A stretch of 64,000 nt of DNA from Pseudomonas taeanensis MS-3 (GTDB lineage: Bacteria > Pseudomonadota > Gammaproteobacteria > Pseudomonadales > Pseudomonadaceae): NCBI RefSeq assembly GCF_000498575.2, contig NZ_AWSQ01000002.1, positions 550,901 through 614,900 of the forward strand, in the 5' to 3' direction. Made by a program: the position numbers and the translations under genes. Position 1 is the stretch's first letter; every line of letters starts with the position of its first letter. The notes under the pieces are model-generated. The model had not been told where the DNA came from, did no database searches, and saw only the letters and a program-made list of their open reading frames with translations. Positions 1 through 64,000 of the stretch are shown in pieces.

Positions 1-595
1 GGGCGACATGGCCGGCATGGACCACAGCAAGATGGCTGGCATGGGTGGCATGGCTGGCATGAGCGGCCAGATGCAATCGCACCCGGCGTCCGAGACCAAC
101 AACCCGCTGGTCGACATGCAGACCATGATGCCAACCCATAAATTGAATGATCCGGGCATGGGCTTGCGCGACAACGGTCGTCGTGTGCTGACCTATGCCG
201 ACCTCAGGAGCACCTTCGCCGATCCGGACGGACGCGAGCCTGGCCGTACCATCGAGCTGCACCTGACCGGTCACATGGAGAAGTTCTCCTGGTCGTTCGA
301 CGGCATCGAGTTCTCCAGTTCGGAGCCTGTGCGGCTCAAGTACGGCGAGCGTCTGCGCATCACCCTGGTCAACGACACCATGATGACTCACCCCATTCAC
401 CTGCATGGCATGTGGAGCGACCTGGAAGATGAGAACGGCAATTTCATGGTGCGCAAGCATACCATCGACATGCCGCCAGGCTCGAAGCGCAGCTACCGGG
501 TGACTGCAGACGCGCTAGGTCGTTGGGCCTACCACTGTCACCTGCTGTTGCACATGGAAATGGGCATGTTCCGTGAAGTCCGTGTGGATGAATAA
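1..595 (+). CDS. copA: CopA multicopper oxidase, C-terminal part (cut by window edge)
   Basis: This is the last ~198 residues of a CopA/PcoA-type periplasmic multicopper oxidase, the family that confers copper resistance by oxidising Cu(I). The frame is already open at the left edge (first full codon at base 2), so the Tat signal and the first cupredoxin domains lie outside. Visible are a Met-rich segment (MAGMDHSKMAGM and MGGMAGMSGQM), of the kind that binds Cu(I) in this family, and the final cupredoxin domain. That domain carries the copper ligand motifs HPIHLHG (about base 390) and HCHLLLHMEMGM (about base 535). The gene ends 12 bp before a small Met/His-rich gene and leads a five-gene operon. 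Assignment is firm; only the N-terminus is missing. Confidence 0.95.
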   Translation, partial: GDMAGMDHSKMAGMGGMAGMSGQMQSHPASETNNPLVDMQTMMPTHKLNDPGMGLRDNGRRVLTYADLRSTFADPDGREPGRTIELHLTGHMEKFSWSFDGIEFSSSEPVRLKYGERLRITLVNDTMMTHPIHLHGMWSDLEDENGNFMVRKHTIDMPPGSKRSYRVTADALGRWAYHCHLLLHMEMGMFREVRVDE

Positions 596-607
596 TAAGG
601 GAGACCA

Positions 608-925
608 ATGATGAGCAAATTTCTCAATCGTAAAGCGCTGGTCGCTAGCGCCTTAGTGCTCGGTTTACTGAGTGTTGTACAGGTGCCAGGCGCGCTTGCA
701 TCCGGCGGTCATGCAGAGCATGCGCACGGCGCGGCGCCTGCCGCCGACAAGGCCGCCTCCCAGCATATGGGCCATGCCGCTGACGCTCAGAAAATGGATC
801 ACGCCGCCATGGCCAATGGCTCCATGGCGGATGCCACGATGGATCACAGCAAGATGGCGCATGACACCAAGAAGCATGAGCACAACGCCAACCAGGCTGC
901 GGCGGATAACCATCATGACCAGTAG
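608..925 (+). CDS. small secreted Met/His-rich protein in the copper operon
   Basis: This encodes 105 residues. An N-terminal signal peptide ([14 protein letters not shown], then a hydrophobic run ending near ALAS-GG) is followed by a low-complexity mature part rich in His, Met and Asp, with units such as [14 protein letters not shown] and HEHN. Such units resemble the Cu-binding segments of CopA and CopB in the same operon, so a periplasmic copper-buffering role is a reasonable inference. I recognise no named domain. The start at 608 (or the next ATG at 611) follows a GGGAGA ribosome site. The last 11 bases overlap the copB start, which implies translational coupling. Confidence 0.8.
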
Positions 926-1943
926 GCTTTTTCGACCGACCCTGATTGCCCTGGCGGTCTCGCTAGGCACCGTGACGGCCGGCATGGCCAGCGCTGCCGA
1001 GCCAATGGATCATTCGATGCACTCATCTGCGGCCGCGCCGGCGGCGGACGAGGCACAGCCCGCATCGACGACTAAACCCTCCTCGGCCAAACAGTACGGC
1101 GGCGAAGGCGCCCCGATGGACCATGCGGCAATGGGGCATGGCGCTATGCAATCCACGCAGTCCGGCCAAATGGGCGCCATGGATCACAGCAAGATGGACC
1201 AAGGTGGTGCACAGGACGCTCCGCGCACAACCAGTCGCACGCCGATTCCAGTGCTGACCGATGCCGACCGTGAAGCCGCGTTTCCGCCGTTGGCCGGTCA
1301 TGCCGTGCATGACGACGCGATTAATTCGTTCTTCCTGCTCGATCAGCTGGAGTATCAGGCCGCCGATGAAGGCAGCGTACTCAGTTGGGACGCTTCAGGC
1401 TGGATCGGCGGGGATATCGACCGTTTGTGGTTGCGCTCCGAAGGTGAGCGAACCAATGGCGTGACCGAAGATGCAGAAATCCAGGCACTCTGGGGGCACT
1501 CCATCGGCCCCTGGTGGGATGTGGTCGGCGGGGTCCGCCAGGACTTCAAACCCAGCTCGCCACAGACCTGGGCGGCCTTCGGTCTCCAGGGCATGGCGCT
1601 CTATGCCTTCGAAGCTGAGGCCACGGCCTTTATCGGCGAGAACGGCCAGACTGCCGCGCGTCTGGAAGGCGATTACGACATCCTGCTGACCAACCGCCTG
1701 ATTCTGCAGCCCACTGCTGAAGTGAACTTCTATGGCAAGAACGACCCTGCGCGCGGTATTGGTTCCGGGCTGGCAAATACCGAGGTGGGCCTGCGCTTGC
1801 GTTATGAAATCCGCCGCGAGTTCGCTCCCTATATCGGGGTGACCTGGAATCGCGCCTACGGCAATACTGCCGATTTGCTGCGCGAAGAAGGCGGTGATGT
1901 GAGCGAGGCGCGCTTTGTCGCCGGTATTCGGATGTGGTTTTGA
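915..1943 (+). CDS. copB: CopB outer-membrane copper resistance protein
   Basis: This encodes 342 residues. An N-terminal signal peptide ([15 protein letters not shown]...ASAA) is followed by a Met/His-rich region ([27 protein letters not shown]) and then a C-terminal beta-rich domain of the CopB/PcoB family (about residues 100-342). That domain contains [17 protein letters not shown] and ends GIRMWF, a typical outer-membrane strand terminus. In characterised operons CopB acts with CopA in copper sequestration or efflux across the outer membrane. The ATG at 915 lies inside the end of the upstream gene; a longer in-frame reading back to 672 lacks a signal peptide and is rejected. The cytochrome gene starts 9 bp downstream. 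Confidence 0.93.
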
Positions 1944-1952
1944 GAACCTGAC

Positions 1953-2783
1953 ATGAAAAGAACAATTAAAACCTTGCTTGCAGCCAGTGTCGTCGCCGGC
2001 GCTGCGGCCACCGCCGGTGCCTACTTTGGCCTGGTCAACGTCGGTGCCGATGATCCCCACTTCCCGGCCGTGCATGCTTTTTTGAGCATGGCCCGTGATC
2101 GCTCTATCGAGGTGCGCTCGCGGGATATCCAGGTGCCTGATCTGGATGATGAGGCGCTGATCCGTGCCGGGGCCGGTAACTACAACTCGATGTGCATCGG
2201 TTGTCACCTGGCGCCTGGTACAGCCGAAACCGAGTTGAGCCAGAGTCTCTACCCCGCACCGCCGAACTTGACCAAGATGGGTGTCGATGGCAACCCGGCG
2301 GCGGCCTTCTGGACCATCAAGCATGGCATCAAGGCCACTGGCATGCCTGCTTGGGGCAAGAGCATGGGTGATCCGTATATTTGGGGAATGGTCGCCTTCC
2401 TGCAGCAATTGCCGACGCTTGATGCGCAGCAGTATCAAGCGCTGGTTGCCTCCAGCAGCGGTCACCAGCATGGCGGCGGTGAGACTATCATGCACAACCA
2501 TGAAGGCCAGCACGGCGGCGCAGAAGCGGCAGGCGAAGACCACCATGCCGGTGAGATGGCTGGCACGAGTCAGCATGACGCGGCAGTTGAAGATCATCAC
2601 GCCGGCGAGGCGGCTGGTGCCAGTCACCATGACGCGGCAGTCGAAGATCACCATGCCGGCGAAAAGGCAGGCATGAGTCATCATGACGCCGAGCCAGCAG
2701 CTGACAAGCCTGCACCCAAGTCCAAACTGGCTGCCAATTCCCACACCCATGCCGATGGCAAGGAGCATCTCCATGCCGACTAA
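1953..2783 (+). CDS. c-type cytochrome with His-rich tandem-repeat tail
   Basis: This encodes 276 residues. A signal peptide or anchor (MKRTIKTLLAASVVAGAAAT) is followed by a monohaem cytochrome c domain with the haem motif CIGCH (residues ~85-89) and a probable axial Met in ATGMPAWG (~residue 130). From about residue 170 the protein becomes a His/Glu/Ala-rich tail with three 18-residue repeats (EDHHAGExAGxSxHDAAV) and a final HTHADGKEHLHAD. A cytochrome of this kind is common between copB and a DUF411 gene in Pseudomonas copper operons. A role in taking electrons from the copper oxidase is inference. The tail looks like a metal-binding extension. Its last 11 bases overlap the next start. Confidence 0.88.
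   Translation: MKRTIKTLLAASVVAGAAATAGAYFGLVNVGADDPHFPAVHAFLSMARDRSIEVRSRDIQVPDLDDEALIRAGAGNYNSMCIGCHLAPGTAETELSQSLYPAPPNLTKMGVDGNPAAAFWTIKHGIKATGMPAWGKSMGDPYIWGMVAFLQQLPTLDAQQYQALVASSSGHQHGGGETIMHNHEGQHGGAEAAGEDHHAGEMAGTSQHDAAVEDHHAGEAAGASHHDAAVEDHHAGEKAGMSHHDAEPAADKPAPKSKLAANSHTHADGKEHLHAD
2535..2696 (+). repeat. three 54-bp in-frame tandem repeats
   Basis: Units lie at 2535-2588, 2589-2642 and 2643-2696, each encoding 18 residues that begin EDHHAGE. The units differ at several positions, many of them silent, so the array is not brand new. Copy number could vary by slippage and would change the length of the metal-binding tail. Confidence 0.85.
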
Positions 2784-3249
2784 GGGACGCCTTCACAAGG
2801 GGCGATTACTGCGTGTCGCCGCATTGGCTGCATTGTTCAGCGGCTCTGCGGCGCAAGCGGCTGATCCCCTGAGCATCGATGTGCATCGCGACGCCAACTG
2901 TGGCTGCTGCAAGAAATGGGTCGCACACCTCGAGGCCAATGGCTTCAAGGTCATCGACCACGTCGAATCGAACATGACTGCAGTCAAGCAGCGCCTCGGC
3001 GTTGTTCCGCGCTTGGCCGCCTGTCACACAGCTGTGATCGATGGGAAATTCGTCGAAGGGCACGTCCCAGCGGCGCAGATCGTGGCGCTGAGCAAGCGCT
3101 CCGACCTGCTTGGGATCGCTGTACCGGGCATGCCGGCCGGTTCTCCTGGCATGGAGGTCGGCGGGAAACAGCAGGCCTATCAGGTCATCGGCTTGAGCAA
3201 GACCGGTGTCGATCAAGTGGTTGCGGAGTATCCGGCAACTAACCTTTAG
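2773..3249 (+). CDS. DUF411 family periplasmic metal-binding protein
   Basis: This encodes 158 residues. An N-terminal signal sequence (MPTKGRLHKGRLLRVAALAALF...QAA) precedes a DUF411 domain with the thioredoxin-like CxxC motif in NCGCCKKW (~residue 40), a conserved CHTAVIDGKFVEGHVP segment (~residues 80-95) and a GMPAGSPGME loop. DUF411 proteins are frequently encoded with copper or silver resistance genes and are thought to bind Cu(I), which fits the operon position. The ATG at 2773 is chosen because it has an AAGGAG site eight bases upstream and restores the signal peptide. It overlaps the cytochrome stop by 11 bp. This is the last gene of the copper operon. Confidence 0.88.
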   Translation: MPTKGRLHKGRLLRVAALAALFSGSAAQAADPLSIDVHRDANCGCCKKWVAHLEANGFKVIDHVESNMTAVKQRLGVVPRLAACHTAVIDGKFVEGHVPAAQIVALSKRSDLLGIAVPGMPAGSPGMEVGGKQQAYQVIGLSKTGVDQVVAEYPATNL

Positions 3250-3262
3250 TCGGTCAGTTGCT

Positions 3263-3300
3263 GCTCGGTCATCCGGATAGGGTGATCGAGCCTACTTCTT
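3263..3300 (+). terminator. possible terminator after the copper operon
   Basis: An imperfect 12-bp stem (GCTCGGTCATCC at 3263-3274 with GGGTGATCGAGC at 3280-3291, two G-U pairs) lies just after the DUF411 stop. It is followed by a weakly T-rich stretch rather than a clean T tract. Confidence 0.4.
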
Positions 3301-3418
3301 GAGTCTCTACAAATCTGCCTTTGACGTCGACTAAGCGATTGCTGGCTGCATCGTTGCCCTAGCGGGTCCGGATAAAATGCGTAGAATGCGCGCCCTTTTT
3401 CACGAACAGGAGCGCTCG

Positions 3419-3670
3419 ATGAGCTTTAATTTGGCTAACCAATCCGCTGAAGTGCGCAATGCCGGTGAGGACGAGAAGTCGCGTCTTTTTCAGCTGTGGC
3501 AGCAGAACCTGCATCGTGCCAAGGTCGATGCGGCGCGACTGGTTGGCGAGAAGGCCAAGCGCAAAGGCAAGTGGGAGGAGTGGCTGCGAAGCCAGCTTGG
3601 GGACATGTCGCCACCTGAATACGCAAGCATGGTTCAGCGAGAGGTCAGACGGTTGATAGCTAACCGTTGA
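3419..3670 (+). CDS. conserved-looking 83-residue cytoplasmic protein
   Basis: This short soluble protein of 83 residues begins MSFNLANQSAEVRNAGEDEK and is rich in Lys, Arg, Glu and Gln. It is predicted mostly helical (RLFQLWQQNLHRAKVDAARL, then GKWEEWLRSQLGDM), with no signal peptide, Cys pair or membrane segment. I do not recognise the family. The start at 3419 is preceded by AGGAG at 3408-3412; an upstream in-frame ATG at 3377 lacks a ribosome site. It stands alone between the copper operon and pncC, with 169 and 234 bp of flanking spacer. A helical nucleic-acid-associated protein is possible but unsupported. Confidence 0.7.
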   Translation: MSFNLANQSAEVRNAGEDEKSRLFQLWQQNLHRAKVDAARLVGEKAKRKGKWEEWLRSQLGDMSPPEYASMVQREVRRLIANR

Positions 3671-3904
3671 TGCGAGGCGATTAGCCACCAGCATGTGCAG
3701 CAAAGATTGCCATCGTGTACCACCTGCGCTGTAGTCTGGTATGACTCGAGGGCCTCAGCGTCCCGCCCATTCAGCGCCACCTCTGGATAGCCGGGTCTGC
3801 ACCATGGCGAGGTTGCACTGGCTCGCTGAGCAACAATTAGCCTGCGGCACCCAAATGCTTGGTCTAGGGTTTTTCTCTAGCCCGCGTTCACTCCCGGAAT
3901 TCAG

Positions 3905-4417
3905 ATGACTGAAAACGATCAACGTGTGACTCAACTGGCGACTGAGTTGGGTATGCGCCTAGTTGCCATCAAGGCTCAAGTGACTACCGCCGAATCCTGT
4001 ACCGGCGGTGGGATTGCCGAGGCCATTACTCGGGTTCCTGGTAGCTCCACCTGGTTCGAGGCCGGTTACGTCACCTATTCCAATGTGCAGAAGAATAAAC
4101 AGCTGGCGGTGCCTGAGCAGTTGTTTGCCTCCGTGGGAGCGGTCAGCCGTGAGGTGGTCGAAGCCATGGTGCGTGGCGCCCAGACCAGCAGTGGCGCGCG
4201 CTACGCGGTGGCGGTTAGTGGCGTCGCGGGCCCGGATGGCGGCTCGCCGGACAAACCGGTGGGCACCGTATGGCTGGCCTGGGGCGATGCTGAAAGGGTG
4301 TTTAGCGTGCGCCGCCAGTTTGCCGGTGATCGCGCCGAGGTTCGCCGACAAACGGTTGAGGCCGCGCTAGAGGGGCTGCTGCGTCTTACCACAGAAGAAA
4401 ATCCAATACTGGGGTAG
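3905..4417 (+). CDS. pncC: nicotinamide-nucleotide amidase, CinA C-terminal family
   Basis: This encodes 170 residues covering just the CinA C-terminal (PncC) domain. Enzymes of this family deamidate nicotinamide mononucleotide to nicotinate mononucleotide in NAD salvage. Diagnostic segments are [16 protein letters not shown] (~residues 28-43), [26 protein letters not shown] and [20 protein letters not shown] (~residues 102-121). The N-terminal MoaB-like domain of full-length CinA is absent, as is usual for the PncC form. It lies 86 bp upstream of recA, the usual Pseudomonas neighbour, and could share its transcript, although recA has its own SOS promoter between the two genes. Confidence 0.93.
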
Positions 4418-4444
4418 GCGGGCGACTTGCCCTATGGAATAATA

Positions 4445-4460
4445 CTGTCTACTTATACAG
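4445..4460 (+). promoter_or_regulatory. LexA (SOS) box of recA
   Basis: CTGTCTACTTATACAG matches the CTG-N10-CAG LexA operator. It lies 44 bp before the recA start. A TTGCCC at 4427-4432 with TACTTA at 4450-4455 (17-bp spacing) would make a sigma-70 promoter whose -10 is covered by the operator, as expected for LexA repression. Confidence 0.93.
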
Positions 4461-4503
4461 TTGTTGGTGGCCGTCAGGCCCTCTTGATCACGTGAGGACT
4501 TCA

Positions 4504-5547
4504 ATGGACGAGAATAAGAAGCGCGCCTTGGCGGCAGCCCTGGGCCAGATTGAAAAGCAGTTTGGCAAAGGTGCGGTGATGCGCATGGGCGATCATGATC
4601 GTCAGGCGATTCCGGCCATTTCCACCGGTTCGCTGGGGCTGGATATCGCGCTGGGCATTGGCGGTCTGCCGAAAGGTCGGATTGTCGAAATCTACGGCCC
4701 TGAATCCTCCGGTAAAACCACCCTGACCCTGTCGGTGATCGCCGAAGCGCAGAAGCTTGGCGCGACCTGCGCGTTCGTCGATGCCGAGCATGCGCTCGAC
4801 CCCGAATACGCCGGAAAACTGGGCGTCAATGTCGACGACCTGCTGGTGTCGCAGCCGGATACCGGCGAGCAGGCTCTGGAAATCACCGACATGCTGGTGC
4901 GTTCCAATGCCATCGACGTGATCGTCATCGACTCGGTGGCGGCGCTGGTGCCGAAGGCGGAAATCGAAGGCGAAATGGGCGACATGCACGTGGGCCTGCA
5001 AGCCCGCCTGATGTCCCAGGCGCTGCGCAAGATTACCGGTAACATCAAGAACGCCAATTGCCTGGTGATCTTCATTAACCAGATCCGTATGAAGATCGGG
5101 GTGATGTTCGGCAGTCCGGAAACCACGACTGGCGGTAACGCCCTGAAGTTCTACGCCTCGGTGCGTCTGGATATCCGCCGCACTGGTGCTGTGAAAGAGG
5201 GCGATGAAGTAGTCGGTAGCGAAACCCGGGTCAAGGTGGTTAAAAACAAGGTCGCGCCACCGTTCCGTCAGGCCGAATTCCAGATCCTTTACGGCAAGGG
5301 CATCTATCGCAACGGCGAGATCATCGATCTGGGCGTGCAACAGGGCCTGCTGGAGAAATCCGGTGCCTGGTACAGCTACCAGGGCAGCAAGATCGGTCAG
5401 GGTAAAGCCAACTCAGCCAAGTACCTGGAAGACAACCCAGAAATAGCCCGCACCATCGAAGGTCTGATTCGCGAGAAGTTGCTGGTTCCCGCCACGCCGT
5501 CGAAAACCACTGCCGCTGATCTGGTTGCCGCAGAAGCAGACGCCTGA
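4504..5547 (+). CDS. recA: recombinase A
   Basis: This encodes 347 residues, the usual length for Pseudomonas RecA. It forms ATP-dependent filaments on single-stranded DNA, catalyses strand exchange and stimulates LexA self-cleavage. Visible features are the Walker [10 protein letters not shown] (~residues 66-74), [13 protein letters not shown], the Walker B region [12 protein letters not shown], the L2 loop motif [21 protein letters not shown] and the acidic/Ala-rich C-terminus. The start is the ATG at 4504 ([13 protein letters not shown]); an in-frame ATG 12 bp upstream would add a non-conserved tetrapeptide. Expression should be SOS-controlled through the box at 4445. recX follows 11 bp downstream. 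Confidence 0.99.
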
Positions 5548-5558
5548 TCTAGCCGGGT

Positions 5559-6023
5559 ATGTCCGTCGTTCTCGATAACCCCGTCGCCGTGCGACGGGCG
5601 GCCATGGATCTGCTGGCGCGACGCGAGCATGGGCGCGTTGAGCTGACGCGCAAACTGCGCAAACGTGGCGCCTCCGCCGAGCTTATCGACACAGCCCTCG
5701 ACCGCCTGGCGGAAGAGGGCTTGTTGTCTGAGGCGCGTTATCTGGAGAGCTTTGTCAGCTACCGCGCGCGCGCCGGTTACGGGCCGTTGAGGATTCGTGA
5801 GGAGTTGGTGCAGCGGGGGTTGGCGCGCGAGGATATCGAACAGGCGTTGCGCGACTGCGGGATCGATTGGCGTGAGCAACTGGAGCAGACCTGGCGCCGC
5901 AAGTTTGCCGGTCAGTTGCCTGGCGACACCCGCGAGCGTGCCCAGCAAGGGCGCTTTCTCAGTTATCGCGGTTATCCCTTGGAGCTTATTGGACGCCTGC
6001 TGCGCGGGACATTGGATGATTAG
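5559..6023 (+). CDS. recX: RecX regulator of RecA
   Basis: This encodes 154 residues, typical for RecX, which caps and destabilises RecA filaments. The sequence shows the repeated three-helix pattern of the family: [20 protein letters not shown], then [20 protein letters not shown], then [15 protein letters not shown] and IEQALRD. The start lies 11 bp after the recA stop and has no strong ribosome site of its own, so translation probably depends on read-through coupling from recA. A perfect inverted repeat lies 12 bp after the stop. Confidence 0.95.
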
Positions 6024-6035
6024 CGGGGCTGTTGT

Positions 6036-6068
6036 CCTTAAGCCAAGCATGCGGCGCATGGCTTAAGG
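6036..6068. terminator. hairpin after recX
   Basis: A perfect 10-bp inverted repeat (CCTTAAGCCA at 6036-6045, TGGCTTAAGG at 6059-6068) lies between the convergent recX and LOG genes. There is no T tract, so termination efficiency is uncertain. Confidence 0.5.
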
Positions 6069-6082
6069 CATGCCCTGGGCTG

Positions 6083-6101
6083 TCCTATCGCAACGATAGG
6101 A
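6083..6101. terminator. hairpin abutting the LOG gene stop
   Basis: TCCTATCG-CAA-CGATAGGA forms a perfect 8-bp stem with a 3-base loop directly beside the minus-strand stop codon at 6102. It is not followed by T residues on either strand. Confidence 0.45.
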
Positions 6102-7175
6102 TCAGCAGGCCCAGTGCTGGGGTTGGTTGATCAGGTTGAGCAGTTCACGCAAGCGCCCGTGGTCGCGACCGTTGAAGGCGAAGGCTAAACGAGTCAGGTG
6201 GTGTAGCTCGGGCTCGTCCTGTTCCGCCTCAGCAGCTGGCTGCTGCCGGAACTCGCCGTTCAGGCACAGACCGCTGAACTCATGATTCAACTGCTGGATA
6301 GCCGCATCGCTAAGGGCGTGATTAAGGCGGATTACGAAGCGATCCTTGAGCAGGCGGCTGGAGTGATAGTTACGATAAAACTGGGCAATTTCCTCAGCTG
6401 CCTCTTCGACGCTGTACACCACTCGCATCAGGTTCATGTCGTTCGCCAGGATGTAACCGTTGCCTTGCAACTGCTTCTCGATAAATGCGATGGCCTCTTT
6501 CCAAAAGCTACCACCGGGTTGATCGAGTAGCACCACGGGCACCAATGGGCTTTTACCCGTTTGCATTAGCGTCAGCACCTCCAAGGCCTCATCCAATGTG
6601 CCAAAGCCGCCAGGACAGAGCACGAGCGCATCGGCTTCTTTAACGAAAAACAGTTTGCGAAGGAAGAAGAAGTGGAAAGACAACAAGTTCCCGCTACCTT
6701 CGACTGTGGCATTTGCGCCTTGCTCGAAGGGCAAGGCGATGTTGAAGCCCAGGCTGTATTCCAGGCCGGCACCTTCATGGGCAGCCGCCATGATGCCGCC
6801 ACCGGCGCCAGTGACGACCATTAGGCCGTGGCGCGCCAAGGTGGCGCCGAGATTGCGGGCCAGGGCATAGATGGGGTGATCTACAGGTGTGCGAGCCGAG
6901 CCGAATACGGTGACTTTGCGCCGTCGTTTGAATTGTTCCAATGTGCTGAAGGCGTGTTCCATCTCGCGCAGGGTTTGCAGCATGATCTTGGCGTCCCAGC
7001 GGTTGCGGTCGGCCTGTGCCATGCGTATCACGGTAGTCAGCATGTCCCGATAGAGTTGCAGGTTCTGGCTGCTGCTGGGGGCGACCAGGTTGATCAGCTC
7101 GTCGACTTTATTCGTCAGATCGATACCAGTGGTTTGAAAGTGACGGGATAGGTAATCGTCCGGTTCATAAGGCAT
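6102..7175 (-). CDS. LOG-family (lysine decarboxylase-like fold) nucleotide hydrolase
   Basis: This encodes 357 residues. The central Rossmann-like domain carries the LOG signature GAGGGIMAAAHEGA (~residues 122-135) and PGGFGTLDEALEVLTLMQTGK (~residues 187-207, given here in full as the family motif). LOG proteins cleave nucleoside 5'-monophosphates to ribose 5-phosphate and free base. The protein is longer than the ~190-residue classic form, with N-terminal (VDELINLVAPSSS...) and C-terminal helical extensions, which suggests the PpnN-like bacterial branch. It is convergent with recX and follows a beta-CASP gene on the same strand. The exact substrate cannot be read from the sequence. The start ATG at 7175 has AGGAG just upstream. 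Confidence 0.88.
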   Translation of the reverse strand: MPYEPDDYLSRHFQTTGIDLTNKVDELINLVAPSSSQNLQLYRDMLTTVIRMAQADRNRWDAKIMLQTLREMEHAFSTLEQFKRRRKVTVFGSARTPVDHPIYALARNLGATLARHGLMVVTGAGGGIMAAAHEGAGLEYSLGFNIALPFEQGANATVEGSGNLLSFHFFFLRKLFFVKEADALVLCPGGFGTLDEALEVLTLMQTGKSPLVPVVLLDQPGGSFWKEAIAFIEKQLQGNGYILANDMNLMRVVYSVEEAAEEIAQFYRNYHSSRLLKDRFVIRLNHALSDAAIQQLNHEFSGLCLNGEFRQQPAAEAEQDEPELHHLTRLAFAFNGRDHGRLRELLNLINQPQHWAC

Positions 7176-7342
7176 TCAACTTCTCCTTTCTGGATGCCGG
7201 CCGGATCTTTTCAATTCCCTGAAAAGCCCAGCGCTTTTTAAAGTATGGCTGGGCCGTGAAAATTTGTTGGAAAAGCGCCGAGCAGCCTGCAGGGAAGGCG
7301 GCAGGCTTTTGTCAGCGAGTCTGGTGCACAGAAGCGCCCGGT

Positions 7343-8746
7343 TCAGATAGCGACTTGTTCGCCTTGATCGGGGATAGTAGCAATCCAGTTGAGGCGTTCG
7401 CGCAGTGCCTGTTGCAGTGCTTGAGTTTTTTCCAGCTCGCCATGCACCAGATACAGCTCGGGGTGATGGTCGAAGTGTTTGACCCAGTCGATCAATTGCG
7501 ATTGCCCGGCATGGGCAGAGAAGCCGCCTAGAGTGTGCACCTTGGCTTTCACCGTGATGTGCTGCTGCAGCACCTTCACCGTGTTGGCTCCATCGACGAT
7601 GGCTCGCCCTAGCGTTCCCCTGGCCTGAAAGCCTGGGAACACCAGGTGGCACTCATTGCGCCAGAGGTTGTGTTTAAAGTGGTGCACGATACGTCCGCCG
7701 GTACACATGCCGCTGCCGGCGATGATGATGGCGCCACTCTTGATCCGGTTGATCGCCATGGAGTCCTCCGGGTTAGGCGTGCAACGCAAGATCGGCAGCC
7801 AGTCCTCGATGCGTTTACGCCCTTTACCTTTAGGAACTGTCGGGTCGGTTATGTCGAACTGTTCGTGGTAGCGCGAGTAGATGGCGTTAGCGCGGATGGC
7901 CATGGGGCTGTCGAGAAACACCGCCTGCTGCGGAAGGCGACCTTCCTGATAAAAACGACCCAGGTAATAGATCAGATCCTGGGTACGGCCCACGGCGAAC
8001 GAGGGGATCAGCACGTTGCCGCCATCCTTGTGGGCCTGTTGCAGAATCTGTGCGAGCTCGTCGAGGGTCTCGCCGTTGGGGCGGTGATCACGGTCACCGT
8101 AGGTCGACTCGAGTAGCACCAGATCGGCGCGATCGAGGGCGGCAGGTTCATGCATCAGGGGTGAGCAGGTGTTGCCCAGGTCGCCAGAAAATACCAGGCG
8201 GCGGGTCAGGTGATGGTCTTGGATTTGCAGTTCAACGATCGCCGAGCCGAGGATATGCCCGGCATCGTGAAAGGTCACCTGCACACCCTTGGCGACCTCC
8301 TGGCATTCGCCATAGGCGAGCGGACGACGCAGTTTCAGGGTCTGCTCGGCATCTTCTATGGTGTACAGCGGTTTGATTGCCGGCTTGCCTTTACGGGCGC
8401 GCCATTTGTTCTCCCATTCGGCATCCTTTTCTTGAATGTGCGCCGAGTCCAGCAACATCAATTCCATCAGCTCGCAGCAGGCGTCGGTGGCGAATATCGG
8501 TCCACGGTAGCCGGCGGCAGCCAGGCGTGGCAGCAGGCCGGTGTGATCCAGGTGCGCATGGGAAATCACCACGGCATCGAGGCTCAGTGGGTCGAAGGCA
8601 AAGGGGCCGCGGTTACCTTCGTCCTCCTCGCGGCGGCCCTGGCGCATGCCGCACTCTAGCAGTACCCGCGCGCCATCGCGGCTTTCGATGAGGTAGCAGG
8701 AGCCGGTCACCTGTTGGATGGCGCCGAGAAAAGTCAGCAAGGCCAT
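7343..8746 (-). CDS. beta-CASP metallo-beta-lactamase-fold RNase-like protein
   Basis: This encodes 467 residues. The N-terminal metallo-beta-lactamase domain has the zinc motif HAHLDHTG (~residues 60-67), later ligands in FHDAGHILGSA and FSGDLGN, and STYGDRDH. The beta-CASP insertion carries IPSFAVGRTQDLIYYL and GSGMCTGGRIVHH, and the C-terminus has VKAKVHTLGGFSAHAGQ with the last His ligands. Such proteins (the YSH1/CPSF73 and RNase J superfamily) are RNA endo- or exonucleases. No KH domain is present. The gene has 167 bp of spacer to the LOG gene and is divergent from the phosphoketolase gene. RNA target unknown. Confidence 0.9.
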   Translation of the reverse strand: MALLTFLGAIQQVTGSCYLIESRDGARVLLECGMRQGRREEDEGNRGPFAFDPLSLDAVVISHAHLDHTGLLPRLAAAGYRGPIFATDACCELMELMLLDSAHIQEKDAEWENKWRARKGKPAIKPLYTIEDAEQTLKLRRPLAYGECQEVAKGVQVTFHDAGHILGSAIVELQIQDHHLTRRLVFSGDLGNTCSPLMHEPAALDRADLVLLESTYGDRDHRPNGETLDELAQILQQAHKDGGNVLIPSFAVGRTQDLIYYLGRFYQEGRLPQQAVFLDSPMAIRANAIYSRYHEQFDITDPTVPKGKGRKRIEDWLPILRCTPNPEDSMAINRIKSGAIIIAGSGMCTGGRIVHHFKHNLWRNECHLVFPGFQARGTLGRAIVDGANTVKVLQQHITVKAKVHTLGGFSAHAGQSQLIDWVKHFDHHPELYLVHGELEKTQALQQALRERLNWIATIPDQGEQVAI

Positions 8747-8876
8747 GTCTGGATCCTCATTTAATTACAGGGCAATGACATCAGCTTGCTGCGAATACCT
8801 GTACCAGGTGTTGACCTGAGTCAGCTTCAGTACCTGTCACAGCGCCTAGGCTAGGGATAATTGCCGGAGGTTCCCC

Positions 8877-11285
8877 ATGTCCCAGTTATTACCGAGTAGC
8901 AGCGAACTGGCGGAGCATGCTCGAGTCGAACCCAGCTTTGCCGACTGGCAGCAGGGTTACGGTCCTTTTGAGCATAGTCCGCAGACCTGCGCGGCAGTCT
9001 ACCGCCTGGCCCATCAGTTGGTTCAGGCAGGGCTGCAGCCCGATCTGGCGAGTATCTATCGACATTTTCAGGCCCTGGATCGCCTGAGCGCAGCGGGTCT
9101 TTGGTTGGTGGTGCATATGACCTATGCGCAACGCGTGCGAGTGGATGGCCAGCCCCTGCAGCACGATGACTTCAAGGTCGCACCGGAGGGCCATACTGGC
9201 GGCGCACTGAATATGGTGCCGGGCTATGCCGCTTATCTGGCACTGAATGGGCTGACGGGCACCACCCGTAGCTGGTTGATGGGCCAGGGGCACTGTGTGG
9301 CGGCCATCGAGGCCCTCAACTTGCTGACGGCCAACCAGCACCCGGAGCAGGCCGAGCGCTACAGTTGCGATGAGCAGGGCATGAGCCGCTTGGTGGCGGA
9401 TTTCTACAGCTACACGCAGGCGGCAGACGGCAGTGTCGGCGTGCCACTGGGTAGCCACGTCAATGCACACACGGCCGGTGGTATCTCCGAAGGTGGCTAC
9501 CTGGGCTTTGCCGAGCTGCAGTACGCTCATATGCCCTTGCCCGGGGAAACCTTGGTGGCGTTTCTTTCCGATGGTGCGGCCGAAGAACAGCGTGGCAGTG
9601 ACTGGATGCCGCGCTGGTGGCGAGCCGAGGATTGTGGCATCGCCCTGCCGCTGATGATCGCCAATGGCCGACGTATCGAACAACGCACCGAGCTGGGTAC
9701 GCGTGAAGGGTTGGAAGGGTTTCGCCAGCACTTGCGGCTCTGCGGATTCGACCCGATCAGTTTCGATGGTCGCGACCCGGCGGCATTCGTCTGCGCCCTG
9801 TGGGAGATGGAGCTGCGTATGGCGCACCGCGTGCAGGAGTTGCAAAGCGGCATCCTGCACTACCCGTTACCGATACCCTATGGCATTGCCGAAACCGAAA
9901 AGGGCTTCGGCTTCTATGGTGCCGGCAGCAATGCTGCACACAACTTGCCACTGCCAGGTAACCCTCATGTGGATGCGCAGGCGCGAGGGTTATTCAATCA
10001 ACATGCCGCGGCACTCTGGGTTGAACCTGTCGAGCTTGAACGAGCGCGTGCGTTGTTTGCCAGCGGCAGGAGCGAGCGCCCGCTTGAGCGCGATCATACC
10101 CTGACAGTACGCCATCCACCCCTGCCGCACCTGCCAACCTTGCACTATCGCGCCGAGCCGTGCTCGCCGATGGAGGCTCTGGATCGCTTTTTCGTCGAAC
10201 TGGTACAGGCCAATCCGCAGTTACGGCCACGGGTCGGTAACCCCGACGAGCTGGCCAGTAATCGTCTGGGTGGGGTGCTCAAAGCGCTCAAACACCGGGT
10301 CTGTGAGCCAGAAAGCGAGATGGAGGCGCTGGATGGCGCAATAATCACCGCGCTCAACGAGGAGGCGGTGGTCTCGGCCTGCCTGGCCAACCAGGGTGGG
10401 CTGAACCTGGTGGCGAGTTACGAGGCGTTCTGCGTGAAGATGCTCGGTGCGGTGCGGCAGACGTTGATCTTCGCTCGCCAGCAGAAAGAGGCCGGTCGCC
10501 CTGCAGGTTGGCTTGGCTGGCCATTGGTGGCCACCTCGCATACCTGGGAAAACGGCAAGAACCAGCAGTCGCATCAGGACACCACGTTTTGCGAGGCCTT
10601 GCTCGGTGAGATGGGCGACATGCTGCGGCTGTTATTTCCCGCTGACCATAATTCCCTGCTGGCGTTGTTACCTTCGATCTACCAATCCCGCGGCCGGTTG
10701 GCTTGCCTGGTCGTACCCAAGCGCGAGCGGCCAGTGCAGTTTGACCGCAGTCAGGCCGAGCAGCTGGCCCGTGACGGGGCCATAGTGCTAGATGAGCAGA
10801 TGGCAGCAGAGGAGCCGTTGTTACTGGTGGCCACCGGCAGTTATCAGTTGGCGGAAATGCGCCGTGCAGCTGTTCGACTGAGCGGTGCGGGGTGCGCGTG
10901 GCGGCTGATTTATTTACAGGAGCCGGGCCGCTTTCGAGCGCCGCGGGACCGCTTCGAGGAGGCCGTGGTGGCCGATGAGGCGGTGCGCGATGCGCTGTTC
11001 CCGCCGCAGTACACGCGCCGGGTATTGCTCACCCATATGCGGGCGGAAGTGGCGCGTGGGTATCTTTGGCCGATTCTGGGGGAGGCACGCAACAATCGCG
11101 TACTGGGCTATCGTAATCAGGGAGGCACCCTGCACGAAGCTGGGCTGCTGTTTGCCAATCGAGCCAACTGGGCCTGCGTACTGGAAGCATCGGCTCAGTT
11201 GCTGAATGTGCCCTTGGGCGATCTGCTGACCGAGCATGAGCGGGCCGCGCTGGTGGGTAAGGATGATCCGGCGTGCCTGTATTGA
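8877..11285 (+). CDS. phosphoketolase-family protein with altered cofactor motif
   Basis: This encodes 802 residues, full length for the phosphoketolase family, whose typical members use thiamine diphosphate to cleave xylulose 5-phosphate or fructose 6-phosphate to acetyl phosphate. Family landmarks are present but diverged: EGHTGGALNMVPGYA, GQGHCVAA in place of GPGHGGPA, GGISEGGYLGF in place of GSIHEGGELGY, and SHTWENGKNQQSHQD matching the usual SHxW...SHQD. The cofactor motif GDGEAE reads SDGAAEE and the following metal-ligand region reads IANGRRIEQRT. The gene is probably active in some form since length and frame are intact, but its reaction may differ. The nearest ribosome site, CGGAGG, precedes ATG 8877. 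Confidence 0.8.
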   Translation: MSQLLPSSSELAEHARVEPSFADWQQGYGPFEHSPQTCAAVYRLAHQLVQAGLQPDLASIYRHFQALDRLSAAGLWLVVHMTYAQRVRVDGQPLQHDDFKVAPEGHTGGALNMVPGYAAYLALNGLTGTTRSWLMGQGHCVAAIEALNLLTANQHPEQAERYSCDEQGMSRLVADFYSYTQAADGSVGVPLGSHVNAHTAGGISEGGYLGFAELQYAHMPLPGETLVAFLSDGAAEEQRGSDWMPRWWRAEDCGIALPLMIANGRRIEQRTELGTREGLEGFRQHLRLCGFDPISFDGRDPAAFVCALWEMELRMAHRVQELQSGILHYPLPIPYGIAETEKGFGFYGAGSNAAHNLPLPGNPHVDAQARGLFNQHAAALWVEPVELERARALFASGRSERPLERDHTLTVRHPPLPHLPTLHYRAEPCSPMEALDRFFVELVQANPQLRPRVGNPDELASNRLGGVLKALKHRVCEPESEMEALDGAIITALNEEAVVSACLANQGGLNLVASYEAFCVKMLGAVRQTLIFARQQKEAGRPAGWLGWPLVATSHTWENGKNQQSHQDTTFCEALLGEMGDMLRLLFPADHNSLLALLPSIYQSRGRLACLVVPKRERPVQFDRSQAEQLARDGAIVLDEQMAAEEPLLLVATGSYQLAEMRRAAVRLSGAGCAWRLIYLQEPGRFRAPRDRFEEAVVADEAVRDALFPPQYTRRVLLTHMRAEVARGYLWPILGEARNNRVLGYRNQGGTLHEAGLLFANRANWACVLEASAQLLNVPLGDLLTEHERAALVGKDDPACLY

Positions 11286-11353
11286 TCGGGTGTGCGGGAG
11301 GTAAAGGACGGTAGGGCGCCAGCTTGAAACTGGCGGGTCATGGAGGGACGGAT

Positions 11354-11548
11354 ATGCCTATGTTGAATGTCGAGATTGATGTCGATCTTTACCGACTGTT
11401 ACTGCAGGCAGCCCGCAGTAACGGTCTCAGCTTGCAGGATGAGTGCTTGCGGCGTTTGGATGGAGGGGGGCGTCGCTCTCGTTATCTGGAGGCGTTGCTC
11501 GCCGAGCTCCAAGCGGACGATGTACAGCAACGGGCCAGGCAGGGCTGA
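11354..11548 (+). CDS. 64-residue small protein
   Basis: This begins MPMLNVEIDVDLYRLLLQAA. The start at 11354 is chosen for the GGAGGGA site at 11342-11348; an upstream ATG at 11324 lacks one. The layout (a short strand-like N-terminus, then two helices with SNGLSLQDECLRRL and SRYLEALLAELQADD) is reminiscent of ribbon-helix-helix proteins, but the match is weak. No toxin partner is adjacent. It lies 68 bp after the phosphoketolase gene and may be cotranscribed. Function unknown. Confidence 0.6.
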   Translation: MPMLNVEIDVDLYRLLLQAARSNGLSLQDECLRRLDGGGRRSRYLEALLAELQADDVQQRARQG

Positions 11549-11571
11549 GTGTTGCTGCCTACGAGGTCAGC

Positions 11572-11973
11572 TCACTGTTGGCCGCAATCGTTCTTGCTGA
11601 AGCGCTCTGTACTCACCGGGCGGTTGCTCTTGTATTCGCTGAATTCGTAGCGCAGAACCGCGCCTTGGGCCAGCAGCTGGCGAAAACCAGAATTGCGGCA
11701 AACGCTGTTGGCAAGTTGCGCGCGCACCGTATCCGGGTTGCCACGCATCTGGGCGGCATGACCGGCACGCACGCTAAGGTGGTTAACCAGTTCATTGCCC
11801 TCGACGGTATAGCCCTGATCGAGGATGTCTGCATTGATCGCGCGTGGGGTACCTTGGCTGCTTTCTCGGGCGACCTGTTCGAGCAGCTTGTTCAACTCGA
11901 AGTCTTTCAGCGACTCGGCGTGGGCGAAGCAGGGCAGGCTTAAGGCGAGGAATAGGGCGGTGAGGCGCAGCAT
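11572..11973 (-). CDS. secreted QSregVF-family protein (PA3611-like)
   Basis: This encodes 133 residues with a clear signal peptide (MLRLTALFLALSLPCFAHA) and a mature alpha/beta part containing SLKDFELNKLLEQVARESS, LDQGYTVEGNELVNHLSVR and two Cys (VCRNSG and NDCGQQ) that could form a disulfide. From memory it matches the P. aeruginosa PA3611 family, named for being quorum-sensing regulated; its activity is not known. The start at 11973 has a GGAG site and yields the signal peptide; the longer reading to 12018 does not. It stands alone, divergent from the DTW gene. Confidence 0.8.
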   Translation of the reverse strand: MLRLTALFLALSLPCFAHAESLKDFELNKLLEQVARESSQGTPRAINADILDQGYTVEGNELVNHLSVRAGHAAQMRGNPDTVRAQLANSVCRNSGFRQLLAQGAVLRYEFSEYKSNRPVSTERFSKNDCGQQ

Positions 11974-12174
11974 GGGGTTCTCCAAGTCGGTTCGATCCTT
12001 CGACAGGCGGGTGCCCATAGAGGTTCAGCTGACGGCCATCTTACTGGGTCGTCGAGCTTGTTGTACTGTCAGGCATATGCAGCGCTACTGTCTGTGACAG
12101 CTTTGTTAGACTGCCGCGATTATCGATCCTGGATCAAGTATGCCGTCCTCTATCTGCCTCGCGGCGCTGTCACT

Positions 12175-12885
12175 ATGAGCCACGCCGTCGCCCGCTTACG
12201 TGCCGCGCGTCTGGCGCGCAGTGAAAAACCCTTCCTCGCCCGTGGCTCCAAGGCGCTGCGTTGCCAAGCCTGCCGGCTAGCCCTGAGTCATTGCCTGTGT
12301 GCCTGGCGTCCGCAGGTAGTGGCGCAGTCGGGTGTGTGCCTGTTGATGCACGATATCGAGGCACTCAAACCCAGCAATACCGGCTGGCTGATTGCCGATG
12401 TGGTCGCCGATACCTCGGCATTCGGCTGGCTGCGCACGGTGGTCGACCCCGCCTTGCCGGCGTTGTTGGGTGATCCGCAATGGCAGCCCTATCTGGTATT
12501 TCCTGGCGAATATACGGCCCCTGAGCGGGTGGTCAGCACGGTAGAACTGGAGACTGGCAAGCGACCGTTGTTTATCTTGCTCGATGCGACCTGGACCGAG
12601 GCGCGCAAGATGTTTCGCAAAAGCCCCTATCTCGACAGTCTGCCGGTGCTGAGCCTGCAACCGGAACAGCTGTCGCGTTATCGGCTGCGCCGTTCCAAGC
12701 GCGACGATCACCTGTGTACCGCTGAGGTGGCCGCGCTGTGTCTGGAACTGGCGGGCGATCTGTGCGCCAGCGAGGCGTTGAATGCTTATCTGGATGTGTT
12801 CAGCCAGCATTATCTGGCCGCCAAGGCGCCGCGTGCGGTCGACCTGAGCGATCCGCTGCACGAGCGCCTGCGGGTGTTTCTATAA
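12175..12885 (+). CDS. tapT: DTW-domain tRNA-uridine aminocarboxypropyltransferase
   Basis: This encodes 236 residues. The family adds the acp3 group to uridine (position 47 in E. coli tRNAs) using S-adenosylmethionine. Seen here are a Cys cluster for zinc or structural use (CQACRLALSHCLC, ~residues 31-43), LMHDIEALKPSNTG, the name-giving acidic-Thr-Trp motif in LLDATWTEARKMFRKSPYL (~residues 136-154) and RYRLRRSKRDDHLCTAEV. The start at 12175 is the first that gives a family-like N-terminus; the frame extends further upstream without a ribosome site. The gene's last six bases overlap those of the convergent DMT gene. Substrate position is inferred from the E. coli homologue. Confidence 0.85.
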   Translation: MSHAVARLRAARLARSEKPFLARGSKALRCQACRLALSHCLCAWRPQVVAQSGVCLLMHDIEALKPSNTGWLIADVVADTSAFGWLRTVVDPALPALLGDPQWQPYLVFPGEYTAPERVVSTVELETGKRPLFILLDATWTEARKMFRKSPYLDSLPVLSLQPEQLSRYRLRRSKRDDHLCTAEVAALCLELAGDLCASEALNAYLDVFSQHYLAAKAPRAVDLSDPLHERLRVFL

Positions 12886-13803
12886 GCTTTGCTGCGGTTG
12901 CAGTGGGGATTGCGCCTGCTTCGGTAATGGCTTCGGCCACAATTGCGCCAGCAGCATGCCGCCGAGCATCAGTGCGCAGCCGAAATAGCCGCGCAGCTCC
13001 AGCGACTCGCCCAGTAGCAAGGCGCCGGCGACCGCGGCAAACACCGCTTCCAGCGAGAGGATGATCGCCGCGTGGGAGGCAATCGCGTGTTTCTGCGCCA
13101 CCACCTGCAAGGTGAAGCCGATCGCCACCCCGAACACGCCGCCATAGAGAATCGCCGGACCGGCGGCGATGATCGCGTCGAGATGAATCTCTTCGAAGAT
13201 TACCGCTAGGAGCAGGCTGATCAGCCCACACACGGCGAACTGCACCACGGCCAGGCGCAGCGGATCATGTCGCCCGGCGAAGAAACCCACCAATAAGACA
13301 TGCACGCCCCAGACGAAGGCCCCGGCCAATTGCAGCCAGTCACCGGAGGCGACCTGAAAGCCTTCGCCGACACTCAGCAGGAACATCCCGACCACGGCCA
13401 GCGAGGCGCCCAACCAGATGCCCAGACCGGTCTTCTGGCCGATGAACAGGCCGAGCAGCGGCACGATGATCACGTACAAGCCGGTGATGAAGCCAGAGTT
13501 GGTCACGCTGGTGAACAACAGGCCTGCTTGTTGCAGGTTGATCCCCAGCGCCAGCGCCAGACCCATCAGACTGCCGCCCACCAGCAACTGACGGTTCAGC
13601 GGCGGCTGGGGCGTGCCGCGCGAGCGATATTGCAGCACTGGCAGCAGGGGCAGGAGAATCAAGGCAGCCAGAGCGAAGCGTATACCGCTGTAGAGAAAGG
13701 GGCCGATCGAGTCCATGCCCAGACGTTGCGCGACAAAAGCCGAGCCCCAGATCATCGCGGTCAGCAGCATCAACAGGTCGGCGCGCAAGGCTTGGTTTCG
13801 CAT
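12880..13803 (-). CDS. EamA/DMT-family transporter
   Basis: This encodes 307 residues with about ten hydrophobic segments in two EamA repeats. The first begins ADLLMLLTAMIWGSAFVAQR and the second near ASGDWLQLAGAFVWGVHVLL. Members export metabolites or amino acids from the cytoplasm; the substrate cannot be deduced. The internal start at 13803 (MRNQALRADLL) puts the first helix at the right place; a longer frame to 14004 adds an Arg-rich, non-membrane leader that runs into the erdR promoter region. It is divergent from erdR and tail-to-tail with tapT, overlapping by six bases. Confidence 0.88.
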   Translation of the reverse strand: MRNQALRADLLMLLTAMIWGSAFVAQRLGMDSIGPFLYSGIRFALAALILLPLLPVLQYRSRGTPQPPLNRQLLVGGSLMGLALALGINLQQAGLLFTSVTNSGFITGLYVIIVPLLGLFIGQKTGLGIWLGASLAVVGMFLLSVGEGFQVASGDWLQLAGAFVWGVHVLLVGFFAGRHDPLRLAVVQFAVCGLISLLLAVIFEEIHLDAIIAAGPAILYGGVFGVAIGFTLQVVAQKHAIASHAAIILSLEAVFAAVAGALLLGESLELRGYFGCALMLGGMLLAQLWPKPLPKQAQSPLQPQQSL

Positions 13804-14018
13804 CAAAGGTTCTCGCTGGGCAAAAGTGCTGACTGTGCCGCAAAGCATCGCGCTTGACCACCCTGTCATCGCTCGGCATGCTGGGCGCCGTCTCAGGCGC
13901 ATTTCTGCTTGCGCCTTGTCATTATTGCCGCGCAACTGATGACGGTGCCGATTTCCATTTGGCCCTTTCGCGGGATGTACCGCCAGCCGGTACTCATATA
14001 ACAAGAACAGGATCTGCC

Positions 14019-14669
14019 ATGGCCGTTTATGAAATCCTGATTGCCGACGATCATCCGCTGTTTCGCAGTGCCTTACAGCAGGCGCTGACCCTGGGGTTGG
14101 GCCAAGACGTACGACTAGTAGAGGCGGCTAGCATCGCCGAGCTGGAAAGTTGCCTGGCGCAGAAAGCCGATTGGGATCTGGTGTTGCTCGACCTCAACAT
14201 GCCCGGTGCCCATGGCTTTTCGGGGTTGGTGTTATTGCGTGGGCAATTCCCACAAATTCCCGTGGTGATGATCTCGGCACAGGAAGACGCCGCAGTGGTG
14301 GCGCGCTCCCGCGAATTTGGCGCGAGCGGGTTTATTCCCAAGTCGAGCCCGCTGGAAACCATCCAGCAAGCGGTGCGCCAGGTGCTCGACGGTGATGCCT
14401 GGTGGCCGCAGCAATCCGCAGAGGCGATCAGTGTTTCCGTCGAGGCCAAAGCTGCAAGCGCGGGATTGGCCAGCTTGACTCCGCAGCAGTTTCGCGTATT
14501 GACCATGGTCTGCGAAGGGTTGCTGAATAAGCAGATCGCTTACGAGCTTAGTGTTTCCGAGGCGACGGTGAAGGCGCACGTTACGGCCATATTCCGCAAG
14601 CTCGGCGTGCGTACTCGCACCCAGGCCGCATTGCTGTTGCAGCATTTGGAATCGATCCCGGCCAATTAG
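14019..14669 (+). CDS. erdR: LuxR/NarL-type response regulator, ErdR/CrbR-like
   Basis: This encodes 216 residues. The N-terminal receiver domain has the acidic pocket ADDHP (residues ~9-13), the phosphoacceptor Asp in LVLLDLNMPG (~residue 57) and the K of FIPKSS (~residue 107). The C-terminal helix-turn-helix has LTPQQFRVLTMVCEGLLNKQIA and ATVKAHVTAIFRKLGVRTR. ErdR/CrbR proteins regulate ethanol and acetate utilisation, including acetyl-CoA synthetase, in Pseudomonas. The assignment to this subgroup rests on sequence resemblance and on gene order as I recall it in P. aeruginosa. No sensor kinase lies nearby. An intrinsic terminator follows. Confidence 0.85.
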   Translation: MAVYEILIADDHPLFRSALQQALTLGLGQDVRLVEAASIAELESCLAQKADWDLVLLDLNMPGAHGFSGLVLLRGQFPQIPVVMISAQEDAAVVARSREFGASGFIPKSSPLETIQQAVRQVLDGDAWWPQQSAEAISVSVEAKAASAGLASLTPQQFRVLTMVCEGLLNKQIAYELSVSEATVKAHVTAIFRKLGVRTRTQAALLLQHLESIPAN

Positions 14670-14689
14670 CTGAATTGACCCGGACTCTT

Positions 14690-14720
14690 GCCCGGCGTTG
14701 GCGTAGTCTGCCGGGCTTTT
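14690..14720 (+). terminator. intrinsic terminator of erdR
   Basis: GCCCGGC (14690-14696) pairs with GCCGGGC (14710-14716) and is followed by TTTTATT. It lies 21 bp after the erdR stop and before dgkA. Confidence 0.75.
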
Positions 14721-14741
14721 ATTAGTGTGGGCCGCTAGCCA

Positions 14742-15107
14742 ATGTCGCCATTCAAGGGTCAGACCGGCCTCAGACGTATCCTCAATGCTGCGGGCTATTC
14801 GCTGGACGGGCTGAGCGCGGCCTTTGTCGGTGAGGCCGCGTTTCGTCAGTTGTTGCTGCTCAACCTGCTGTTGATTCCGCTGGCGTTCTACTTCGAGGTG
14901 AGCCGGGGCGAGCGTGCGCTGATGGTCGGGGTCTGCCTCCTGGCCCTCATTGTCGAGTTGCTCAACTCGGCGGTGGAAGCGGCGATTGACCGTATTTCAC
15001 TGGAGCTGCACCCCTTGTCGAAAAGAGCCAAGGACATGGGCAGTGCCGCGCAATTCGTTGCCCTGGCGCTTATTTCCAGTGTCTGGGCGGTGATCCTGCT
15101 GGGCTGA
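14742..15107 (+). CDS. dgkA: diacylglycerol kinase
   Basis: This encodes 121 residues, the size of the small trimeric inner-membrane DgkA that phosphorylates diacylglycerol to phosphatidate and so recycles lipid from membrane-derived glucan synthesis. Three hydrophobic segments are evident (AAFRQLLLLNLLLIPLAFYF, ALMVGVCLLALIVELLNSA and AQFVALALISSVWAVILL). The family signature ELLNSAVEAAIDRIS lies near residues 68-82. The N-terminus GLRRILNAAGYSLDGL also fits. It is convergent with finR. No regulatory site is evident. Confidence 0.94.
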   Translation: MSPFKGQTGLRRILNAAGYSLDGLSAAFVGEAAFRQLLLLNLLLIPLAFYFEVSRGERALMVGVCLLALIVELLNSAVEAAIDRISLELHPLSKRAKDMGSAAQFVALALISSVWAVILLG

Positions 15108-15175
15108 GTCCGGTTGGCGGACAGGTGCAGCGGATTGCCTGTGTCGCGGGCGGAGCGGAAGTGCGGCATAGGTCA

Positions 15176-16102
15176 TCAGGCAATGTTCGGCAGGACGATT
15201 TCATCGCTGCGCCTGACCCCAGCGGTCAACTCGCGACACAGGTCGAGAAATTCACGCATGGCGGCCGTCTGGTACTTCTGCTTGTGCCAAATGAAGTAGA
15301 ACTGCCTGCGCAGATCCAAGCTTGGGGTTTCCACGGCCACCAGGCTGCCGCGCCGAAAGGCGTCGCGCAGCGCCAGGCGCGAGATGCAGCCGATGCCCAG
15401 TCCCGACTCCACTGCACGCTTGATGGCTTCGGTATGCTCCAGCTCCAGGCAGATATTCAGCGCTGCCGGGTGGTGACGCATGGCTTGGTCGAAGGTCAGG
15501 CGGGTGCCCGAGCCTTGCTCACGAAGAATCCAGGCCTCGCGGGTCAGCTCCGCCAGGCTGGCCTCGCCGCGCTTGGCCAGGGCGTGCTGCGGTGCGCAGA
15601 ACACCACCAGCTCGTCCTCGACCCAGGGTTGCACTTCGATATCCGGATGCTGACAGTCGCCTTCGATCATCCCCAGGTCCAGCTCATAGTGGGCGATCTG
15701 CTGCACGACGTGGGCAGTGTTGTGCACCTGCAGTTTCACCCGGCACTCCGGGTGGCGTTGCATGAAGCTGCCAATCAGTAAGGTGGCCAGGTAGTTACCC
15801 ACCGTCAGGGTGGCGCCGACATTCAGTGAGCCGAAGCCGCTTTTGCCGATCAGCAGGCGTTCGATTTCCTTGGCTTGATCGAGCAAAGCCACCGCTTCTG
15901 GCAGCAACTGACGGCCGAGCGAGTTGAGGCGCAGGCGTTTGCCCGCACGATCAAACAGCTGACAGCCGGATTGGCGCTCCAGTTCGCTCAATGAGGTACT
16001 GGTGGCTGACTGCGACAGGGCCAGCGCTTCGGCAGCTCGGGAAACGCTCTGCTGCTGGGCGGCGATGACGAATACCTGGAGTTGTCTAAGCGTAAATCGC
16101 AT
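15176..16102 (-). CDS. finR: LysR-type regulator FinR
   Basis: This encodes 308 residues. An N-terminal winged helix (FTLRQLQVFVIAAQQQSVSR, AAEALALSQSATSTSLSELE) is followed by a LysR effector-binding domain (GSLNVGATLTVGNYLATLL...). It is divergently arranged with fprA, 115 bp apart. From established work in Pseudomonas, FinR activates fprA under superoxide stress, and the gene pair is the main reason for the name. Several AT-rich half-sites lie in the shared intergenic region. Start ATG 16102 gives the canonical LysR N-terminus. Confidence 0.88.
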   Translation of the reverse strand: MRFTLRQLQVFVIAAQQQSVSRAAEALALSQSATSTSLSELERQSGCQLFDRAGKRLRLNSLGRQLLPEAVALLDQAKEIERLLIGKSGFGSLNVGATLTVGNYLATLLIGSFMQRHPECRVKLQVHNTAHVVQQIAHYELDLGMIEGDCQHPDIEVQPWVEDELVVFCAPQHALAKRGEASLAELTREAWILREQGSGTRLTFDQAMRHHPAALNICLELEHTEAIKRAVESGLGIGCISRLALRDAFRRGSLVAVETPSLDLRRQFYFIWHKQKYQTAAMREFLDLCRELTAGVRRSDEIVLPNIA

Positions 16103-16217
16103 ATCTATATAACCGATATTCTATATCTTGATAATCCACTTAACAGATATTCTGCCTCCGCTTAGAATGCCGCGCAATCACCCGAGTTCGGTTCCGCGAC
16201 TTTCTGAGGAAGCCTGC
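16103..16217. promoter_or_regulatory. finR-fprA divergent promoter region
   Basis: The 115-bp gap is markedly AT-rich at 16100-16155. It has repeated GATATTCT-like half-sites (around 16115 and 16147) and a TATATAACCGATAT segment, as expected for a LysR operator. The exact FinR site cannot be fixed by eye. Confidence 0.5.
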
Positions 16218-16997
16218 ATGAGCAATTTAAACGTCGAGCGTGTGCTCAGCGTCCACCACTGGAACGACACCCTGTTCAGTTTCAAGACCACCCGCAATGC
16301 TGGCCTGCGTTTCGACAACGGCCAGTTCGTGATGATTGGTCTGCAGCAGGACAACGGTCGCCCGCTGATGCGCGCCTACTCGATCGCCAGCCCGAACTAT
16401 GAAGAGCACCTGGAGTTCTTCAGCATCAAGGTGCAGGACGGCCCGCTGACCTCGCAGTTGCAACACCTCAAGCCTGGCGACGAGCTGATGGTCAGCCGCA
16501 AGCCGACCGGCACCTTGGTGCTGGACGATTTGCTGCCGGGCAAGCATCTTTATCTGCTTAGCACCGGTACCGGCCTGGCGCCGTTCATGAGCGTGATCCA
16601 GGACCCGGAGACCTATGAGCGCTACGAGAAAGTGGTGCTGGTTCACGGCGTGCGTTATGCCAACGAAGTGGCCTACCGTGAGTTCATCACCGAGCACTTG
16701 CCGCAGAACGAATATTTTGGCGAGTCGTTGAAGAGCAAGTTGATCTACTACCCGACCGTGACCCGCGAAGAGTTCGAGAACCAGGGCCGACTGACCGACC
16801 TGATGCGCAGCGGCAAATTGTTCCGCGACATCGGCTTGCCGCCGATCAACCCGCAGGACGATCGCGCGATGATCTGCGGCAGCCCGAGTATGCTCGATGA
16901 GACCAGCCAGGTGCTGGATGGCTTTGGTCTGAAAATCTCGGCGCGGATGGGCGAGCCGGGCGACTACCTGATCGAGCGCGCCTTCGTCGAGAAGTAA
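16218..16997 (+). CDS. fprA: ferredoxin/flavodoxin-NADP reductase
   Basis: This encodes 259 residues, the normal size of bacterial subclass FprA. It passes electrons between NADPH and ferredoxin or flavodoxin, supporting Fe-S repair and oxidative stress defence. Motifs are the FAD-binding RAYSIASPNYEE (~residues 51-62), LLSTGTGLAPFMSVI (NADP phosphate loop, ~residues 110-124), VHGVRYANEVAYRE and the C-terminal ICGSPSMLDET with the ending YLIERAFVEK. The start at 16218 has a GAGGAAG ribosome site; the longer reading upstream covers the promoter region. A strong terminator follows. Confidence 0.96.
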   Translation: MSNLNVERVLSVHHWNDTLFSFKTTRNAGLRFDNGQFVMIGLQQDNGRPLMRAYSIASPNYEEHLEFFSIKVQDGPLTSQLQHLKPGDELMVSRKPTGTLVLDDLLPGKHLYLLSTGTGLAPFMSVIQDPETYERYEKVVLVHGVRYANEVAYREFITEHLPQNEYFGESLKSKLIYYPTVTREEFENQGRLTDLMRSGKLFRDIGLPPINPQDDRAMICGSPSMLDETSQVLDGFGLKISARMGEPGDYLIERAFVEK

Positions 16998-17015
16998 GCT
17001 GGCGCGTGATGAACG

Positions 17016-17039
17016 AGCCCGCCCTTCGGCGGGCTTTTT
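17016..17039 (+). terminator. intrinsic terminator of fprA
   Basis: AGCCCGCC (17016-17023), loop CTTC, GGCGGGCT (17028-17035), then TTTT. It lies 18 bp after the fprA stop; on the minus strand it could also stop transcripts from the convergent VOC gene. Confidence 0.92.
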
Positions 17040-17051
17040 CGTGAGCGCGTT

Positions 17052-17471
17052 TCAGGCCTTTTCTGGTGGGCTGAAGCGCTGCCCGGAGACGGCTGGGTGG
17101 TAGATGGGTTGCACCTTGTTACCGGCGGGATCGAGCAGGTGGAAGCTGCGAGCACCGTCGCCATGATCGAAGGGCCGATCCAGCAGGGTCACACCTTGAG
17201 CCTTGAGGTACTGGTACCAAGCCTCCAGTTCTTCCACGCTGTCGACGATAAAGCCGTAGTGATCCATCGCCTGCACGCCGCTGCTCTCGGCATAGGCGCG
17301 GCCAAGGGAGAGATTGTCGTTGCCGCAGGTCAGATAGACCAGGTCGTCGTTGGCGCGGTGCAGCACCTGCATGCCGAGAACATCGACGTAGAAACGTTCG
17401 CAGGCCTCCAGGTTCGGTACCAGCAGGGCCAGGTGGCGCAGGCCGTTGAGGCGGCTGGGGCGTTCGAGCAT
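17052..17471 (-). CDS. VOC-family (glyoxalase/dioxygenase fold) protein
   Basis: This encodes 139 residues with one vicinal-oxygen-chelate fold of two beta-alpha-beta3 modules: LRHLALLVPNLEACERFYVD (His ligand near residue 13), then DHYGFIVDSVEELEAWYQYL and the Glu/Asp-region FHLLDPAGNKVQPIYHP. Members bind a divalent metal and act as dioxygenases, glyoxalases or resistance proteins; the substrate is not evident. The start is directly beside a TTGTATACAA palindrome shared with a divergent monooxygenase-like gene, so the two are probably co-regulated. Confidence 0.85.
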   Translation of the reverse strand: MLERPSRLNGLRHLALLVPNLEACERFYVDVLGMQVLHRANDDLVYLTCGNDNLSLGRAYAESSGVQAMDHYGFIVDSVEELEAWYQYLKAQGVTLLDRPFDHGDGARSFHLLDPAGNKVQPIYHPAVSGQRFSPPEKA

Positions 17472-17487
17472 TTATCTGTACTCCAAT

Positions 17488-17497
17488 TTGTATACAA
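17488..17497. promoter_or_regulatory. GntR-like palindrome in a divergent promoter
   Basis: TTGTATACAA is a perfect 10-bp palindrome of the type bound by many FCD-family GntR regulators. It lies 17 bp from the VOC start and 35 bp from the ABM start, close enough to control both. TATACA within it could serve as a plus-strand -10. Confidence 0.5.
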
Positions 17498-17531
17498 TTC
17501 ACGATGAATATAAGACAAAAAGGAGCGCCCT

Positions 17532-17837
17532 GTGTACTGCTTGCTACTCAAAACCCAACTCAAACCCAACAGCTTCGATGCTTTCATCGAGGCTATGGCC
17601 ATCAATGCGGCGGCGTCGGTGCGCGACGAAGCGGGCTGTGTGACCTTCGATGTGTTGCGTGATCGCAGTGATCCCGATCTCGTCTGGTTGTATGAGCTCT
17701 ACCACGACGAAGCCGCGTTCGAGGCGCATACCCAGACGGCGCATTTCCTCGCCAGCAGGCCGCTGGTCAATCCGCTGATTCTCAGCCAGCAGGTGATAGA
17801 GGCGGATGTGCTGGCGCTGAATCCGCGGCGTAGCTGA
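17532..17837 (+). CDS. antibiotic-biosynthesis-monooxygenase (ABM) domain protein
   Basis: This encodes 101 residues, one ABM ferredoxin-like fold: MYCLLLKTQLKPNSFDAFIE, then EAGCVTFDVLRDRSDPDLVWLYELYHDEAAFEAH ending in HTQTAHFLASRPLVN. Such small dimeric proteins are cofactor-free quinol or aromatic monooxygenases, or lyases such as LsrG. The start is a GTG at 17532 with AGGAG at 17521-17525. It is divergent from a VOC dioxygenase-like gene, which suggests a small catabolic or detoxifying pair. Substrate unknown. Confidence 0.85.
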   Translation: MYCLLLKTQLKPNSFDAFIEAMAINAAASVRDEAGCVTFDVLRDRSDPDLVWLYELYHDEAAFEAHTQTAHFLASRPLVNPLILSQQVIEADVLALNPRRS

Positions 17838-17889
17838 AGCCGAGGTGGCGTTTTGGTCGCGCTCAGCCCAGTCTCTGCAGATGAACCTG

Positions 17890-18585
17890 CTAGCTGGCCG
17901 CGACCACCTCCAGCACCCGAATCTGGCCTGGCAGCGGGTAGTGCCAGCGCACATCGACATCCCACAGGCGTGTACCGTAACTGCGCTCGGGCAGTGGCTG
18001 CTGGTAAGCCGGGCGCGGGTCCTGTGCCAGGCACTGTTCGATCAACTCGATCAGCGGTTGCTCCAGGCGTAGACCGTGCAGATGTGCCTGTTCCCGCGCG
18101 GCCTCCTGCCATTCGACGTCAATCAGGCTGGGGGCGCTGTCGGCAATGCGGTTGTAGGCATCGGTCACGCTGTCGGCATAGGGCACATAGGGTTTGATGT
18201 CGAGCACGGGGGTCTCATCGAGCAGGTCGATGCCGGATAGCCAGAGCTTGCCCGCTTCGACCCTGTCGAGCTTGACCACCGACTGACCAATACCGTTCGG
18301 CCTATGTGTGGCGCGGCTGGCAAACACGCCCACCGATTGATTACCGCCCAGGCGCGGTGGGCGCACTTTCAGCCGCGGCTTGTCTTCCAGGGTCTGGTGA
18401 AAGAGAAACAACAGCCAGACATGACTGACCTGCTCCAGGCCCTGCACCGCTTCGCCTTGGTCGAAGGGAGCCAGCAGCTCCAATACCCCGCGCGCGGCCG
18501 GTGCCAACTGCGGTTGGCGAGGAATGGCAAACTTCTCCTTGAAACAGGAGCGGATGAAGCCGATGGGCGAGACGGAGTAGGACAT
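17890..18585 (-). CDS. trmO: tRNA (N6-threonylcarbamoyladenosine37-N6)-methyltransferase TrmO
   Basis: This encodes 231 residues of the TsaA/TrmO family, which methylates t6A37 of certain tRNAs with S-adenosylmethionine using a beta-barrel fold. Signature segments are SPIGFIRSCFKEKFAIPRQ (~residues 6-24), VSHVWLLFLFHQ, GVFASRATHRPNGIGQSVV (~residues 97-115) and LLDETPVLDIKPYVPYADS. The C-terminal TrmO extension (YGTRLWDVDVRWHY) is present. The start at 18585 (MSYSVSPIGF) matches the family; the frame continues upstream only into a DUF2182 gene. It lies 56 bp downstream of that gene on the same strand. Confidence 0.92.
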   Translation of the reverse strand: MSYSVSPIGFIRSCFKEKFAIPRQPQLAPAARGVLELLAPFDQGEAVQGLEQVSHVWLLFLFHQTLEDKPRLKVRPPRLGGNQSVGVFASRATHRPNGIGQSVVKLDRVEAGKLWLSGIDLLDETPVLDIKPYVPYADSVTDAYNRIADSAPSLIDVEWQEAAREQAHLHGLRLEQPLIELIEQCLAQDPRPAYQQPLPERSYGTRLWDVDVRWHYPLPGQIRVLEVVAAS

Positions 18586-18641
18586 GGAGGCGCGGTCAGC
18601 AGTGGCGAAGAGTGCCATCTTACCCGTAACGCGAGGTGGCC

Positions 18642-19373
18642 TTAAGTCAGCAACAAGGCGAATCCCCAGACGATCAACAGCAGGCCGGCGAGTCGGCTGA
18701 GCCAGCGCCCGTGTGGCAGGACCTTCTCCAGCAACACATAGGCGCCGATCAGTGCCACCCACAGCAGGTTCATCACCCCGCCGACGAACAGCAGGCCCAT
18801 CAGGGCCCAGCAGCAGCCCAGGCAGTAGAGGCCATGGCTCAGGCCCATGCGCCAGCCGCCAGCGACGCCTGGGCGCCAGTGGCTCATGAGAAACAGCGCC
18901 GGCCCACGGCAGTGCGCCAGGCATGCGGCCTTACCCGGCAGCCATTGGTAAACGCCTGCAGCGAGCAGCAGGCCGGCAGCGAGCCAGCGGCTTTGGCTGC
19001 GCATCGCCGGACTGAGCAGGGCGAGCTGATCCAGCCCCCACTGCAGTGCGGTAGCGATCAGACTGAAGCTGCCCCAGACCACTAGATAGGCCAGGCAGAA
19101 CAGCAGCAGGGCCAAATGGCGCTGCGGCGTTGCAAGGTAGCGGCGCAGCATCTGCTGGTAGAGCAGGATCATCGGCAGGGCGCTGGGTAGCATCATGCCG
19201 ATCATCATCACCACCCACATTGATAGCATCAGCAACGCATCGGCGAGGCTCCAGGGCATCGGCATGCCGGCCATCGCCAGATCGCTCATGCCGCCCGACG
19301 CTGCCATCTGCTCGGCCATCCGTTGCAGTACCAGCCATGCCAGCCCAGTCAGGGCCAACAGACAGAGCAGCAC
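18642..19373 (-). CDS. DUF2182 predicted metal-binding membrane protein
   Basis: This encodes about 243 residues with six or seven hydrophobic segments. DUF2182 hallmarks are LSMWVVMMIGMMLPSALPM (~residues 50-68) and CRGPALFLMSHWRPG followed by GLSHGLYCLGCCWALM (~residues 175-190), with conserved Cys and His in a membrane setting. The family's function is not established. The start is uncertain: GTG at 19373 is used, but the frame stays open upstream (encoding PHWPLHREQWP) with no ATG. It is paired with the DUF1326 gene 71 bp upstream, an association I recall from other genomes. Confidence 0.8.
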   Translation of the reverse strand: MLLCLLALTGLAWLVLQRMAEQMAASGGMSDLAMAGMPMPWSLADALLMLSMWVVMMIGMMLPSALPMILLYQQMLRRYLATPQRHLALLLFCLAYLVVWGSFSLIATALQWGLDQLALLSPAMRSQSRWLAAGLLLAAGVYQWLPGKAACLAHCRGPALFLMSHWRPGVAGGWRMGLSHGLYCLGCCWALMGLLFVGGVMNLLWVALIGAYVLLEKVLPHGRWLSRLAGLLLIVWGFALLLT

Positions 19374-19444
19374 TGGCCACTGCTCCCTGTGCAGTGGCCA
19401 GTGCGGCAGGCGCTGGGCGAGCCGTTCGGAGCTACCAGGCAGGC

Positions 19445-20080
19445 TCAGCGCACCACCCCTTGACCGGTGAAGTGCAGCCGGGCGAAGTGGCCATGACTGC
19501 CTTGCGAGCCGATCTTGATCGCGCCCTGGGTCTGGAAGCTGCCACTGGCCATTTGCGCCTCGGTGAATTCGAAGCCTTTGGGTAGGGTCAGCCTGGCTTC
19601 CTGTTGTTCGCCAGTGATCGGGTTACGGATTGGCTCGCCAGTCACCTCGAGTTCGCCGTGAATTCGCGTGTGCGCCACGCGTTGATCGACGTCCACCGAG
19701 AACTCGATGGGCACGAACTGCGGCTCGTGCATTTCCGTGATAGTGCTGGCGAATACCGAGAACACGGTCGTACCGGGCTCGGTGTCTTCGCCGGCGAGGA
19801 TGCGCAGCAACGCCTCACGCTGCTCCGGCGTGGCCTTGTCCTCGATGAACAGCTGGCAGCGTCCGTTGCCTTCGTGGATGGCGCGCGGCCAGGCAAATAC
19901 GCCGACCCAGCACAGCTCGTCCAGGTTGGTGTCGTTGTAATGGCCTTGTTCGATTCTCATGGACACCACGGCTTCGCAGCTGCCGTGGCTGGGCAGGGCG
20001 CTGAATTGACACGGGCAGCCCCAGTTGCAGTTGCAGGTAGCAAATTCGACGCCCTGCATGCGCCAGTCAGCCATGCTCAT
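19445..20080 (-). CDS. DUF1326 domain protein
   Basis: This encodes 211 residues, soluble, with no signal peptide. The N-terminal hallmark is the Cys cluster VEFATCNCNWGCPCQFSA (~residues 11-28, Cys x4), followed by SCEAVVSMRIEQGHYND, LDELCWVGVFAWPRAIHEGN and a C-terminal beta region. The Cys arrangement suggests metal or Fe-S binding, but the family has no established function. It is the upstream partner of the DUF2182 membrane gene, and a joint role in metal handling is a reasonable guess. The ATG at 20080 has AAGGAGG nearby upstream. Confidence 0.85.
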   Translation of the reverse strand: MSMADWRMQGVEFATCNCNWGCPCQFSALPSHGSCEAVVSMRIEQGHYNDTNLDELCWVGVFAWPRAIHEGNGRCQLFIEDKATPEQREALLRILAGEDTEPGTTVFSVFASTITEMHEPQFVPIEFSVDVDQRVAHTRIHGELEVTGEPIRNPITGEQQEARLTLPKGFEFTEAQMASGSFQTQGAIKIGSQGSHGHFARLHFTGQGVVR

Positions 20081-20238
20081 GGCCTACCTCCTTGCCGTCG
20101 GTGCGGCGTGAGGTGCGATTGCCCCAATCATTAAGCTTAGCAAGGCCGCAGTCGTCGGCCGGTATGCCTGACCAGTGGCCAGGCAGCCGACAGTCCTGGG
20201 CTTGCAGGCAGTCTTCAGTCTGAGCCGACTGGCTGCTC

Positions 20239-21009
20239 TCAGAGGCTGAAACCGCCGTCGATCGGGATGATATTCCCGGTCATATAGGCGCCTGCGGTGC
20301 TCGCCAGGCTGATCGCCAGGGCGGCCATTTCCTCTTCGCGGCCCCAGCGCTTCATCGGGATCAATGCGCAGTCTTCGGCCATGGCTTGAGCATCTTCGGC
20401 GATGTGCCGGGTCATCTTGCTGGGGAAGCGCCCAGGGGCGATTACGTTGACGTTGATGTGTTGGCCGACCAGTTCGCGGGCGAGCATGCGCGACAGTTGA
20501 TGCAGCGCGGCCTTGCTCGGCCCATAGGCGTAGGCATCTTCACCGTGCGAAGTGATGCCGGCGACCGAACCGATATTGATCACCCGCGCCGGGTTGGCGG
20601 CCGAACCGGCCTTGCGCAACAGCGGCAGCAACTGCTGGATGCAGCTGAACACCGAGGTGACGTTGAGCTGCATGACCTTTTCCCAGCCTTTGACCGGGTA
20701 GCTTTCCAGCGGCGCGCCCCAGGTGGTACCGGCATTGTTGACCAGAATGTCCAGTTGACCGATTTCAGCGGCAAGCTTGCTGGCCAGCGCCTGCACGCCT
20801 TCTTCGTGGGCCAGGTTGGCGGCGATGCCGTGGCAGCTGCCGAAGGCCGACAGTTCCTCGGCAGTTTGCGCGCAGGCCTCGCCATCGCGAGCACAGACAT
20901 ACACGTGGGCACCGGCTTCGACAAAGGCTTTGGCGATCATTTTGCCAATGCCGCGGGTGCCACCGGTAACCAGGGCGGTGCGGCCCTGCAGGGAGAAGTA
21001 GGGGTGCAT
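20239..21009 (-). CDS. rhlG: RhlG-type NADPH-dependent 3-ketoacyl reductase (SDR)
   Basis: This encodes 256 residues, a classical short-chain dehydrogenase: TGGTRGIG cofactor loop (~residues 15-22), LVNNAGTTWGAPLE, catalytic Ser in NIGSVAGITS, and the YAYGPSKAALHQLSRML Tyr/Lys pair (~residues 161-177). The sequence is very close to P. aeruginosa RhlG as I remember it (MHPYFSLQGR start, LESYPVKGWEKVMQLNVTSV, IPIDGGFSL end). RhlG was linked to rhamnolipid and polyhydroxyalkanoate precursor supply, but its role is debated. No rhlAB is adjacent. It is a single-gene unit. Confidence 0.9.
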   Translation of the reverse strand: MHPYFSLQGRTALVTGGTRGIGKMIAKAFVEAGAHVYVCARDGEACAQTAEELSAFGSCHGIAANLAHEEGVQALASKLAAEIGQLDILVNNAGTTWGAPLESYPVKGWEKVMQLNVTSVFSCIQQLLPLLRKAGSAANPARVINIGSVAGITSHGEDAYAYGPSKAALHQLSRMLARELVGQHINVNVIAPGRFPSKMTRHIAEDAQAMAEDCALIPMKRWGREEEMAALAISLASTAGAYMTGNIIPIDGGFSL

Positions 21010-21126
21010 GGCGAGTCCTTGTGGGAGGGGATGCCACTACCCTATGCGCGCGGCCGCGCTACGGGAGCCACTATTGCGCTTGGGAATGCAGCGCCATGCA
21101 GCGCTGCGCTGTCGGTTTGTTGCGGC

Positions 21127-21588
21127 TCAGGCGCGTACGCGCAGGGTCAGGCCTTTGAGGAAGTTACGCAGGAATTGGTCGCCGCACGTGCGGTAGTTGC
21201 TGTGGCCGAACTTGCGAAACAGCGCGCTCATTTCAGGTTTGGACACTGGGAAATCGACGCTCTGCATGATCGCATGCATGTCGTCTTCCTTGAGTTCGAA
21301 GGCCACCCGCAGTTTCTTCAGCACCATGTTGTTGGTGACCGGCAGCTCCAGCGGCAGGGCGGGGCGGCTGTCATCCTTGCCACGCTTGAACACTACCAGG
21401 CCATCGAGAAAGTGCGCCATCAACTCATCCGGACAATCCTGATAGCCCTCTTCGTCGTCCTTTTTCAGCAGCACGCTGACTTCGGCTTCGCTGGTCGGAC
21501 GGCCAGCCAGTTCGACGATTTCGGCCACTTGTGCGTCGCTGATATCGAGCAGGTAGCGCAGGCTGCGCAGTACATCGTTATTGATCAT
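21127..21588 (-). CDS. DUF1456 (YehS-like) protein
   Basis: This encodes 153 residues with two copies of the DUF1456 helical repeat. The first is NNDVLRSLRYLLDISDAQVA with EIVELAGRPTSEAEVSVLL and ...CPDELMAHFLDGLVVFKRG; the second is NNMVLKKLRVAFELKEDDMH with DFPVSKPEMSALFRKFGHSN and CGDQFLRNFLKGL. It is cytoplasmic and its function is unknown; YehS of E. coli is the named homologue. It lies between rhlG and a pseudouridine-synthase homologue on the same strand, with 117- and 71-bp gaps. The start at 21588 has AGGACAA only, a weak ribosome site. Confidence 0.9.
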   Translation of the reverse strand: MINNDVLRSLRYLLDISDAQVAEIVELAGRPTSEAEVSVLLKKDDEEGYQDCPDELMAHFLDGLVVFKRGKDDSRPALPLELPVTNNMVLKKLRVAFELKEDDMHAIMQSVDFPVSKPEMSALFRKFGHSNYRTCGDQFLRNFLKGLTLRVRA

Positions 21589-21659
21589 AAGATTGTCCTG
21601 AAAACGTAGTGGGCAGCCCGGACTCGGCCTGGCTGCCAGGTAGATGCGGGAAAGCGCGC

Positions 21660-22373
21660 TTAGAAACGCTCTTTAGCGGCCAGATAACGCCATTGGCCAG
21701 GCTGTACTTTTGACAGCGGTACACCGCCGACGCGGATGCGCTTGAAGCTCAATACTTTCAGCCCGACTTCATTGCACATGAAGACGATTTGTCCCGGCTG
21801 TGGGTTCTTCAGGGCGAAGCGCAGGCGGGTTTCGTTCTGCCAGCTGACTTTGCACGGGGGCAGCGCGAAGCCATTGAAGACCAGGCCATGGCTCAGGCGC
21901 TTGAGGTCTTTAGCGCTCAGCTGGCCGCTGACTTCAACCACATATTCCTGTTCCAGTTTGTTCTGGTCGTCACGCAGTTTGCGCTCGATGCGCCAGTCCT
22001 GGGTCAGTACGTGCAAGCCTTCGGCGCCGGCCTGCAACGGGATGCACGGTTTGAGGTTGACGAAGTGGCTCTTGAGCGTGCGCATGCCCGAGCTGTCTTC
22101 CGCCCAGTGCGTGTCCTGATTGATGCTTTCGGCAATACGCTCGGCGCTGTTGTGCCCTGCCGGGATGTGCAACAGCAAGGTGACGGGCTCGACCGGGGCG
22201 GCCACGGCATCGGCATGCAACTCGACGCGCTGCTCCTGCACCTTGAACTGGGGCTCGTCCACCACAACCCCGTCCACCATTACCCAGCCGCCTTCGATAT
22301 ACAGCTCAGCCTCACGACGTGAGCAGCCGGTCAGTTCGATCAGGCGTTTGGACAGGCGGATAGGGTCGGTCAT
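21660..22373 (-). CDS. RsuA/RluF-family pseudouridine synthase homologue lacking GRLD
   Basis: This encodes 237 residues. An S4 RNA-binding domain leads (IRLSKRLIELTGCSRREAEL, YIEGGWVMVDGVVVDEP), and the pseudouridine-synthase fold follows with QNKLEQEYVVEVSGQLSAKD, LPPCKVSWQNETRLRFAL and a C-terminus VLSFKRIRVGGVPLSKVQPG typical of RluF. However, the catalytic segment that normally reads GRLDxDSxGLLLLT is here PLQAGAEGLHVLT, with no Asp, and the usual NRQIRRM reads GQIVFM. The reading frame is intact. I infer an RNA-binding protein that has lost isomerase activity, or one with changed chemistry. A terminator lies beyond its upstream end. Confidence 0.82.
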   Translation of the reverse strand: MTDPIRLSKRLIELTGCSRREAELYIEGGWVMVDGVVVDEPQFKVQEQRVELHADAVAAPVEPVTLLLHIPAGHNSAERIAESINQDTHWAEDSSGMRTLKSHFVNLKPCIPLQAGAEGLHVLTQDWRIERKLRDDQNKLEQEYVVEVSGQLSAKDLKRLSHGLVFNGFALPPCKVSWQNETRLRFALKNPQPGQIVFMCNEVGLKVLSFKRIRVGGVPLSKVQPGQWRYLAAKERF

Positions 22374-22433
22374 GGCAACGTCATCGGTAAAATGTTGGCC
22401 GCCATTGTAACTGGCCGGGGTGCGTTAACGCGG

Positions 22434-22461
22434 ATAAAAAAACCGCTCCGAAGAGCGGTTT
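22434..22461 (-). terminator. terminator of the braCDEFG operon
   Basis: AAACCGCTC (22440-22448), loop CGAA, GAGCGGTTT (22453-22461). Read on the minus strand it is followed by a run of T (22434-22442 are A-rich on the plus strand), 52 bp after the braG stop. Confidence 0.9.
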
Positions 22462-22512
22462 AGTCAGACGACTATAGTGGCGTTGGCTAAAAATGTGCCG
22501 AATGCGTAGTTT

Positions 22513-23217
22513 TTAACCGCCCAGGTAGGCGTCGCGCACTTTGGGGTCGTTCAGCAACTCCTGGCCGCTGCCCTGCATGACGATTCGACCGTTCTCCAGC
22601 ACGTATCCGCGATCAGCCAGCTTCAGCGCCTGGTTGGCGTTCTGCTCGACCAGGAACACCGTGACGCCATCCTTGCGCAGCTGTTCGATGATGTCGAAGA
22701 TCTGCTGAATGATGATCGGTGCCAGGCCCAGTGATGGCTCGTCGAGTAGCAACAGCTTGGGCTTGCTCATCAAGGCGCGGCCGATGGCGAGCATCTGCTG
22801 TTCGCCACCGGACATGGTGCCGGCGCGCTGCTCGAAGCGCTCTTGCAGGCGCGGGAACAGATGCAGCACCTTATCCAGCTGGTCCTGGAAGTCGTCTTTG
22901 GCGGTGTAGAAGCCCCCCATTACCAGATTCTCTTCCACGGTCAGGCGGGCAAACACGCGGCGGCCCTCCGGTACCACGGCGATGCTCTTGCGCATGATGA
23001 GCGGGGTGTCCTGACCAACCAGTTCCTCGCCCTGGTAGCGGATGCTGCCGCTGGACGCGCACGGCGTGCCGCAGAGAGTCATCAGCAGGGTCGACTTGCC
23101 GGCGCCATTGGCGCCGATCAGGGTGACGATTTCGCCTTGGCGGACCTCGACGCTGACGTCATGCAGCGCCTGGATCTTGCCGTAGAAGGTGGAAACATTG
23201 TCGAAATACAGCATCAA
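22513..23217 (-). CDS. braG: branched-chain amino acid ABC transporter ATPase BraG/LivF
   Basis: This encodes 234 residues, a soluble ABC ATPase of the LivF subfamily that energises uptake of leucine, isoleucine and valine with BraF. Motifs are Walker A GANGAGKST (~residues 35-43), the LivF-type VPEGRRVFARLTVEENL, the signature MSGGEQQMLAIGRALM (~residues 138-153) and Walker B LLLLDEPSLGLAP. Its start overlaps the braF stop by four bases (ATGA), so the genes are translationally coupled. It is the last gene of the operon; a terminator follows. Confidence 0.96.
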   Translation of the reverse strand: MMLYFDNVSTFYGKIQALHDVSVEVRQGEIVTLIGANGAGKSTLLMTLCGTPCASSGSIRYQGEELVGQDTPLIMRKSIAVVPEGRRVFARLTVEENLVMGGFYTAKDDFQDQLDKVLHLFPRLQERFEQRAGTMSGGEQQMLAIGRALMSKPKLLLLDEPSLGLAPIIIQQIFDIIEQLRKDGVTVFLVEQNANQALKLADRGYVLENGRIVMQGSGQELLNDPKVRDAYLGG

Positions 23218-23981
23218 GCTTCCCCCAGATAGGCTTTGATCACGTCCGGATTGTCGCGGATCTGCTCCGGCGTACCGTTGGCCAGTGGACAGCCTTGGTT
23301 AATCACGAAGATGTGGTCGGAAATGCTCATCACCAGCTTCATGTCGTGCTCGATCAGTAATACGGTGACGTTGTGCTGATCGCGCAGCAGACGGATCAAG
23401 GCTTTCAGGTCATCGGTTTCGCGCGGGTTGAGACCGGCTGCGGGCTCGTCGAGCATGAGGATGCGCGGGCGCGTCATCATGCAACGGGCGATTTCCAGAC
23501 GGCGCTGCTGACCGTAGGCCAGGGTGCCGGCCGGGCGGTTGGCGAACTCGGTCAGGTTGACCTGCTCCAGCCAGTGCCCTGCGTACTCCATCGCCTCGCG
23601 CTCGCTCTTGCGAAACGCCGGGGTTTTCAGCAGGCCGGCGAGGAAGTTGGTGTTGAGGTGACGGTGCTGGGCTACCAGCAGGTTTTCCACCGCCGTCATG
23701 TCCTTGAACAGGCGGACGTTCTGGAAGGTCCGCACCACCCCTTTGCGCGCAATCTTGTGACCTGGCAGGCCTTCGATCTGCTCGCCGTCGAGACGGATGT
23801 TGCCGCTGGTCGGTTGGTAGAAGCCGGTCAGGCAGTTGAACACCGTGGTCTTGCCGGCACCGTTCGGGCCGATCATCGACACCACTTGTTTTTCATTGGC
23901 GACCAGGCTGACCCCGTTGACCGCCAGCAGGCCGCCGAAGCGCATGGACAGGCCGCTTACTTCTAGAATCGGGCGGCTCAT
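23214..23981 (-). CDS. braF: branched-chain amino acid ABC transporter ATPase BraF/LivG
   Basis: This encodes 255 residues. Walker [12 protein letters not shown] (~residues 38-48), the LivG-type insertion [20 protein letters not shown], the signature [16 protein letters not shown] and Walker [14 protein letters not shown] followed by ETDDLKALI identify the second ATPase of the BraDEFG importer. It overlaps braE at its start by four bases and braG at its end by four bases. The C-terminal [20 protein letters not shown] is typical of the family. Confidence 0.96.
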
Positions 23982-25246
23982 GGCTTCAGCTCCAGGTGTG
24001 GGCGCTGCATGGGCATCAGGCCCTGGGGACGCCAGATCATCATCAGCACCATCAAGGCGCCGAACATCAACATGCGGTACTCACTGAACTCACGCATCAA
24101 CTCTGGCAGCAGGATCATCACCACGGCCGCGAGGATGACCCCGAGCTGCGAGCCGAGGCCACCCAGTACCACGATGGCGAGGATGGTTGCCGACTCGATG
24201 AAGGTGAAGGACTCCGGCGTCACCAGACCCTGGCGGGCGGCGAAGAAACTACCGGCGAAACCGGCGAAGGTGGCACCCAGGGTAAAGGCCGACAGCTTGA
24301 TCACGGTGGGGTTCATGCCCAGCGCGCGGCAGGCGATCTCGTCCTCGCGCAGGGCTTCCCAGGCGCGACCAAGCGGCATGCGCAGCAGACGGTTGATCAC
24401 GAACAGGGTGATCAGCACCAGCAACAGGGCGATCAGATAAAGGAAGATCACCTTGTTGATCGACTGGTAAGCGGTGCCGAAGAACTCGTGAAAGGTCTGC
24501 ATGCCCTCTGCGGCGCGGCGCTCGAAACTCAGGCCAAACAGGGTTGGCTTGTCGATGTTGCTGATGCCGTTGGGGCCGCCGGTCAGCCAGGTCATGTTGC
24601 GCAGCAGGATGCGGATGATCTCGCCAAAGCCGAGCGTGACGATTGCCAGGTAATCCCCGCGCAGGCGTAGCACCGGGAAGCCCAGGATAAAGCCGAAGAA
24701 CGCCGCCATCAGTCCGGCGATCGGCAGGCATACCCAGAAGCCCAGGCCATAGTAATACGAGAGCAACGCATAGCTGTAAGCGCCGACCGCGTAGAAGCCG
24801 ACATAACCCAGATCGAGCAGACCGGCCAGGCCGATCACGATGTTCAGACCGAGGCCGAGCATCACGTAGATCAGGATCAGCGTGGCGATGTCGACCGCAC
24901 CACGACTGCCGAAGAACGGCCAGGACAACGCGACCAGTACTAGTGCGAGAATGAACCAGCGTTGGGTAGACGGTTGGGTGAGGAAGTCGCTGGCTTGGCT
25001 CGGCATGCGAGGCAATTTGGGCGCATGGGACCAGGCCGTACCCAACTGGCTGCGAAACAGCTGCCAAAAGAACATGGCGATGGCGCCCGCAGCGATGGCC
25101 CACAGTGCGGCGGAACTGGCACCCTGGACTTCCAGCTTGATGCCGACGATGGTCAGCTTCAGGCCGAGCACCGGGTAGGCCACGGCCAGCACCAAGAGGG
25201 CGCTGAAGAAGGCGATCTTGAGGTTTTTCGTAATTGCGGAACTCAT
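23978..25246 (-). CDS. braE: branched-chain amino acid ABC transporter permease BraE/LivM
   Basis: This encodes 422 residues, a large LivM-type inner-membrane permease with about ten hydrophobic segments. An N-terminal helix pair and a soluble loop (residues ~65-95) precede the conserved core [20 protein letters not shown] and [19 protein letters not shown]. The EAA-like loop [19 protein letters not shown] (~residues 310-328) contacts the ATPases. Starts and stops overlap braD and braF by four bases each. The length, beyond 400, is normal for the Pseudomonas form with the extended N-terminus. Confidence 0.95.
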
Positions 25247-26166
25247 ACTTTTTCAACCTCCGGACGGCCGAGAATGCCGGTCGGGCGGAATAGCAGCACC
25301 AGTACCAACAGGCTGAAGGCCACCACGTCTTTGTATTGGTCGCCGAAAATGTCGGCGCCGAAGGCCTCGGCCACACCGAGTACCAAGCCGCCGAGTACGG
25401 CCCCCGGGATGCTGCCGATTCCGCCCAATACCGCGGCGGTAAATGCCTTGATGCCGGCGAGGAAGCCCAGGTGCGGATTGATCACACCGTATTGCATGCC
25501 CAGCAGCACAGCCGCCACCGCGGCCAGAGCGGCGCCGATGACGAAGGTCAGGGCGATGATGTTGTTGGTGTTGATGCCCAGCAGGTTGGCCATCTTCAGG
25601 TCTTCGGCACTGGCGCGGCAGGCGCGGCCAAGACGTGAGCGGGAGATGAACAGCGTCAGACCGACCATCACCAGAAAGGTAACGACGAAAATCAGCACTT
25701 GAATGTAGGAGATAACCACACCATTCATGGTGCTTTCACCGAACACGAAGTTTCCCGGTAGCGGATTGGGAATGGCTTTGTCCTTGGAGTCCTGGGACAG
25801 CAAGACCAGGTTCTGCAGAAAGATCGACATGCCGATCGCCGAGATCAGCGGGATCAAGCGGTTGCCGCCGCGCAAGGGGCGATAGGCGACTCGTTCGATG
25901 CTGTAACCATAAGCACTGCAGACGATGATGCTGCCGGCGAAGGCCGCGATCATCAGGATCGGCAAGCTGTTGATGCCGAACATGGCCAGCCCGGCAATCA
26001 CGATAAAGGTGATGTAAGAGCCGATCATGTACACCTCGCCATGGGCGAAGTTGATCATGCCAATGATACCGTAGACCATTGTGTAGCCAATGGCGATCAA
26101 GGCATAAGTGCTGCCAACGGTCAGACCGTTAACCAGCTGTTGCAGGTAGTGATAAAGATCAGGCAT
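25243..26166 (-). CDS. braD: branched-chain amino acid ABC transporter permease BraD/LivH
   Basis: This encodes 307 residues with about eight hydrophobic segments. It begins [20 protein letters not shown] and [20 protein letters not shown], the LivH N-terminal hallmark. The cytoplasmic loop [20 protein letters not shown] (~residues 178-197) is the ATPase contact. The C-terminal [16 protein letters not shown] is also family-like. It is the first gene after the braC-braD terminator-like hairpin and overlaps braE by four bases. Confidence 0.95.
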
Positions 26167-26238
26167 TGCCTAACTCCTGGGCGCGTCACGCAAGGCGGCG
26201 CTTGTGGCGCAGCGTGAGACCGGAATTCTTTTGATAAA

Positions 26239-26268
26239 CAAAGCCCACTGCATCGGCAGTGGGCTTTG
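26239..26268 (-). terminator. hairpin between braC and braD (attenuator-like)
   Basis: A perfect 13-bp stem (CAAAGCCCACTGC at 26239-26251, GCAGTGGGCTTTG at 26256-26268) with an ATCG loop lies 22 bp after the braC stop. On the minus strand it is followed by TTTATC. Partial termination here would keep the binding protein in excess over the membrane components. Confidence 0.8.
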
Positions 26269-26290
26269 GGTTCAGGCGTGAAGCGTCTTC

Positions 26291-27418
26291 TTAGTTAAGA
26301 GGCGCTTCGGTTTTAGTACCGTCCTGGTGCCATTGGTAAACCACGAAGCTGAAGTCCTTGAGGTCGCCTTTGGCGTCGAAGGACAGGGCACCGGTCGGGG
26401 TGTCGAAGGTATTGGCACGCAGTGCGGCCGCAACCTTGGCAGTGTCGGTGTCACCGGCTTTCTGAATGCCTTCGGCGATCACTTGCACGGCAGCGTAGGC
26501 GGGGAATACGAAGGGACCGGTAGGATCTTCGTTCTTGGCCTTGAACGCAGCAACCAGCGCTTGGTTCTTCGGATCCTGGTCGAAGGATTTCGGCAGGGTC
26601 ACCAGCATGCCTTCGGAGGCCGGGCCAGCGATGGCCGAGATTTCCTTGTTGCCCACGCCTTCTGGCCCCATGAAGCCTACTTTCAGGCCTTTTTCGGACG
26701 ACTGACGCAGCAGCAGGCCGAGCTCAGGGTGGTAGCCGCCGTAGTAGACAAAGTCCACGCCGGCTTGCTTGAGCTTGGAGATCATGGCGGAGAAGTCCTT
26801 GTCGCCGGCGTTGAGGCCTTCGAACAGGGAAACCTTGACGCCTTTGCTTTCCAGGGTCTGCTTGACCGCTGTGGCAATGCCTTCACCGTATTGCTGCTTG
26901 TCGTGCAGAACGGCCACATTCTTCGGTTTGACATGGTCGGCAATATAGTTGCCAGCGGTCGGGCCTTGCAGGCTGTCGAGGCCGATGGTGCGGAAGATCA
27001 GTTCATAGCCACGCGAGGTGATGTCCGGGCTGGTGGAGGCCGGGCTGATCATCAGGATGCCCTCGTCCTCGTAAATGTCGGACGCCGGCTGAGTGGAGCT
27101 GGAGCAGAGGTGGCCAACCACGAACTTGACTTCGTCGTTGACGATTTTGTTGGCTACGGCCACTGCTTGTTTCGGATCACAGGCGTCGTCATAGACCACG
27201 CCTTCGAGCATCGAACCGTTCACCCCGCCGGCCTTGTTGATCTGCTCGATGGCCATCTTGGCCCCAACGAATTGCATTTCACCGTATTGCGCGACTGCCC
27301 CGGTAACCGGGCCAGCCAGGCCAATCTTGATGGTATCAGCCGCTACGGAGTAGCTGGCAACGCCGGCCATGGCCATGGCGGCAAACAGTTTGGAGATCTG
27401 CTTAGTAGCCTTGTTCAT
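26291..27418 (-). CDS. braC: branched-chain amino acid periplasmic binding protein BraC/LivJ
   Basis: This encodes 375 residues. A signal peptide (MNKATKQISKLFAAMAMAGV, ASYSVAA) is followed by a type-1 periplasmic binding fold: IKIGLAGPVTGAVAQYGEMQ, VVYDDACDPKQAVAVANKIV, ISPASTSPDITSRGYELIFR and DFVYYGGYHPELGLLLRQS. BraC captures leucine, isoleucine, valine (and alanine or threonine) for the BraDEFG membrane complex. It is separated from braD by 124 bp holding a strong hairpin. A 298-bp upstream gap should carry the operon promoter. Confidence 0.96.
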   Translation of the reverse strand: MNKATKQISKLFAAMAMAGVASYSVAADTIKIGLAGPVTGAVAQYGEMQFVGAKMAIEQINKAGGVNGSMLEGVVYDDACDPKQAVAVANKIVNDEVKFVVGHLCSSSTQPASDIYEDEGILMISPASTSPDITSRGYELIFRTIGLDSLQGPTAGNYIADHVKPKNVAVLHDKQQYGEGIATAVKQTLESKGVKVSLFEGLNAGDKDFSAMISKLKQAGVDFVYYGGYHPELGLLLRQSSEKGLKVGFMGPEGVGNKEISAIAGPASEGMLVTLPKSFDQDPKNQALVAAFKAKNEDPTGPFVFPAYAAVQVIAEGIQKAGDTDTAKVAAALRANTFDTPTGALSFDAKGDLKDFSFVVYQWHQDGTKTEAPLN

Positions 27419-27716
27419 AGTGCTCCACTCTTATGTTTTTTCATTGTTGTAGTTCTGGCGGCCAAAGCTGCAGAACCGGGTTGCATCCCCGGTCATACCC
27501 CCGGCAATTGTACCGGCACAGTGTAGAGCGCTGGTTTGCGCCTTGAAAAGCCGACTGCCGAGGGCAACGTACGTGGATGTCGCTTAAATGTAAGAAATGT
27601 ATAGAAAAACGGCGTGCCTTCGAACCGATCATCTGCGTCAGGCGGACTTGCCTGTCAGTTGCTCGGCGTTATCATGGCGTCCGATTGAAAACCGGGCTAT
27701 CCACACAAGGCATACC
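27419..27716. other. intergenic region upstream of braC and DUF2288
   Basis: This 298-bp gap separates the divergent braC and DUF2288 genes. It holds a 6-bp hairpin (ACCGGG at 27475-27480, CCCGGT at 27488-27493) in the probable braC leader. I see no confident promoter hexamers or gene; both promoters must lie here. Confidence 0.5.
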
Positions 27717-28034
27717 ATGACTGAACAAGCTAGCACCCTATATGCCAAGTTGCTTGGTGAAACTGCGCCAATCAGTTGGCAGGAGTTGCAACCTTTCTTT
27801 GCCCGCGGCGCGTTGCTGTGGGTCGAGAGCACGCAGGATCTGATCGTGGCAGCGCAAGCCGTGGCGGAAAATGACCAGGATAAAGTGGCCGCCTGGCTGG
27901 AGGCAGGGCTGCTGAGTAAGCTCGGTGATGCGCGGGCCGAGGACTTGCTGGCGCGCGATCCACAGCTCTGGGCAGTGGTCGTGGCGCCCTGGGTCCTGGT
28001 CCAGGAACGTGCCGAGGCGCCGGCGTCGCATTGA
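27717..28034 (+). CDS. DUF2288 family protein
   Basis: This encodes 105 residues and is soluble and acidic. It begins MTEQASTLYAKLLGETAPIS, with WQELQPFFARGALLWVESTQ and the C-terminal LLARDPQLWAVVVAPWVLVQ typical of DUF2288. The start at 27717 is the family-like N-terminus; an upstream frame to 27597 is leader-like and unsupported. Function is unknown. It lies 80 bp upstream of a DUF5064 gene on the same strand, and cotranscription is likely. Confidence 0.82.
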   Translation: MTEQASTLYAKLLGETAPISWQELQPFFARGALLWVESTQDLIVAAQAVAENDQDKVAAWLEAGLLSKLGDARAEDLLARDPQLWAVVVAPWVLVQERAEAPASH

Positions 28035-28114
28035 TTGCCTGACTGTGTTGCTAAAGAGGCAGTCCGGGCCACTTGAGGCTATGCTCGGTGATGATCCGCA
28101 GAAGGAGCACCCGC

Positions 28115-28483
28115 ATGTTCGAGCCCGGTCATCTGCATCGCAGCAACCCTGCCGGAGTGAAGGGGCAACCTGAGTTCAGCATCGATCTGCACTATGAGGT
28201 GCGCCAGGACCCGGCTGAGGGACCGATGCTGCACATGCGCATGGTTGGCGAAGTGGCGGGCACGTCGTTCGAGGAGCAGTTCGAACTGCATCGCGACACC
28301 GCGTTCAACTTCGCCAGTGTCGCCAGCCGGATTGCCTTGAAACACGGCCTGCCCACCAATACCAGCTTCATCGCGCGTACTCATCAGGAGTACGACCAGA
28401 TGTTCGCCGATATCCGTGCCAAGCTGGGCAGCCACACCGGCGACCCGGTCAATCTCGATCATCTGGAAAAGGATGGTTTATAG
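28115..28483 (+). CDS. DUF5064 family protein
   Basis: This encodes 122 residues, a Pseudomonas-type small protein beginning MFEPGHLHRSNPAG, with a beta-rich middle (FSIDLHYEVRQDPAEGPMLH, MRMVGEVAGTSFEEQFEL) and a helical end (ARTHQEYDQMFADIRAKL). No signal peptide or catalytic motif is seen. The start at 28115 has AAGGAG at 28102-28107. Function is unknown. A 10-bp inverted repeat (28483-28492 with 28541-28550) follows the stop. Confidence 0.78.
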   Translation: MFEPGHLHRSNPAGVKGQPEFSIDLHYEVRQDPAEGPMLHMRMVGEVAGTSFEEQFELHRDTAFNFASVASRIALKHGLPTNTSFIARTHQEYDQMFADIRAKLGSHTGDPVNLDHLEKDGL

Positions 28484-28591
28484 CCGCCTGCGTGGCGCAT
28501 TAGCCGGGCGGGTTTATTTGCTTATGCAAGGTGAGTTAGCCGCAGGCGGCGGCCCAACAAACCCCCAGCAACGCCGCGCTTCCATAAGATA

Positions 28592-28618
28592 GCTGGGTAT
28601 CGCTGTGCTCAACCCAGC
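28592..28618. repeat. REP-like inverted repeat beside a permease stop
   Basis: GCTGGGT (28592-28598) pairs with ACCCAGC (28612-28618). The minus-strand reading (GGCTGGGTTGAGCACAGCGA then ACCCAGC) is the type of palindromic repeat I have seen dispersed in many pseudomonads. It abuts the minus-strand stop codon at 28619. Confidence 0.5.
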
Positions 28619-29401
28619 CTACGCGCTGACCCAGCGCTGCCGCGCCCAGCTGCTGAGCGCATCCACCGCCAACACCAGCAGCAGCATGCTCAGTATCACG
28701 GTTGCCGCCTGGGCTTCCTGGAACAGACTGAGGTTGACGTAGAGCATCTGCCCCAAGCCGCCTGCACCGACAAAGCCGAGCACGCTGGCCATGCGGATAT
28801 TGTTTTCCCAGCGGTACAGCGAGTAGGCGATCAGTTGCGGGCAGACGGTCGGCAGGGTGCCGTAGCAGAATGCCGCGATGCGTCCGCCGCCGCTCAGGCG
28901 AATCGCCTCGGCCGGTTCGTTCGGGGTGTTCTCCAGGGCTTCGGCGAACAAGCGCCCGAGCACCCCGGCGGTGTGCAAGGCCAGGGCCAGGGTGCCGGCA
29001 TTCGGGCCGAGGCCTGCGGCCAGCACCACCAGGGCCGCCCAGACCAGCTCAGGCACCGCGCGCAGGGCATTGAGGATAAAACGCGAGCCGCTGCGGGCCG
29101 GCCAACCGAAGCGTCCTGCTGCCGGCAAGGCCAGCAACAGGCCAAGCAGCGCTGCTAGCAGCGTGCCGATGGCCGACATGGCCAGTGTCTCCAGGGCGCC
29201 CTGGGCGATGCGTTGCAGGTGAGTCGCGGAGAAGTCCGGACTGAAGAAACCGCCGGCGTAATGGCCCATCTGGCTCAGGCTGTCGCTGCCGAACAGTGCG
29301 CCGAGGTCGATGCCCAGGTAGACGAACGAGGCGATCACCGCGGCCAGCAGGGCGGCGAGCAGGCCGTAGTTGGTCAAGCGCTGAGTCACCAACCTCGTCA
29401 T
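28619..29401 (-). CDS. phosphonate/selenate-type ABC permease (second PhnE-like)
   Basis: This encodes 260 residues with about six hydrophobic segments and the PhnE-like loop ENTPNEPAEAIRLSGGGRIA (~residues 163-182), followed by YSLYRWENNIRMASVLGFVG. It forms an inner-membrane pair with the similar permease upstream. The start at 29401 overlaps the upstream stop by four bases (ATGA); a start 24 bp further upstream is possible. This is the last gene of a four-gene importer operon whose binding protein resembles putative selenate or phosphonate binders. Confidence 0.85.
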   Translation of the reverse strand: MTRLVTQRLTNYGLLAALLAAVIASFVYLGIDLGALFGSDSLSQMGHYAGGFFSPDFSATHLQRIAQGALETLAMSAIGTLLAALLGLLLALPAAGRFGWPARSGSRFILNALRAVPELVWAALVVLAAGLGPNAGTLALALHTAGVLGRLFAEALENTPNEPAEAIRLSGGGRIAAFCYGTLPTVCPQLIAYSLYRWENNIRMASVLGFVGAGGLGQMLYVNLSLFQEAQAATVILSMLLLVLAVDALSSWARQRWVSA

Positions 29402-30225
29402 AGCAGCCTCGTGCGCAGCAGACAACTGAGCTGGTCGGCCAACAGCACCAGCACCAGGAAGGTCAGCAGCATGCTCGCCACTTCGCCGCCCGCGAACATG
29501 CGCAGCGACAAGTCAATCTGCTGACCCAGGCCGCCAGCGCCGACAAAGCCCATTATCACCGAGGCGCGGATCGCGCATTCCCAGCGATACACCGTATAGG
29601 AGAGCATTTCCGCTGCGGCGTTGGGCAGGACGCCATAGGCGAACGCGGCCAGGCGTGGGCTGCCGGCGATCAGCAGAGCGCGGCTGGGACGCGGATCGAC
29701 CGACTCGAAGATTTCCGCGTAGACCTTGCCGAGCATTCCGCTGTAGGTGATGGCGATGGCCAGCACCCCTGCAGTCGGGCCCAGGCCCACGGCGCGCACG
29801 AACAACAGAGCCCAAACGATTTCCGGCACGCTGCGCAGCACAATCAGCACCCCGCGTACCGGCCAGCGCAGGGCCTGTGCCCACCAGGCCGGTCGACCAC
29901 TACGGTGTGCGGCCGACAGCGACAGGGCGCGGCTGGCCAGCAGTGCACCGGGGATCGCGATCAGCAGCGCCAGGGCCATGCCGGCAGTGGCGATGGCCAG
30001 GGTTTCCAGGGTGGCGCGACCGAGCAGGCGGAGGAACTGCGGGTCATGTGCCAGCGGCCAGAAATCGGCGAGAAAACGGCCCATGTTCGCGGCGTTATCG
30101 CTATCGACCAGCACTGCCAGATTCAGTTCGCTGAGCGACAGCCCCGGCCAGAGCAGCAGCACCGCCAGCAGCGTCAGGGCCAGACGGGGCAGGGCTGCCG
30201 GGTCACGTAAGGCGGGGTTCAGCAT
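29398..30225 (-). CDS. phosphonate/selenate-type ABC permease (first PhnE-like)
   Basis: This encodes 275 residues with six or seven hydrophobic segments and the PhnE-like loop [20 protein letters not shown] (~residues 179-198), followed by [20 protein letters not shown]. It forms the translocation pore with its paralogue downstream, each overlapping its neighbour. The start at 30225 ([14 protein letters not shown]) overlaps the ATPase gene's end by seven bases. An alternative ATG 18 bp upstream is inside the ATPase gene. Two permease genes in tandem is a common layout in this transporter class. Confidence 0.85.
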
Positions 30226-31022
30226 CGTGGGATTTGCACGCAAACGGGCGGCGCCGGTGCCACAGCCTCGAGGCTTTGCAGTTGCTCATTGGCGTACAGG
30301 GCTTCCAGCTCGGCCGGGCTGATCGCCTCGGGTGGCAGGTCGAAGACGATACGTCCTTCACGTACGCCGATGATCCGCGGAAAGTGTGCCAGGGCCAGTT
30401 CCACCGCATGCAGGCTGGCCAGCAGGGTTATCTTGCGGGCGCTGGCCTCCTGATTGAGCACGCTCAGGGTATGGCCGGCGAGCAGGGGGTCCATGGCCGA
30501 CACCGGCTCGTCGGCGAGGATCAGCTCGGGCGCCTGGTACAGCACGCGGGCGATTCCAACCCGCTGTAACTGACCTCCCGACAGCTGGTCGCAGCGCTCG
30601 AACAGTTTGTCCGCCAGATCCAGGCGGCCGAGTGCGCTGCTGGCGCCCTGGATATCGACCGGGTGCAGCAAGCTAAGCAGGCTTCTGGCCAATGACCACT
30701 GGCCGAGTTTGCCGGCCAGCACCGCGGTGACCACCCGTTGCCGTGGCGGTAGCGGCGGCGCCTGATGGATCAAGCCCACACGCCCGCGCAACTGCTGGCG
30801 CTGCTGAGCGCCGAGCTGCCAGGGCTGCTGGCCGAACAGCTCGAGTTGACCGGCGCTCGGTTGCAGGCTGGTGGCGAGCAGGCGTAGCAGGCTGGTTTTG
30901 CCGGCGCCTGAGGGGCCGATGATGGCGATCCGCTCACCGGGCTGCACCCGTAGATCGATCTCGCGCAGAGCAACCTGGCCGTTGGCGTGGGTCAACCCCA
31001 CGCCAGTGAGGTTCAGGCTCAC
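30219..31022 (-). CDS. phosphonate/selenate-type ABC transporter ATPase
   Basis: This encodes 267 residues. Walker [12 protein letters not shown] (~residues 36-46), the signature [16 protein letters not shown] (~residues 140-155), Walker [14 protein letters not shown] and a switch His in [12 protein letters not shown] identify a PhnC-like ABC ATPase. The start is the GTG at 31022 ([15 protein letters not shown] when translated), which overlaps the binding-protein stop by four bases (GTGA). The frame reads on upstream only as an out-of-frame shadow of the binding-protein gene. Confidence 0.88.
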
Positions 31023-31870
31023 TTCAATAGGTCGGCGGCGCGGGCGGCTTCCTCGATACCCTGGTAATTCTCCGCCAGGGTGGCGATAAAGCGGCTGGCG
31101 GCCTGCAGGTCGAGGATCGCCTTGTGTTGCGGGTTGGCCGGATCGAGGGCGAGGAACGCCGCCTGGATCTTCTCGCGCAGTGCCGGGTCGAGGCTGCCGC
31201 GTACGGTCCAGTTGTAATCGAAGAACGGCGGGGTAGTGGCGATCACCTTGACCTTGTCGGTATCGACCTTGCCGGCGGCCACCAGTTTGTCCCACACCGA
31301 GGCGTTGAGTACGCCGCCGTCGGCCTTGCCGGCCTGGACCCAGGCAGCGGTGGCGTCATGGGCGCCGGAGTAGGCGATGCGGCTGAAGAAGGCCTCCGGC
31401 TTGATCCCGTCCTGGAGCATGAAGTAGCGCGGCATCAGGCTGCCGGAAGTCGAGGACACCGAGCCGAAGGCGAAGGTCTTGCCCTTCAGGTCCTGCAGCG
31501 AGTGCACGCTCGGGTCGGCGCTGATGATCTTGCTGGTGAAGGTGGCATCCTCGGCGCGCTGCACCAGGGGAATGGCGTTGCCGGTTTTCAGGCGGGTCTG
31601 GACGAAGGTGAAGCCACCGAGCCAGGCCAGGTCGATGCGGTCGGCGGCAATCGCCTCGACCACGGCGGCGTAGTCGGCCACCGGGATGAACTCAACCTTC
31701 ATGTCCAACTGCTGTTCCAGGTAAGCCCCCAGCGGCTCGAACTTGCGCAGCAGTTCGGTGGGGGCTTCATCGGGGATGGCGGAAACTTTCAGGACATCGG
31801 CAGCCTGGCTGAACAGGCTGGTAAAGGACAGGGCAAAGCCGGCGGCGAGCGCCAGGGTACTCTTATACAT
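31019..31870 (-). CDS. phosphonate/selenate-type ABC substrate-binding protein
   Basis: This encodes 283 residues. A signal peptide ([20 protein letters not shown]...AA) precedes a PhnD-like fold: [80 protein letters not shown] and [20 protein letters not shown]. From memory it closely resembles the proteins labelled putative selenate ABC transporter binding protein in pseudomonads, a label based on context. Phosphonate or phosphite as ligand is the alternative. The start at 31870 has GGAGAACC upstream. It is the first gene of the operon. Confidence 0.85.
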
Positions 31871-31999
31871 GTGGGTTCTCCGGTTCAATAGCGGGGAAAG
31901 CGGGGGCGGATTATAGGGGCATGTTCGGCTCTGCGCAGCTTTCATTCACCCGTGCTGGGATTAAGATGCAGGCTTCGCTGAACCTTACGGAGCTGCTGT

Positions 32000-32890
32000 A
32001 TGACCGCCTCGCTGCCTTCAATCGCCTTTGCCGGTATCGGTCTTATGGGCCTGCCGATGACCCGCCGGCTGCTCGCCGCAGGCTACCCACTGACCGTTTG
32101 GAACCGCTCGGCGGACAAGTGCCTGCCTCTCGTGGACTTGGGCGCGCAGCGCGCGCAAATCCCGGCCGAGCTGTGCGCCGGGGCCGACATAGTGATGCTC
32201 TGTCTGGCCAATACCGAGGTGGTGCGCGAGGTGGTGTTCGGCCCCGGCGGGATCGTCGAGGGCGGCAAACCCGGACAGTTGCTGGTGGATTTCTCCAGCC
32301 TGGAGCCGGCGGCAACCCGTGAGATGGCCGCCGAGCTGGAACAGCGCTGCGGCATGCGCTGGGTGGATGCGCCGGTGTCCGGTGGCACCCCAGGCGCCGA
32401 GGCCGGCAGCCTGGCTATCATGGCCGGTGGCCGGGCCGAAGACGTCGAGCGCGCGCGGCCGATCCTGGCGCACCTGGGGCAGCGTCTGACACACATGGGC
32501 GAGGTCGGTGCCGGGCAGGTGACCAAGGTGTGCAACCAGATGATCGTCGCCTGCAACGCCCTGGTGATCGCCGAAGTCGTGGCCCTGGCGGAGAAAGCCG
32601 GGGTGGATGCGAGCCTGATTGCCCCGGCCCTGGCGGGTGGCTTTGCCGACTCCAAACCGCTGCAGATCCTCGCCCCGCAAATGGCCAGTAGTGAGTTCGA
32701 ACCGGTGAAATGGCATGTGCGCACCCTGCTCAAGGATCTGGATAGCGCCGCCAAGCTATCGCGCGAGACGGGCTCGGCGACCCCACTCAGTGGTCTGGCC
32801 GCGCAGCTGATGCGCCTGCACGGCAGTCAGGGCAATCTTGAACACGATCCGGCCACCCTGGTGACCCTGTACCGTGAGCCAGACGCATGA
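32000..32890 (+). CDS. 3-hydroxyisobutyrate dehydrogenase-family NAD(P) oxidoreductase
   Basis: This encodes 296 residues. The N-terminal Rossmann motif FAGIGLMGLPMTRRLLAAGY (~residues 10-29), the family segment FVDFSSLEPAATREM-like VDFSSLEPAATREMAAEL, the substrate-binding DAPVSGGTPGAEAGSLAIMA (~residues 119-138) and the catalytic Lys region GQVTKVCNQMIVACNALVIA (~residues 173-192) identify the family. Next to a hydroxypyruvate isomerase-like gene it is most like a tartronate semialdehyde reductase, but other beta-hydroxyacids are possible. It overlaps the next gene by four bases (ATGA), so the pair is coupled. Confidence 0.88.
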   Translation: MTASLPSIAFAGIGLMGLPMTRRLLAAGYPLTVWNRSADKCLPLVDLGAQRAQIPAELCAGADIVMLCLANTEVVREVVFGPGGIVEGGKPGQLLVDFSSLEPAATREMAAELEQRCGMRWVDAPVSGGTPGAEAGSLAIMAGGRAEDVERARPILAHLGQRLTHMGEVGAGQVTKVCNQMIVACNALVIAEVVALAEKAGVDASLIAPALAGGFADSKPLQILAPQMASSEFEPVKWHVRTLLKDLDSAAKLSRETGSATPLSGLAAQLMRLHGSQGNLEHDPATLVTLYREPDA

Positions 32891-33675
32891 AGATCGCCGC
32901 TAACCTGTCGCTGTTGTTCACCGAGTTGCCCCTGCATGAGCGTGTGGTCGCGGCCGCTGCCGCAGGCTTCGATGGCGTGGAGATCCAGTTTCCCTATGAG
33001 CTGCCGGCGTTACGCCTGAAGGAGGCCTTGGCGGCGGCCGGCATGCCCCTGATCTTGATCAACCTGCCGGCCGGAGACCTGATGAGCGGCGGTGCCGGAC
33101 TGGCCGCCGTGCCGGCGCGTCAGGGCGACTTCGATCGAGCACTGCAAGAGGCGTTGACCTACGCGGCAATGGTGCGCCCGGCCTGTGTCAATGTGTTACC
33201 GGGGCGCCTGCTGGCAGGTGTAAGCCGCCAGCAGGCGCTGACGACGCTGGTCGCTAACCTGCGCAAGACCGCCGAGGCCTTCCAGCTGTTGGGCATCGTG
33301 GTGCTCTGTGAGGCGATCAATCCACTGGATATGCCGGATTTTCTCATCAACACCCCTGAACAGCTGGATGGACTGCTTCGTGCCGTCAATCACCCTAATT
33401 GCCAGGCACAGTACGACCTCTATCACATGGCGCGACAAGGCCTTGATCTGGTCGCGGGTATTGAACTGTTGGCCGGACGCATCGGTCATGTGCAGTTCGC
33501 CGACTGCCCCGGTCGAGGCGCTCCGGGAACCGGCCGGATTGACTTCGCGCCAGTCTTGGCGGCCTTGCACGACCACGGCTATCGGGGTTGGCTGGGGGCC
33601 GAATATAGACCGGACGAAGACGGAACTCACGCGGGACTAGGGTGGTTGCCCGCGTGGCTCGACGCCGGCCAATAG
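32887..33675 (+). CDS. hydroxypyruvate isomerase-family TIM-barrel protein
   Basis: This encodes 262 residues of the Hyi family (xylose-isomerase-like TIM barrel). Characteristic stretches are MKIAANLSLLFTELPLHERV, AAAAGFDGVEIQFPYELP, LINLPAGDLMSGGAGLAAVP, LCEAINPLDMPDFLINTPEQ with the Glu metal ligand, YDLYHMARQGLDL and IGHVQFADCPGRGAPGTG. The family interconverts hydroxypyruvate and tartronate semialdehyde, which would match the upstream dehydrogenase in glyoxylate metabolism. No glyoxylate carboligase (gcl) gene lies in the window, so the pathway assignment is incomplete. Confidence 0.88.
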   Translation: MKIAANLSLLFTELPLHERVVAAAAAGFDGVEIQFPYELPALRLKEALAAAGMPLILINLPAGDLMSGGAGLAAVPARQGDFDRALQEALTYAAMVRPACVNVLPGRLLAGVSRQQALTTLVANLRKTAEAFQLLGIVVLCEAINPLDMPDFLINTPEQLDGLLRAVNHPNCQAQYDLYHMARQGLDLVAGIELLAGRIGHVQFADCPGRGAPGTGRIDFAPVLAALHDHGYRGWLGAEYRPDEDGTHAGLGWLPAWLDAGQ

Positions 33676-33723
33676 CGTGGGAGTTCGTTGGGGCGGGCTA
33701 GGTGCGGGGAGTGGTCGGGCTGC

Positions 33724-35409
33724 TCATGGCTGGGTCTGAGCGGCAGCCAGCGCAATGCACTCGACACGGTCGCGGCCCATCTGTTTGGCGCGGTACAGCA
33801 GTTGATCGGCGCAGTGCACCAGTTCGCGCAGACCCTGGCCGGGTTGCCATTGGGTGACCCCAAAGCTGGCGGTGACGTTGATTCGCTTGTCCAGCGGTTC
33901 GGCGGCCAGCAACAGGCGCAGTTTTTCCGCCATGACTACGGCGTGCTCGAGGTCGGTGTGCGGCATGAGGATGATGAACTCTTCGCCGCCCCAACGGCAT
34001 AGGCAGTCGGACTCGCGCAGCTGCGCCTTGATCCGTTGCGCCACGTTCCTCAGCACGTAGTCGCCGGTTTCATGGCCATGTTCATCGTTGATCAACTTGA
34101 AGCGGTCGATGTCGAAAAAGATCAGTGCAAGCGGAAAGCCGTAGCGCTCGGCGCGCTTGATTTCGTGCAGCGCCACCTCTTCGAATTTCAGTCGAGTCCA
34201 CTGTCCGGTCAGACGATCGGTATTGGCCAGGTGTTCCAGTTGCAGGTTGCTGTTGAGCAGCGCCTGCTCGACCTGGCGCCGGCGCTTGATCTCCAGGCGC
34301 AGATGTTGGGTCAGGTGTGCAAAGCGCCAGGCCACCGCGCCCACCAGGAGTAGGGCTAGCAGAGCGCCTATCACCACCTGATAGAGCACGCTGTGGTCGG
34401 TTTCCGTCTTGCGGCTGTAGATAAACTCATCCAGTTCGGTCGGCCCTGTGGCCATGCCCAGTTGGGCGTAGCTGTTGGCGATGGTTTGCCAGCGTCCGGG
34501 GTTCATGTGCCCCAGTTGTACCAGCTCGGGCATGATCAGTTTTTTCAGCGCCTGGGCCTCGAAACGCAAGTGCTCGAGGCTCTTGTTCGGCGCGTAACGC
34601 TGATGGATCAGTTGTACGCTTTCTTCGATGTGCTCAAGGGCATATTGCCAACCGTCGAGGCTGGCCTGGATAAAGGCCTCGACCTGCTCGGGCCGTTCCT
34701 GCACCAGGGTTTCACGGGTGGCCAGTACGTCATTGTAAAAATTGACGCCGTATTCGCGGGGGTTGATCAGCCGATAGGCCATCTTCTGCTGGTCCAGCCA
34801 GAAGGGTTCGTTGGACAGGTAGCCGTCATAGGCATCGGTGTTGCCATCGACCAGATCCTGCGGGTTGAAGCTGGTTTCGCTCACGAGCAGCCGGCTCAGG
34901 TCGATGCCTTCGCGGGCCAGGGTGATGCGTAGTTCGGCGCTTTCCGGCTCGGGCATCAGCATCACCCGTTTCCCTGCCAGGTCGAGCGGGGTGTAGATAT
35001 TCGAGTCGGCACGGACGATCCATACCACTGGCGAACTTTGCATGATGGCCGCCAGGGCTACGACCGGCTTGCCTTGCATACGGGCGATAACCAGACCGCT
35101 GTTGGCAATGGCGAAGTCGACGTCACCGCTGAGCATGGCCTCTATCGGTTTCGGCGTGCCCGGTCCGCCTTGGCGAATCTCGACCTCCAGCCCGGCTTTG
35201 CGGTAGTAACCCTTTTCCTGGGCCATGTAGTAGCCGGCGAACTGAAACTGATGCAGCCAGCGCAGTTGCAAGCTCACGGTTTCCGTGGCCATGGCGGGAA
35301 CTGGCCACAACAGCTGGACTAGCCATAAGCCGACGGCCAAGCACAGCGCGGCTGACGCGCGATTATCGGATGGGGGCCGTGTCGTGTGGCTGGTAAAGGG
35401 TCTGAGCAT
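33724..35409 (-). CDS. diguanylate cyclase with periplasmic NMT1/THI5-like sensor domain
   Basis: This encodes about 561 residues. A signal or anchor helix (ALCLAVGLWLVQLLWPVPAM) is followed by a periplasmic NMT1/THI5-like binding domain (VSLQLRWLHQFQFAGYYMAQ ... PIEAMLSGDVDFAIANSGLV), a second membrane helix (VVIGALLALLLVGAVAWRFA), a short coiled segment and a GGDEF domain. The active site reads RWGGEEF with an intact RESD inhibitory site five residues before it, so it should make cyclic di-GMP and be product-inhibited. The binding-protein-like sensor implies a small-molecule input, identity unknown. The start could instead be ATG 35454. It is a stand-alone gene, divergent from the MFS carrier. 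Confidence 0.88.
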   Translation of the reverse strand: MLRPFTSHTTRPPSDNRASAALCLAVGLWLVQLLWPVPAMATETVSLQLRWLHQFQFAGYYMAQEKGYYRKAGLEVEIRQGGPGTPKPIEAMLSGDVDFAIANSGLVIARMQGKPVVALAAIMQSSPVVWIVRADSNIYTPLDLAGKRVMLMPEPESAELRITLAREGIDLSRLLVSETSFNPQDLVDGNTDAYDGYLSNEPFWLDQQKMAYRLINPREYGVNFYNDVLATRETLVQERPEQVEAFIQASLDGWQYALEHIEESVQLIHQRYAPNKSLEHLRFEAQALKKLIMPELVQLGHMNPGRWQTIANSYAQLGMATGPTELDEFIYSRKTETDHSVLYQVVIGALLALLLVGAVAWRFAHLTQHLRLEIKRRRQVEQALLNSNLQLEHLANTDRLTGQWTRLKFEEVALHEIKRAERYGFPLALIFFDIDRFKLINDEHGHETGDYVLRNVAQRIKAQLRESDCLCRWGGEEFIILMPHTDLEHAVVMAEKLRLLLAAEPLDKRINVTASFGVTQWQPGQGLRELVHCADQLLYRAKQMGRDRVECIALAAAQTQP

Positions 35410-35779
35410 AGCAATCAGCCATAGGCGCGGTGATTTAGGGCCTTGTAAGACCATGGACAGGGTTGGCGATTACGTCAATAAACAGGTTATCTGTTACAGC
35501 CCAGCGGTCGTGTGCTTGGCACCCGTGGTTAGGAGTTGCACTGCGGGTGCTTGGCGCTGACCGGAGCGGCCGCCTTGCATCAAGGTGACGCCTCTGTCGG
35601 TGTAGGCAGTGCCTGTAGTCGGTCTGGACGCCCATTTCGTGGCATCACGCTTGCGAATAGTCGCAGACAGCTAGGGCTTCAGTCTCTAGATTGCCTGCTG
35701 CGTATGCCTGGCCAGGTGTCGGCAGATTCGCTGGCGCCAGCTTGTAGCGGCTGTCAATAACTACAATAGGACGGATTCC
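35410..35779. other. 370-bp spacer between the DGC and MFS genes
   Basis: This divergent gap contains no supported gene. It should hold both promoters; a good ribosome site AGGACGG precedes the MFS start. I see no convincing promoter hexamers or repeat here. Confidence 0.4.
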
Positions 35780-37108
35780 ATGCAGCAGTCCCAGCCGGTG
35801 GCGAATGCTTGGCGCATTTTGTTCCTGCTTTTCCTTGCCAATCTGTTCAATTTCTTCGATCGCAGCATCCCGGCGATCATCATCGAGCCGATTCGCCTGG
35901 AATGGAGCCTCAGCGACTTTCAGTTGGGCTTGATCGGTACCGCGTTTACCATCGTCTATGCGGTTGCCGGTGTGCCCTTGGGGCGCATGGCCGATACCGG
36001 CTCGCGGCGCAAGATCATGGGCTGGGGGCTGACGGTGTGGAGTGGCCTGACCGCGGTCAACGGTCTGGCCTGGAACTTCTGGAGCTTTTTGCTGGTGCGC
36101 ATGGGGGTGGGTATTGGCGAGGCCAGTTATGCGCCGGCGGCCAACTCGCTGATCGGTGACCTGTTTCCGGCACACAAGCGCGCGCGGGCCATGGGCATTT
36201 TCATGCTGGGCTTGCCGCTGGGCCTGCTGCTTGCCTTCTTCACCATCGGCGCCATGGTCAAGGCCTTCGACAGTTGGCGCGCACCTTTCTTTATCGCCGC
36301 AGTGCCGGGGCTGATCCTGGCGTTGTTCATGTTTTTCATCAAAGAACCCAAGCGTGGTGGCGCTGAGGCCGTGCAGGTGGCGGTCGAGCCGGTGCGGCAA
36401 CCATTGCGTAAGGTCCTGGCGATTCGCACGTTCTGGTGGTTGGTGATCGCCGGGCTGACCTTCAACTTCGCCACTTATGCGTGCAACTCCTTCATGGTGC
36501 CAATGCTGCAGCGCTATTTCCTGTTGCCGCTGGAGCAGGCGGCCGTGGCCACCGGGGTAATCGTCGGTGTGACCGGCTTGTTCGGTCTGACGCTCGGCGG
36601 TTGGCTGGCGGACCGGATTCATCAGAAGTCCGAATCCGGGCGTCTACTGTTTGCCGCCCTGAGCATGCTGGTTGCGGCGGGATGTACCGGTTATGCGCTG
36701 TTCTCCGGGCACATCGCCATCGGGCTGTTTGTTGCGCTGTTCAGCATTGGCTGGCTGTTTTCCTACAACTTCTACACCTGCGTCTATACGGCGATTCAGG
36801 ATGTGGTCGAGCCGCGTCTGCGGGCGACCGCCATGGCCCTGTTCTTCGCCGGCCTGTACCTGCTGGGCGGGGGGCTGGGTCCCATCGCGGTGGGGCTGTT
36901 GTCCGATTACTTCGCCAATGCGGCGATGCTCGCCGCTGGCGCCACGCAGATGAACGAAACCTTCAAGGCGGTGGGCTTGCATGACGCGATGTACCTGATC
37001 CCCGTGGCACTGTTTCTCACCATGCTGACGCTGGTGCAGGCGTCGCGCTGTTTCACGCGGGACGCTGCGCGGATGCGCGCGGGCATGCTGGAGGCGGTGC
37101 CGGCCTAG
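35780..37108 (+). CDS. MFS transporter, Spinster-like
   Basis: This encodes 442 residues with twelve hydrophobic segments and MFS landmarks: FLANLFNFFDRSIPAIIIEP in the first helix, GVPLGRMADTGSRRKIMGWG (motif A, loop 2-3), LLVRMGVGIGEASYAPAANS and LGGWLADRIHQKSESGRLLF (second motif A). The sequence pattern (NxFDR and IGEASYxPAA) is that of the Spinster-like branch. The substrate is unknown. It is a single-gene unit between a diguanylate cyclase and rapA, convergent with rapA across a 30-bp palindromic terminator. Confidence 0.9.
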   Translation: MQQSQPVANAWRILFLLFLANLFNFFDRSIPAIIIEPIRLEWSLSDFQLGLIGTAFTIVYAVAGVPLGRMADTGSRRKIMGWGLTVWSGLTAVNGLAWNFWSFLLVRMGVGIGEASYAPAANSLIGDLFPAHKRARAMGIFMLGLPLGLLLAFFTIGAMVKAFDSWRAPFFIAAVPGLILALFMFFIKEPKRGGAEAVQVAVEPVRQPLRKVLAIRTFWWLVIAGLTFNFATYACNSFMVPMLQRYFLLPLEQAAVATGVIVGVTGLFGLTLGGWLADRIHQKSESGRLLFAALSMLVAAGCTGYALFSGHIAIGLFVALFSIGWLFSYNFYTCVYTAIQDVVEPRLRATAMALFFAGLYLLGGGLGPIAVGLLSDYFANAAMLAAGATQMNETFKAVGLHDAMYLIPVALFLTMLTLVQASRCFTRDAARMRAGMLEAVPA

Positions 37109-37174
37109 TGGCCCAGGGGTGCAAATGTACGGGCCGCCACAGATATAGACTCGCCCGGGATTTGTTTGCACCCA

Positions 37175-37204
37175 CAATAAGGCCCGCAATTGCGGGCCTT
37201 ATTG
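37175..37204. terminator. 30-bp perfect palindromic bidirectional terminator
   Basis: CAATAAGGCCCGCAA (37175-37189) is followed directly by its reverse complement TTGCGGGCCTTATTG. It serves the convergent MFS and rapA genes; T-containing arms occur on both sides. Confidence 0.85.
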
Positions 37205-37229
37205 TTGAGCGGGTGTACGCCAGTCGAGG

Positions 37230-40073
37230 TTAGCCGGCCACCAGTACCCGAATCGCCTCCAGGCGCAGCGCCGCCTTGTCGAGCAAACCCAGGCCTTGCT
37301 CCAGTTGCTGGCGCAGGGCGTCCAGTTCGCTGTCGCGTACGCTTGGGTTGACCGCCTGCAAGGCGGTCAGGCGGGTCAGCTCCTCATCGACGTCGGCGGC
37401 CAGGCGGCGTTTCGCTTCGGCAACCCGCTCGACGTGGCGCGGTGCGACTTTCTCTTCGCCGGCATTGATCTGCGGGTTGAGTGCGTCGCGCTGGGCCTGA
37501 ACGAACTTGTTGGCGCTGGCGCGGGGTACGCTTTCCAACTGGTCGTTGAGAGTCTCGAAACCCACCTTGTGGGCCAGGTCGTTGCCGTTGGCGTCCAGCA
37601 GGCAGCGCAATGCCTCAGGTGGCAGGTAGCGCCCCAGTTGCAGGGCGCGCGGGGCGACCACTTCGCTGACGTAAAGCAATTCCAGCAGCACGGTGCCGGG
37701 TTTCAGTGCCTTGTTCTTGATCAGGGCCACGCCGGTGTTGCCCATCGAGCCCGAGCGCACCAGATCCATGCCGCCTTGCACCATCGGGTGTTCCCAGGTG
37801 AGGAACTGCATGTCCTCGCGCGCCAGCGCCAGGTCGCGGTCGTAGGTGATGGTCACGCCTTCGTCGTCGCCTAGCGGGAAGCTGGCATCCAGCATCTTCT
37901 CGCTGGGGCGCAGGATCAGGGCGTTTTCCGAGTGGTCTTCGCTGTCGATGCCAAAGGCATCGAACAACTGCTCCATGTAGATCGGCAGGGCGAACTGGTC
38001 GTCCTGCTCGAGGATCGCCTCGACCAGCGCCTCGCCTTCGCCCGCGCCGCCGGAGTTGAGTTCCAGCAGGCGGTCACGGCCGGCGTGCAGCTCACCCTCG
38101 AGGCGTTCGCGCTCGGCTTTGGCTTCGTTCAGCATGCTCTGCCATTCATCGTCGTCGCCACTTTCCAGCATCGGCAGCAAACGGCTGCCGTACTGGTGCT
38201 GCAGGGCGTTGCCGGTCGGGCAGGTGGCGAGGAAGGCGTTCAGACCCTGGTGGTACCACTGGAACAGGCGCTCTTGCGGGCTGTTTTCCAGGTAGGGCAC
38301 GTGCAACTGAATACGGTGTTTCTGGCCGATGCGGTCGAGACGGCCGATGCGCTGTTCGAGCAGGTCCGGGTGGGCCGGCAGGTCGAACAGCACCAGGTGA
38401 TGGGCGAACTGGAAGTTGCGACCCTCACTGCCGATTTCCGAGCAGACCAGCACCTGGGCACCGAACTCTTCGTCGGCAAAGTAAGCCGCGGCGCGATCGC
38501 GTTCGAGGATGCTCATGCCTTCGTGGAACACCGTGGCGGGAATGCCCTTGCGCACGCGCAGGGCGTCTTCCAGGTCCATGGCGGTCTCGGCGTGGGCGCA
38601 GATCACCAGAACCTTGAATTTCTTCAGCATCTTCAGGGTGTCGACCAGCCACTCGACGCGCGGGTCGAAGCGCCACCAGCGCTGGTCCTCGTCGATTTCG
38701 GCCTGGGCCTGGTAGCTGACTTCCGGATACAGGTCGGGGTGCTCGCCAATCGGCAGCTCCATGTACTCGTCCGGGCTCGCCAGCGGGTAGGGGTGCAGGT
38801 CGCGCTCAGGGAAGCCCTGGACCGCCGCGCGGGTGTTGCGAAATAGCAAACGGCCGGTGCCGTGACGGTCGAGCAGCTCGCGCACCAGGCGCGCGGACGC
38901 CTCGCTGTCACCCGCCTTGACCGCGGCCAGCAGGCCTTCGCCCTCACTGCCGAGGAAGTCATGAATGGTCTGGTGGGCGGCGGGCGACAGGCTGCCTTGG
39001 TCCAGCAGTTCCTGTACCGCTTCGGCGACCGGGCGGTAGTGGGCACTTTCGGCGCGGAAGGCTTCGAGGTCGTGGAAACGGTTCGGGTCGAGCAGGCGCA
39101 GGCGGGCGAAGTGGCTGTCCTGACCCAGCTGCTCGGGCGTGGCGGTAAGCAGCAATACGGCGGGGATGACCCCTGCCAGTTGCTCGACCAGGGTGTATTC
39201 CGGGCTGGCGCGATCCGGGTGCCATACCAAGTGGTGCGCTTCGTCGACCACCAGCAGATCCCAGCCGGCAGCGAACAGCGCGTCCTGGGCCTTGTCGTCC
39301 TCGCACAGCCATTCCAGGGCCACCAGGGCCAACTGGCAGTCCTCGAACGGATTGCTGGCATCGCTCTCGATGAAACGCTCCTGGTCGAACAGCGCCACTT
39401 CCAGGTTGAAGCGGCGGCGCATCTCCACCAGCCACTGGTGTTGCAGGTTCTCCGGTACCAGGATCAGCACGCGGTTGGCGCGGCCGGAGAGCAGCTGGCG
39501 ATGGATCACCAGACCAGCCTCAATGGTCTTGCCCAGACCCACTTCGTCGGCCAGCAGCACCCGCGGGGCGATGCGGTCGGCGACTTCACGGGCGATGTGC
39601 AGCTGGTGGGCAATCGGTTGCGCACGCACGCCGCCCAGGCCCCAGAGCGAGGACTGCAACTGGCGACTGGTGAATTCGAGAGTGCGGTAGCGCAGGGCGA
39701 ACCAGGGCAGCGGGTCGATCTGACCGGCGAACAGGCGGTCGCTGGCCAGGCGGAACTGGATGAAGTTGGACAGCTGAGTTTCCGGCAGGGTGACGCTCTG
39801 GTTCTGCCCATCGAGGCCGTGGTATACCAGCAGGCCGTCGATGTCATCGACTTCCTGTACGGTCAGTTTCCAGCCTTCGAAATGGGTGATCTCATCGCCG
39901 GGCGAGAAGCGCACACGGGTCAGGGGCGCATTGCGCGCGGCGTATTGGCGGGTTTCGCCGGTGGCCGGGTAGAGCACCGTGAGCATGCGGCCTTCCTGCA
40001 TCAGGACGGTGCCCAAACCCAACTCTGCCTCGCTGTCACTGATCCAGCGTTGCCCCGGTTCGTATTGCGCCAT
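37230..40073 (-). CDS. rapA: RNA polymerase-associated ATPase RapA (HepA)
   Basis: This encodes 947 residues, the length of Pseudomonas RapA, a Swi2/Snf2-type ATPase that recycles stalled RNA polymerase. Visible are the N-terminal Tudor-like RNAP-binding part ([20 protein letters not shown]), Walker [21 protein letters not shown] (~residues 170-189), DEAH-box [32 protein letters not shown], the C-terminal helicase motif [20 protein letters not shown] and motif [18 protein letters not shown]. The start at 40073 ([12 protein letters not shown]) fits the family; the frame to 40166 is unsupported. Convergent with the MFS gene. Confidence 0.96.
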
Positions 40074-40237
40074 GCCTGTCTCCCGCGTGAAAAAGCCGGC
40101 TATGGTAACGGAACGCCACGCCAAGACCAAAGACGCAATGGCACTTAGCGAGCTAACTTCAGTCAAAAGTGTAGCGAGGCTGCCTCAAGTCGGCGTTTAC
40201 CTGGCCGACAGACTGACCAAAGGAGAGGCTGAATAAC

Positions 40238-40534
40238 GTGCTACCGCCCATTCCCCAAAGCCTGGTACCGGTCACTGCCCAGCAGGACGTGATCAAACCC
40301 AGGCCCGACATTCCGCCGGTGACGCCGGTTCAGGAAAGCTCCAAAGAGAGTGCCTTGAGCCTGGATAAACGTCATCCACAGGATGCCGAGGAGTTGTTGC
40401 GCGAAGAGCAGCGGCGTCGCCAGAGGCGCGGTTACACCCCGGAGCAACTGGCGGCGGGCGAAGTGGACGAGGCCGATGAGGCGGCGCTCGACGAGTTGCC
40501 CCGCCAAGGTGTGTGGGTAGATGTGGAGGTCTGA
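40238..40534 (+). CDS. 98-residue Pro/Glu-rich protein, first gene of the alkB operon
   Basis: This encodes 98 residues with a Pro-rich, probably disordered N-terminus (MLPPIPQSLVPVTAQQDVIK) and an acidic/basic helical C-terminal half (AEELLREEQRRRQRRGYTPE, then LDELPRQGVWVDVEV). The start is a GTG at 40238 with an AAAGGAGAGG site upstream. I recognise no domain, though similar short proteins are common in Pseudomonas next to rapA. It overlaps or nearly abuts the alkB start region and probably shares its transcript. Function unknown. Confidence 0.75.
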   Translation: MLPPIPQSLVPVTAQQDVIKPRPDIPPVTPVQESSKESALSLDKRHPQDAEELLREEQRRRQRRGYTPEQLAAGEVDEADEAALDELPRQGVWVDVEV

Positions 40535-40572
40535 ATGCCTGGGTTCCATACCGCTACAGAGCCGAGCTGCCT

Positions 40573-41175
40573 GTGAACCTTTTCAATGACAACCAATTGC
40601 ATCTGACGCATGCCGAACTCGACTTTCAGTCGGACTGGCTGGATAGCACGACGGCGGATCTGTGGTTCAACCAATTACTCGATGAAACCCCCTGGCAGCA
40701 ACCGCAGGTGCGGTTGTATGGCCGCGTCTGTCCGGTGCCGCGTCTGCTCGCCTGGTACGGCGATGCCGAGGCCCGTTATCGTTACTCCGGTCAAACTCAT
40801 CAGCCGCTGCCCTGGACGCCGCTGTTGCAGACCATACGTACGCGAGTGGTCGAGGCCGTCGGCGAGCCACTGAACGGCGTGTTGCTCAACTATTACCGCG
40901 ACGGGCAGGACTCCATGGGCTGGCACAGCGACGACGAAGCCGAGCTGGGCCGCGAGCCCTTGGTCGCTTCGCTCAGTCTGGGTGGCACCCGGCGTTTCGA
41001 TCTGCGCCGCAAAGGGCAGTCGCGCATCGAGCACTCCTTAGCGCTTAATCATGGCTCGCTGCTGGTCATGCGCGGGCCGACGCAGCATTATTGGCAGCAC
41101 CAAGTGGCGAAGACGGGCAGCCCCTGTGTGCCGCGCCTGAACCTGACATTCCGCTTAATCCGGTCTCCAGCATGA
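40573..41175 (+). CDS. alkB: alpha-ketoglutarate-dependent dioxygenase AlkB
   Basis: This encodes about 200 residues. AlkB enzymes remove methyl groups from 1-methyladenine and 3-methylcytosine in DNA or RNA using Fe(II) and 2-oxoglutarate. The core is visible: LLNYYRDGQDSMGWHSDDEA with the first Fe ligands H and D (~residue 117), LGREPLVASLSLGGTRRFDL, the third ligand in PTQHYWQHQV (~residues 167-176) and the oxoglutarate-binding VPRLNLTFRLI (~residues 186-196). Size and order fit the ALKBH2/3-like group. The start is uncertain: GTG 40573 is used, and GTG 40513, inside the upstream gene, is an alternative. The stop overlaps the next gene by four bases. Confidence 0.9.
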   Translation: MNLFNDNQLHLTHAELDFQSDWLDSTTADLWFNQLLDETPWQQPQVRLYGRVCPVPRLLAWYGDAEARYRYSGQTHQPLPWTPLLQTIRTRVVEAVGEPLNGVLLNYYRDGQDSMGWHSDDEAELGREPLVASLSLGGTRRFDLRRKGQSRIEHSLALNHGSLLVMRGPTQHYWQHQVAKTGSPCVPRLNLTFRLIRSPA

Positions 41176-41333
41176 GTAATGACGACAAACTGATCGACTT
41201 CGGCGCCGAGCGCGACAAGCGTATCCACGACCTGCGCGACAAGAAGCTCAACGAGATGCGCCAGGCCTTCGAGCAAGCGCTGCCGTTGCCCTCGGGCAAG
41301 AAAAAGTCGAAAAGCAAACCGAAAAAGCGCTGA
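41172..41333 (+). CDS. 53-residue basic protein after alkB
   Basis: This encodes 53 residues: MSNDDKLIDFGAERDKRIHD, then LRDKKLNEMRQAFEQALPLP, ending in a Lys-rich tail (KKKSKSKPKKR). It is probably helical with a disordered nucleic-acid-binding tail. It starts at ATG 41172, which overlaps the alkB stop as ATGA, so it is translated by coupling. Too short to assign; a link to nucleic-acid repair is only suggested by position and charge. Confidence 0.7.
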   Translation: MSNDDKLIDFGAERDKRIHDLRDKKLNEMRQAFEQALPLPSGKKKSKSKPKKR

Positions 41334-41340
41334 GCCTCCC

Positions 41341-41376
41341 GGCTCCGTGGGCTCCGTGGGCTCCGTGGGCCCCGTG
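41341..41376 (+). repeat. four 9-bp tandem repeats
   Basis: GGCTCCGTG is repeated three times (41341-41367), then GGCCCCGTG (41368-41376), between the 53-residue gene and the ANR box of ccoM. It is non-coding; any role is unknown and slippage could vary the copy number. Confidence 0.85.
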
Positions 41377-41420
41377 AATCCGTCGTCTGGCGCTCCCGGC
41401 CGACGGCAAGCGCGCCACTG

Positions 41421-41434
41421 TTGATCCAGATCAA
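41421..41434 (+). promoter_or_regulatory. ANR/FNR box upstream of ccoM
   Basis: TTGATCCAGATCAA is a perfect match to the TTGAT-N4-ATCAA consensus. A TACCTT at 41457-41462 would be the -10; with transcription starting near 41469 the box centre is at about -41.5, the class II activating position. This predicts oxygen-limited induction of the gene at 41501. Confidence 0.88.
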
Positions 41435-41500
41435 TGCCCGTTGCCTCGCCGCCACGTACCTTGCAGTCATTCCCAGCAAGGACTGGTGCAGGAGGCAAGC

Positions 41501-41617
41501 ATGTTTATCGATGTGGTGGTTCTCGCCGGTATCGGCACCGTCGGCCTGATGGTCGCGTTCTTCGCCGGCGTCGGTTATTTCATCTGGAAGGATTCGCACA
41601 AGCGCAAGACGCGCTGA
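41501..41617 (+). CDS. ccoM: CcoM-like subunit of cbb3 cytochrome c oxidase
   Basis: This encodes 38 residues. It begins MFIDVVVLAGIGTVGLMVAF, followed by FAGVGYFIWKDSHKRKTR, giving one transmembrane helix and a positively charged C-terminus. A strong ribosome site (GCAGGAGG) lies eight bases before ATG 41501. The sequence resembles, from memory, CcoM of P. stutzeri, a small subunit that stabilises cbb3 oxidase. No ccoNOQP genes are in the window, so it is an orphan subunit gene. Its promoter holds a perfect ANR box, consistent with a microaerobic oxidase. A terminator follows 32 bp on. Confidence 0.82.
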   Translation: MFIDVVVLAGIGTVGLMVAFFAGVGYFIWKDSHKRKTR

Positions 41618-41649
41618 ATCCCTCCGGCAACGGGCACGCAAGGCAATTC

Positions 41650-41674
41650 GGGCGACTTAGGTCGCCCTTTTTTT
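41650..41674 (+). terminator. intrinsic terminator of ccoM
   Basis: GGGCGAC (41650-41656), loop TTAG, GTCGCCC (41661-41667), then TTTTTTT. It makes ccoM a monocistronic unit. Confidence 0.92.
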
Positions 41675-41773
41675 GTTTTCTGCATGGGCGCGAGCGCCAG
41701 TTCTCTGCCTGCTCTTGGTTCATCGGTCTGCCCAGTCAGTGCGTGGCAGTGGGGCCTCTGGCGTGGTCGCCAT

Positions 41774-42041
41774 TAGCAGGCCGTTGAAAAACTACTGCGC
41801 TAGGCTATGCCGCGTTGAAATCGGCCCGGGACGCGGCGCCTCAAATGCTCATTTACAACAGGTAAACTGCGCTTTTGATTCGCTACGCTCACCCTGCGAG
41901 CCAGCCTCCGGCTGTTACTCCGCTTCGCTACGTTGCGGCCTTTTTCGCCTTGTGACCCACATGGATGTGGGAAATGCCGTTACCCGTAGGGAACGGGTGC
42001 GGCCCTAGCCGTCGCTCGCTACATTTTTCAACGGCCTGCTA
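41774..42041. mobile_element. MITE-like non-coding element, 268 bp
   Basis: The 18-bp ends TAGCAGGCCGTTGAAAAA (41774-41791) and the exact inverse (42024-42041) enclose 232 bp without a supported gene. If the outer TA is a target duplication, the inverted repeats are the 16 bp beginning GCAGGCC. The interior holds further hairpins, e.g. CCCACAT-GG-ATGTGGG (41956-41971) and ACCCGT-AGGGA-ACGGGT (41982-41998). I recall related sequences with the same ends as a dispersed family in pseudomonads and other bacteria. It lacks a transposase and would need one in trans. Confidence 0.75.
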
Positions 42042-42096
42042 GCGATATAGTGCAGGCTGATTGCCTCTGCCGATTCAGTGACTGCGGATACCTTGG

Positions 42097-43221
42097 ATGC
42101 CCGTTTACAGCCTGCACCGTTTGACCGAACTCGCGGCCACTACCTGGGATGGCCTGGTGCCTGAGCCGCAACCCTTTCTCCGCCATGCCTTTCTCACGGC
42201 CCTGGAAGACAGCGGCAGCGTCGGTGGGCGCACGGGCTGGCAAGCGGCGCATCAGGTGTTGCTGGACGACCAGGGGCAGCCGCTGGCGGCGCTGCCTGCG
42301 TACGTGAAAAACCATTCCTATGGCGAGTACGTGTTCGATCATGGCTGGGCCGACGCCTGCCAGCGCGCTGGGATCGCCTATTATCCCAAGCTGCTCGGCG
42401 CCATTCCCTTCTCGCCGGTGAGCGGCCCGCGCTTGCTCGGGGCCCCGGTCGCAGCGGCGCAGTTGCTCGATGAACTCACCGCGCAGCTGGAGTCTCAAGG
42501 TCTGTCCAGCCTGCATATCAACTTCACCGATGAGGCCGCCGATGCCCTGCTGCGGGGGCGGGAGGGCTGGCTGGAGCGACTCGGCTGCCAGTTCCACTGG
42601 CGCAACCGCGACTACCGGGACTTTCAGGATTTCCTCGACGGCCTGAGTTCACGCAAGCGCAAGCAGGTTCGCAAGGAACGCGAGCAGGTGGCAGGGCAGG
42701 GTATCGAGTTCGACTGGCGCGAGGGGCATCAGCTCAACGAGGCCGAGTGGGATTTCGTCTACCTGTGTTATGCCAATACCTACCAGGTGCGAGGCCAGGC
42801 GCCTTATCTGACCCGGACGTTCTTCAGCCTGTTGGCCGAGCGCATGCCCGAAGCGATCCGCGTGGTGCTGGCGCGTCGGGGCGCGCAGCCGGTGGCGATG
42901 GCCTTCAGCCTGACCGGCGCCGGCAGCTTATACGGCCGCTATTGGGGGTGTCTGGCGGAGTTCGACCGCCTGCACTTCGAGACCTGCTTCTACCAAGGCA
43001 TGGACTATGCCATCGCCCAGGGGCTGCAGCGCTTCGATGCCGGTGCCCAGGGTGAACACAAGTTGATCCGTGGCTTCGAGCCGGTGATCACCCGCTCCTG
43101 GCATTACCTCTGCCATCCGGGCCTGCGCGCGGCGGTGGCTAATTTTCTCGAGCAGGAGCGGGTCGGCGTACAGGGCTACAGCGAAGAAGCGCGCGGATTG
43201 CTGCCGTATCGCCAAGCTTGA
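42097..43221 (+). CDS. COG3146/DUF482 family N-acyltransferase-like protein
   Basis: This encodes 374 residues, soluble. Two GNAT/FemX-like halves are evident. Segments such as EPQPFLRHAFLTALEDSGSV, LLDDQGQPLAALPAYVKNHS, YGEYVFDHGWADACQRAG, YYPKLLGAIPFSPVSGPRLL and SRKRKQVRKEREQVAGQGI recall the COG3146 proteins annotated as putative peptidoglycan-related acyltransferases. The last part includes YRYWGCLAEFDRLHFETCFY-like YGRYWGCLAEFDRLHFETC and AGAQGEHKLIRGFEPVITRS. The reaction is unknown. The start lies 56 bp past the MITE-like element, which therefore forms part of its upstream region. Confidence 0.85.
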   Translation: MPVYSLHRLTELAATTWDGLVPEPQPFLRHAFLTALEDSGSVGGRTGWQAAHQVLLDDQGQPLAALPAYVKNHSYGEYVFDHGWADACQRAGIAYYPKLLGAIPFSPVSGPRLLGAPVAAAQLLDELTAQLESQGLSSLHINFTDEAADALLRGREGWLERLGCQFHWRNRDYRDFQDFLDGLSSRKRKQVRKEREQVAGQGIEFDWREGHQLNEAEWDFVYLCYANTYQVRGQAPYLTRTFFSLLAERMPEAIRVVLARRGAQPVAMAFSLTGAGSLYGRYWGCLAEFDRLHFETCFYQGMDYAIAQGLQRFDAGAQGEHKLIRGFEPVITRSWHYLCHPGLRAAVANFLEQERVGVQGYSEEARGLLPYRQA

Positions 43222-43302
43222 GGCGCGTATGGCAGCGTGTCTGAGCGAGCCGCGGTCGGTCCGAAATGCTGATCGCGGCCAAGGCCGCTGCCACGGGAAA
43301 CG

Positions 43303-45144
43303 TTACTCCACGCCGACGAAACCACCGGTCTGGTGCTGCCAGAGGCGGGCGTAGAGACCGCCGTGGGCGATCAGCTGGCCGTGCGTGCCGCTCTCGACAA
43401 TACGCCCCTGATCGATCACTACCAGGCGGTCCATGCGCGCAATGGTCGACAGGCGGTGGGCGATGGCAATCACGGTTTTACCTTGCATCAGGCTGTCCAG
43501 GCTCTCCTGGATCGCCGCCTCGACCTCTGAGTCCAGCGCCGAGGTGGCTTCGTCGAGCACCAGGATTGGCGCGTCTTTCAGCAGCACGCGAGCGATGGCG
43601 ATGCGCTGACGCTGGCCGCCGGACAGTTTGACCCCGCGTTCGCCGACCTTGGCATCGAAGCCGCGGCCACCCTGATTGTCGTCCAGCTGGGCGATGAAGC
43701 TATTGGCGCGCGCCTTGTGTACGGCCGCGTGGAGCTCCGCCTCGCTGGCGTCGGGCTTGCCGTAGCGCAGGTTGTCGCGAATCGAGCGGTGCAGCAGTGA
43801 GGTGTCCTGGGTGACCACGCCGATCTGCGCGCGCAGGCTTTCCTGGGTCACTGCGGCGATGTCCTGGTCGTCGATCAGAATGCGTCCGGCCTGCAGGTCG
43901 TACAGGCGCAGCAGCAGGCTGACCAGGGTCGACTTGCCCGCTCCCGATGGGCCGACCAGGCCGATTTTCTCGCCGGGGTGTACCTGCAGGTCCAGGCCGT
44001 CGATCACCCCGGAGGTCTTGCCATAGTGGAAGTGAATGGCGTCGAAGTGCACGGCGCCACGCTGCACCTTGAGTGGCTGCGCGCCTGTCCGGTCGAGCAG
44101 GTGGCAAGGCTGGACGATGGTCTGCATGCCGTCCTGCACGGTGCCGACGTTTTCGAAGATGCCGTTGACCACCCACATGATCCACTCGGCCATGTTGTTG
44201 ATGCGGATCACCAGGCCAATCGCCAGGGCGATGGCGCCGGTGCTGATCAGCTCCTGGCTCCACAGCCACAGGGCCAATGTGCCGGTGCTGGCGATCAGCA
44301 GGCCGTTGAGGCAGGTAACACTGAAGTCCAGGGCGGTGACGGTGCGGGTCTGCAGGCGCACCTTGTCGAGCAGGTCCTGCATGGCGGTGCGGGCGTAGCC
44401 TTCCTCCTCGCGGGTGTGGGCGAACAGCTTCAAGGTCATGATGTTGGTGTAGCCGTCCACCACCCGGCCCATCAAGGTGGAACGCGCCGCCGAGGCGGTG
44501 GCCGAGCGCTGTTTGATCAGCGGCACGAAGTGCCGCAGCAGCAGGCAGTAGCCGAGAATCCACAGCAACAGCGGCAGCATCAGGCGCAAGTCGGCCTCGG
44601 CGAACAGGTAGAGCGCGCTGCCGGCGTAGACCAGCACGTGCCAGAGCGCATCGACCACCTGCAGGGCGGAGTCGCGCAGGGCCGGGCCGGTCTGCATGAT
44701 GCGTTGGGCGATGCGCCCGGCGAAGTCGTTCTGGAAGAAACTCAGGCTCTGCTTGAGCACATAACGGTGGTTCTGCCAGCGCACCAGGTTGGTCAGGTTG
44801 GGGGTGATCGCCTGGTTGGCTAGCAGGTCGTGCAGGCCGAAGACCAGCGGACGCAGGATCATCGCGACCAGCAGCATCCACAGCAGTTCGCCCCGGTACT
44901 GGCTGAAGAAGGCGCTGCTCGGCGTGGCTTGAGTCATGTCGATCAGTCGGCCGAGAAAGCTGAACAGCGCCACCTCGATCAGGGCGGCGAAGAAGCCGAC
45001 CACCAGCACGGCGATCAGCAGCGGCCAGGCCTGGCGCAGGTAATGCGCGTAGAACGGCAGAACGCCTTGCGGCGGCTCAAGCTCGGGGCTGGCTTTGAAT
45101 ACGTCGAGCAGGGCTTCGAAGCGGCGAAACAGCATGTCAGGCAT
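43303..45144 (-). CDS. ABC exporter, fused permease and ATPase (MsbA-like)
   Basis: This encodes 613 residues. An N-terminal six-helix membrane domain (about residues 30-330) is followed by an ATPase domain with Walker A LVGPSGAGKSTLVSLLLRLY (~residues 398-417), the signature KLSGGQRQRIAIARVLLKDA and Walker B LVLDEATSALDSEVEAAIQE. The layout is that of lipid or multidrug half-transporter exporters, which act as homodimers. The substrate is not evident. It is a monocistronic gene; the next gene upstream on its strand lies more than 700 bp away. Codon use is normal for the window. Confidence 0.92.
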   Translation of the reverse strand: MPDMLFRRFEALLDVFKASPELEPPQGVLPFYAHYLRQAWPLLIAVLVVGFFAALIEVALFSFLGRLIDMTQATPSSAFFSQYRGELLWMLLVAMILRPLVFGLHDLLANQAITPNLTNLVRWQNHRYVLKQSLSFFQNDFAGRIAQRIMQTGPALRDSALQVVDALWHVLVYAGSALYLFAEADLRLMLPLLLWILGYCLLLRHFVPLIKQRSATASAARSTLMGRVVDGYTNIMTLKLFAHTREEEGYARTAMQDLLDKVRLQTRTVTALDFSVTCLNGLLIASTGTLALWLWSQELISTGAIALAIGLVIRINNMAEWIMWVVNGIFENVGTVQDGMQTIVQPCHLLDRTGAQPLKVQRGAVHFDAIHFHYGKTSGVIDGLDLQVHPGEKIGLVGPSGAGKSTLVSLLLRLYDLQAGRILIDDQDIAAVTQESLRAQIGVVTQDTSLLHRSIRDNLRYGKPDASEAELHAAVHKARANSFIAQLDDNQGGRGFDAKVGERGVKLSGGQRQRIAIARVLLKDAPILVLDEATSALDSEVEAAIQESLDSLMQGKTVIAIAHRLSTIARMDRLVVIDQGRIVESGTHGQLIAHGGLYARLWQHQTGGFVGVE

Positions 45145-45290
45145 CCTGCCTTGGTGGTGGGCTGAATGCTGATTCTATCCCTTTAAAGCGAGTGCGCTCG
45201 CAAAGCAGCCGAGTCGCCCAGATGCACTCAGCGGCACTGTTTGTGTTACCGATTGGGGCGGGTTGTGTTCGGGGCAGGTTCTGGCCTGTA

Positions 45291-45311
45291 GGGTGGGCTT
45301 GGAGCCCACCC
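45291..45311. repeat. REP-like inverted repeat downstream of ppiA
   Basis: GGGTGGGCT (45291-45299), loop TGG, AGCCCACCC (45303-45311), preceded by GTA. The GTAGGGTGGGCT motif is one I have met dispersed in pseudomonad genomes. It lies 12 bp from the ppiA stop and could also act as a terminator. Confidence 0.6.
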
Positions 45312-45323
45312 GAGGAGGGAGGG

Positions 45324-45878
45324 TTACAGGCGCTTGGCTTCGAGAATCAGGACCGGCTTGTTCGGCACGTTCTGCTGACCCGCGCGGTTGCCGGTAGGCA
45401 CCTGGGCGATCTGGTCGACCACTTCCATGCCGCGCACTACCTTGCCGAACACGGCATAGCCGAAATCACGGCTGCCATGGTCGAGGAAGGCGTTGTCCTT
45501 GTGGTTGATGAAGAACTGGCTGGTGGCCGAGTCGCGCACTTGGGTACGGGCCATGGCCAGGGTACCGCGCACATTGTGCAGGCCGTTGTCGGCTTCGTTC
45601 TTGATCGGTGCGCGGGTCTGCTTCTGTTGCAGGTCGGCATCGAAACCACCGCCCTGGACCATGAAGCCCGGGATCACGCGGTGGAACTGGGTGCCAGCGT
45701 AATAGCCGCTGTCCACGTAACCGAGAAAATTCTCCACGCTGATTGGGGCTTTGTCGGCGGCCAGTTCGATTTCGATTTCGCCGAGGCTGGTGGTCAGCAG
45801 TACTTTCGGGTTCTCCGCAGCCAGCAGGCTGGTGGCGAACAGCAGGGAGCAGGCGGCGAGGGCGAGTTTCTTCAACAT
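45324..45878 (-). CDS. ppiA: periplasmic cyclophilin-type peptidyl-prolyl isomerase
   Basis: This encodes 184 residues. A signal peptide ([20 protein letters not shown]) is followed by a cyclophilin domain: [20 protein letters not shown], the catalytic loop [40 protein letters not shown] and [20 protein letters not shown]. Cyclophilins isomerise proline peptide bonds, here of exported proteins. It overlaps the end of the upstream alpha/beta-hydrolase gene by seven bases, and the two appear to be an operon. Confidence 0.93.
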
Positions 45879-46696
45879 GCTTTTGGGTCCTTAAGGGGAG
45901 TGGGTGCGGCCTGTTCGACTTCGGCGAGGAAGGCCAGCAGGTGGCTATTGAAACACTGTGGTTGATCCAGTGGTGTGGCGTGACGCGAATCTTCGATCAC
46001 CAGCAGCCGCGCGTTGGGCAGTTCCTTGACGTAAGCGGCCTTCTGCGCCACCGGGGTGTAATCGCGGTCGGCGCTGATCACCAGAGTAGGACAGGTGATG
46101 CGCGCCAGGCGTTCCCGTACGCCCCAGCCGATAATTGCGTCGAGGCTGGCGAGGTAGGCGCGTTTGTCGTTTTGCGGCCAGCGCGCTTCGATCTTCTGGC
46201 GAAGCTCGGCCTGTTCGGGCTTGGGAAACAGCATCTTGCCCAGGGCCTTGGCGATGGTCTCCAGGCTGAGCAGGCGTGACAGGCTCCAGCGCTTGGCGAT
46301 TTCCAGGTAGTCGCGCGGGCTTTTCGCCTTCACTTCCGGCCCGCTGTTGACGATGCACAGGCTCTTGAGCAGTTCTGGGCGCTCGACGCCGAGCTGAAAA
46401 CCGATCATGCCGCCCATGGAGATGCCGACCAGGTGCACTGCATCGAGCTGGCAGTGCTCGATCAACGCCGCCACGTCCTCGGCAAAACCGGCGATGCTGT
46501 AGCGCTCGCTTGGCTTGTCGGAGCGGCCGTGGCCGCGTATGTCGAGAGCGATCACTCGATAATGAGCGGCCAGCGCGGGGATTTGGTATTCCCAGTCGCG
46601 GGTGCTCGAACCCAGGCCATGGACCAGCAGTACCGGCGCTCCGTGACCGTACTCTTCGTAGTGCAGTTGGCAACCGTCGTAATCGAAATAGGGCAT
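45872..46696 (-). CDS. alpha/beta-hydrolase
   Basis: This encodes 274 residues of the alpha/beta-hydrolase fold. The oxyanion motif [16 protein letters not shown] (~residues 24-39), [20 protein letters not shown], the nucleophile elbow [16 protein letters not shown] (Ser ~residue 94), [13 protein letters not shown] (Asp) and [17 protein letters not shown] (His) are in order. It resembles esterase/lactonase members such as 3-oxoadipate enol-lactonase-like proteins, but the substrate is not fixed. The start at 46696 has ACG-TT and no strong ribosome site. A LysR gene lies 14 bp upstream on the same strand. Confidence 0.9.
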
Positions 46697-46709
46697 GGCT
46701 AACGTCCTG

Positions 46710-47639
46710 TCAGGCGGGGGGCTGCGGCGCGGCAAAGGCGGCATTCAACGGTGCGGCATCGAATCGCTGAATCAGTTCAACGAGAATTTCTGCGGCCGGG
46801 CCAAGCGGTTTGTCCTTGTCCGAATACAGGTAGAACTGTGGGTTGCGGCTGCCGCCCTGATCCAGCGGCAACGGCTTGAGCAGGCCGTCATTCAGTTCGC
46901 GTTCGATCATGTGCCGGGGCAGCCAGGCGAAGCCCAGACCACTGCCGACGAAGGTGGCAGCGGTGGCCAGGCTGCCCACCGTCCAGCGCTGTTCGGCGCC
47001 GAGCCAGCCGACATCGCGTGGCTGCTGTCGGCCGGAGTCACGGATCACCACCTGCATCTGGGTTTCCAGATCCTGGAAGCTCAGTTCGCGTTGTAAACGA
47101 TGCAGCGGATGATCGGGGTGAGCGACGGCGATGAACTCCACCGAACTCATCTCCGCGCCGAGATAACCGGGAATGCTGTAGCCGCTGATCGCCAGGTCGG
47201 TGACGCCTTCCTTGAGCACTTCCTCGACACCGGACAACACCTCCTCGCGCAGCCGTACCCGGCAGCCGCGACTCTGCGGCATGAAGGCGGTGAGCGCGCG
47301 GACCAGGCGGGCGCTGGGGTAGGCGGCATCGACCACCAGGCGTACTTCAGCTTCCCAGCCTTGCTCCATGTGATGGGCCAGGTCTTCCAGCTGACTGGCC
47401 TGTTTCACCAGTTGTCGCGAACGGCGCAGCAGTACATCGCCGGCTTCGGTGAGCACCGCCTTGCGGCCTTCGATTCGCAACAGCGGCATGCCGAGCTGTT
47501 CCTGCATGCGTGCCACGGTATAGCTGATCGAGGATTGCGAGCGGTGCAGCACCTCGGCGGCCTGGGCAAAACCACCCTGATCGACCACCGCCTGCAGGGT
47601 GCGCCATTGGTCGAGAGTAACGCGGGGCGCTTTCATCAT
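46710..47639 (-). CDS. LysR-family transcriptional regulator
   Basis: This encodes 309 residues. The N-terminal winged helix is RVTLDQWRTLQAVVDQGGFA with QAAEVLHRSQSSISYTVARM; the C-terminal effector domain follows from ~residue 90. The start is ATG 47639 or 47636, both after a GGAGGCG ribosome site; a reading to 47684 is discarded. It is transcribed toward the hydrolase/ppiA pair and is divergent from a small secreted protein gene, with azoR a little further on. Either set could be its target. Effector unknown. Confidence 0.9.
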   Translation of the reverse strand: MMKAPRVTLDQWRTLQAVVDQGGFAQAAEVLHRSQSSISYTVARMQEQLGMPLLRIEGRKAVLTEAGDVLLRRSRQLVKQASQLEDLAHHMEQGWEAEVRLVVDAAYPSARLVRALTAFMPQSRGCRVRLREEVLSGVEEVLKEGVTDLAISGYSIPGYLGAEMSSVEFIAVAHPDHPLHRLQRELSFQDLETQMQVVIRDSGRQQPRDVGWLGAEQRWTVGSLATAATFVGSGLGFAWLPRHMIERELNDGLLKPLPLDQGGSRNPQFYLYSDKDKPLGPAAEILVELIQRFDAAPLNAAFAAPQPPA

Positions 47640-47729
47640 CGCCTCCTGTAAACCTGAGATGTCGCGCTGCTGGGTGCACAGCACGGCGAACTCGCCCTAA
47701 ACTGGCAGTCCCTTGTTGGAGACTGCCGC

Positions 47730-48044
47730 ATGAAAAAAATCTGTTGTGCCTTGATCGCTCTGCTGCCGCTGACTGCTCTCGCCTACCCGATCGAGGTGGA
47801 GAAACAGCTCAATGGCGCCGAGGTGTCGGTCACCACTCAGGAAATCGACCACAACATGGGCGCTGTGCTGCTCTACAACTACGGCCAGACCGATGCGCAC
47901 TGTAAGGCCGTGTTTCGCAATGGCCCCGAAGTGCCGCGTACCCGCCAGGTGCTGCTGGCAGCAGGGGAGAGCAGCAACATGACGGTCAAGTTCGCGCGCA
48001 GCATCATCAAATTGCGCGCTAAGTTGACCTGCGACCTCAAATAA
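47730..48044 (+). CDS. small secreted protein of unknown function
   Basis: This encodes 104 residues. A signal peptide (MKKICCALIALLPLTALA) is followed by a beta-rich mature domain (YPIEVEKQLNGAEVSVTTQE, MGAVLLYNYGQTDAHCKAVF) with two Cys near HCKAVF and LTCDLK that could pair. It looks like a periplasmic immunoglobulin-like or copper-chaperone-like fold, but I do not recognise the family with confidence. It is divergent from the LysR gene across 90 bp and upstream of azoR by 163 bp. Confidence 0.7.
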   Translation: MKKICCALIALLPLTALAYPIEVEKQLNGAEVSVTTQEIDHNMGAVLLYNYGQTDAHCKAVFRNGPEVPRTRQVLLAAGESSNMTVKFARSIIKLRAKLTCDLK

Positions 48045-48094
48045 GGGGTGCGCGATGATGTTGGTGTCAAGATTGAGCCTAGTGTGGGATTAAC

Positions 48095-48121
48095 TATAAA
48101 TCAACTTTATTGATGTTTATA
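48095..48121 (+). promoter_or_regulatory. AT-rich near-palindrome upstream of azoR
   Basis: TATAAATCAA (48095-48104) is mirrored by TTGATGTTTATA (48110-48121) with two extra bases. The site stands out in GC-rich DNA and lies 87 bp before the azoR start. It could be the operator of the nearby LysR regulator or another repressor. Confidence 0.4.
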
Positions 48122-48207
48122 GGCGATTTTTTGCGCTTTTTAATCGATATTGATGCTCATATTCTCTGTCCATCGACGTTCACTAACCCCTCGATGGAGC
48201 AAAATTC

Positions 48208-48807
48208 ATGGCTAACGTCCTCGTAATCGAAAGCAGCGCCCGCCAGCAGGGTTCGGTTTCTCGCCAACTCACCGAGCAGTTCATTGCCCACTGGCAAGCT
48301 GCTCACCCGGCTGATCGGGTCACCGTGCGTGACTTGGCGGTCAATCAGGTGCCGCATCTGGATGCCAACCTGCTGGGTGGCTGGATGACTCCGGCCGAGC
48401 AGCAGAGCGATGCGGAGCAGGCCGCGCTGGCGCTTTCCAACACCCTCACCGATGAAGTGCTGGCCGCCGACGTGCTGGTGCTGGCCGCGCCGATGTACAA
48501 CTTCACCATTCCCAGCACCTTGAAGGCCTGGTTGGACCATGTGCTGCGGGCCGGGGTGACTTTCAAATACACCGAAACCGGTCCGCAGGGCTTGCTCAGT
48601 GGTAAGCGCGCCTTCGTGCTGACCGCGCGCGGCGGTATCTATGCCGGCGGCAGCATGGATCATCAGGAACCTTACCTGCGTCAGGCCCTGGGCTTTATCG
48701 GGGTTCACGACGTCAGCTTCATCCATGCCGAGGGTCTCAACCTGGGCGCTGAGTTCCTGGAAAAAGGTTTGGCCGAGGCGAAGGCGCAGCTGGCTCAAGT
48801 GGCCTAA
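48208..48807 (+). CDS. azoR: FMN-dependent NADH-azoreductase
   Basis: This encodes 199 residues, the normal length of AzoR. It reduces quinones and azo compounds with NADH in a two-electron step that guards against thiol and quinone stress. Motifs are IESSARQQGSVSRQLTEQFI (FMN phosphate loop, ~residues 7-26), APMYNFTIPSTLKAWLDHVL (~residues 94-113) and TARGGIYAGGSMDHQEPYL. The start has AGC-AAAATTC upstream, with GGAGC a few bases earlier. It is monocistronic, with a terminator after. Confidence 0.94.
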   Translation: MANVLVIESSARQQGSVSRQLTEQFIAHWQAAHPADRVTVRDLAVNQVPHLDANLLGGWMTPAEQQSDAEQAALALSNTLTDEVLAADVLVLAAPMYNFTIPSTLKAWLDHVLRAGVTFKYTETGPQGLLSGKRAFVLTARGGIYAGGSMDHQEPYLRQALGFIGVHDVSFIHAEGLNLGAEFLEKGLAEAKAQLAQVA

Positions 48808-48862
48808 TGTTTAAGTAGTACAGCGACTTCCTTCGCGCCCTCCGCTCCTGGGCGCGCACATG

Positions 48863-48900
48863 CCCAGTCGACCCTTTTGATGGGGCGGCTGGGTTTTTTT
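48863..48900 (+). terminator. terminator of azoR
   Basis: CCCAGTCGACCC (48863-48874) pairs imperfectly with GGGGCGGCTGGG (48882-48893) and is followed by seven T residues. It lies 56 bp after the azoR stop. Confidence 0.75.
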
Positions 48901-49041
48901 ATATGGCGTCGCTAGCAGACGGGCGATCTTTCAATGCTTACCCCTCCGGCAGTTCGCGAGTGCTGCGCTGCCCGCACCGCATAAGGCATTGGCCACGCCA
49001 GCATTAACAGGCTAAGGTCGCCGGTTTTCTGCGAGGTGGCC

Positions 49042-49914
49042 ATGCGTTATCTAGTATTCGTGACCCTGCTATGGGCCTTCTCCTTCAGCCTGATCGGCGA
49101 ATACCTGGCCGGTCAGGTGGACAGTTATTTTGCCGTGCTGACGCGCGTGGTTATCGCGGGGCTGGTATTTCTGCCGCTGACCCGTTGGCGCGGGGTGGCG
49201 CCGAGCTTCATTCGCGGCATGTTGCTGATCGGTGCGCTGCAGTTCGGTGTCACTTACGTCTGCCTGTACCTGAGCTTCAGTGTGCTGACGGTGCCGGAGG
49301 TGCTGTTGTTCACCATCCTCACGCCGCTGCACGTGACCTTGATCGAGGATGCCTTCAATCGTCGTTTCAATCCCTGGGCCCTGCTTGCCGCGCTGGTCGC
49401 GGTGGCGGGGGCGGCGGTGATTCGCTACGACCAGATCAGCGCAGACTTCTACCTGGGGTTTGCGCTGCTGCAACTCGCCAATTTCACCTTCGCCGCCGGC
49501 CAAGTGGGCTACAAGCACCTGCTGGCCCGGCACCCTGCGGATGTCCCGCAGTACCGACGTTTTGGCTACTTCTACCTGGGGGCGCTGGCTGTTGCATTGC
49601 CCGCTTTCCTGCTGTTCGGCAACGCCAGCAAGCTGCCCAGCACGACGCTGCAGTGGAGTGTATTGGTCTGGCTCGGACTGGCGGCTTCCGGGCTTGGTCT
49701 TTACTGGTGGAACAAGGGCGCCAGTCTGGTCGATGGCGGCACTCTGGCGGTGATGAATAACGCGCTGGTGCCGGCTGGCTTGCTGGTCAACTTGTTGCTG
49801 TGGAATCGTGATGCCGACCTGCTGCGCCTGAGCCTGGGTGGGGCGGTGATCGGCGTGTCGCTGCTGATGATCCGGCGCAGTAGCAGGCAGCGGCCTGTTA
49901 TGAAGGTGGCGTGA
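49042..49914 (+). CDS. EamA/DMT-family transporter
   Basis: This encodes 290 residues with about ten hydrophobic segments in two EamA repeats (first: RYLVFVTLLWAFSFSLIGEY; second: YLGFALLQLANFTFAAGQVG). The substrate is unknown. The start is the ATG at 49042 with GAGGTG upstream; GTG 49036 is an alternative. The last four bases overlap the next DMT gene's GTG start at 49911, so the two transporters are coupled and may form a heterodimer or act in sequence. Confidence 0.88.
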   Translation: MRYLVFVTLLWAFSFSLIGEYLAGQVDSYFAVLTRVVIAGLVFLPLTRWRGVAPSFIRGMLLIGALQFGVTYVCLYLSFSVLTVPEVLLFTILTPLHVTLIEDAFNRRFNPWALLAALVAVAGAAVIRYDQISADFYLGFALLQLANFTFAAGQVGYKHLLARHPADVPQYRRFGYFYLGALAVALPAFLLFGNASKLPSTTLQWSVLVWLGLAASGLGLYWWNKGASLVDGGTLAVMNNALVPAGLLVNLLLWNRDADLLRLSLGGAVIGVSLLMIRRSSRQRPVMKVA

Positions 49915-50804
49915 TGAATCTGTCTGGACGTGGCGTGGCCTTGTCGGTAATTGCCTCGGTGTTGTTTGCCCTGGTGCCCGGCTATGTGCAGCAACTGGCG
50001 CCGCTGGACGGTGTGCAAGTGTTCGCTCAGCGTGTGCTGTGGTCGATTCCGGCGGTGTTGCTGCTGGTCGCTCTGTCGCGACAATGGACAGTGTTGGCGG
50101 CGGCCTTCGTGCGCCTGCGACATGAGCCGTTATTGCTGGCCGCCTTGCCGTTGGCGGCGCTGATGATGGGCATTCAGTGGGCCTTGTTCGTCTGGGCGCC
50201 CTTGGCCGGACGCATGCTGGATGTGTCGCTGGGCTACTTTTTGCTGCCCTTGGCCATGGTGCTGGTCGGCCGGGTGTTCTACGGTGAGCAGTTGCGTCCG
50301 CTGCAGCAGTTGGCGGTGGCCTGTGCCTTGGTTGGCGTGCTGCATGAACTGTGGCGTACCCAGGCGTTTTCCTGGGTCACTCTGGTCACCGCCCTGGGCT
50401 ATCCGCCGTATTTCATGCTGCGTCGTTGGATGCGCCTGGATGCCTTGTCCGGCTTCGTCCTGGAAATGCTGGTGATGGCGCCGATTGCGGTCTGGCTGAT
50501 CATCGACTGGGGCATCGAGGATGTCTTCACCCTGGCCCCGCAGCTATGGTGGCTGTTGCCGGGGCTGGGCTTGCTCAGCGCCCTGGCGTTCGCCACGATG
50601 ATGGCCTCCAGTCGTCTGCTGCCATTGGGGCTGTTCGGCATTCTCAGCTACGTCGAACCGGTACTGCTGTTCGCGGTTGCGCTGCTGTTTCTCGGCGAGC
50701 ATTTCGACTCGGCGCAATGGCTGACTTACCTGCCGATCTGGTTGGCGGTGATTCTGGTCGGTTGGGACAGCGCGCGACTGCTGCGTAAACAGATGCGTCG
50801 TTGA
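49914..50804 (+). CDS. rarD: RarD-type EamA transporter
   Basis: This encodes 296 residues with ten hydrophobic segments. It begins MNLSGRGVALSVIASVLFAL, with LVPGYVQQLAPLDGVQVFAQ and RVLWSIPAVLLLVALSRQW, the RarD-subfamily N-terminal pattern (PLDG...RxLWSxPxxLL). The second half has ALGYPPYFMLRRWMRLDALS and LGLLSALAFATMMASSRLLP. RarD was named for chloramphenicol sensitivity, but the family substrate is unclear. The GTG at 49911 directly upstream is an equally possible start. It ends before the convergent CigR-like gene. Confidence 0.85.
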   Translation: MNLSGRGVALSVIASVLFALVPGYVQQLAPLDGVQVFAQRVLWSIPAVLLLVALSRQWTVLAAAFVRLRHEPLLLAALPLAALMMGIQWALFVWAPLAGRMLDVSLGYFLLPLAMVLVGRVFYGEQLRPLQQLAVACALVGVLHELWRTQAFSWVTLVTALGYPPYFMLRRWMRLDALSGFVLEMLVMAPIAVWLIIDWGIEDVFTLAPQLWWLLPGLGLLSALAFATMMASSRLLPLGLFGILSYVEPVLLFAVALLFLGEHFDSAQWLTYLPIWLAVILVGWDSARLLRKQMRR

Positions 50805-50943
50805 AAGGTCGGTAGGGCAGGGAGGGCGGGTGTGTATTTCAGGGCGAGTTCGGCGCTTACTCGGTGGTACCTGGCTGGGCAACCTGCACGGCTCGCGGCA
50901 TATGCCGTTTTCCCCTGAGGGTTGTCTGAGCTGGGTCAAGCTT

Positions 50944-50965
50944 GGGCGCCAGATCGAAGGCGCCC
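50944..50965. terminator. hairpin between rarD and the CigR-like gene
   Basis: GGGCGCC (50944-50950) and GGCGCCC (50959-50965) form a 7-bp stem with loop AGATCGAA. There is no T tract, so this is only a possible terminator. Confidence 0.35.
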
Positions 50966-50972
50966 GGACGGA

Positions 50973-51389
50973 TCAGTCCAGCACGTTTCTCAGCACTTCA
51001 TAGATCACCCCAGTGGCAATCGCCACCAGGACCACATTGGTCCCGATCTGTTTCCATTCGTAGCCGTCATAACGCGGCAGTTGGCCGAGCAGGCGGTTGT
51101 CGAAGTTTTTGGCGATGCCCGGCGGCAGCGGCTTGCCGCGTGCGAGGTTCTTGGCGATGCCCGGCGGCAGCGAGCTGGTCGGGCCGATCAGATGGCGGTT
51201 GTCACCGAGGATGATGCGCACGCGGCCAATATCGATAGACGGCCCCTGCAGGTGGATGCCGGCCTCGCCGTTATGACCTGAGCCATGCTTGCCGGCGTTG
51301 TCGTGTTTTGGCGCGGCCAGGGTGTTTTGTGCGGCCAGCAGCATGGCCAGGCCGCTACCGATCAGCAGAGTACGAGAAGAACAGATCAT
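50973..51389 (-). CDS. CigR/RcnB-like secreted protein
   Basis: This encodes 138 residues. A signal peptide (MICSSRTLLIGSGLAMLLAA) is followed by a Gly/His-rich part and a central region with two copies of PPGIAKN (LPPGIAKNLARGKPLPPGIA), then RYDGYEWKQIGTNVVLVAIA with a hydrophobic C-terminal segment (TNVVLVAIATGVIYEVL). It matches the CigR-family pattern I remember; CigR is an anti-virulence regulator in Salmonella, but here a general envelope role is just as likely. The start at 51389 has a GGAGG site; the frame beyond is unsupported. Confidence 0.78.
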   Translation of the reverse strand: MICSSRTLLIGSGLAMLLAAQNTLAAPKHDNAGKHGSGHNGEAGIHLQGPSIDIGRVRIILGDNRHLIGPTSSLPPGIAKNLARGKPLPPGIAKNFDNRLLGQLPRYDGYEWKQIGTNVVLVAIATGVIYEVLRNVLD

Positions 51390-51563
51390 GCAACCTCCAA
51401 GGCCGGATGGGCCGTTATGATGTTGATTGGAGCGCGCGTACGGCTGATTGTTCAAGGCCTTTCAGCGCTATGTTGTGCGGTTACCCACAAAGAAATTCGG
51501 CCGCAGCGCGGGAAACCGTTAGGCTATGCAGCTGATTTCCGTTTTTCGTCGAGGTTAACCCCC

Positions 51564-52922
51564 GTGTTTTCTCAATTCGCCCTGCATGAACGCCTGCTTA
51601 AAGCCGTGGCTGAGCTGAACTTTGTCGAGCCCACCCCGGTGCAGGTGGCAGCTATTCCGCTAGCATTGCAGGGACGCGATTTACGGGTGATCGCACAGAC
51701 CGGCAGCGGCAAGACCGCCGCCTTCGTGTTGCCCATGCTCAATCGTTTGCTGGGTGATGGTGCGGCCCAACCCCGTATGAGCCTGCGTGCGGTGATCCTG
51801 CTGCCGACCCGTGAGCTGGCTCAACAGACCCTCAAGGAGGTTGAACGTTTCGCCCAGTTCACCTTCATCAAGGCCGGCCTGATCACCGGCGGTGAGGATT
51901 TCAAGCAGCAGGCGGCCATGCTGCGTCGGGTGGACATCCTGATCGGCACCCCGGGCCGCCTGATCGAACACGCCAACGCCGGCAACCTGCCTCTGGACGA
52001 GGTCGAAGTGCTGGTGCTCGATGAAGCCGACCGCATGCTCGACATGGGCTTTGCCGAGAATGTGCAGCGCCTGGCCGACCTCTGCGGCAGCCCGGAGCGC
52101 CAAACCCTGCTGTTTTCCGCCACCAGTGGCGGTGCAGGGTTGCGCGAGATGGTCGCCAAGGTGCTCAGGGAGCCGCAGCACCTGCAGCTCAACGCCGTCA
52201 GTCAGCTCAACGAGGGCACGCGTCAGCAGATCATCACCGCCGACCACAACTACCACAAAGAGCGTCTGGTCGAGTGGCTGCTGGCCAACGAGACCTATGA
52301 CAAGGCGATCATCTTCACCAACACCCGGGTTCAGGCCGATCGCCTGTACGGCAAGCTGGTCGCTCATGAGTTCAAGGCATTCGTGCTGCACGGCGAGAAA
52401 GATCAGAAGGACCGCAAGCTGGCCATCGACCGCCTCAAGCAGGGCGCGGTGAAGATTCTGGTGGCCACCGACGTGGCGGCCCGTGGTCTGGATGTCGACG
52501 GCCTGGACCTTGTGATCAACTTCGATATGCCGCGTTCGGGCGATGAATACGTGCACCGTATCGGCCGTACCGGTCGCGCCGGTGGCGAAGGTTTGGCGAT
52601 TTCGCTGATCTGCCACAACGACTGGAACCTGATGTCGAGCATCGAACGCTACCTCAAACAGCGCTTCGAACGCCGCAATATCAAGGATGTGCTGGGCATC
52701 TATCAGGGCCCGAAAAACCTCAAGGCCTCCGGCAAGGCGGTGGGGGTGAAGAAGAAAAAGACTGCCGACGGCAAGACCGCCAAGAAGGGCGCGGTGAAGA
52801 AGGTCGCCGCCAAGGCGCCTGCCAAGCGTAATACGGTCAACAAACCGAAGGCTGATGCCCCGGTACTGGTCAGCCAGGACGGTTTGGCGCCGCTCAAGCG
52901 CCGCAAGCCAGCGGCGGAGTAA
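51564..52922 (+). CDS. DEAD-box RNA helicase (RhlE/SrmB-like)
   Basis: This encodes 452 residues. Q-motif region PTPVQVAAIPLALQGRDLRV, Walker A AQTGSGKTAAFVLPML (~residues 46-61), DEAD box VLVLDEADRMLDMGF (~residues 151-165), SAT motif LLFSATSGGAGL, and helicase motifs VATDVAARGLDVDGLDLVIN and YVHRIGRTGRAGGEGLAISL are complete. A Lys/Ala-rich basic tail (KKKKTADGKTAKKGAVKKVA) follows and should bind RNA. The start is the GTG at 51564 with GAGGTTAAC upstream; the reading further upstream is unsupported. The target RNA is unknown, with ribosome assembly or mRNA decay the typical roles. Confidence 0.93.
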   Translation: MFSQFALHERLLKAVAELNFVEPTPVQVAAIPLALQGRDLRVIAQTGSGKTAAFVLPMLNRLLGDGAAQPRMSLRAVILLPTRELAQQTLKEVERFAQFTFIKAGLITGGEDFKQQAAMLRRVDILIGTPGRLIEHANAGNLPLDEVEVLVLDEADRMLDMGFAENVQRLADLCGSPERQTLLFSATSGGAGLREMVAKVLREPQHLQLNAVSQLNEGTRQQIITADHNYHKERLVEWLLANETYDKAIIFTNTRVQADRLYGKLVAHEFKAFVLHGEKDQKDRKLAIDRLKQGAVKILVATDVAARGLDVDGLDLVINFDMPRSGDEYVHRIGRTGRAGGEGLAISLICHNDWNLMSSIERYLKQRFERRNIKDVLGIYQGPKNLKASGKAVGVKKKKTADGKTAKKGAVKKVAAKAPAKRNTVNKPKADAPVLVSQDGLAPLKRRKPAAE

Positions 52923-53024
52923 GCAGGCCGGTTAGTGACCGGTGTCGGCGGCGGTTGAGTGAGGCGTGGCCCTGTGCATAGCTCAACTGCCGTCCGCCAC
53001 ATGGTGTTTGGCCTGGATCTTGGC

Positions 53025-53078
53025 CCCGGATTGCATCCGGGCTACGGCGCAGGCAGGGTAGCCCGGATGCAATCCGGG
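53025..53078. repeat. REP-like 21-bp inverted repeat
   Basis: A perfect 21-bp inverted repeat (53025-53045 and 53058-53078, 12-base loop) begins CCCGGATTGCATCC and ends GGATGCAATCCGGG, with GTAGC at the inner edge. GTAGCCCGGATGCAATCCGG is a dispersed repeat I have met in many Pseudomonas-related genomes. It sits between convergent genes and may also terminate transcription. Confidence 0.85.
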
Positions 53079-53159
53079 AACATCCACGCAGAACCTGACA
53101 CTCCCCACCAAGCCTGAGTCTGAGGCAGACGTCGGCGCCTGTATGGCGCCGGCTGGCCG

Positions 53160-54140
53160 TTACTTCGGCACTATCAGTATCTTGCCATTGCGCTCGCCGC
53201 CAGCGGCTGCGGTCACCGCTTCCTTGATCTGGCTGACGTCGAAGGTCGCGGCCACGCGGGTCTGCAGCTTGCCGCTGGCGATCAGTTGGGTCAGCTCGCC
53301 AAATACCTTCATCTGTTCGGCCTGGCTGGCGTTCTGGAACCATTTGGCCAGCCAGAAGCCCTTCAGGGTGACGCCGCGGAACACGAAAGACGCCGGCGAC
53401 ACCTGGCAAGGCTGCCGACTCATCATGCCGTAGTTAACCAGGGTGCCGCCGTCGCCCAGGCTAGCGGCGAGGTGGTCCGTGGCCGTGCCACCTACTGCAT
53501 CGATACCCAGCACTACCGGCGCGCCAGCGGTGGCCTCGCGCACGCGTTTGGCCAGGTCCGGACCATCCACCAGCACCACATCGCCGCCCTCGGCGGTGAC
53601 TCCCGCCACTGCGGACTCGCGGCGTACCACGTTGATGGTTTTGAACCCGCGCAGCTTGGCCAGCTGGATCAGGTAGCTGCCTACGCCGGAGTTGGCGGCA
53701 TTCTGGATGACCCAGTCGCCTGGCTTGAGGGCGACGAACTCGCTGAGCAGCAAGGAGGCGGTCGGCGGGTTGACAGTCATCATCGCCAATTGCTGTGGGT
53801 CGGCCTCCGGCAGTGGAATCAGCTTATTGGCCGAGGCATTCAGGTGAGTGACCCAGGTACCGCAGCCGACTGGCAGCAACACCATCTGGCCGACTTTCAG
53901 GGTGCTGACATCCGGGCCCAGCTCCTCGACGCGGCCGACACCTTCATTGCCACCGATCGCGGGCAGGGGCGGCAGCATGCCGTATTCGCCGGTCAGAGTG
54001 AGCACGTCGGAAGGGTTGATGGGCGCGGCCAGCACCTTGACGTGCACCTGGCCAGCGGCCAACGGCGGCAGCTGCAACTCGACGGCGGCGATCACATCCT
54101 GCGGCACTGGGCCGCGTTGTTGGTATTCGGCTTTGAGCAT
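53160..54140 (-). CDS. MDR-family reductase (quinone / 2-enoyl thioester reductase-like)
   Basis: This encodes 326 residues of the medium-chain dehydrogenase fold without zinc ligands. GroES-like N-terminal domain (HVKVLAAPINPSDVLTLTGE, GGNEGVGRVEELGPDVSTLK), then the NADPH-binding AANSGVGSYLIQLAKLRGFK (~residues 149-168) and GIDAVGGTATDHLAASLGDG. The motif LAAPINPSDVLTLTGEYGM and PPTASLLLSEFVALKPGDW recall the mitochondrial-type trans-2-enoyl reductases (MECR/ETR). The substrate is unknown. Start ATG 54140. It is convergent with the helicase and divergent from a small binding-protein gene. Confidence 0.86.
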   Translation of the reverse strand: MLKAEYQQRGPVPQDVIAAVELQLPPLAAGQVHVKVLAAPINPSDVLTLTGEYGMLPPLPAIGGNEGVGRVEELGPDVSTLKVGQMVLLPVGCGTWVTHLNASANKLIPLPEADPQQLAMMTVNPPTASLLLSEFVALKPGDWVIQNAANSGVGSYLIQLAKLRGFKTINVVRRESAVAGVTAEGGDVVLVDGPDLAKRVREATAGAPVVLGIDAVGGTATDHLAASLGDGGTLVNYGMMSRQPCQVSPASFVFRGVTLKGFWLAKWFQNASQAEQMKVFGELTQLIASGKLQTRVAATFDVSQIKEAVTAAAGGERNGKILIVPK

Positions 54141-54308
54141 GAAGGTTCTCCCAGGGGCACTAAACAGGTGGCATCAAGTCTAGATCGTAGTGACTGTTAG
54201 TGGACGAATTGCGCGGCATCGTCTCCAGTGATAACGCGCTGTGCTGGCTCGCTGACTCATTCAGCGGTTAGTCTGGCTATGCGATGTTGGCAGGCAAAAG
54301 GGAATGAC

Positions 54309-55031
54309 ATGCAGTGGTTGTGGGGGATAGGTCTGTTCTTGCTCAGCATGCTGGCGCTGGCAGAGCCGCTACGGTTGGGCTTCGGTACCAATAAGCCACC
54401 CTATGTGTTCGAAGGCGAGGCCAGAGGGCTGGAGTACGAGATAGTGGTTGCCGCCGCGCAGCGCGCCGGCTTTGCTGTTGAGGTCCGTTTTGCGCCGATG
54501 GAGCGTCTGCACTTGATGCTGCGCCGGGGTGAGATCGACGGTATTGCCTCAACCAATACCCAGAGCGGCATCAGCGCCTTCTATTCCGAACCCTATATCT
54601 ACTACCAGAATGTCGCGATCGCGCTGCGAGAGCGGCACTACAACATCAAGCGGATTGCCGACCTCGGGGTTTACTCGGTCAGCGCCTTTCAGCGTGCGCG
54701 ATTTTTGCTCGGTAACGAGTTCCAGCGTATGGCCGAGAGCAATCCGCGTTACTACGAAGAGGCCCGGCAGATCGCGCGCAATCGTCTGCTCTACAGCGGG
54801 CGGATCGATGTGGTGGTCGCCGATATGCGCATTTTCCGTTACTTCAACCGTGAAGTGCTGGATCAGGTCGATGTCAGCCAGCCGCTCGCCGAGTACCCGA
54901 TGTTCCCGCCGACCCCCTATCAAGTCGGGTTTCGTCAGGATATGCCGCGCAAACTGTTCGACCGAGGGCTCGCCGCGATTCGTGCGAGCGGCGAGTACAG
55001 GGTCATCGAGCGCAATTACAGAATGTATTGA
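54309..55031 (+). CDS. periplasmic solute-binding protein (SBP family 3-like)
   Basis: This encodes 240 residues. A signal peptide (MQWLWGIGLFLLSMLALA) precedes an amino-acid-binding-protein-like fold: EPLRLGFGTNKPPYVFEGEA, LEYEIVVAAAQRAGFAVEVR, ERLHLMLRRGEIDGIASTNT and YSEPYIYYQNVAIALRERHY. It lacks nearby permease or ATPase genes, so it may be a stand-alone sensor or scavenging protein. The start at 54309 gives the signal peptide; no strong Shine-Dalgarno is present (AATGAC). Ligand unknown. Confidence 0.8.
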   Translation: MQWLWGIGLFLLSMLALAEPLRLGFGTNKPPYVFEGEARGLEYEIVVAAAQRAGFAVEVRFAPMERLHLMLRRGEIDGIASTNTQSGISAFYSEPYIYYQNVAIALRERHYNIKRIADLGVYSVSAFQRARFLLGNEFQRMAESNPRYYEEARQIARNRLLYSGRIDVVVADMRIFRYFNREVLDQVDVSQPLAEYPMFPPTPYQVGFRQDMPRKLFDRGLAAIRASGEYRVIERNYRMY

Positions 55032-55174
55032 GTGGCGTGCCCCTGTGTCTGGGGCTTTTAAGGCTCAAGCGCGTGGTTTGAGCACCCGAGTGTGAGGTTG
55101 TGCAGGTTGACCTTTGCACGTCATCATCCGCTCGAGAAGCTGTCATCCAGCGCGATCTCGCGAAGGAGAAAAGC

Positions 55175-56323
55175 ATGTCGCTGAAACGCTGTGTCTCGGC
55201 CTTGAGCCTGGTCGCACTACTCGCCGTAGCAGGGGGCACGGCACAGGCTGCGGAGTACCCCAGCGAACGAGGCCCGGTGCAGGTCACGTCGCTATTGTCG
55301 GGCCTGGTAAATCCCTGGGGCATGGCTTTTCTGCCTGATCTGCAGGGCCTGTTGATCACCGAACGGCCCGGTCGTTTGCGTTTGGTCAGCCTGCAGGGCG
55401 TGCTGTCAGCCCCTGTCGGTGGTGTGCCGAGGGTCTATGCCAAAGGTCAGGGTGGCTTGCTCGATGTGGCCTTGTCGCCGGAGTTCACCCAGGACCGCTG
55501 GGTCTACCTCTCCTACGCCGAGGGCGGCGACGGTCAATACGCCGGCACGGCGGTCGGACGTGGCAGGCTGTCGGCGGATAACAGCCAACTGGAAGATTTC
55601 GAGGTGATCTTTCGGCAGCAGCCGAAACTCTCTAGCGGCGTGCATTTCGGCTCGCGCCTGGTGTTCGACCGTGACGGTTACCTGTTTATCACGCTGGGTG
55701 AAAACAACCAGCGCCCGACCGCACAAGACCTCGGCAAGTTACAGGGCAAGGTGGTTCGCCTACATCCGGACGGCCGGGTGCCGAGCGACAACCCGTTTGT
55801 GGGCCGCCAGGGCGCGCGTGCGGAAATCTGGTCCTATGGTCACCGTAACCCGCAGGGCGCGGCGCTCAACCCCTGGACCGGGCAGCTGTGGACCCATGAA
55901 CACGGCCCGCGCGGTGGCGATGAGATAAATATCCCGCAAGCCGGCAAGAACTACGGTTGGCCGCTCGCCACTCACGGAGTGAACTATTCGTTTCTGCCGA
56001 TCCCCGAAACGCAGGGCAAGACAGTCGCCGGTACCGAGCCACCGTACTACGTCTGGGCGAAGTCCCCGGCGATTAGCGGCATGGCCTTTTACGATGGCCA
56101 GCGCTTTGCGGGCTGGCAGCACAACCTGTTTATCGGCGCACTGGTCGGGCAGGCGCTGATTCGCCTGGAGTTGCGCGGCGATACCGTGGTGCACGAAGAG
56201 CGTTTGCTGGAGGACCTCGACGCGCGCATCAGGGATGTCCGCCAGGGCCCCGATGGTTACCTGTATGTACTGACCGATGCGGCCGATGGCCAGTTACTGC
56301 GCCTGAGTTTGCAGGCGCAGTAA
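55175..56323 (+). CDS. PQQ-dependent aldose sugar dehydrogenase (YliI-like)
   Basis: This encodes 382 residues. A signal peptide (MSLKRCVSALSLVALLAVAG) is followed by a six-bladed propeller of the glucose/sorbosone dehydrogenase family: NPWGMAFLPDLQGLLITERP, GRLRLVSLQGVLSAPVGGVP, GQGGLLDVALSPEFTQDRWV, HFGSRLVFDRDGYLFITLGE, YGHRNPQGAALNPWTGQLWT and HEHGPRGGDEINIPQAGKNY. E. coli YliI is a soluble aldose dehydrogenase using PQQ. The PQQ cofactor and sugar are inferred from the family. The start has AAGGAG at the right distance. No PQQ synthesis genes lie in the window. Confidence 0.9.
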   Translation: MSLKRCVSALSLVALLAVAGGTAQAAEYPSERGPVQVTSLLSGLVNPWGMAFLPDLQGLLITERPGRLRLVSLQGVLSAPVGGVPRVYAKGQGGLLDVALSPEFTQDRWVYLSYAEGGDGQYAGTAVGRGRLSADNSQLEDFEVIFRQQPKLSSGVHFGSRLVFDRDGYLFITLGENNQRPTAQDLGKLQGKVVRLHPDGRVPSDNPFVGRQGARAEIWSYGHRNPQGAALNPWTGQLWTHEHGPRGGDEINIPQAGKNYGWPLATHGVNYSFLPIPETQGKTVAGTEPPYYVWAKSPAISGMAFYDGQRFAGWQHNLFIGALVGQALIRLELRGDTVVHEERLLEDLDARIRDVRQGPDGYLYVLTDAADGQLLRLSLQAQ

Positions 56324-56385
56324 CGCGCCTTAGCAATCCAATAGCCAGTGGGCGGCGGGCGCAGGCGCTGATCTTGGCGGCTGTC

Positions 56386-58620
56386 TCAGGGGTTGAGCGG
56401 CTTGACTACGCCGACTTTGGACGACAACAGTTTGTCTGTGATGGCTTCGCTGACCACGCTGAAATCGGTGATTTCGATGGTGCCTCGACCTTGGCCGAGC
56501 AGGTGGAAGGAGAAGGCCTTGCGCGTGTCGAGGTTGTTGAAGGTAAAGCTCAGCTCAATCGGTTGACCGAGTGTGAGCAGAGGCAGTTCGGGCAGCGGCA
56601 GGATCACTTCGCGGTCGTACTCCTTGGTTTTTAGCTGGAGTCTGGCGCCGTTTGCGTCCATGCGCACGGCACGGACCTTGAGGTTGACCGTGGTTTGGCT
56701 GCCTTTCGGCAGTTCCAGATATTGCGCACCGACCAGGTTGTCCGCCCAGTCATCGCCTGCGGTGGGCTTCAGGGCTATCTGCTGGCTGTTAGCGAATTGA
56801 TAGCGCTGCTCCCCTCGGCCGTTGCGCAAGGATTGATCGAGCAAGGCTGCGCGCTGGTCGATTAGTCGTGCAGGCTTGCCGGTCAGGCGACCGAGGTAAC
56901 GGGCACTGTCGGCAATGAAGCCCTGGCTGGCATAGCGACGGCAGATGTGTTGGAAGTCGCACTCGGTCAGCGTGCCTTTGCCATCATGCTGACGCAGCAG
57001 GCCGTTTGTGTATGAGATGATTTCCCGTCCGCGATCATAGTCGCGCAATAACGAGCGGCCACTGAGGTTGCTCGGTATCGGCAAGGCAAAGTAGTCGAGC
57101 ACCGAGGCGGTCAGGTCAACGTGCCCATAGACCCCGCGCTTGAGAGGCGGCAGCTCGGCTTGTTCCGGCGCCAGCAGCAGGTTGAAGCCCCAGGCCGAGG
57201 CCAGGCGCACGTTTTCCAGGCCGTGGGACTCGTCCGAGGTGACGATGATCAGGGTGTCCTTGAGTACGCCTTGCCGCTCCAGGCCGACGAGGAAGTCCGC
57301 CACGGCATCGTCCAGGTAGGCAATCGCCGCCTGCTTGGCGTTCGGCAAGCGCTCAAGATAATCGGCGGGAGCCGAGTAGGGTTGGTGCGTACCGACGGTC
57401 AGCAGGGTGAGCATCCACGGCTGTTGCTTGTCGCGTAGCTGCTGCACATAGCCGAGCGCCCCTTCGAAAAAGGCTTTGTCGTCCATGCCCCAGGGGAATT
57501 CCAGATACGGCGTGTTCTTGAACCAGTCGCGACCCAGGGTGGTGTCGAAGCCCATGCGCGGCATGATCTGGTCCTTGGCCATAAAGCGCAGCCCGGCACC
57601 TTGCAGGTAGTGGGTGCTGAAGCCGTGCTCACGCAGTTGCGCGGGCAGGCACTGCTGGCTGCGTTGCGGGTTATTCAGCAGCTCGACGCCCTTCGGTGTG
57701 CCTGAGTCGAGTTTGTTGTAATCGCCACAGAGCATGGCATAGAGACCGCGAATGGTCTGGTGGCCATGCAGCACGTAGTCCGGGGTGAGCATGCCGCGCT
57801 CGGCCCATTGACTGAGTCGCGGCATCGGTGCTTGCCGATAACTGCTGTGGATGGCCTTGCGACTGGCCTCGATATAGGCACCTGGAATGCCTTCCAGGGT
57901 GATGATCAAGACATTGCGCGCGCTACCCGGATGACTGAGCAGTGGGCTGCCATCGAGATCGAGTCGCTCGAGCCCGGCAATATCCGGCGGGCTGTCGGGG
58001 CTAGCGTCGTCCAACCAGTCCTCTACACGTGCCTGACCTGCGTTGAGGCCTTCGGCCAGCAGCCTATGTGGCAGGTTGAATTGCAGCCATTGCTCGGCCT
58101 CACTGGGGCTGCGGTATTGATAGAGAGCGTGAGTGGCGAACAACCCAAGAGGCAGCAGTAGCCAGGCCGGTGCGAGCGCGCGCCGAGAGCCGATTTTCGG
58201 CCGCCAGCGCAGCAGCAGAAAGATCGCCACATTGATGGTCAGGGCCAAGGCGAGGAATGGATGGCTCAACCCGCTGCCTTGCGTCGAGTGACGCAGGAAC
58301 TGTGTATCGGTGAGGTAGTGTAGATCCGTCGCTGTCGGCATGCGCCCGACCGCCGTGACCAACTCGGCAGTGCCCAGGGTGAATACACACCAGAGCAGTA
58401 TCACTGGCACGCTCAGCCATCCTGAGCGCTGATACAGCAGCACCAGTAGCAGGCCGCCAATGGCCAGGTCGGATAAATAGCCGAAGGGGTGCGACCAGCC
58501 CAGCCCGTAGCGGCTGGCCAGCGGAATCACGATAAATAGAAAGCCTAACGTCAGCAGAACGCTAACGGGATGTTGCCGCCAATGGCTGAAAGAGCGCACT
58601 AATACTCCTGAGGCAAGCAC
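56386..58620 (-). CDS. LTA-synthase-like membrane sulfatase/phosphotransferase
   Basis: This encodes 744 residues. Four or more N-terminal hydrophobic segments (VLLTLGFLFIVIPLASRYGL, SDLAIGGLLLVLLYQRSG, PFLALALTINVAIFLLLRW, ALAPAWLLLPLGLFATHALY) precede a large periplasmic alkaline-phosphatase/sulfatase domain. It carries NVLIITLEGIPGAYIEASRK, HGHQTIRGLYAMLCGDYNKL (probable catalytic Thr), GTHQPYSAPADYLERLPNAK and TSDESHGLENVRLASAWGFN. About 200 C-terminal residues form an extra beta-rich part. In Gram-positives the family makes lipoteichoic acid; in Gram-negatives related enzymes transfer phosphoglycerol or modify glycans. Target unknown. It is monocistronic. Confidence 0.88.
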   Translation of the reverse strand: MLASGVLVRSFSHWRQHPVSVLLTLGFLFIVIPLASRYGLGWSHPFGYLSDLAIGGLLLVLLYQRSGWLSVPVILLWCVFTLGTAELVTAVGRMPTATDLHYLTDTQFLRHSTQGSGLSHPFLALALTINVAIFLLLRWRPKIGSRRALAPAWLLLPLGLFATHALYQYRSPSEAEQWLQFNLPHRLLAEGLNAGQARVEDWLDDASPDSPPDIAGLERLDLDGSPLLSHPGSARNVLIITLEGIPGAYIEASRKAIHSSYRQAPMPRLSQWAERGMLTPDYVLHGHQTIRGLYAMLCGDYNKLDSGTPKGVELLNNPQRSQQCLPAQLREHGFSTHYLQGAGLRFMAKDQIMPRMGFDTTLGRDWFKNTPYLEFPWGMDDKAFFEGALGYVQQLRDKQQPWMLTLLTVGTHQPYSAPADYLERLPNAKQAAIAYLDDAVADFLVGLERQGVLKDTLIIVTSDESHGLENVRLASAWGFNLLLAPEQAELPPLKRGVYGHVDLTASVLDYFALPIPSNLSGRSLLRDYDRGREIISYTNGLLRQHDGKGTLTECDFQHICRRYASQGFIADSARYLGRLTGKPARLIDQRAALLDQSLRNGRGEQRYQFANSQQIALKPTAGDDWADNLVGAQYLELPKGSQTTVNLKVRAVRMDANGARLQLKTKEYDREVILPLPELPLLTLGQPIELSFTFNNLDTRKAFSFHLLGQGRGTIEITDFSVVSEAITDKLLSSKVGVVKPLNP

Positions 58621-58819
58621 CAGAATTTGCCATCGACGCTGCCGAATCCGCCAAAAAAGACGGCCTGAGATGATTTTGAAACATGCGCGTGCTAGCCGCT
58701 AGTGGGCGTTGGCGAATTGGCAAAAATGCTGATAGGCGGCGCAGGGGGGGAGAGGTAAGGCGAGGGGCCTAGCGCTTTGTCGAGGTGAGCAAAGCGCTCA
58801 GAGGCGGCAGTGCGATGGG

Positions 58820-59008
58820 TTACTTCTTGCCGATGGTGATCTGCTTGGTAGTGCCATAGACCTGGCCACTGACACCCTTGGCGATCTGCTGAATCTCGCC
58901 ACCGCTTTGCAGGAAGGCCGCGATTTGCGCATCGATCGAAGCGCTGGTTTCAACGGCCGGAGCCGGCTTGGGTTTGCTGTGAGATGCTTTTACACGCATG
59001 GCGGCCAT
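58820..59008 (-). CDS. 62-residue protein of unknown function
   Basis: This encodes 62 residues: MAAMRVKASHSKPKPAPAVE, then TSASIDAQIAAFLQSGGEIQ and QIAKGVSGQVYGTTKQITIG. A Lys/Pro/Ala-rich disordered start is followed by a short helix and strand. The start could also be ATG 58999. It is a type of short protein seen in pseudomonads, but I do not recognise its role. It is alone, between the sulfatase and the cvfB gene. Confidence 0.55.
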   Translation of the reverse strand: MAAMRVKASHSKPKPAPAVETSASIDAQIAAFLQSGGEIQQIAKGVSGQVYGTTKQITIGKK

Positions 59009-59319
59009 TAACCTATTTAAAAATTAATCTGGCCGAGCATTGTACCTGAAGCGCTTGACAATTGCTTGGCTAATAACGCAGGGCGCTAGCCTGCGTGCCT
59101 GAAACTTCGCCGGTAAAAATTATAAATACGCCCTCGGAGTGCCGATAAGTCGTTGTTCTGTCAGGGATCAATACATCCTTAAACGCTGCTCGGAGACCTC
59201 GGTCAGGCAAGGACCCCACTGGTCGGATCACCGGATGACCTGCTGCGTTGCTGCACTGGCGACGCGAAACCAGGCGGCAACTCAGGTAGAATGCGGGTCT
59301 CGCAACGAGGTAAGGCAGC
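59009..59319. other. 311-bp spacer upstream of cvfB
   Basis: This divergent gap holds a 6-bp hairpin (CGCAGG, CCTGCG, near 59078-59096) and a TAGAAT at 59287-59292 that could be a -10 for cvfB without a clear -35. No gene is supported here. Confidence 0.45.
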
Positions 59320-60162
59320 ATGGCTCTAATTGGACGAATGAATTGTTTGCAGGTCGTGAAGCACACCGACTTCGGCTTGTATTTGGATGGCGGTGCGGAT
59401 GGCGAAATCTTACTGCCCAAGCGTTATATCCCCAAAGATACGCCGAGCGATGTGGAAGAGTGGCTGAATGTCTTTATTTATTTGGACAGTGACGACAAAT
59501 TAATTGCCACCACGGAAACACCCAAAGTGCAGGTCGGCGGATTTGCCAGCCTGAAAGTGGTGGATATCAATCGTGTCGGTTTATTTCTCAATTGGGGTTT
59601 GCCGAAAGATCTGTTGTTGCCCCACTCGGAAGAAAAGCGCCCGTTGCAGGTGGGCGATTACTGTGTGGTGCATGTATTCCTCGATAAGCGCAGCAAGCGC
59701 ATCACCGCCACGGCGCGCCTGGATCGCTACCTGGACAAGGTGCCGGCACAGTACAAGGCGGGCCAGGAAGTCGACCTGCTGATAGTCGAGTCCACCGACA
59801 TGGGTTTCAAGGCGATCATCAACGGCCAGCATTGGGGCCTGATCCACAAGAACGAATTGTTCAAGTTTGTGCGCAGCGGCATGCAGGAAAAGGGCTTTAT
59901 CAAAGAGCTGCGCGCGGACGGCAAGATCAGCCTCAGCCTGCAAGCCGTGGGGCAGGGCGCAGTCGGTAGCCTGAGCGAGCAGATACTGGCGAAGCTGCGT
60001 GAGCACGACGGGGTGCTGAACCTCGGCGATAAAAGTTCGCCAGAGGCCATCACGGCACTGTTCAGCGTCAGCAAAGGCAACTTCAAGAAGGCCATCGGCG
60101 GCTTGTACAAACAAGGGCGGATCCTGATTCACGACGAGCGCATCGAACTTGTCGCCGAATAA
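59320..60162 (+). CDS. cvfB: S1-domain RNA-binding protein, CvfB/YitL family
   Basis: This encodes 280 residues with tandem S1-like domains and a C-terminal winged helix, as in CvfB. The first part is MALIGRMNCLQVVKHTDFGL and GEILLPKRYIPKDTPSDVEE; the second, VKVVDINRVGLFLNWGLPKD-like LKVVDINRVGLFLNWGLPKD; the third, LIVESTDMGFKAIINGQHWG. The end, ALFSVSKGNFKKAIGGLYKQ then GRILIHDERIELV, is the winged helix. CvfB proteins bind RNA and affect virulence gene expression in Staphylococcus; here the role is unknown. Start ATG 59320 has GGTAAGG upstream. A terminator follows, then the tRNA. Confidence 0.9.
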   Translation: MALIGRMNCLQVVKHTDFGLYLDGGADGEILLPKRYIPKDTPSDVEEWLNVFIYLDSDDKLIATTETPKVQVGGFASLKVVDINRVGLFLNWGLPKDLLLPHSEEKRPLQVGDYCVVHVFLDKRSKRITATARLDRYLDKVPAQYKAGQEVDLLIVESTDMGFKAIINGQHWGLIHKNELFKFVRSGMQEKGFIKELRADGKISLSLQAVGQGAVGSLSEQILAKLREHDGVLNLGDKSSPEAITALFSVSKGNFKKAIGGLYKQGRILIHDERIELVAE

Positions 60163-60171
60163 ACAGCTATG

Positions 60172-60195
60172 CCCGGCTGCGTATGGCCGGGTTTT
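60172..60195 (+). terminator. terminator of cvfB
   Basis: CCCGGC (60172-60177) pairs with GCCGGG (60186-60191), followed by TTTT. It lies 9 bp after the cvfB stop. Confidence 0.7.
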
Positions 60196-60277
60196 CAGGT
60201 GCGGGACGCAGTGCACTCGATTTTTAAAAACCCGCTTGAGCAGCCGTAGACTCCATTGAATAATGCCCAGACTGTGC

Positions 60278-60353
60278 GCCGTTGTAGCTCAGTTGGTAGA
60301 GCACGTCATTCGTAATGATGGGGTCGGGGGTTCGATTCCTCTCAGCGGCACCA
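60278..60353 (+). tRNA. tRNA-Thr(CGU)
   Basis: This 76-nt cloverleaf ends in the encoded CCA. Acceptor arm GCCGTTG pairs with CAGCGGC, D-stem GCTC/GAGC, anticodon stem CGTCA/TGATG with loop TTCGTAA, so the anticodon is CGT (CGU in RNA), reading ACG threonine codons. T-arm GGGGG-TTCGATT-CCTCT has two G-U pairs. A terminator hairpin follows 7 bp on. No integrase or attachment duplication is seen, though the E. coli homologue (thrW) is a known prophage site. Confidence 0.95.
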
Positions 60354-60360
60354 TACAAAT

Positions 60361-60394
60361 CAAAGGGTTAGCGAAAGCTAGCCCTTTGTCGTTT
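60361..60394 (+). terminator. terminator of the tRNA-Thr gene
   Basis: CAAAGGGTTAGC (60361-60372), loop GAAA, GCTAGCCCTTTG (60377-60388) with one G-U pair, followed by TCGTTT. Confidence 0.85.
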
Positions 60395-60453
60395 CTGGGG
60401 GGGGGCAGAAGTGTCCCAAACATGATTCACCCACGCAGATAGCGATGGACTGG

Positions 60454-60759
60454 TCAGTAGGTGAGGTACAGGTAGGCGAGACCGTTAAGGATGACCGCAC
60501 CGCATACAACGGCTAGCCAGAAGTAAGCCCCTGAACCCTTCGAGCGGGCGTCGAGGATTTCTGGGGCCTGGTGGTGAAGGTAAGGCGGCGTTTGCTGCTT
60601 AGTTGACCGCTCCACTCTGTCCATATCTTCAACACTGGAGATCTTCCCGGCGTCCTCGGACTGAGGTCGCGGTGGTCCTGCCCTGAAGTCATCCCAAGAA
60701 GCCTTGTGTCCTGGCTGGCGGCGCTCGTCACGCCACCACTCACGATCTTCTAATCGCAT
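60454..60759 (-). CDS. small tail-anchored membrane protein
   Basis: This encodes 101 residues, highly charged and probably disordered at the N-terminus (MRLEDREWWRDERRQPGHKA), with a single C-terminal hydrophobic segment (YFWLAVVCGAVILNGLAYLY). The start at 60759 has AAGGAGAGCC upstream, a strong ribosome site. I do not recognise the family. It is a lone gene between the tRNA and the NCS1 transporter; its position beside a tRNA allows a horizontally acquired origin but nothing else supports that. Confidence 0.65.
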   Translation of the reverse strand: MRLEDREWWRDERRQPGHKASWDDFRAGPPRPQSEDAGKISSVEDMDRVERSTKQQTPPYLHHQAPEILDARSKGSGAYFWLAVVCGAVILNGLAYLYLTY

Positions 60760-61009
60760 ACGGCTCTCCTTGCCTTCATCCAGCGTCCTGTCTGCTGGGA
60801 TTATCTTGGTTCAACAAAGCCAATGGCGAAAGTGTCAGTGCCGTGGCGAAGCGATCCGGGGTATTACCGGATAACCGCTGTAATCCCCTCGCGGCATAAG
60901 ACAAGACCTGTGCACTGAATGACAAAAGAACGGGCGGTCAGCGTCAATTCATCGCCGCCTTGTCACACTTACCATCATGACTCTCTCAAACAACAACAAA
61001 GAGAAAGTC

Positions 61010-62371
61010 ATGGCCGGAAACATCAAAAAACAAGGCGATAGCATCGACTACACCGCCATCGAGGTGCCCGATGCACAGCGCATGAGCAAAGGCTCACTGA
61101 CCATGGCCTGGTGGGCCATCTGCAGCGCCATGTTCTGGCTGGTGGTGTCCGCCACCCTGGCAATGAGTTTCGGCACGATGAATGCCGTCATCGGCTTACT
61201 GCTGTCTGTCGTAACCTATGCGGCCATCAACGGCGTCATTGCCCGCTACGCCATCAAGACCGGGTTGTCGGTCGCGCTGTTCTCCCGCGTGCTGTTCGGA
61301 CGCACCGGCGCGGCACTGGCCACCCTGATCTTCTTCGCCACCGCGATCTACTACAGCGTATTCGAAGGCTCGGTGATCGCTATCGCCATCCACAACTATG
61401 TATCCGGTCTGACGCTCAATCAGGCGTATCTGCTAGTGGTGCTGTACAGCGTGCCGCTGGTATTCGGCAGCGTGCAAAACTGGCTGGACAAACTCAATGG
61501 TGTGCTGCTGCCGCTCTACCTGATGGGCCTGATCGCAGTGGTGGTGATGGCCGTCGGCGAATACGGCTACAGCTCGGCCTGGCTGGAAATGGGGCCTGAG
61601 AGCGGGCCGGTGAGCAATGGCTGGTGGGACTGTTTCACCTACTTCATGGGCGTCTGGATTCTCATGATGTACACCTGGGACTACGCCCGCTTCGGCCGTA
61701 AGCAGGATGCCGGCTACCACGCCAAATTCAACTTCGGCCTGCCGTTCTATACCTTCACCTTCCTGATCAACGGCCTGGTCGGGATCTTCCTCGCTGCCAC
61801 CATCCCCACCCAGGGCGGCCTGTCGGAAGTCTCGGTGGTGCTCGCCATCGTCGAGTTGATGGGGGTCTGGGGGCTACTGTTCGTCTGGGTCAGCCAGACC
61901 CGCATCAACACCGCCAACTTTTTCATGGCGGCCAGCAATATGCACGCGTTCTTCGGCCGCTTTGGCCTGGGCAAGGTTCCCTATATGGTTTGGGCCATCG
62001 TGGTCGGCGCACTGGTCTACCTGCTGATGCTGCTCAACGTGTTCAGTTACATCCTGCAGGCCTTGGCGTACCAGAGCATCTTCGTGGTCGCCTGGGTGGC
62101 GATTGCCCTGGCACACATCTGCTCGCCGAAGTATTCGCAGTTGTTCGAGGGCAAGGTCGAGTTCGCCCTCGAGCGAGTCAACGCCTTCAACCCGTGCGGT
62201 TTGACCGCCTGGTTCTTTGCCGCAGGCCTGGGAATAGTGCTGCTGAACTTCGGCGGCGCAACGCTGGCGACCTTCTCGGCGCCGGTGACCTTTGTCAGCG
62301 CGTTTGGCAGCTACTGGCTGCTGCTCAACAGCGCCAAACGCAGCTGGTTTGTTCGCGCCAGCTGCACCTGA
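61010..62371 (+). CDS. NCS1-family nucleobase/hydantoin permease
   Basis: This encodes 453 residues with twelve hydrophobic segments. NCS1 transporters import cytosine, uracil, allantoin or hydantoins with Na+ or H+. The first helix region MAWWAICSAMFWLVVSATLA, ATAIYYSVFEGSVIAIAIHN, WTWDYARFGRK-like MYTWDYARFGRKQDAGYHAK and ILQALAYQSIFVVAWVAIAL are family-like. The start at 61010 is used; 60977 is an in-frame alternative. Neighbours, a porin and a hydantoinase B-like gene, suggest a hydantoin or oxoproline-type substrate rather than a nucleobase, but that is inference. Confidence 0.85.
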   Translation: MAGNIKKQGDSIDYTAIEVPDAQRMSKGSLTMAWWAICSAMFWLVVSATLAMSFGTMNAVIGLLLSVVTYAAINGVIARYAIKTGLSVALFSRVLFGRTGAALATLIFFATAIYYSVFEGSVIAIAIHNYVSGLTLNQAYLLVVLYSVPLVFGSVQNWLDKLNGVLLPLYLMGLIAVVVMAVGEYGYSSAWLEMGPESGPVSNGWWDCFTYFMGVWILMMYTWDYARFGRKQDAGYHAKFNFGLPFYTFTFLINGLVGIFLAATIPTQGGLSEVSVVLAIVELMGVWGLLFVWVSQTRINTANFFMAASNMHAFFGRFGLGKVPYMVWAIVVGALVYLLMLLNVFSYILQALAYQSIFVVAWVAIALAHICSPKYSQLFEGKVEFALERVNAFNPCGLTAWFFAAGLGIVLLNFGGATLATFSAPVTFVSAFGSYWLLLNSAKRSWFVRASCT

Positions 62372-62517
62372 AACCAACACCCCTGTCCGCCGGGCCGATG
62401 CAGTCGGCTCTGGCAACTCGCCGCAGCCACCCACCCGATCCAGCACAAGCCACGGCACTGCCGTGGCTGGGTGCCGCGCTGCTGAAAACAAGACTAATAA
62501 TGCCAAAGAGCCCATCC

Positions 62518-63696
62518 ATGAGCCTGATCAACCTGCACCCACTACCCACACTGACATTACTGCCATTGCTGGCATGGCTCGCGCTACCCGCCGGCGCGGT
62601 GGCTATCAATGACAACCTGGACATAGGCGGCGCCGTGCGCGCGCGTATCGACTACGACCCCGACCGGGATATCGAGAAGCTCAGCTTCGATACCGCCTTC
62701 CTCACCGCGACCTACAACTCCGACAGCTGGATCGGCGCGGCCAAATACCGTTTCTATGGCAAGGCCTACCCCTTCGATTACACCGACAAGATCGGCGACA
62801 TCTCCTTCGCCGAATATGCCTGGATCGGCTACAAGTTCGATGAATCCCGTCAGGTTCAGGTCGGCCTGAACAAGATTCCCTTCGGCCTGCTGCCTTATGC
62901 CGGCAGTACCTTCTTCGAGACCCTGGGCAGCGTGATCGGCCTGGAGGACATTGCGAACCTGGGGGTCAAATACATCCAGCAGCAGGACGACTGGAACCTC
63001 CAGCTCGGTTACTACCTGCGCCCGGCCGATCAGGGCCAAGGCACCAGCCGCGGCGGGCGAACCTATGCAACCAGTGTCGCCACGGCCGACGACTACGTCG
63101 TCGACGGCAGCGACAATCATGAGCGCGACATACTGGTCGGACGTCTGGCCCGCAACCTCAAGCTCGGCAACTGGCAGTCGGAGATCGGCGCCTCGGCATT
63201 GACCTCGACGCTGCACAACCAGGACAGCCGCGACAGTGGCCGACGCAATGCCCTGGCGGCCCATTACCTGGGCAAGAACGGCCCCTGGGGCGTTCAGTTG
63301 CAAGCCACTCGCCAGGTCATGAACCCGCAGAACCCCGGCAGCGACAAGCTGGTCAGCTTCGGCAGCTTCGACGGCACCTTCAACGTCGCGGCCAAGGGCA
63401 ATCTGTATATCGCCGACCTCAGCTACGACATTCCCGGCACACTCGGCTGGCTCTCCGGAGTCAAGGTCTACGGCAACTACAGCCTGTTCGACAAGGATGA
63501 GTCCAGCTTCGAGGACTCCCAGCGCTTCATCCTCGGCACCTCGTTCTCGCTGGAAGACCTGTGGATCGCCGTCGAGTGGCTGCATGGCAAGCACGATCCC
63601 TATATCGGCGGCAGTAGCTACACCCAGAGCCTGGGCGCCGGGGGTAGCGATCGCTGGGAAAACCAGTTGTACACCAACATCGGTTACTACTTCTGA
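62518..63696 (+). CDS. outer-membrane porin
   Basis: This encodes 392 residues. A signal peptide (MSLINLHPLPTLTLLPLLAW...AVA) precedes an amphipathic beta-barrel with repeated aromatic-ending strands: RARIDYDPDRDIEKLSFDTA, FLTATYNSDSWIGAAKYRFY, FAEYAWIGYKFDESRQVQVG, LNKIPFGLLPYAGSTFFETL and a C-terminal TNIGYYF ending in Phe, the usual assembly signal. It resembles the OprP/OprO-like carboxylate or phosphate-type porins in layout. It is 147 bp after the NCS1 gene, suggesting a shared uptake route. Start ATG 62518; ATG 62500 is an alternative. A terminator follows. Confidence 0.88.
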   Translation: MSLINLHPLPTLTLLPLLAWLALPAGAVAINDNLDIGGAVRARIDYDPDRDIEKLSFDTAFLTATYNSDSWIGAAKYRFYGKAYPFDYTDKIGDISFAEYAWIGYKFDESRQVQVGLNKIPFGLLPYAGSTFFETLGSVIGLEDIANLGVKYIQQQDDWNLQLGYYLRPADQGQGTSRGGRTYATSVATADDYVVDGSDNHERDILVGRLARNLKLGNWQSEIGASALTSTLHNQDSRDSGRRNALAAHYLGKNGPWGVQLQATRQVMNPQNPGSDKLVSFGSFDGTFNVAAKGNLYIADLSYDIPGTLGWLSGVKVYGNYSLFDKDESSFEDSQRFILGTSFSLEDLWIAVEWLHGKHDPYIGGSSYTQSLGAGGSDRWENQLYTNIGYYF

Positions 63697-63736
63697 GGCC
63701 ATAAGCGGCGCCAGCAACCACTGACGCTCCTGTTTT

Positions 63737-63760
63737 CGCCAGCCCTGTGCTGGCGTTTTT
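63737..63760 (+). terminator. terminator after the porin
   Basis: CGCCAGC (63737-63743), loop CCTGT, GCTGGCG (63749-63755), then TTTTT. It lies 41 bp after the porin stop. Confidence 0.92.
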
Positions 63761-63946
63761 ATGCGCCGCGATCCGTCCTCCGGGCGCTGGATCCCGCCTC
63801 GCCACAGCAATAGGAGCAGTGCACTCCAGGCCAAAAAACGGTGCGCCCGACGACAAGCCAGCCGCCAGGCCCGCGCGTAGCTTTAGTGACGTGGGCAAGA
63901 CATCCGTCACGGCCCCCCCGGATAAAAACAAGATTTCTGGTGACCC

Positions 63947-64000
63947 ATGAACACAGTAGATCCGATCACCCTGGCAGTCGTGCGCGGCGCGCTCGAAACC
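63947..64000 (+). CDS. hydantoinase B/oxoprolinase-family protein, N-terminal fragment (cut by window edge)
   Basis: Only 18 residues are present: MNTVDPITLAVVRGALET. The DPITLAVVRGALE pattern is the usual start of HyuB-type hydantoinase B subunits. These act with HyuA in ATP-dependent hydrolysis of hydantoins or 5-oxoproline. The gene continues beyond the right edge. It lies after the porin terminator, so it may begin a separate transcript. Confidence is limited by the short fragment. Confidence 0.6.
   Translation, partial: MNTVDPITLAVVRGALET

Follow-up and report, generated by a model that had tools for sequence, protein, structure and literature searches.

Results

Identity of the transcript and of its peptide

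We conclude with high confidence that a short locus of Pseudomonas taeanensis MS-3 is a dual-function RNA gene, in which the transcript is that of phrS, its peptide is CcoM, and the RNA half is regulatory. The locus lies in the window that we analyzed, a stretch of 64,000 nt (assembly GCF_000498575.2, contig NZ_AWSQ01000002.1, positions 550,901-614,900, forward strand). The conclusion builds on the membership of the locus in both families, on its promoter architecture and conservation, and on the separate occurrence of RNA and ORF elsewhere, all of which were observed directly. The original prediction had described a CcoM gene under an ANR box; this part holds, but the reading was incomplete, as it missed that the transcript is the small RNA PhrS (Rfam RF01673).

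The covariance model of PhrS matched over its full length (model positions 1-212) at 41466-41676 on the plus strand, with a score of 183.8 bits (gathering score 37) and an E value of 5e-48; the start of the transcript is predicted at about 41469. Inside PhrS lies the intact ccoM ORF (41501-41617, plus strand), which comprises 38 codons, starts with ATG and is preceded, 5 nt ahead of this ATG, by the ribosome-binding site AGGAGG (41490-41495, plus strand). A gene for 38 residues with a strong ribosome site, as initially proposed, is present.

The encoded protein scored 74.5 bits with the NCBIfam equivalog profile NF041600, ‘cytochrome c oxidase subunit CcoM’ (cut-off 40), and matched chain N of PDB entry 5djq with an E value of 2.3e-14 over residues 1-35, in agreement with the predicted resemblance to CcoM. 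We take 5djq to be the cbb3 oxidase of P. stutzeri and its chain N to be the CcoM of this enzyme. Chain N is labelled ‘Putative uncharacterized protein’ in the match, and the name CcoM comes from NCBIfam. In Pfam, the sole match was to FixQ, below threshold (12.3 bits for a cut-off of 29), and was set aside.

The creg pairing element of PhrS has been placed at positions 169-182 of the RNA (PMC9308961). In the window, the creg-like element GCACGCAAGGCA is found at 41634-41645 (plus strand; Rfam model positions 170-181), and its position 3’ of the ccoM ORF fits the published place. It is followed by an intrinsic terminator (GGGCGAC-TTAG-GTCGCCC and then T7) at 41650-41674 on the plus strand, the stem spanning 41650-41667. 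By itself the terminator scan is weak evidence, because 0.6 such sites are expected by chance in the 391 bases scanned. A terminator-like site was however found 3’ of ccoM in 89/89 loci of the genus, compared with 14/652 control windows, which bears out the proposal that ccoM is a one-gene operon ending at a terminator of its own.

The P. aeruginosa phrS locus, a title not met among the 80 best named loci, is represented here by the Rfam consensus, in which the ORF encodes a 38-residue protein that scores 67.2 bits as CcoM (cut-off 40). Since RF01673 matches over ccoM and the ORF of its consensus scores as CcoM, it is very probable that CcoM is the peptide of PhrS. A locus of Stutzerimonas stutzeri (L220) qualifies as both, with 154.1 bits for RF01673, 74.3 bits for NF041600 and an E value of 1.8e-16 for chain N of 5djq. 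PhrS has been described in a review as encoding a 37-aa peptide of elusive function (PMC8395346), and in a second review the function of this peptide is still to be elucidated (PMC9308961). In P. aeruginosa, PhrS is reported to bind Hfq; in a Grad-seq study, which counts against the dual reading, it sedimented like Hfq and was handled as non-coding. No paper was returned by a full-text search that required the whole words PhrS, CcoM and Pseudomonas; many subscription papers lie outside this search, and the identity may already have been published.

Conservation of the ccoM frame

Lack of conservation of the reading frame in related genomes had been named beforehand as a possible refutation. 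The frame was found in 89 of the 99 genomes sampled in the genus. In the order as a whole, CcoM matches were obtained in 77/293 sampled genomes, 67 of them above the cut-off, and the genome of P. taeanensis MS-3 itself contains a single ccoM gene. All the main-copy ccoM loci that were read (163/163; 116 + 47) contained an intact frame started by ATG. The pN/pS ratio was 0.20 (1071 pairs with pS < 0.6), and the entropies at the three codon positions were 0.50, 0.22, and 1.16. By these measures the CcoM protein frame is subject to purifying selection. Codon-level entropy, which was looked at for signs of RNA constraint, was tighter for a few ccoM codons in an uncontrolled comparison, from which we draw nothing.

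An ORF-damaged second copy in one genome (G014) and weak second matches of the order-wide search were excluded from the ccoM counts. The extra PhrS/ccoM copy of G014 (L134) lies 4.8 kb from the intact ccoM and scored 120.8 bits with RF01673; its frame is without the usual ATG start, and no box was found in the 150 nt upstream of it. We also observed Pseudomonas-like ccoM in two records titled Pantoea (L221 and L239), which are perhaps mislabelled Pseudomonas.

A small conserved basic protein of 53 aa is encoded just 5’ of ccoM/phrS in the window (41172-41333). No match to it was found in Pfam and NCBIfam searched at an E value of 0.01. Its gene precedes ccoM in 89/89 loci of the genus and is present in 11/11 ccoM-less genomes examined. 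Because the same small gene is found upstream in all 89 loci, the isolated location of ccoM is normal for the genus. On the other side, a 268-bp MITE-like element (41774-42041) with perfect 18-bp terminal inverted repeats (TAGCAGGCCGTTGAAAAA) separates ccoM/phrS from the next gene. The element has 71 full or partial matches in its own genome, itself included, one of which is located some 360 bp ahead of the third ccoN match (C2:71708).

The ANR box and the promoter

The box noted in the original prediction, a perfect match to TTGAT-N4-ATCAA, was found at 41421-41434 (TTGATCCAGATCAA; no strand assigned), which is the proximal box of the promoter. It is the sole perfect one among 4 sites of the window with ≤1 mismatch, for a mean of 0.73 in shuffled sequences. 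The 5.45-Mb genome contains 12 perfect places, as compared with 1 for a reversed control pattern; several of the 12 sit inside longer reading frames, and not all are promoter-like. The center of the box is 73 nt before the ATG of ccoM. A box with ≤2 mismatches, centered 69-81 nt before the ATG, was present in 89/89 ccoM loci of the genus, versus 39/2436 control intervals of the same size.

With a box at -41.5, as in class II promoters, the start is predicted to fall at about 41469. At class II spacing, the putative -10 hexamer is TACCTT (41457-41462, plus strand). Among 88 distinct promoters of the genus, anchored on the box, an A occupied position -11 in 85 and the expected +1 in 65. The -10-like hexamer and the +1 A are thus conserved at places that fit a box at about -41.5 from a plausible start, as had been proposed, and these data support a conserved class-II-type ANR promoter, the start of which is predicted. 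A sigma-70 scan of the ccoM promoter found nothing, which is what one expects if transcription depends on an activator and a -35 element is missing. A second box (≤2 mismatches) lies about 50 bp upstream in 73/89 loci of the genus; in the window promoter, only the proximal box was found, with no second box about 50 bp upstream.

Only one gene of the genome, at C4:703359, exceeded the cut-off of the Fnr model, and three more CRP/FNR-type matches were weak. The Fnr-type gene adjoins hemN (569 bits, cut-off 325), and one of the 12 perfect boxes is centered 70 nt before the start of hemN. In P. aeruginosa, PhrS has been described as requiring Anr, with measured expression at low oxygen (PMC8395346 and another review), and according to a review phrS expression is abolished in the absence of Anr.

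The ORF and the RNA module occur apart

At the 98 ccoM loci examined in the family, the creg element GCACGCAAGGC always follows the ORF, exactly in 97 and with a single mismatch in the other; of the control windows, 2/757 had it within one mismatch. Among the best 80 named ccoM loci, a set that overlaps with that of the family, it was exact in 79 and had three mismatches in 1. Outside the family, creg within one mismatch was found in 0/65 ccoM loci (18 + 47), which represent every outside-family genome matched in the order-wide CcoM search. A box with ≤2 mismatches was located 60-90 nt before ccoM in 48 of these 65 loci (16/18 + 32/47), and in the set of 47 a box was found at 40-250 nt before ccoM in 45. 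ANR-boxed ccoM therefore exists there without the RNA module. The RF01673 cut-off was passed by 11 of the 13 outside-family ccoM loci scanned, with creg absent; we rejected these matches as PhrS small RNAs, the score being carried by the coding part.

The reverse situation was met within the genus, where some genomes have the RNA module but no ORF. RF01673 was matched in 97 of the 99 genomes, above the cut-off in 96, and these 96 include all 89 with ccoM. The 10 genomes without ccoM had a PhrS RNA above the cut-off in 7 cases, below it in 1 and none in 2, and creg and terminator persist in most genomes of the genus without the ORF. The 900 nt that follow the conserved upstream gene showed no trace of CcoM in the 10 ccoM-less genomes and in G307. 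A box with ≤2 mismatches was kept at 6 of these 11 loci, an uncontrolled count. On the sequence evidence, the two functions, coding and regulatory RNA, are separable. The simplest order would be that a ccoM mRNA came first, that the small RNA module was gained in the family, and that the ORF was lost in some lineages.

Which oxidase CcoM may serve

As the original prediction had it, no ccoNOQP is found in the window, and the subunit would be supplied in trans. ccoN genes above the cut-off, all of them outside the window, were found at C4:689164 and C4:692729, which form a tandem pair, at C2:71708, and on contig C18 of the same genome. This last contig (L165, 3546 bp) shares 99.6% identity with the repeat unit of the tandem cco genes on C4, and its ccoN crosses the contig ends; C18 is either an artefact of assembly or a third cco copy in tandem.

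We built a ccoN tree with 12 genomes that were hand-picked from those with two listed ccoN copies. The first copies of the two operons formed one clade (12/12, support 100/99), and a box with ≤2 mismatches was present within 500 nt upstream of all 12 (≤1 mismatch in 11). No box with ≤1 mismatch was found ahead of the 12 second copies or of 14 lone copies (0/12 and 0/14), and a two-mismatch site preceded 5 second and 4 lone copies. The cco2 operon of P. aeruginosa has been reported to be Anr-induced (PMC5697931), and from gene order and box we infer that the first-copy type corresponds to it.

By protein search, cco2-type ccoN was found in 81/89 genomes of the genus with ccoM versus 0/10 without, cco2-type being defined by our own cut in the score list (≥936 bits, match starting at residue 1 or 2). 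Fisher's test gave a p value of 2.8e-9 for this association; this value overstates the case, because there are about 3 independent events, too few for significance. On a tree of cco1-type ccoN (65 rows), from which G079 (long branch), G026 and G043 (no ccoN) and 32 of the 89 ccoM-bearing genomes were excluded, the minimum number of changes was 3 for ccoM and 5 for cco2. All 3 ccoM changes involved lineages without cco2, and there were 2 independent cco2-ccoM pairs on well-supported branches and 3 on all branches, never in the opposite direction. Seven genomes, which speak against a strict link, kept ccoM without cco2-type ccoN, and another (G075) was of ambiguous type; 3 of these seven (G020, G067, and G084) had three of the four lowest main-copy CcoM scores. 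The association suggests, short of proof, that the ANR-induced oxidase is the main reason for which CcoM is retained. As evidence against the proposed role, CcoN, CcoP, and CcoQ were reported to be less abundant under oxygen limitation in a proteome study of P. stutzeri, in which a complete change to denitrification is suspected.

Discussion

The mechanism that we propose is as follows. A drop in oxygen is expected to bring Anr to the box at -41.5 and to launch transcription of an RNA of some 205 nt, which would be PhrS. Translation of its ORF would give CcoM. This short hydrophobic polypeptide, one of the subunits of the cbb3 cytochrome c oxidase, would be supplied in trans to the distant cco genes and presumably be assembled into the oxidase in P. 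taeanensis. The 3’ part, with creg and terminator, would be the regulatory RNA and probably act on targets in the same species.

One may ask whether the locus produces simply a ccoM mRNA, which would serve to make CcoM only, the Rfam match reflecting conserved coding sequence and the RNA having no regulatory function in this species. That coding sequence can give such a score is indicated by the 11/13 outside-family loci that pass the PhrS cut-off without creg. Yet this explanation, which we consider unlikely, leaves aside both the near-invariance of creg in the family (97/98 exact, versus 2/757 controls within one mismatch) and the persistence of creg and terminator in most ORF-less genomes of the genus. 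Those ORF-less genomes, of which 7/10 pass the PhrS cut-off and 1 falls below it, might rather speak for the converse, namely that PhrS is a small RNA alone and that the ORF is vestigial or its peptide unrelated to the oxidase. We find this hardly credible in view of the purifying selection on the protein, of its equivalog-level CcoM score and match to chain N of 5djq, and of the 163 main-copy loci read, all of which have an intact frame that starts at ATG.

The box could also be bound by another regulator of the CRP/FNR family, for instance of the Dnr type, and the signal be nitric oxide or denitrification instead of oxygen. Half-sites are common across this family, and the genome does contain the three weak further matches. 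We hold this to be unlikely, since just one gene exceeds the Fnr cut-off, the neighboring hemN has a perfect box at a similar spacing, and phrS is reported to be Anr-dependent in P. aeruginosa.

Returning to the dual-function gene, we are evenly divided on a more complete history, according to which PhrS was born from an ANR-driven ccoM message and gained creg and terminator in the family; the hypoxia-induced RNA would then both supply a part of the high-affinity cbb3 oxidase and adjust other genes of respiration and signalling, loss of the ANR-boxed cco2 would have led to decay of the ORF and to a pure small RNA, and the tandem boxes found in most relatives would tune a microaerobic peak. According to a review, PhrS lowers cyoAB, the genes of the bo3 oxidase.

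With this identification the nature of the conserved PhrS peptide would be explained, and a link is made between two bodies of literature without a paper in common in our full-text search, one on a small RNA of quorum sensing and CRISPR, the other on a subunit of cbb3 oxidase. As deletion of the whole phrS gene would remove an oxidase subunit together with the small RNA, phenotypes ascribed to the RNA could be partly respiratory. The natural ORF-less versions of PhrS in the genus offer material for separating both functions.

The promoter may be compared with that of E. coli yfiD, which has two FNR sites. The wild-type yfiD promoter is reported to be more active microaerobically, and deletion of the upstream site to give stronger activity under full anaerobiosis (PMC10208419). 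Two boxes about 50 bp apart are similarly found in 73/89 relatives in the genus, while the window promoter differs by having the proximal box alone. As to the product, the window protein shares its length, hydrophobic stretch, and sequence with CcoM of P. stutzeri (Stutzerimonas), from which it differs by its basic tail, which is longer in the window copy of 38 aa. The resemblance to P. aeruginosa PhrS concerns the whole locus, the full-length match, ORF, creg element, terminator, and ANR-type box all being found in the window. SgrS/SgrT and RNAIII are dual-function small RNAs, in which one RNA combines a short ORF with a region for base pairing. The phrS/ccoM locus resembles them in this arrangement, but its ORF codes for a respiratory enzyme subunit, and its RNA module was apparently added to an older mRNA.
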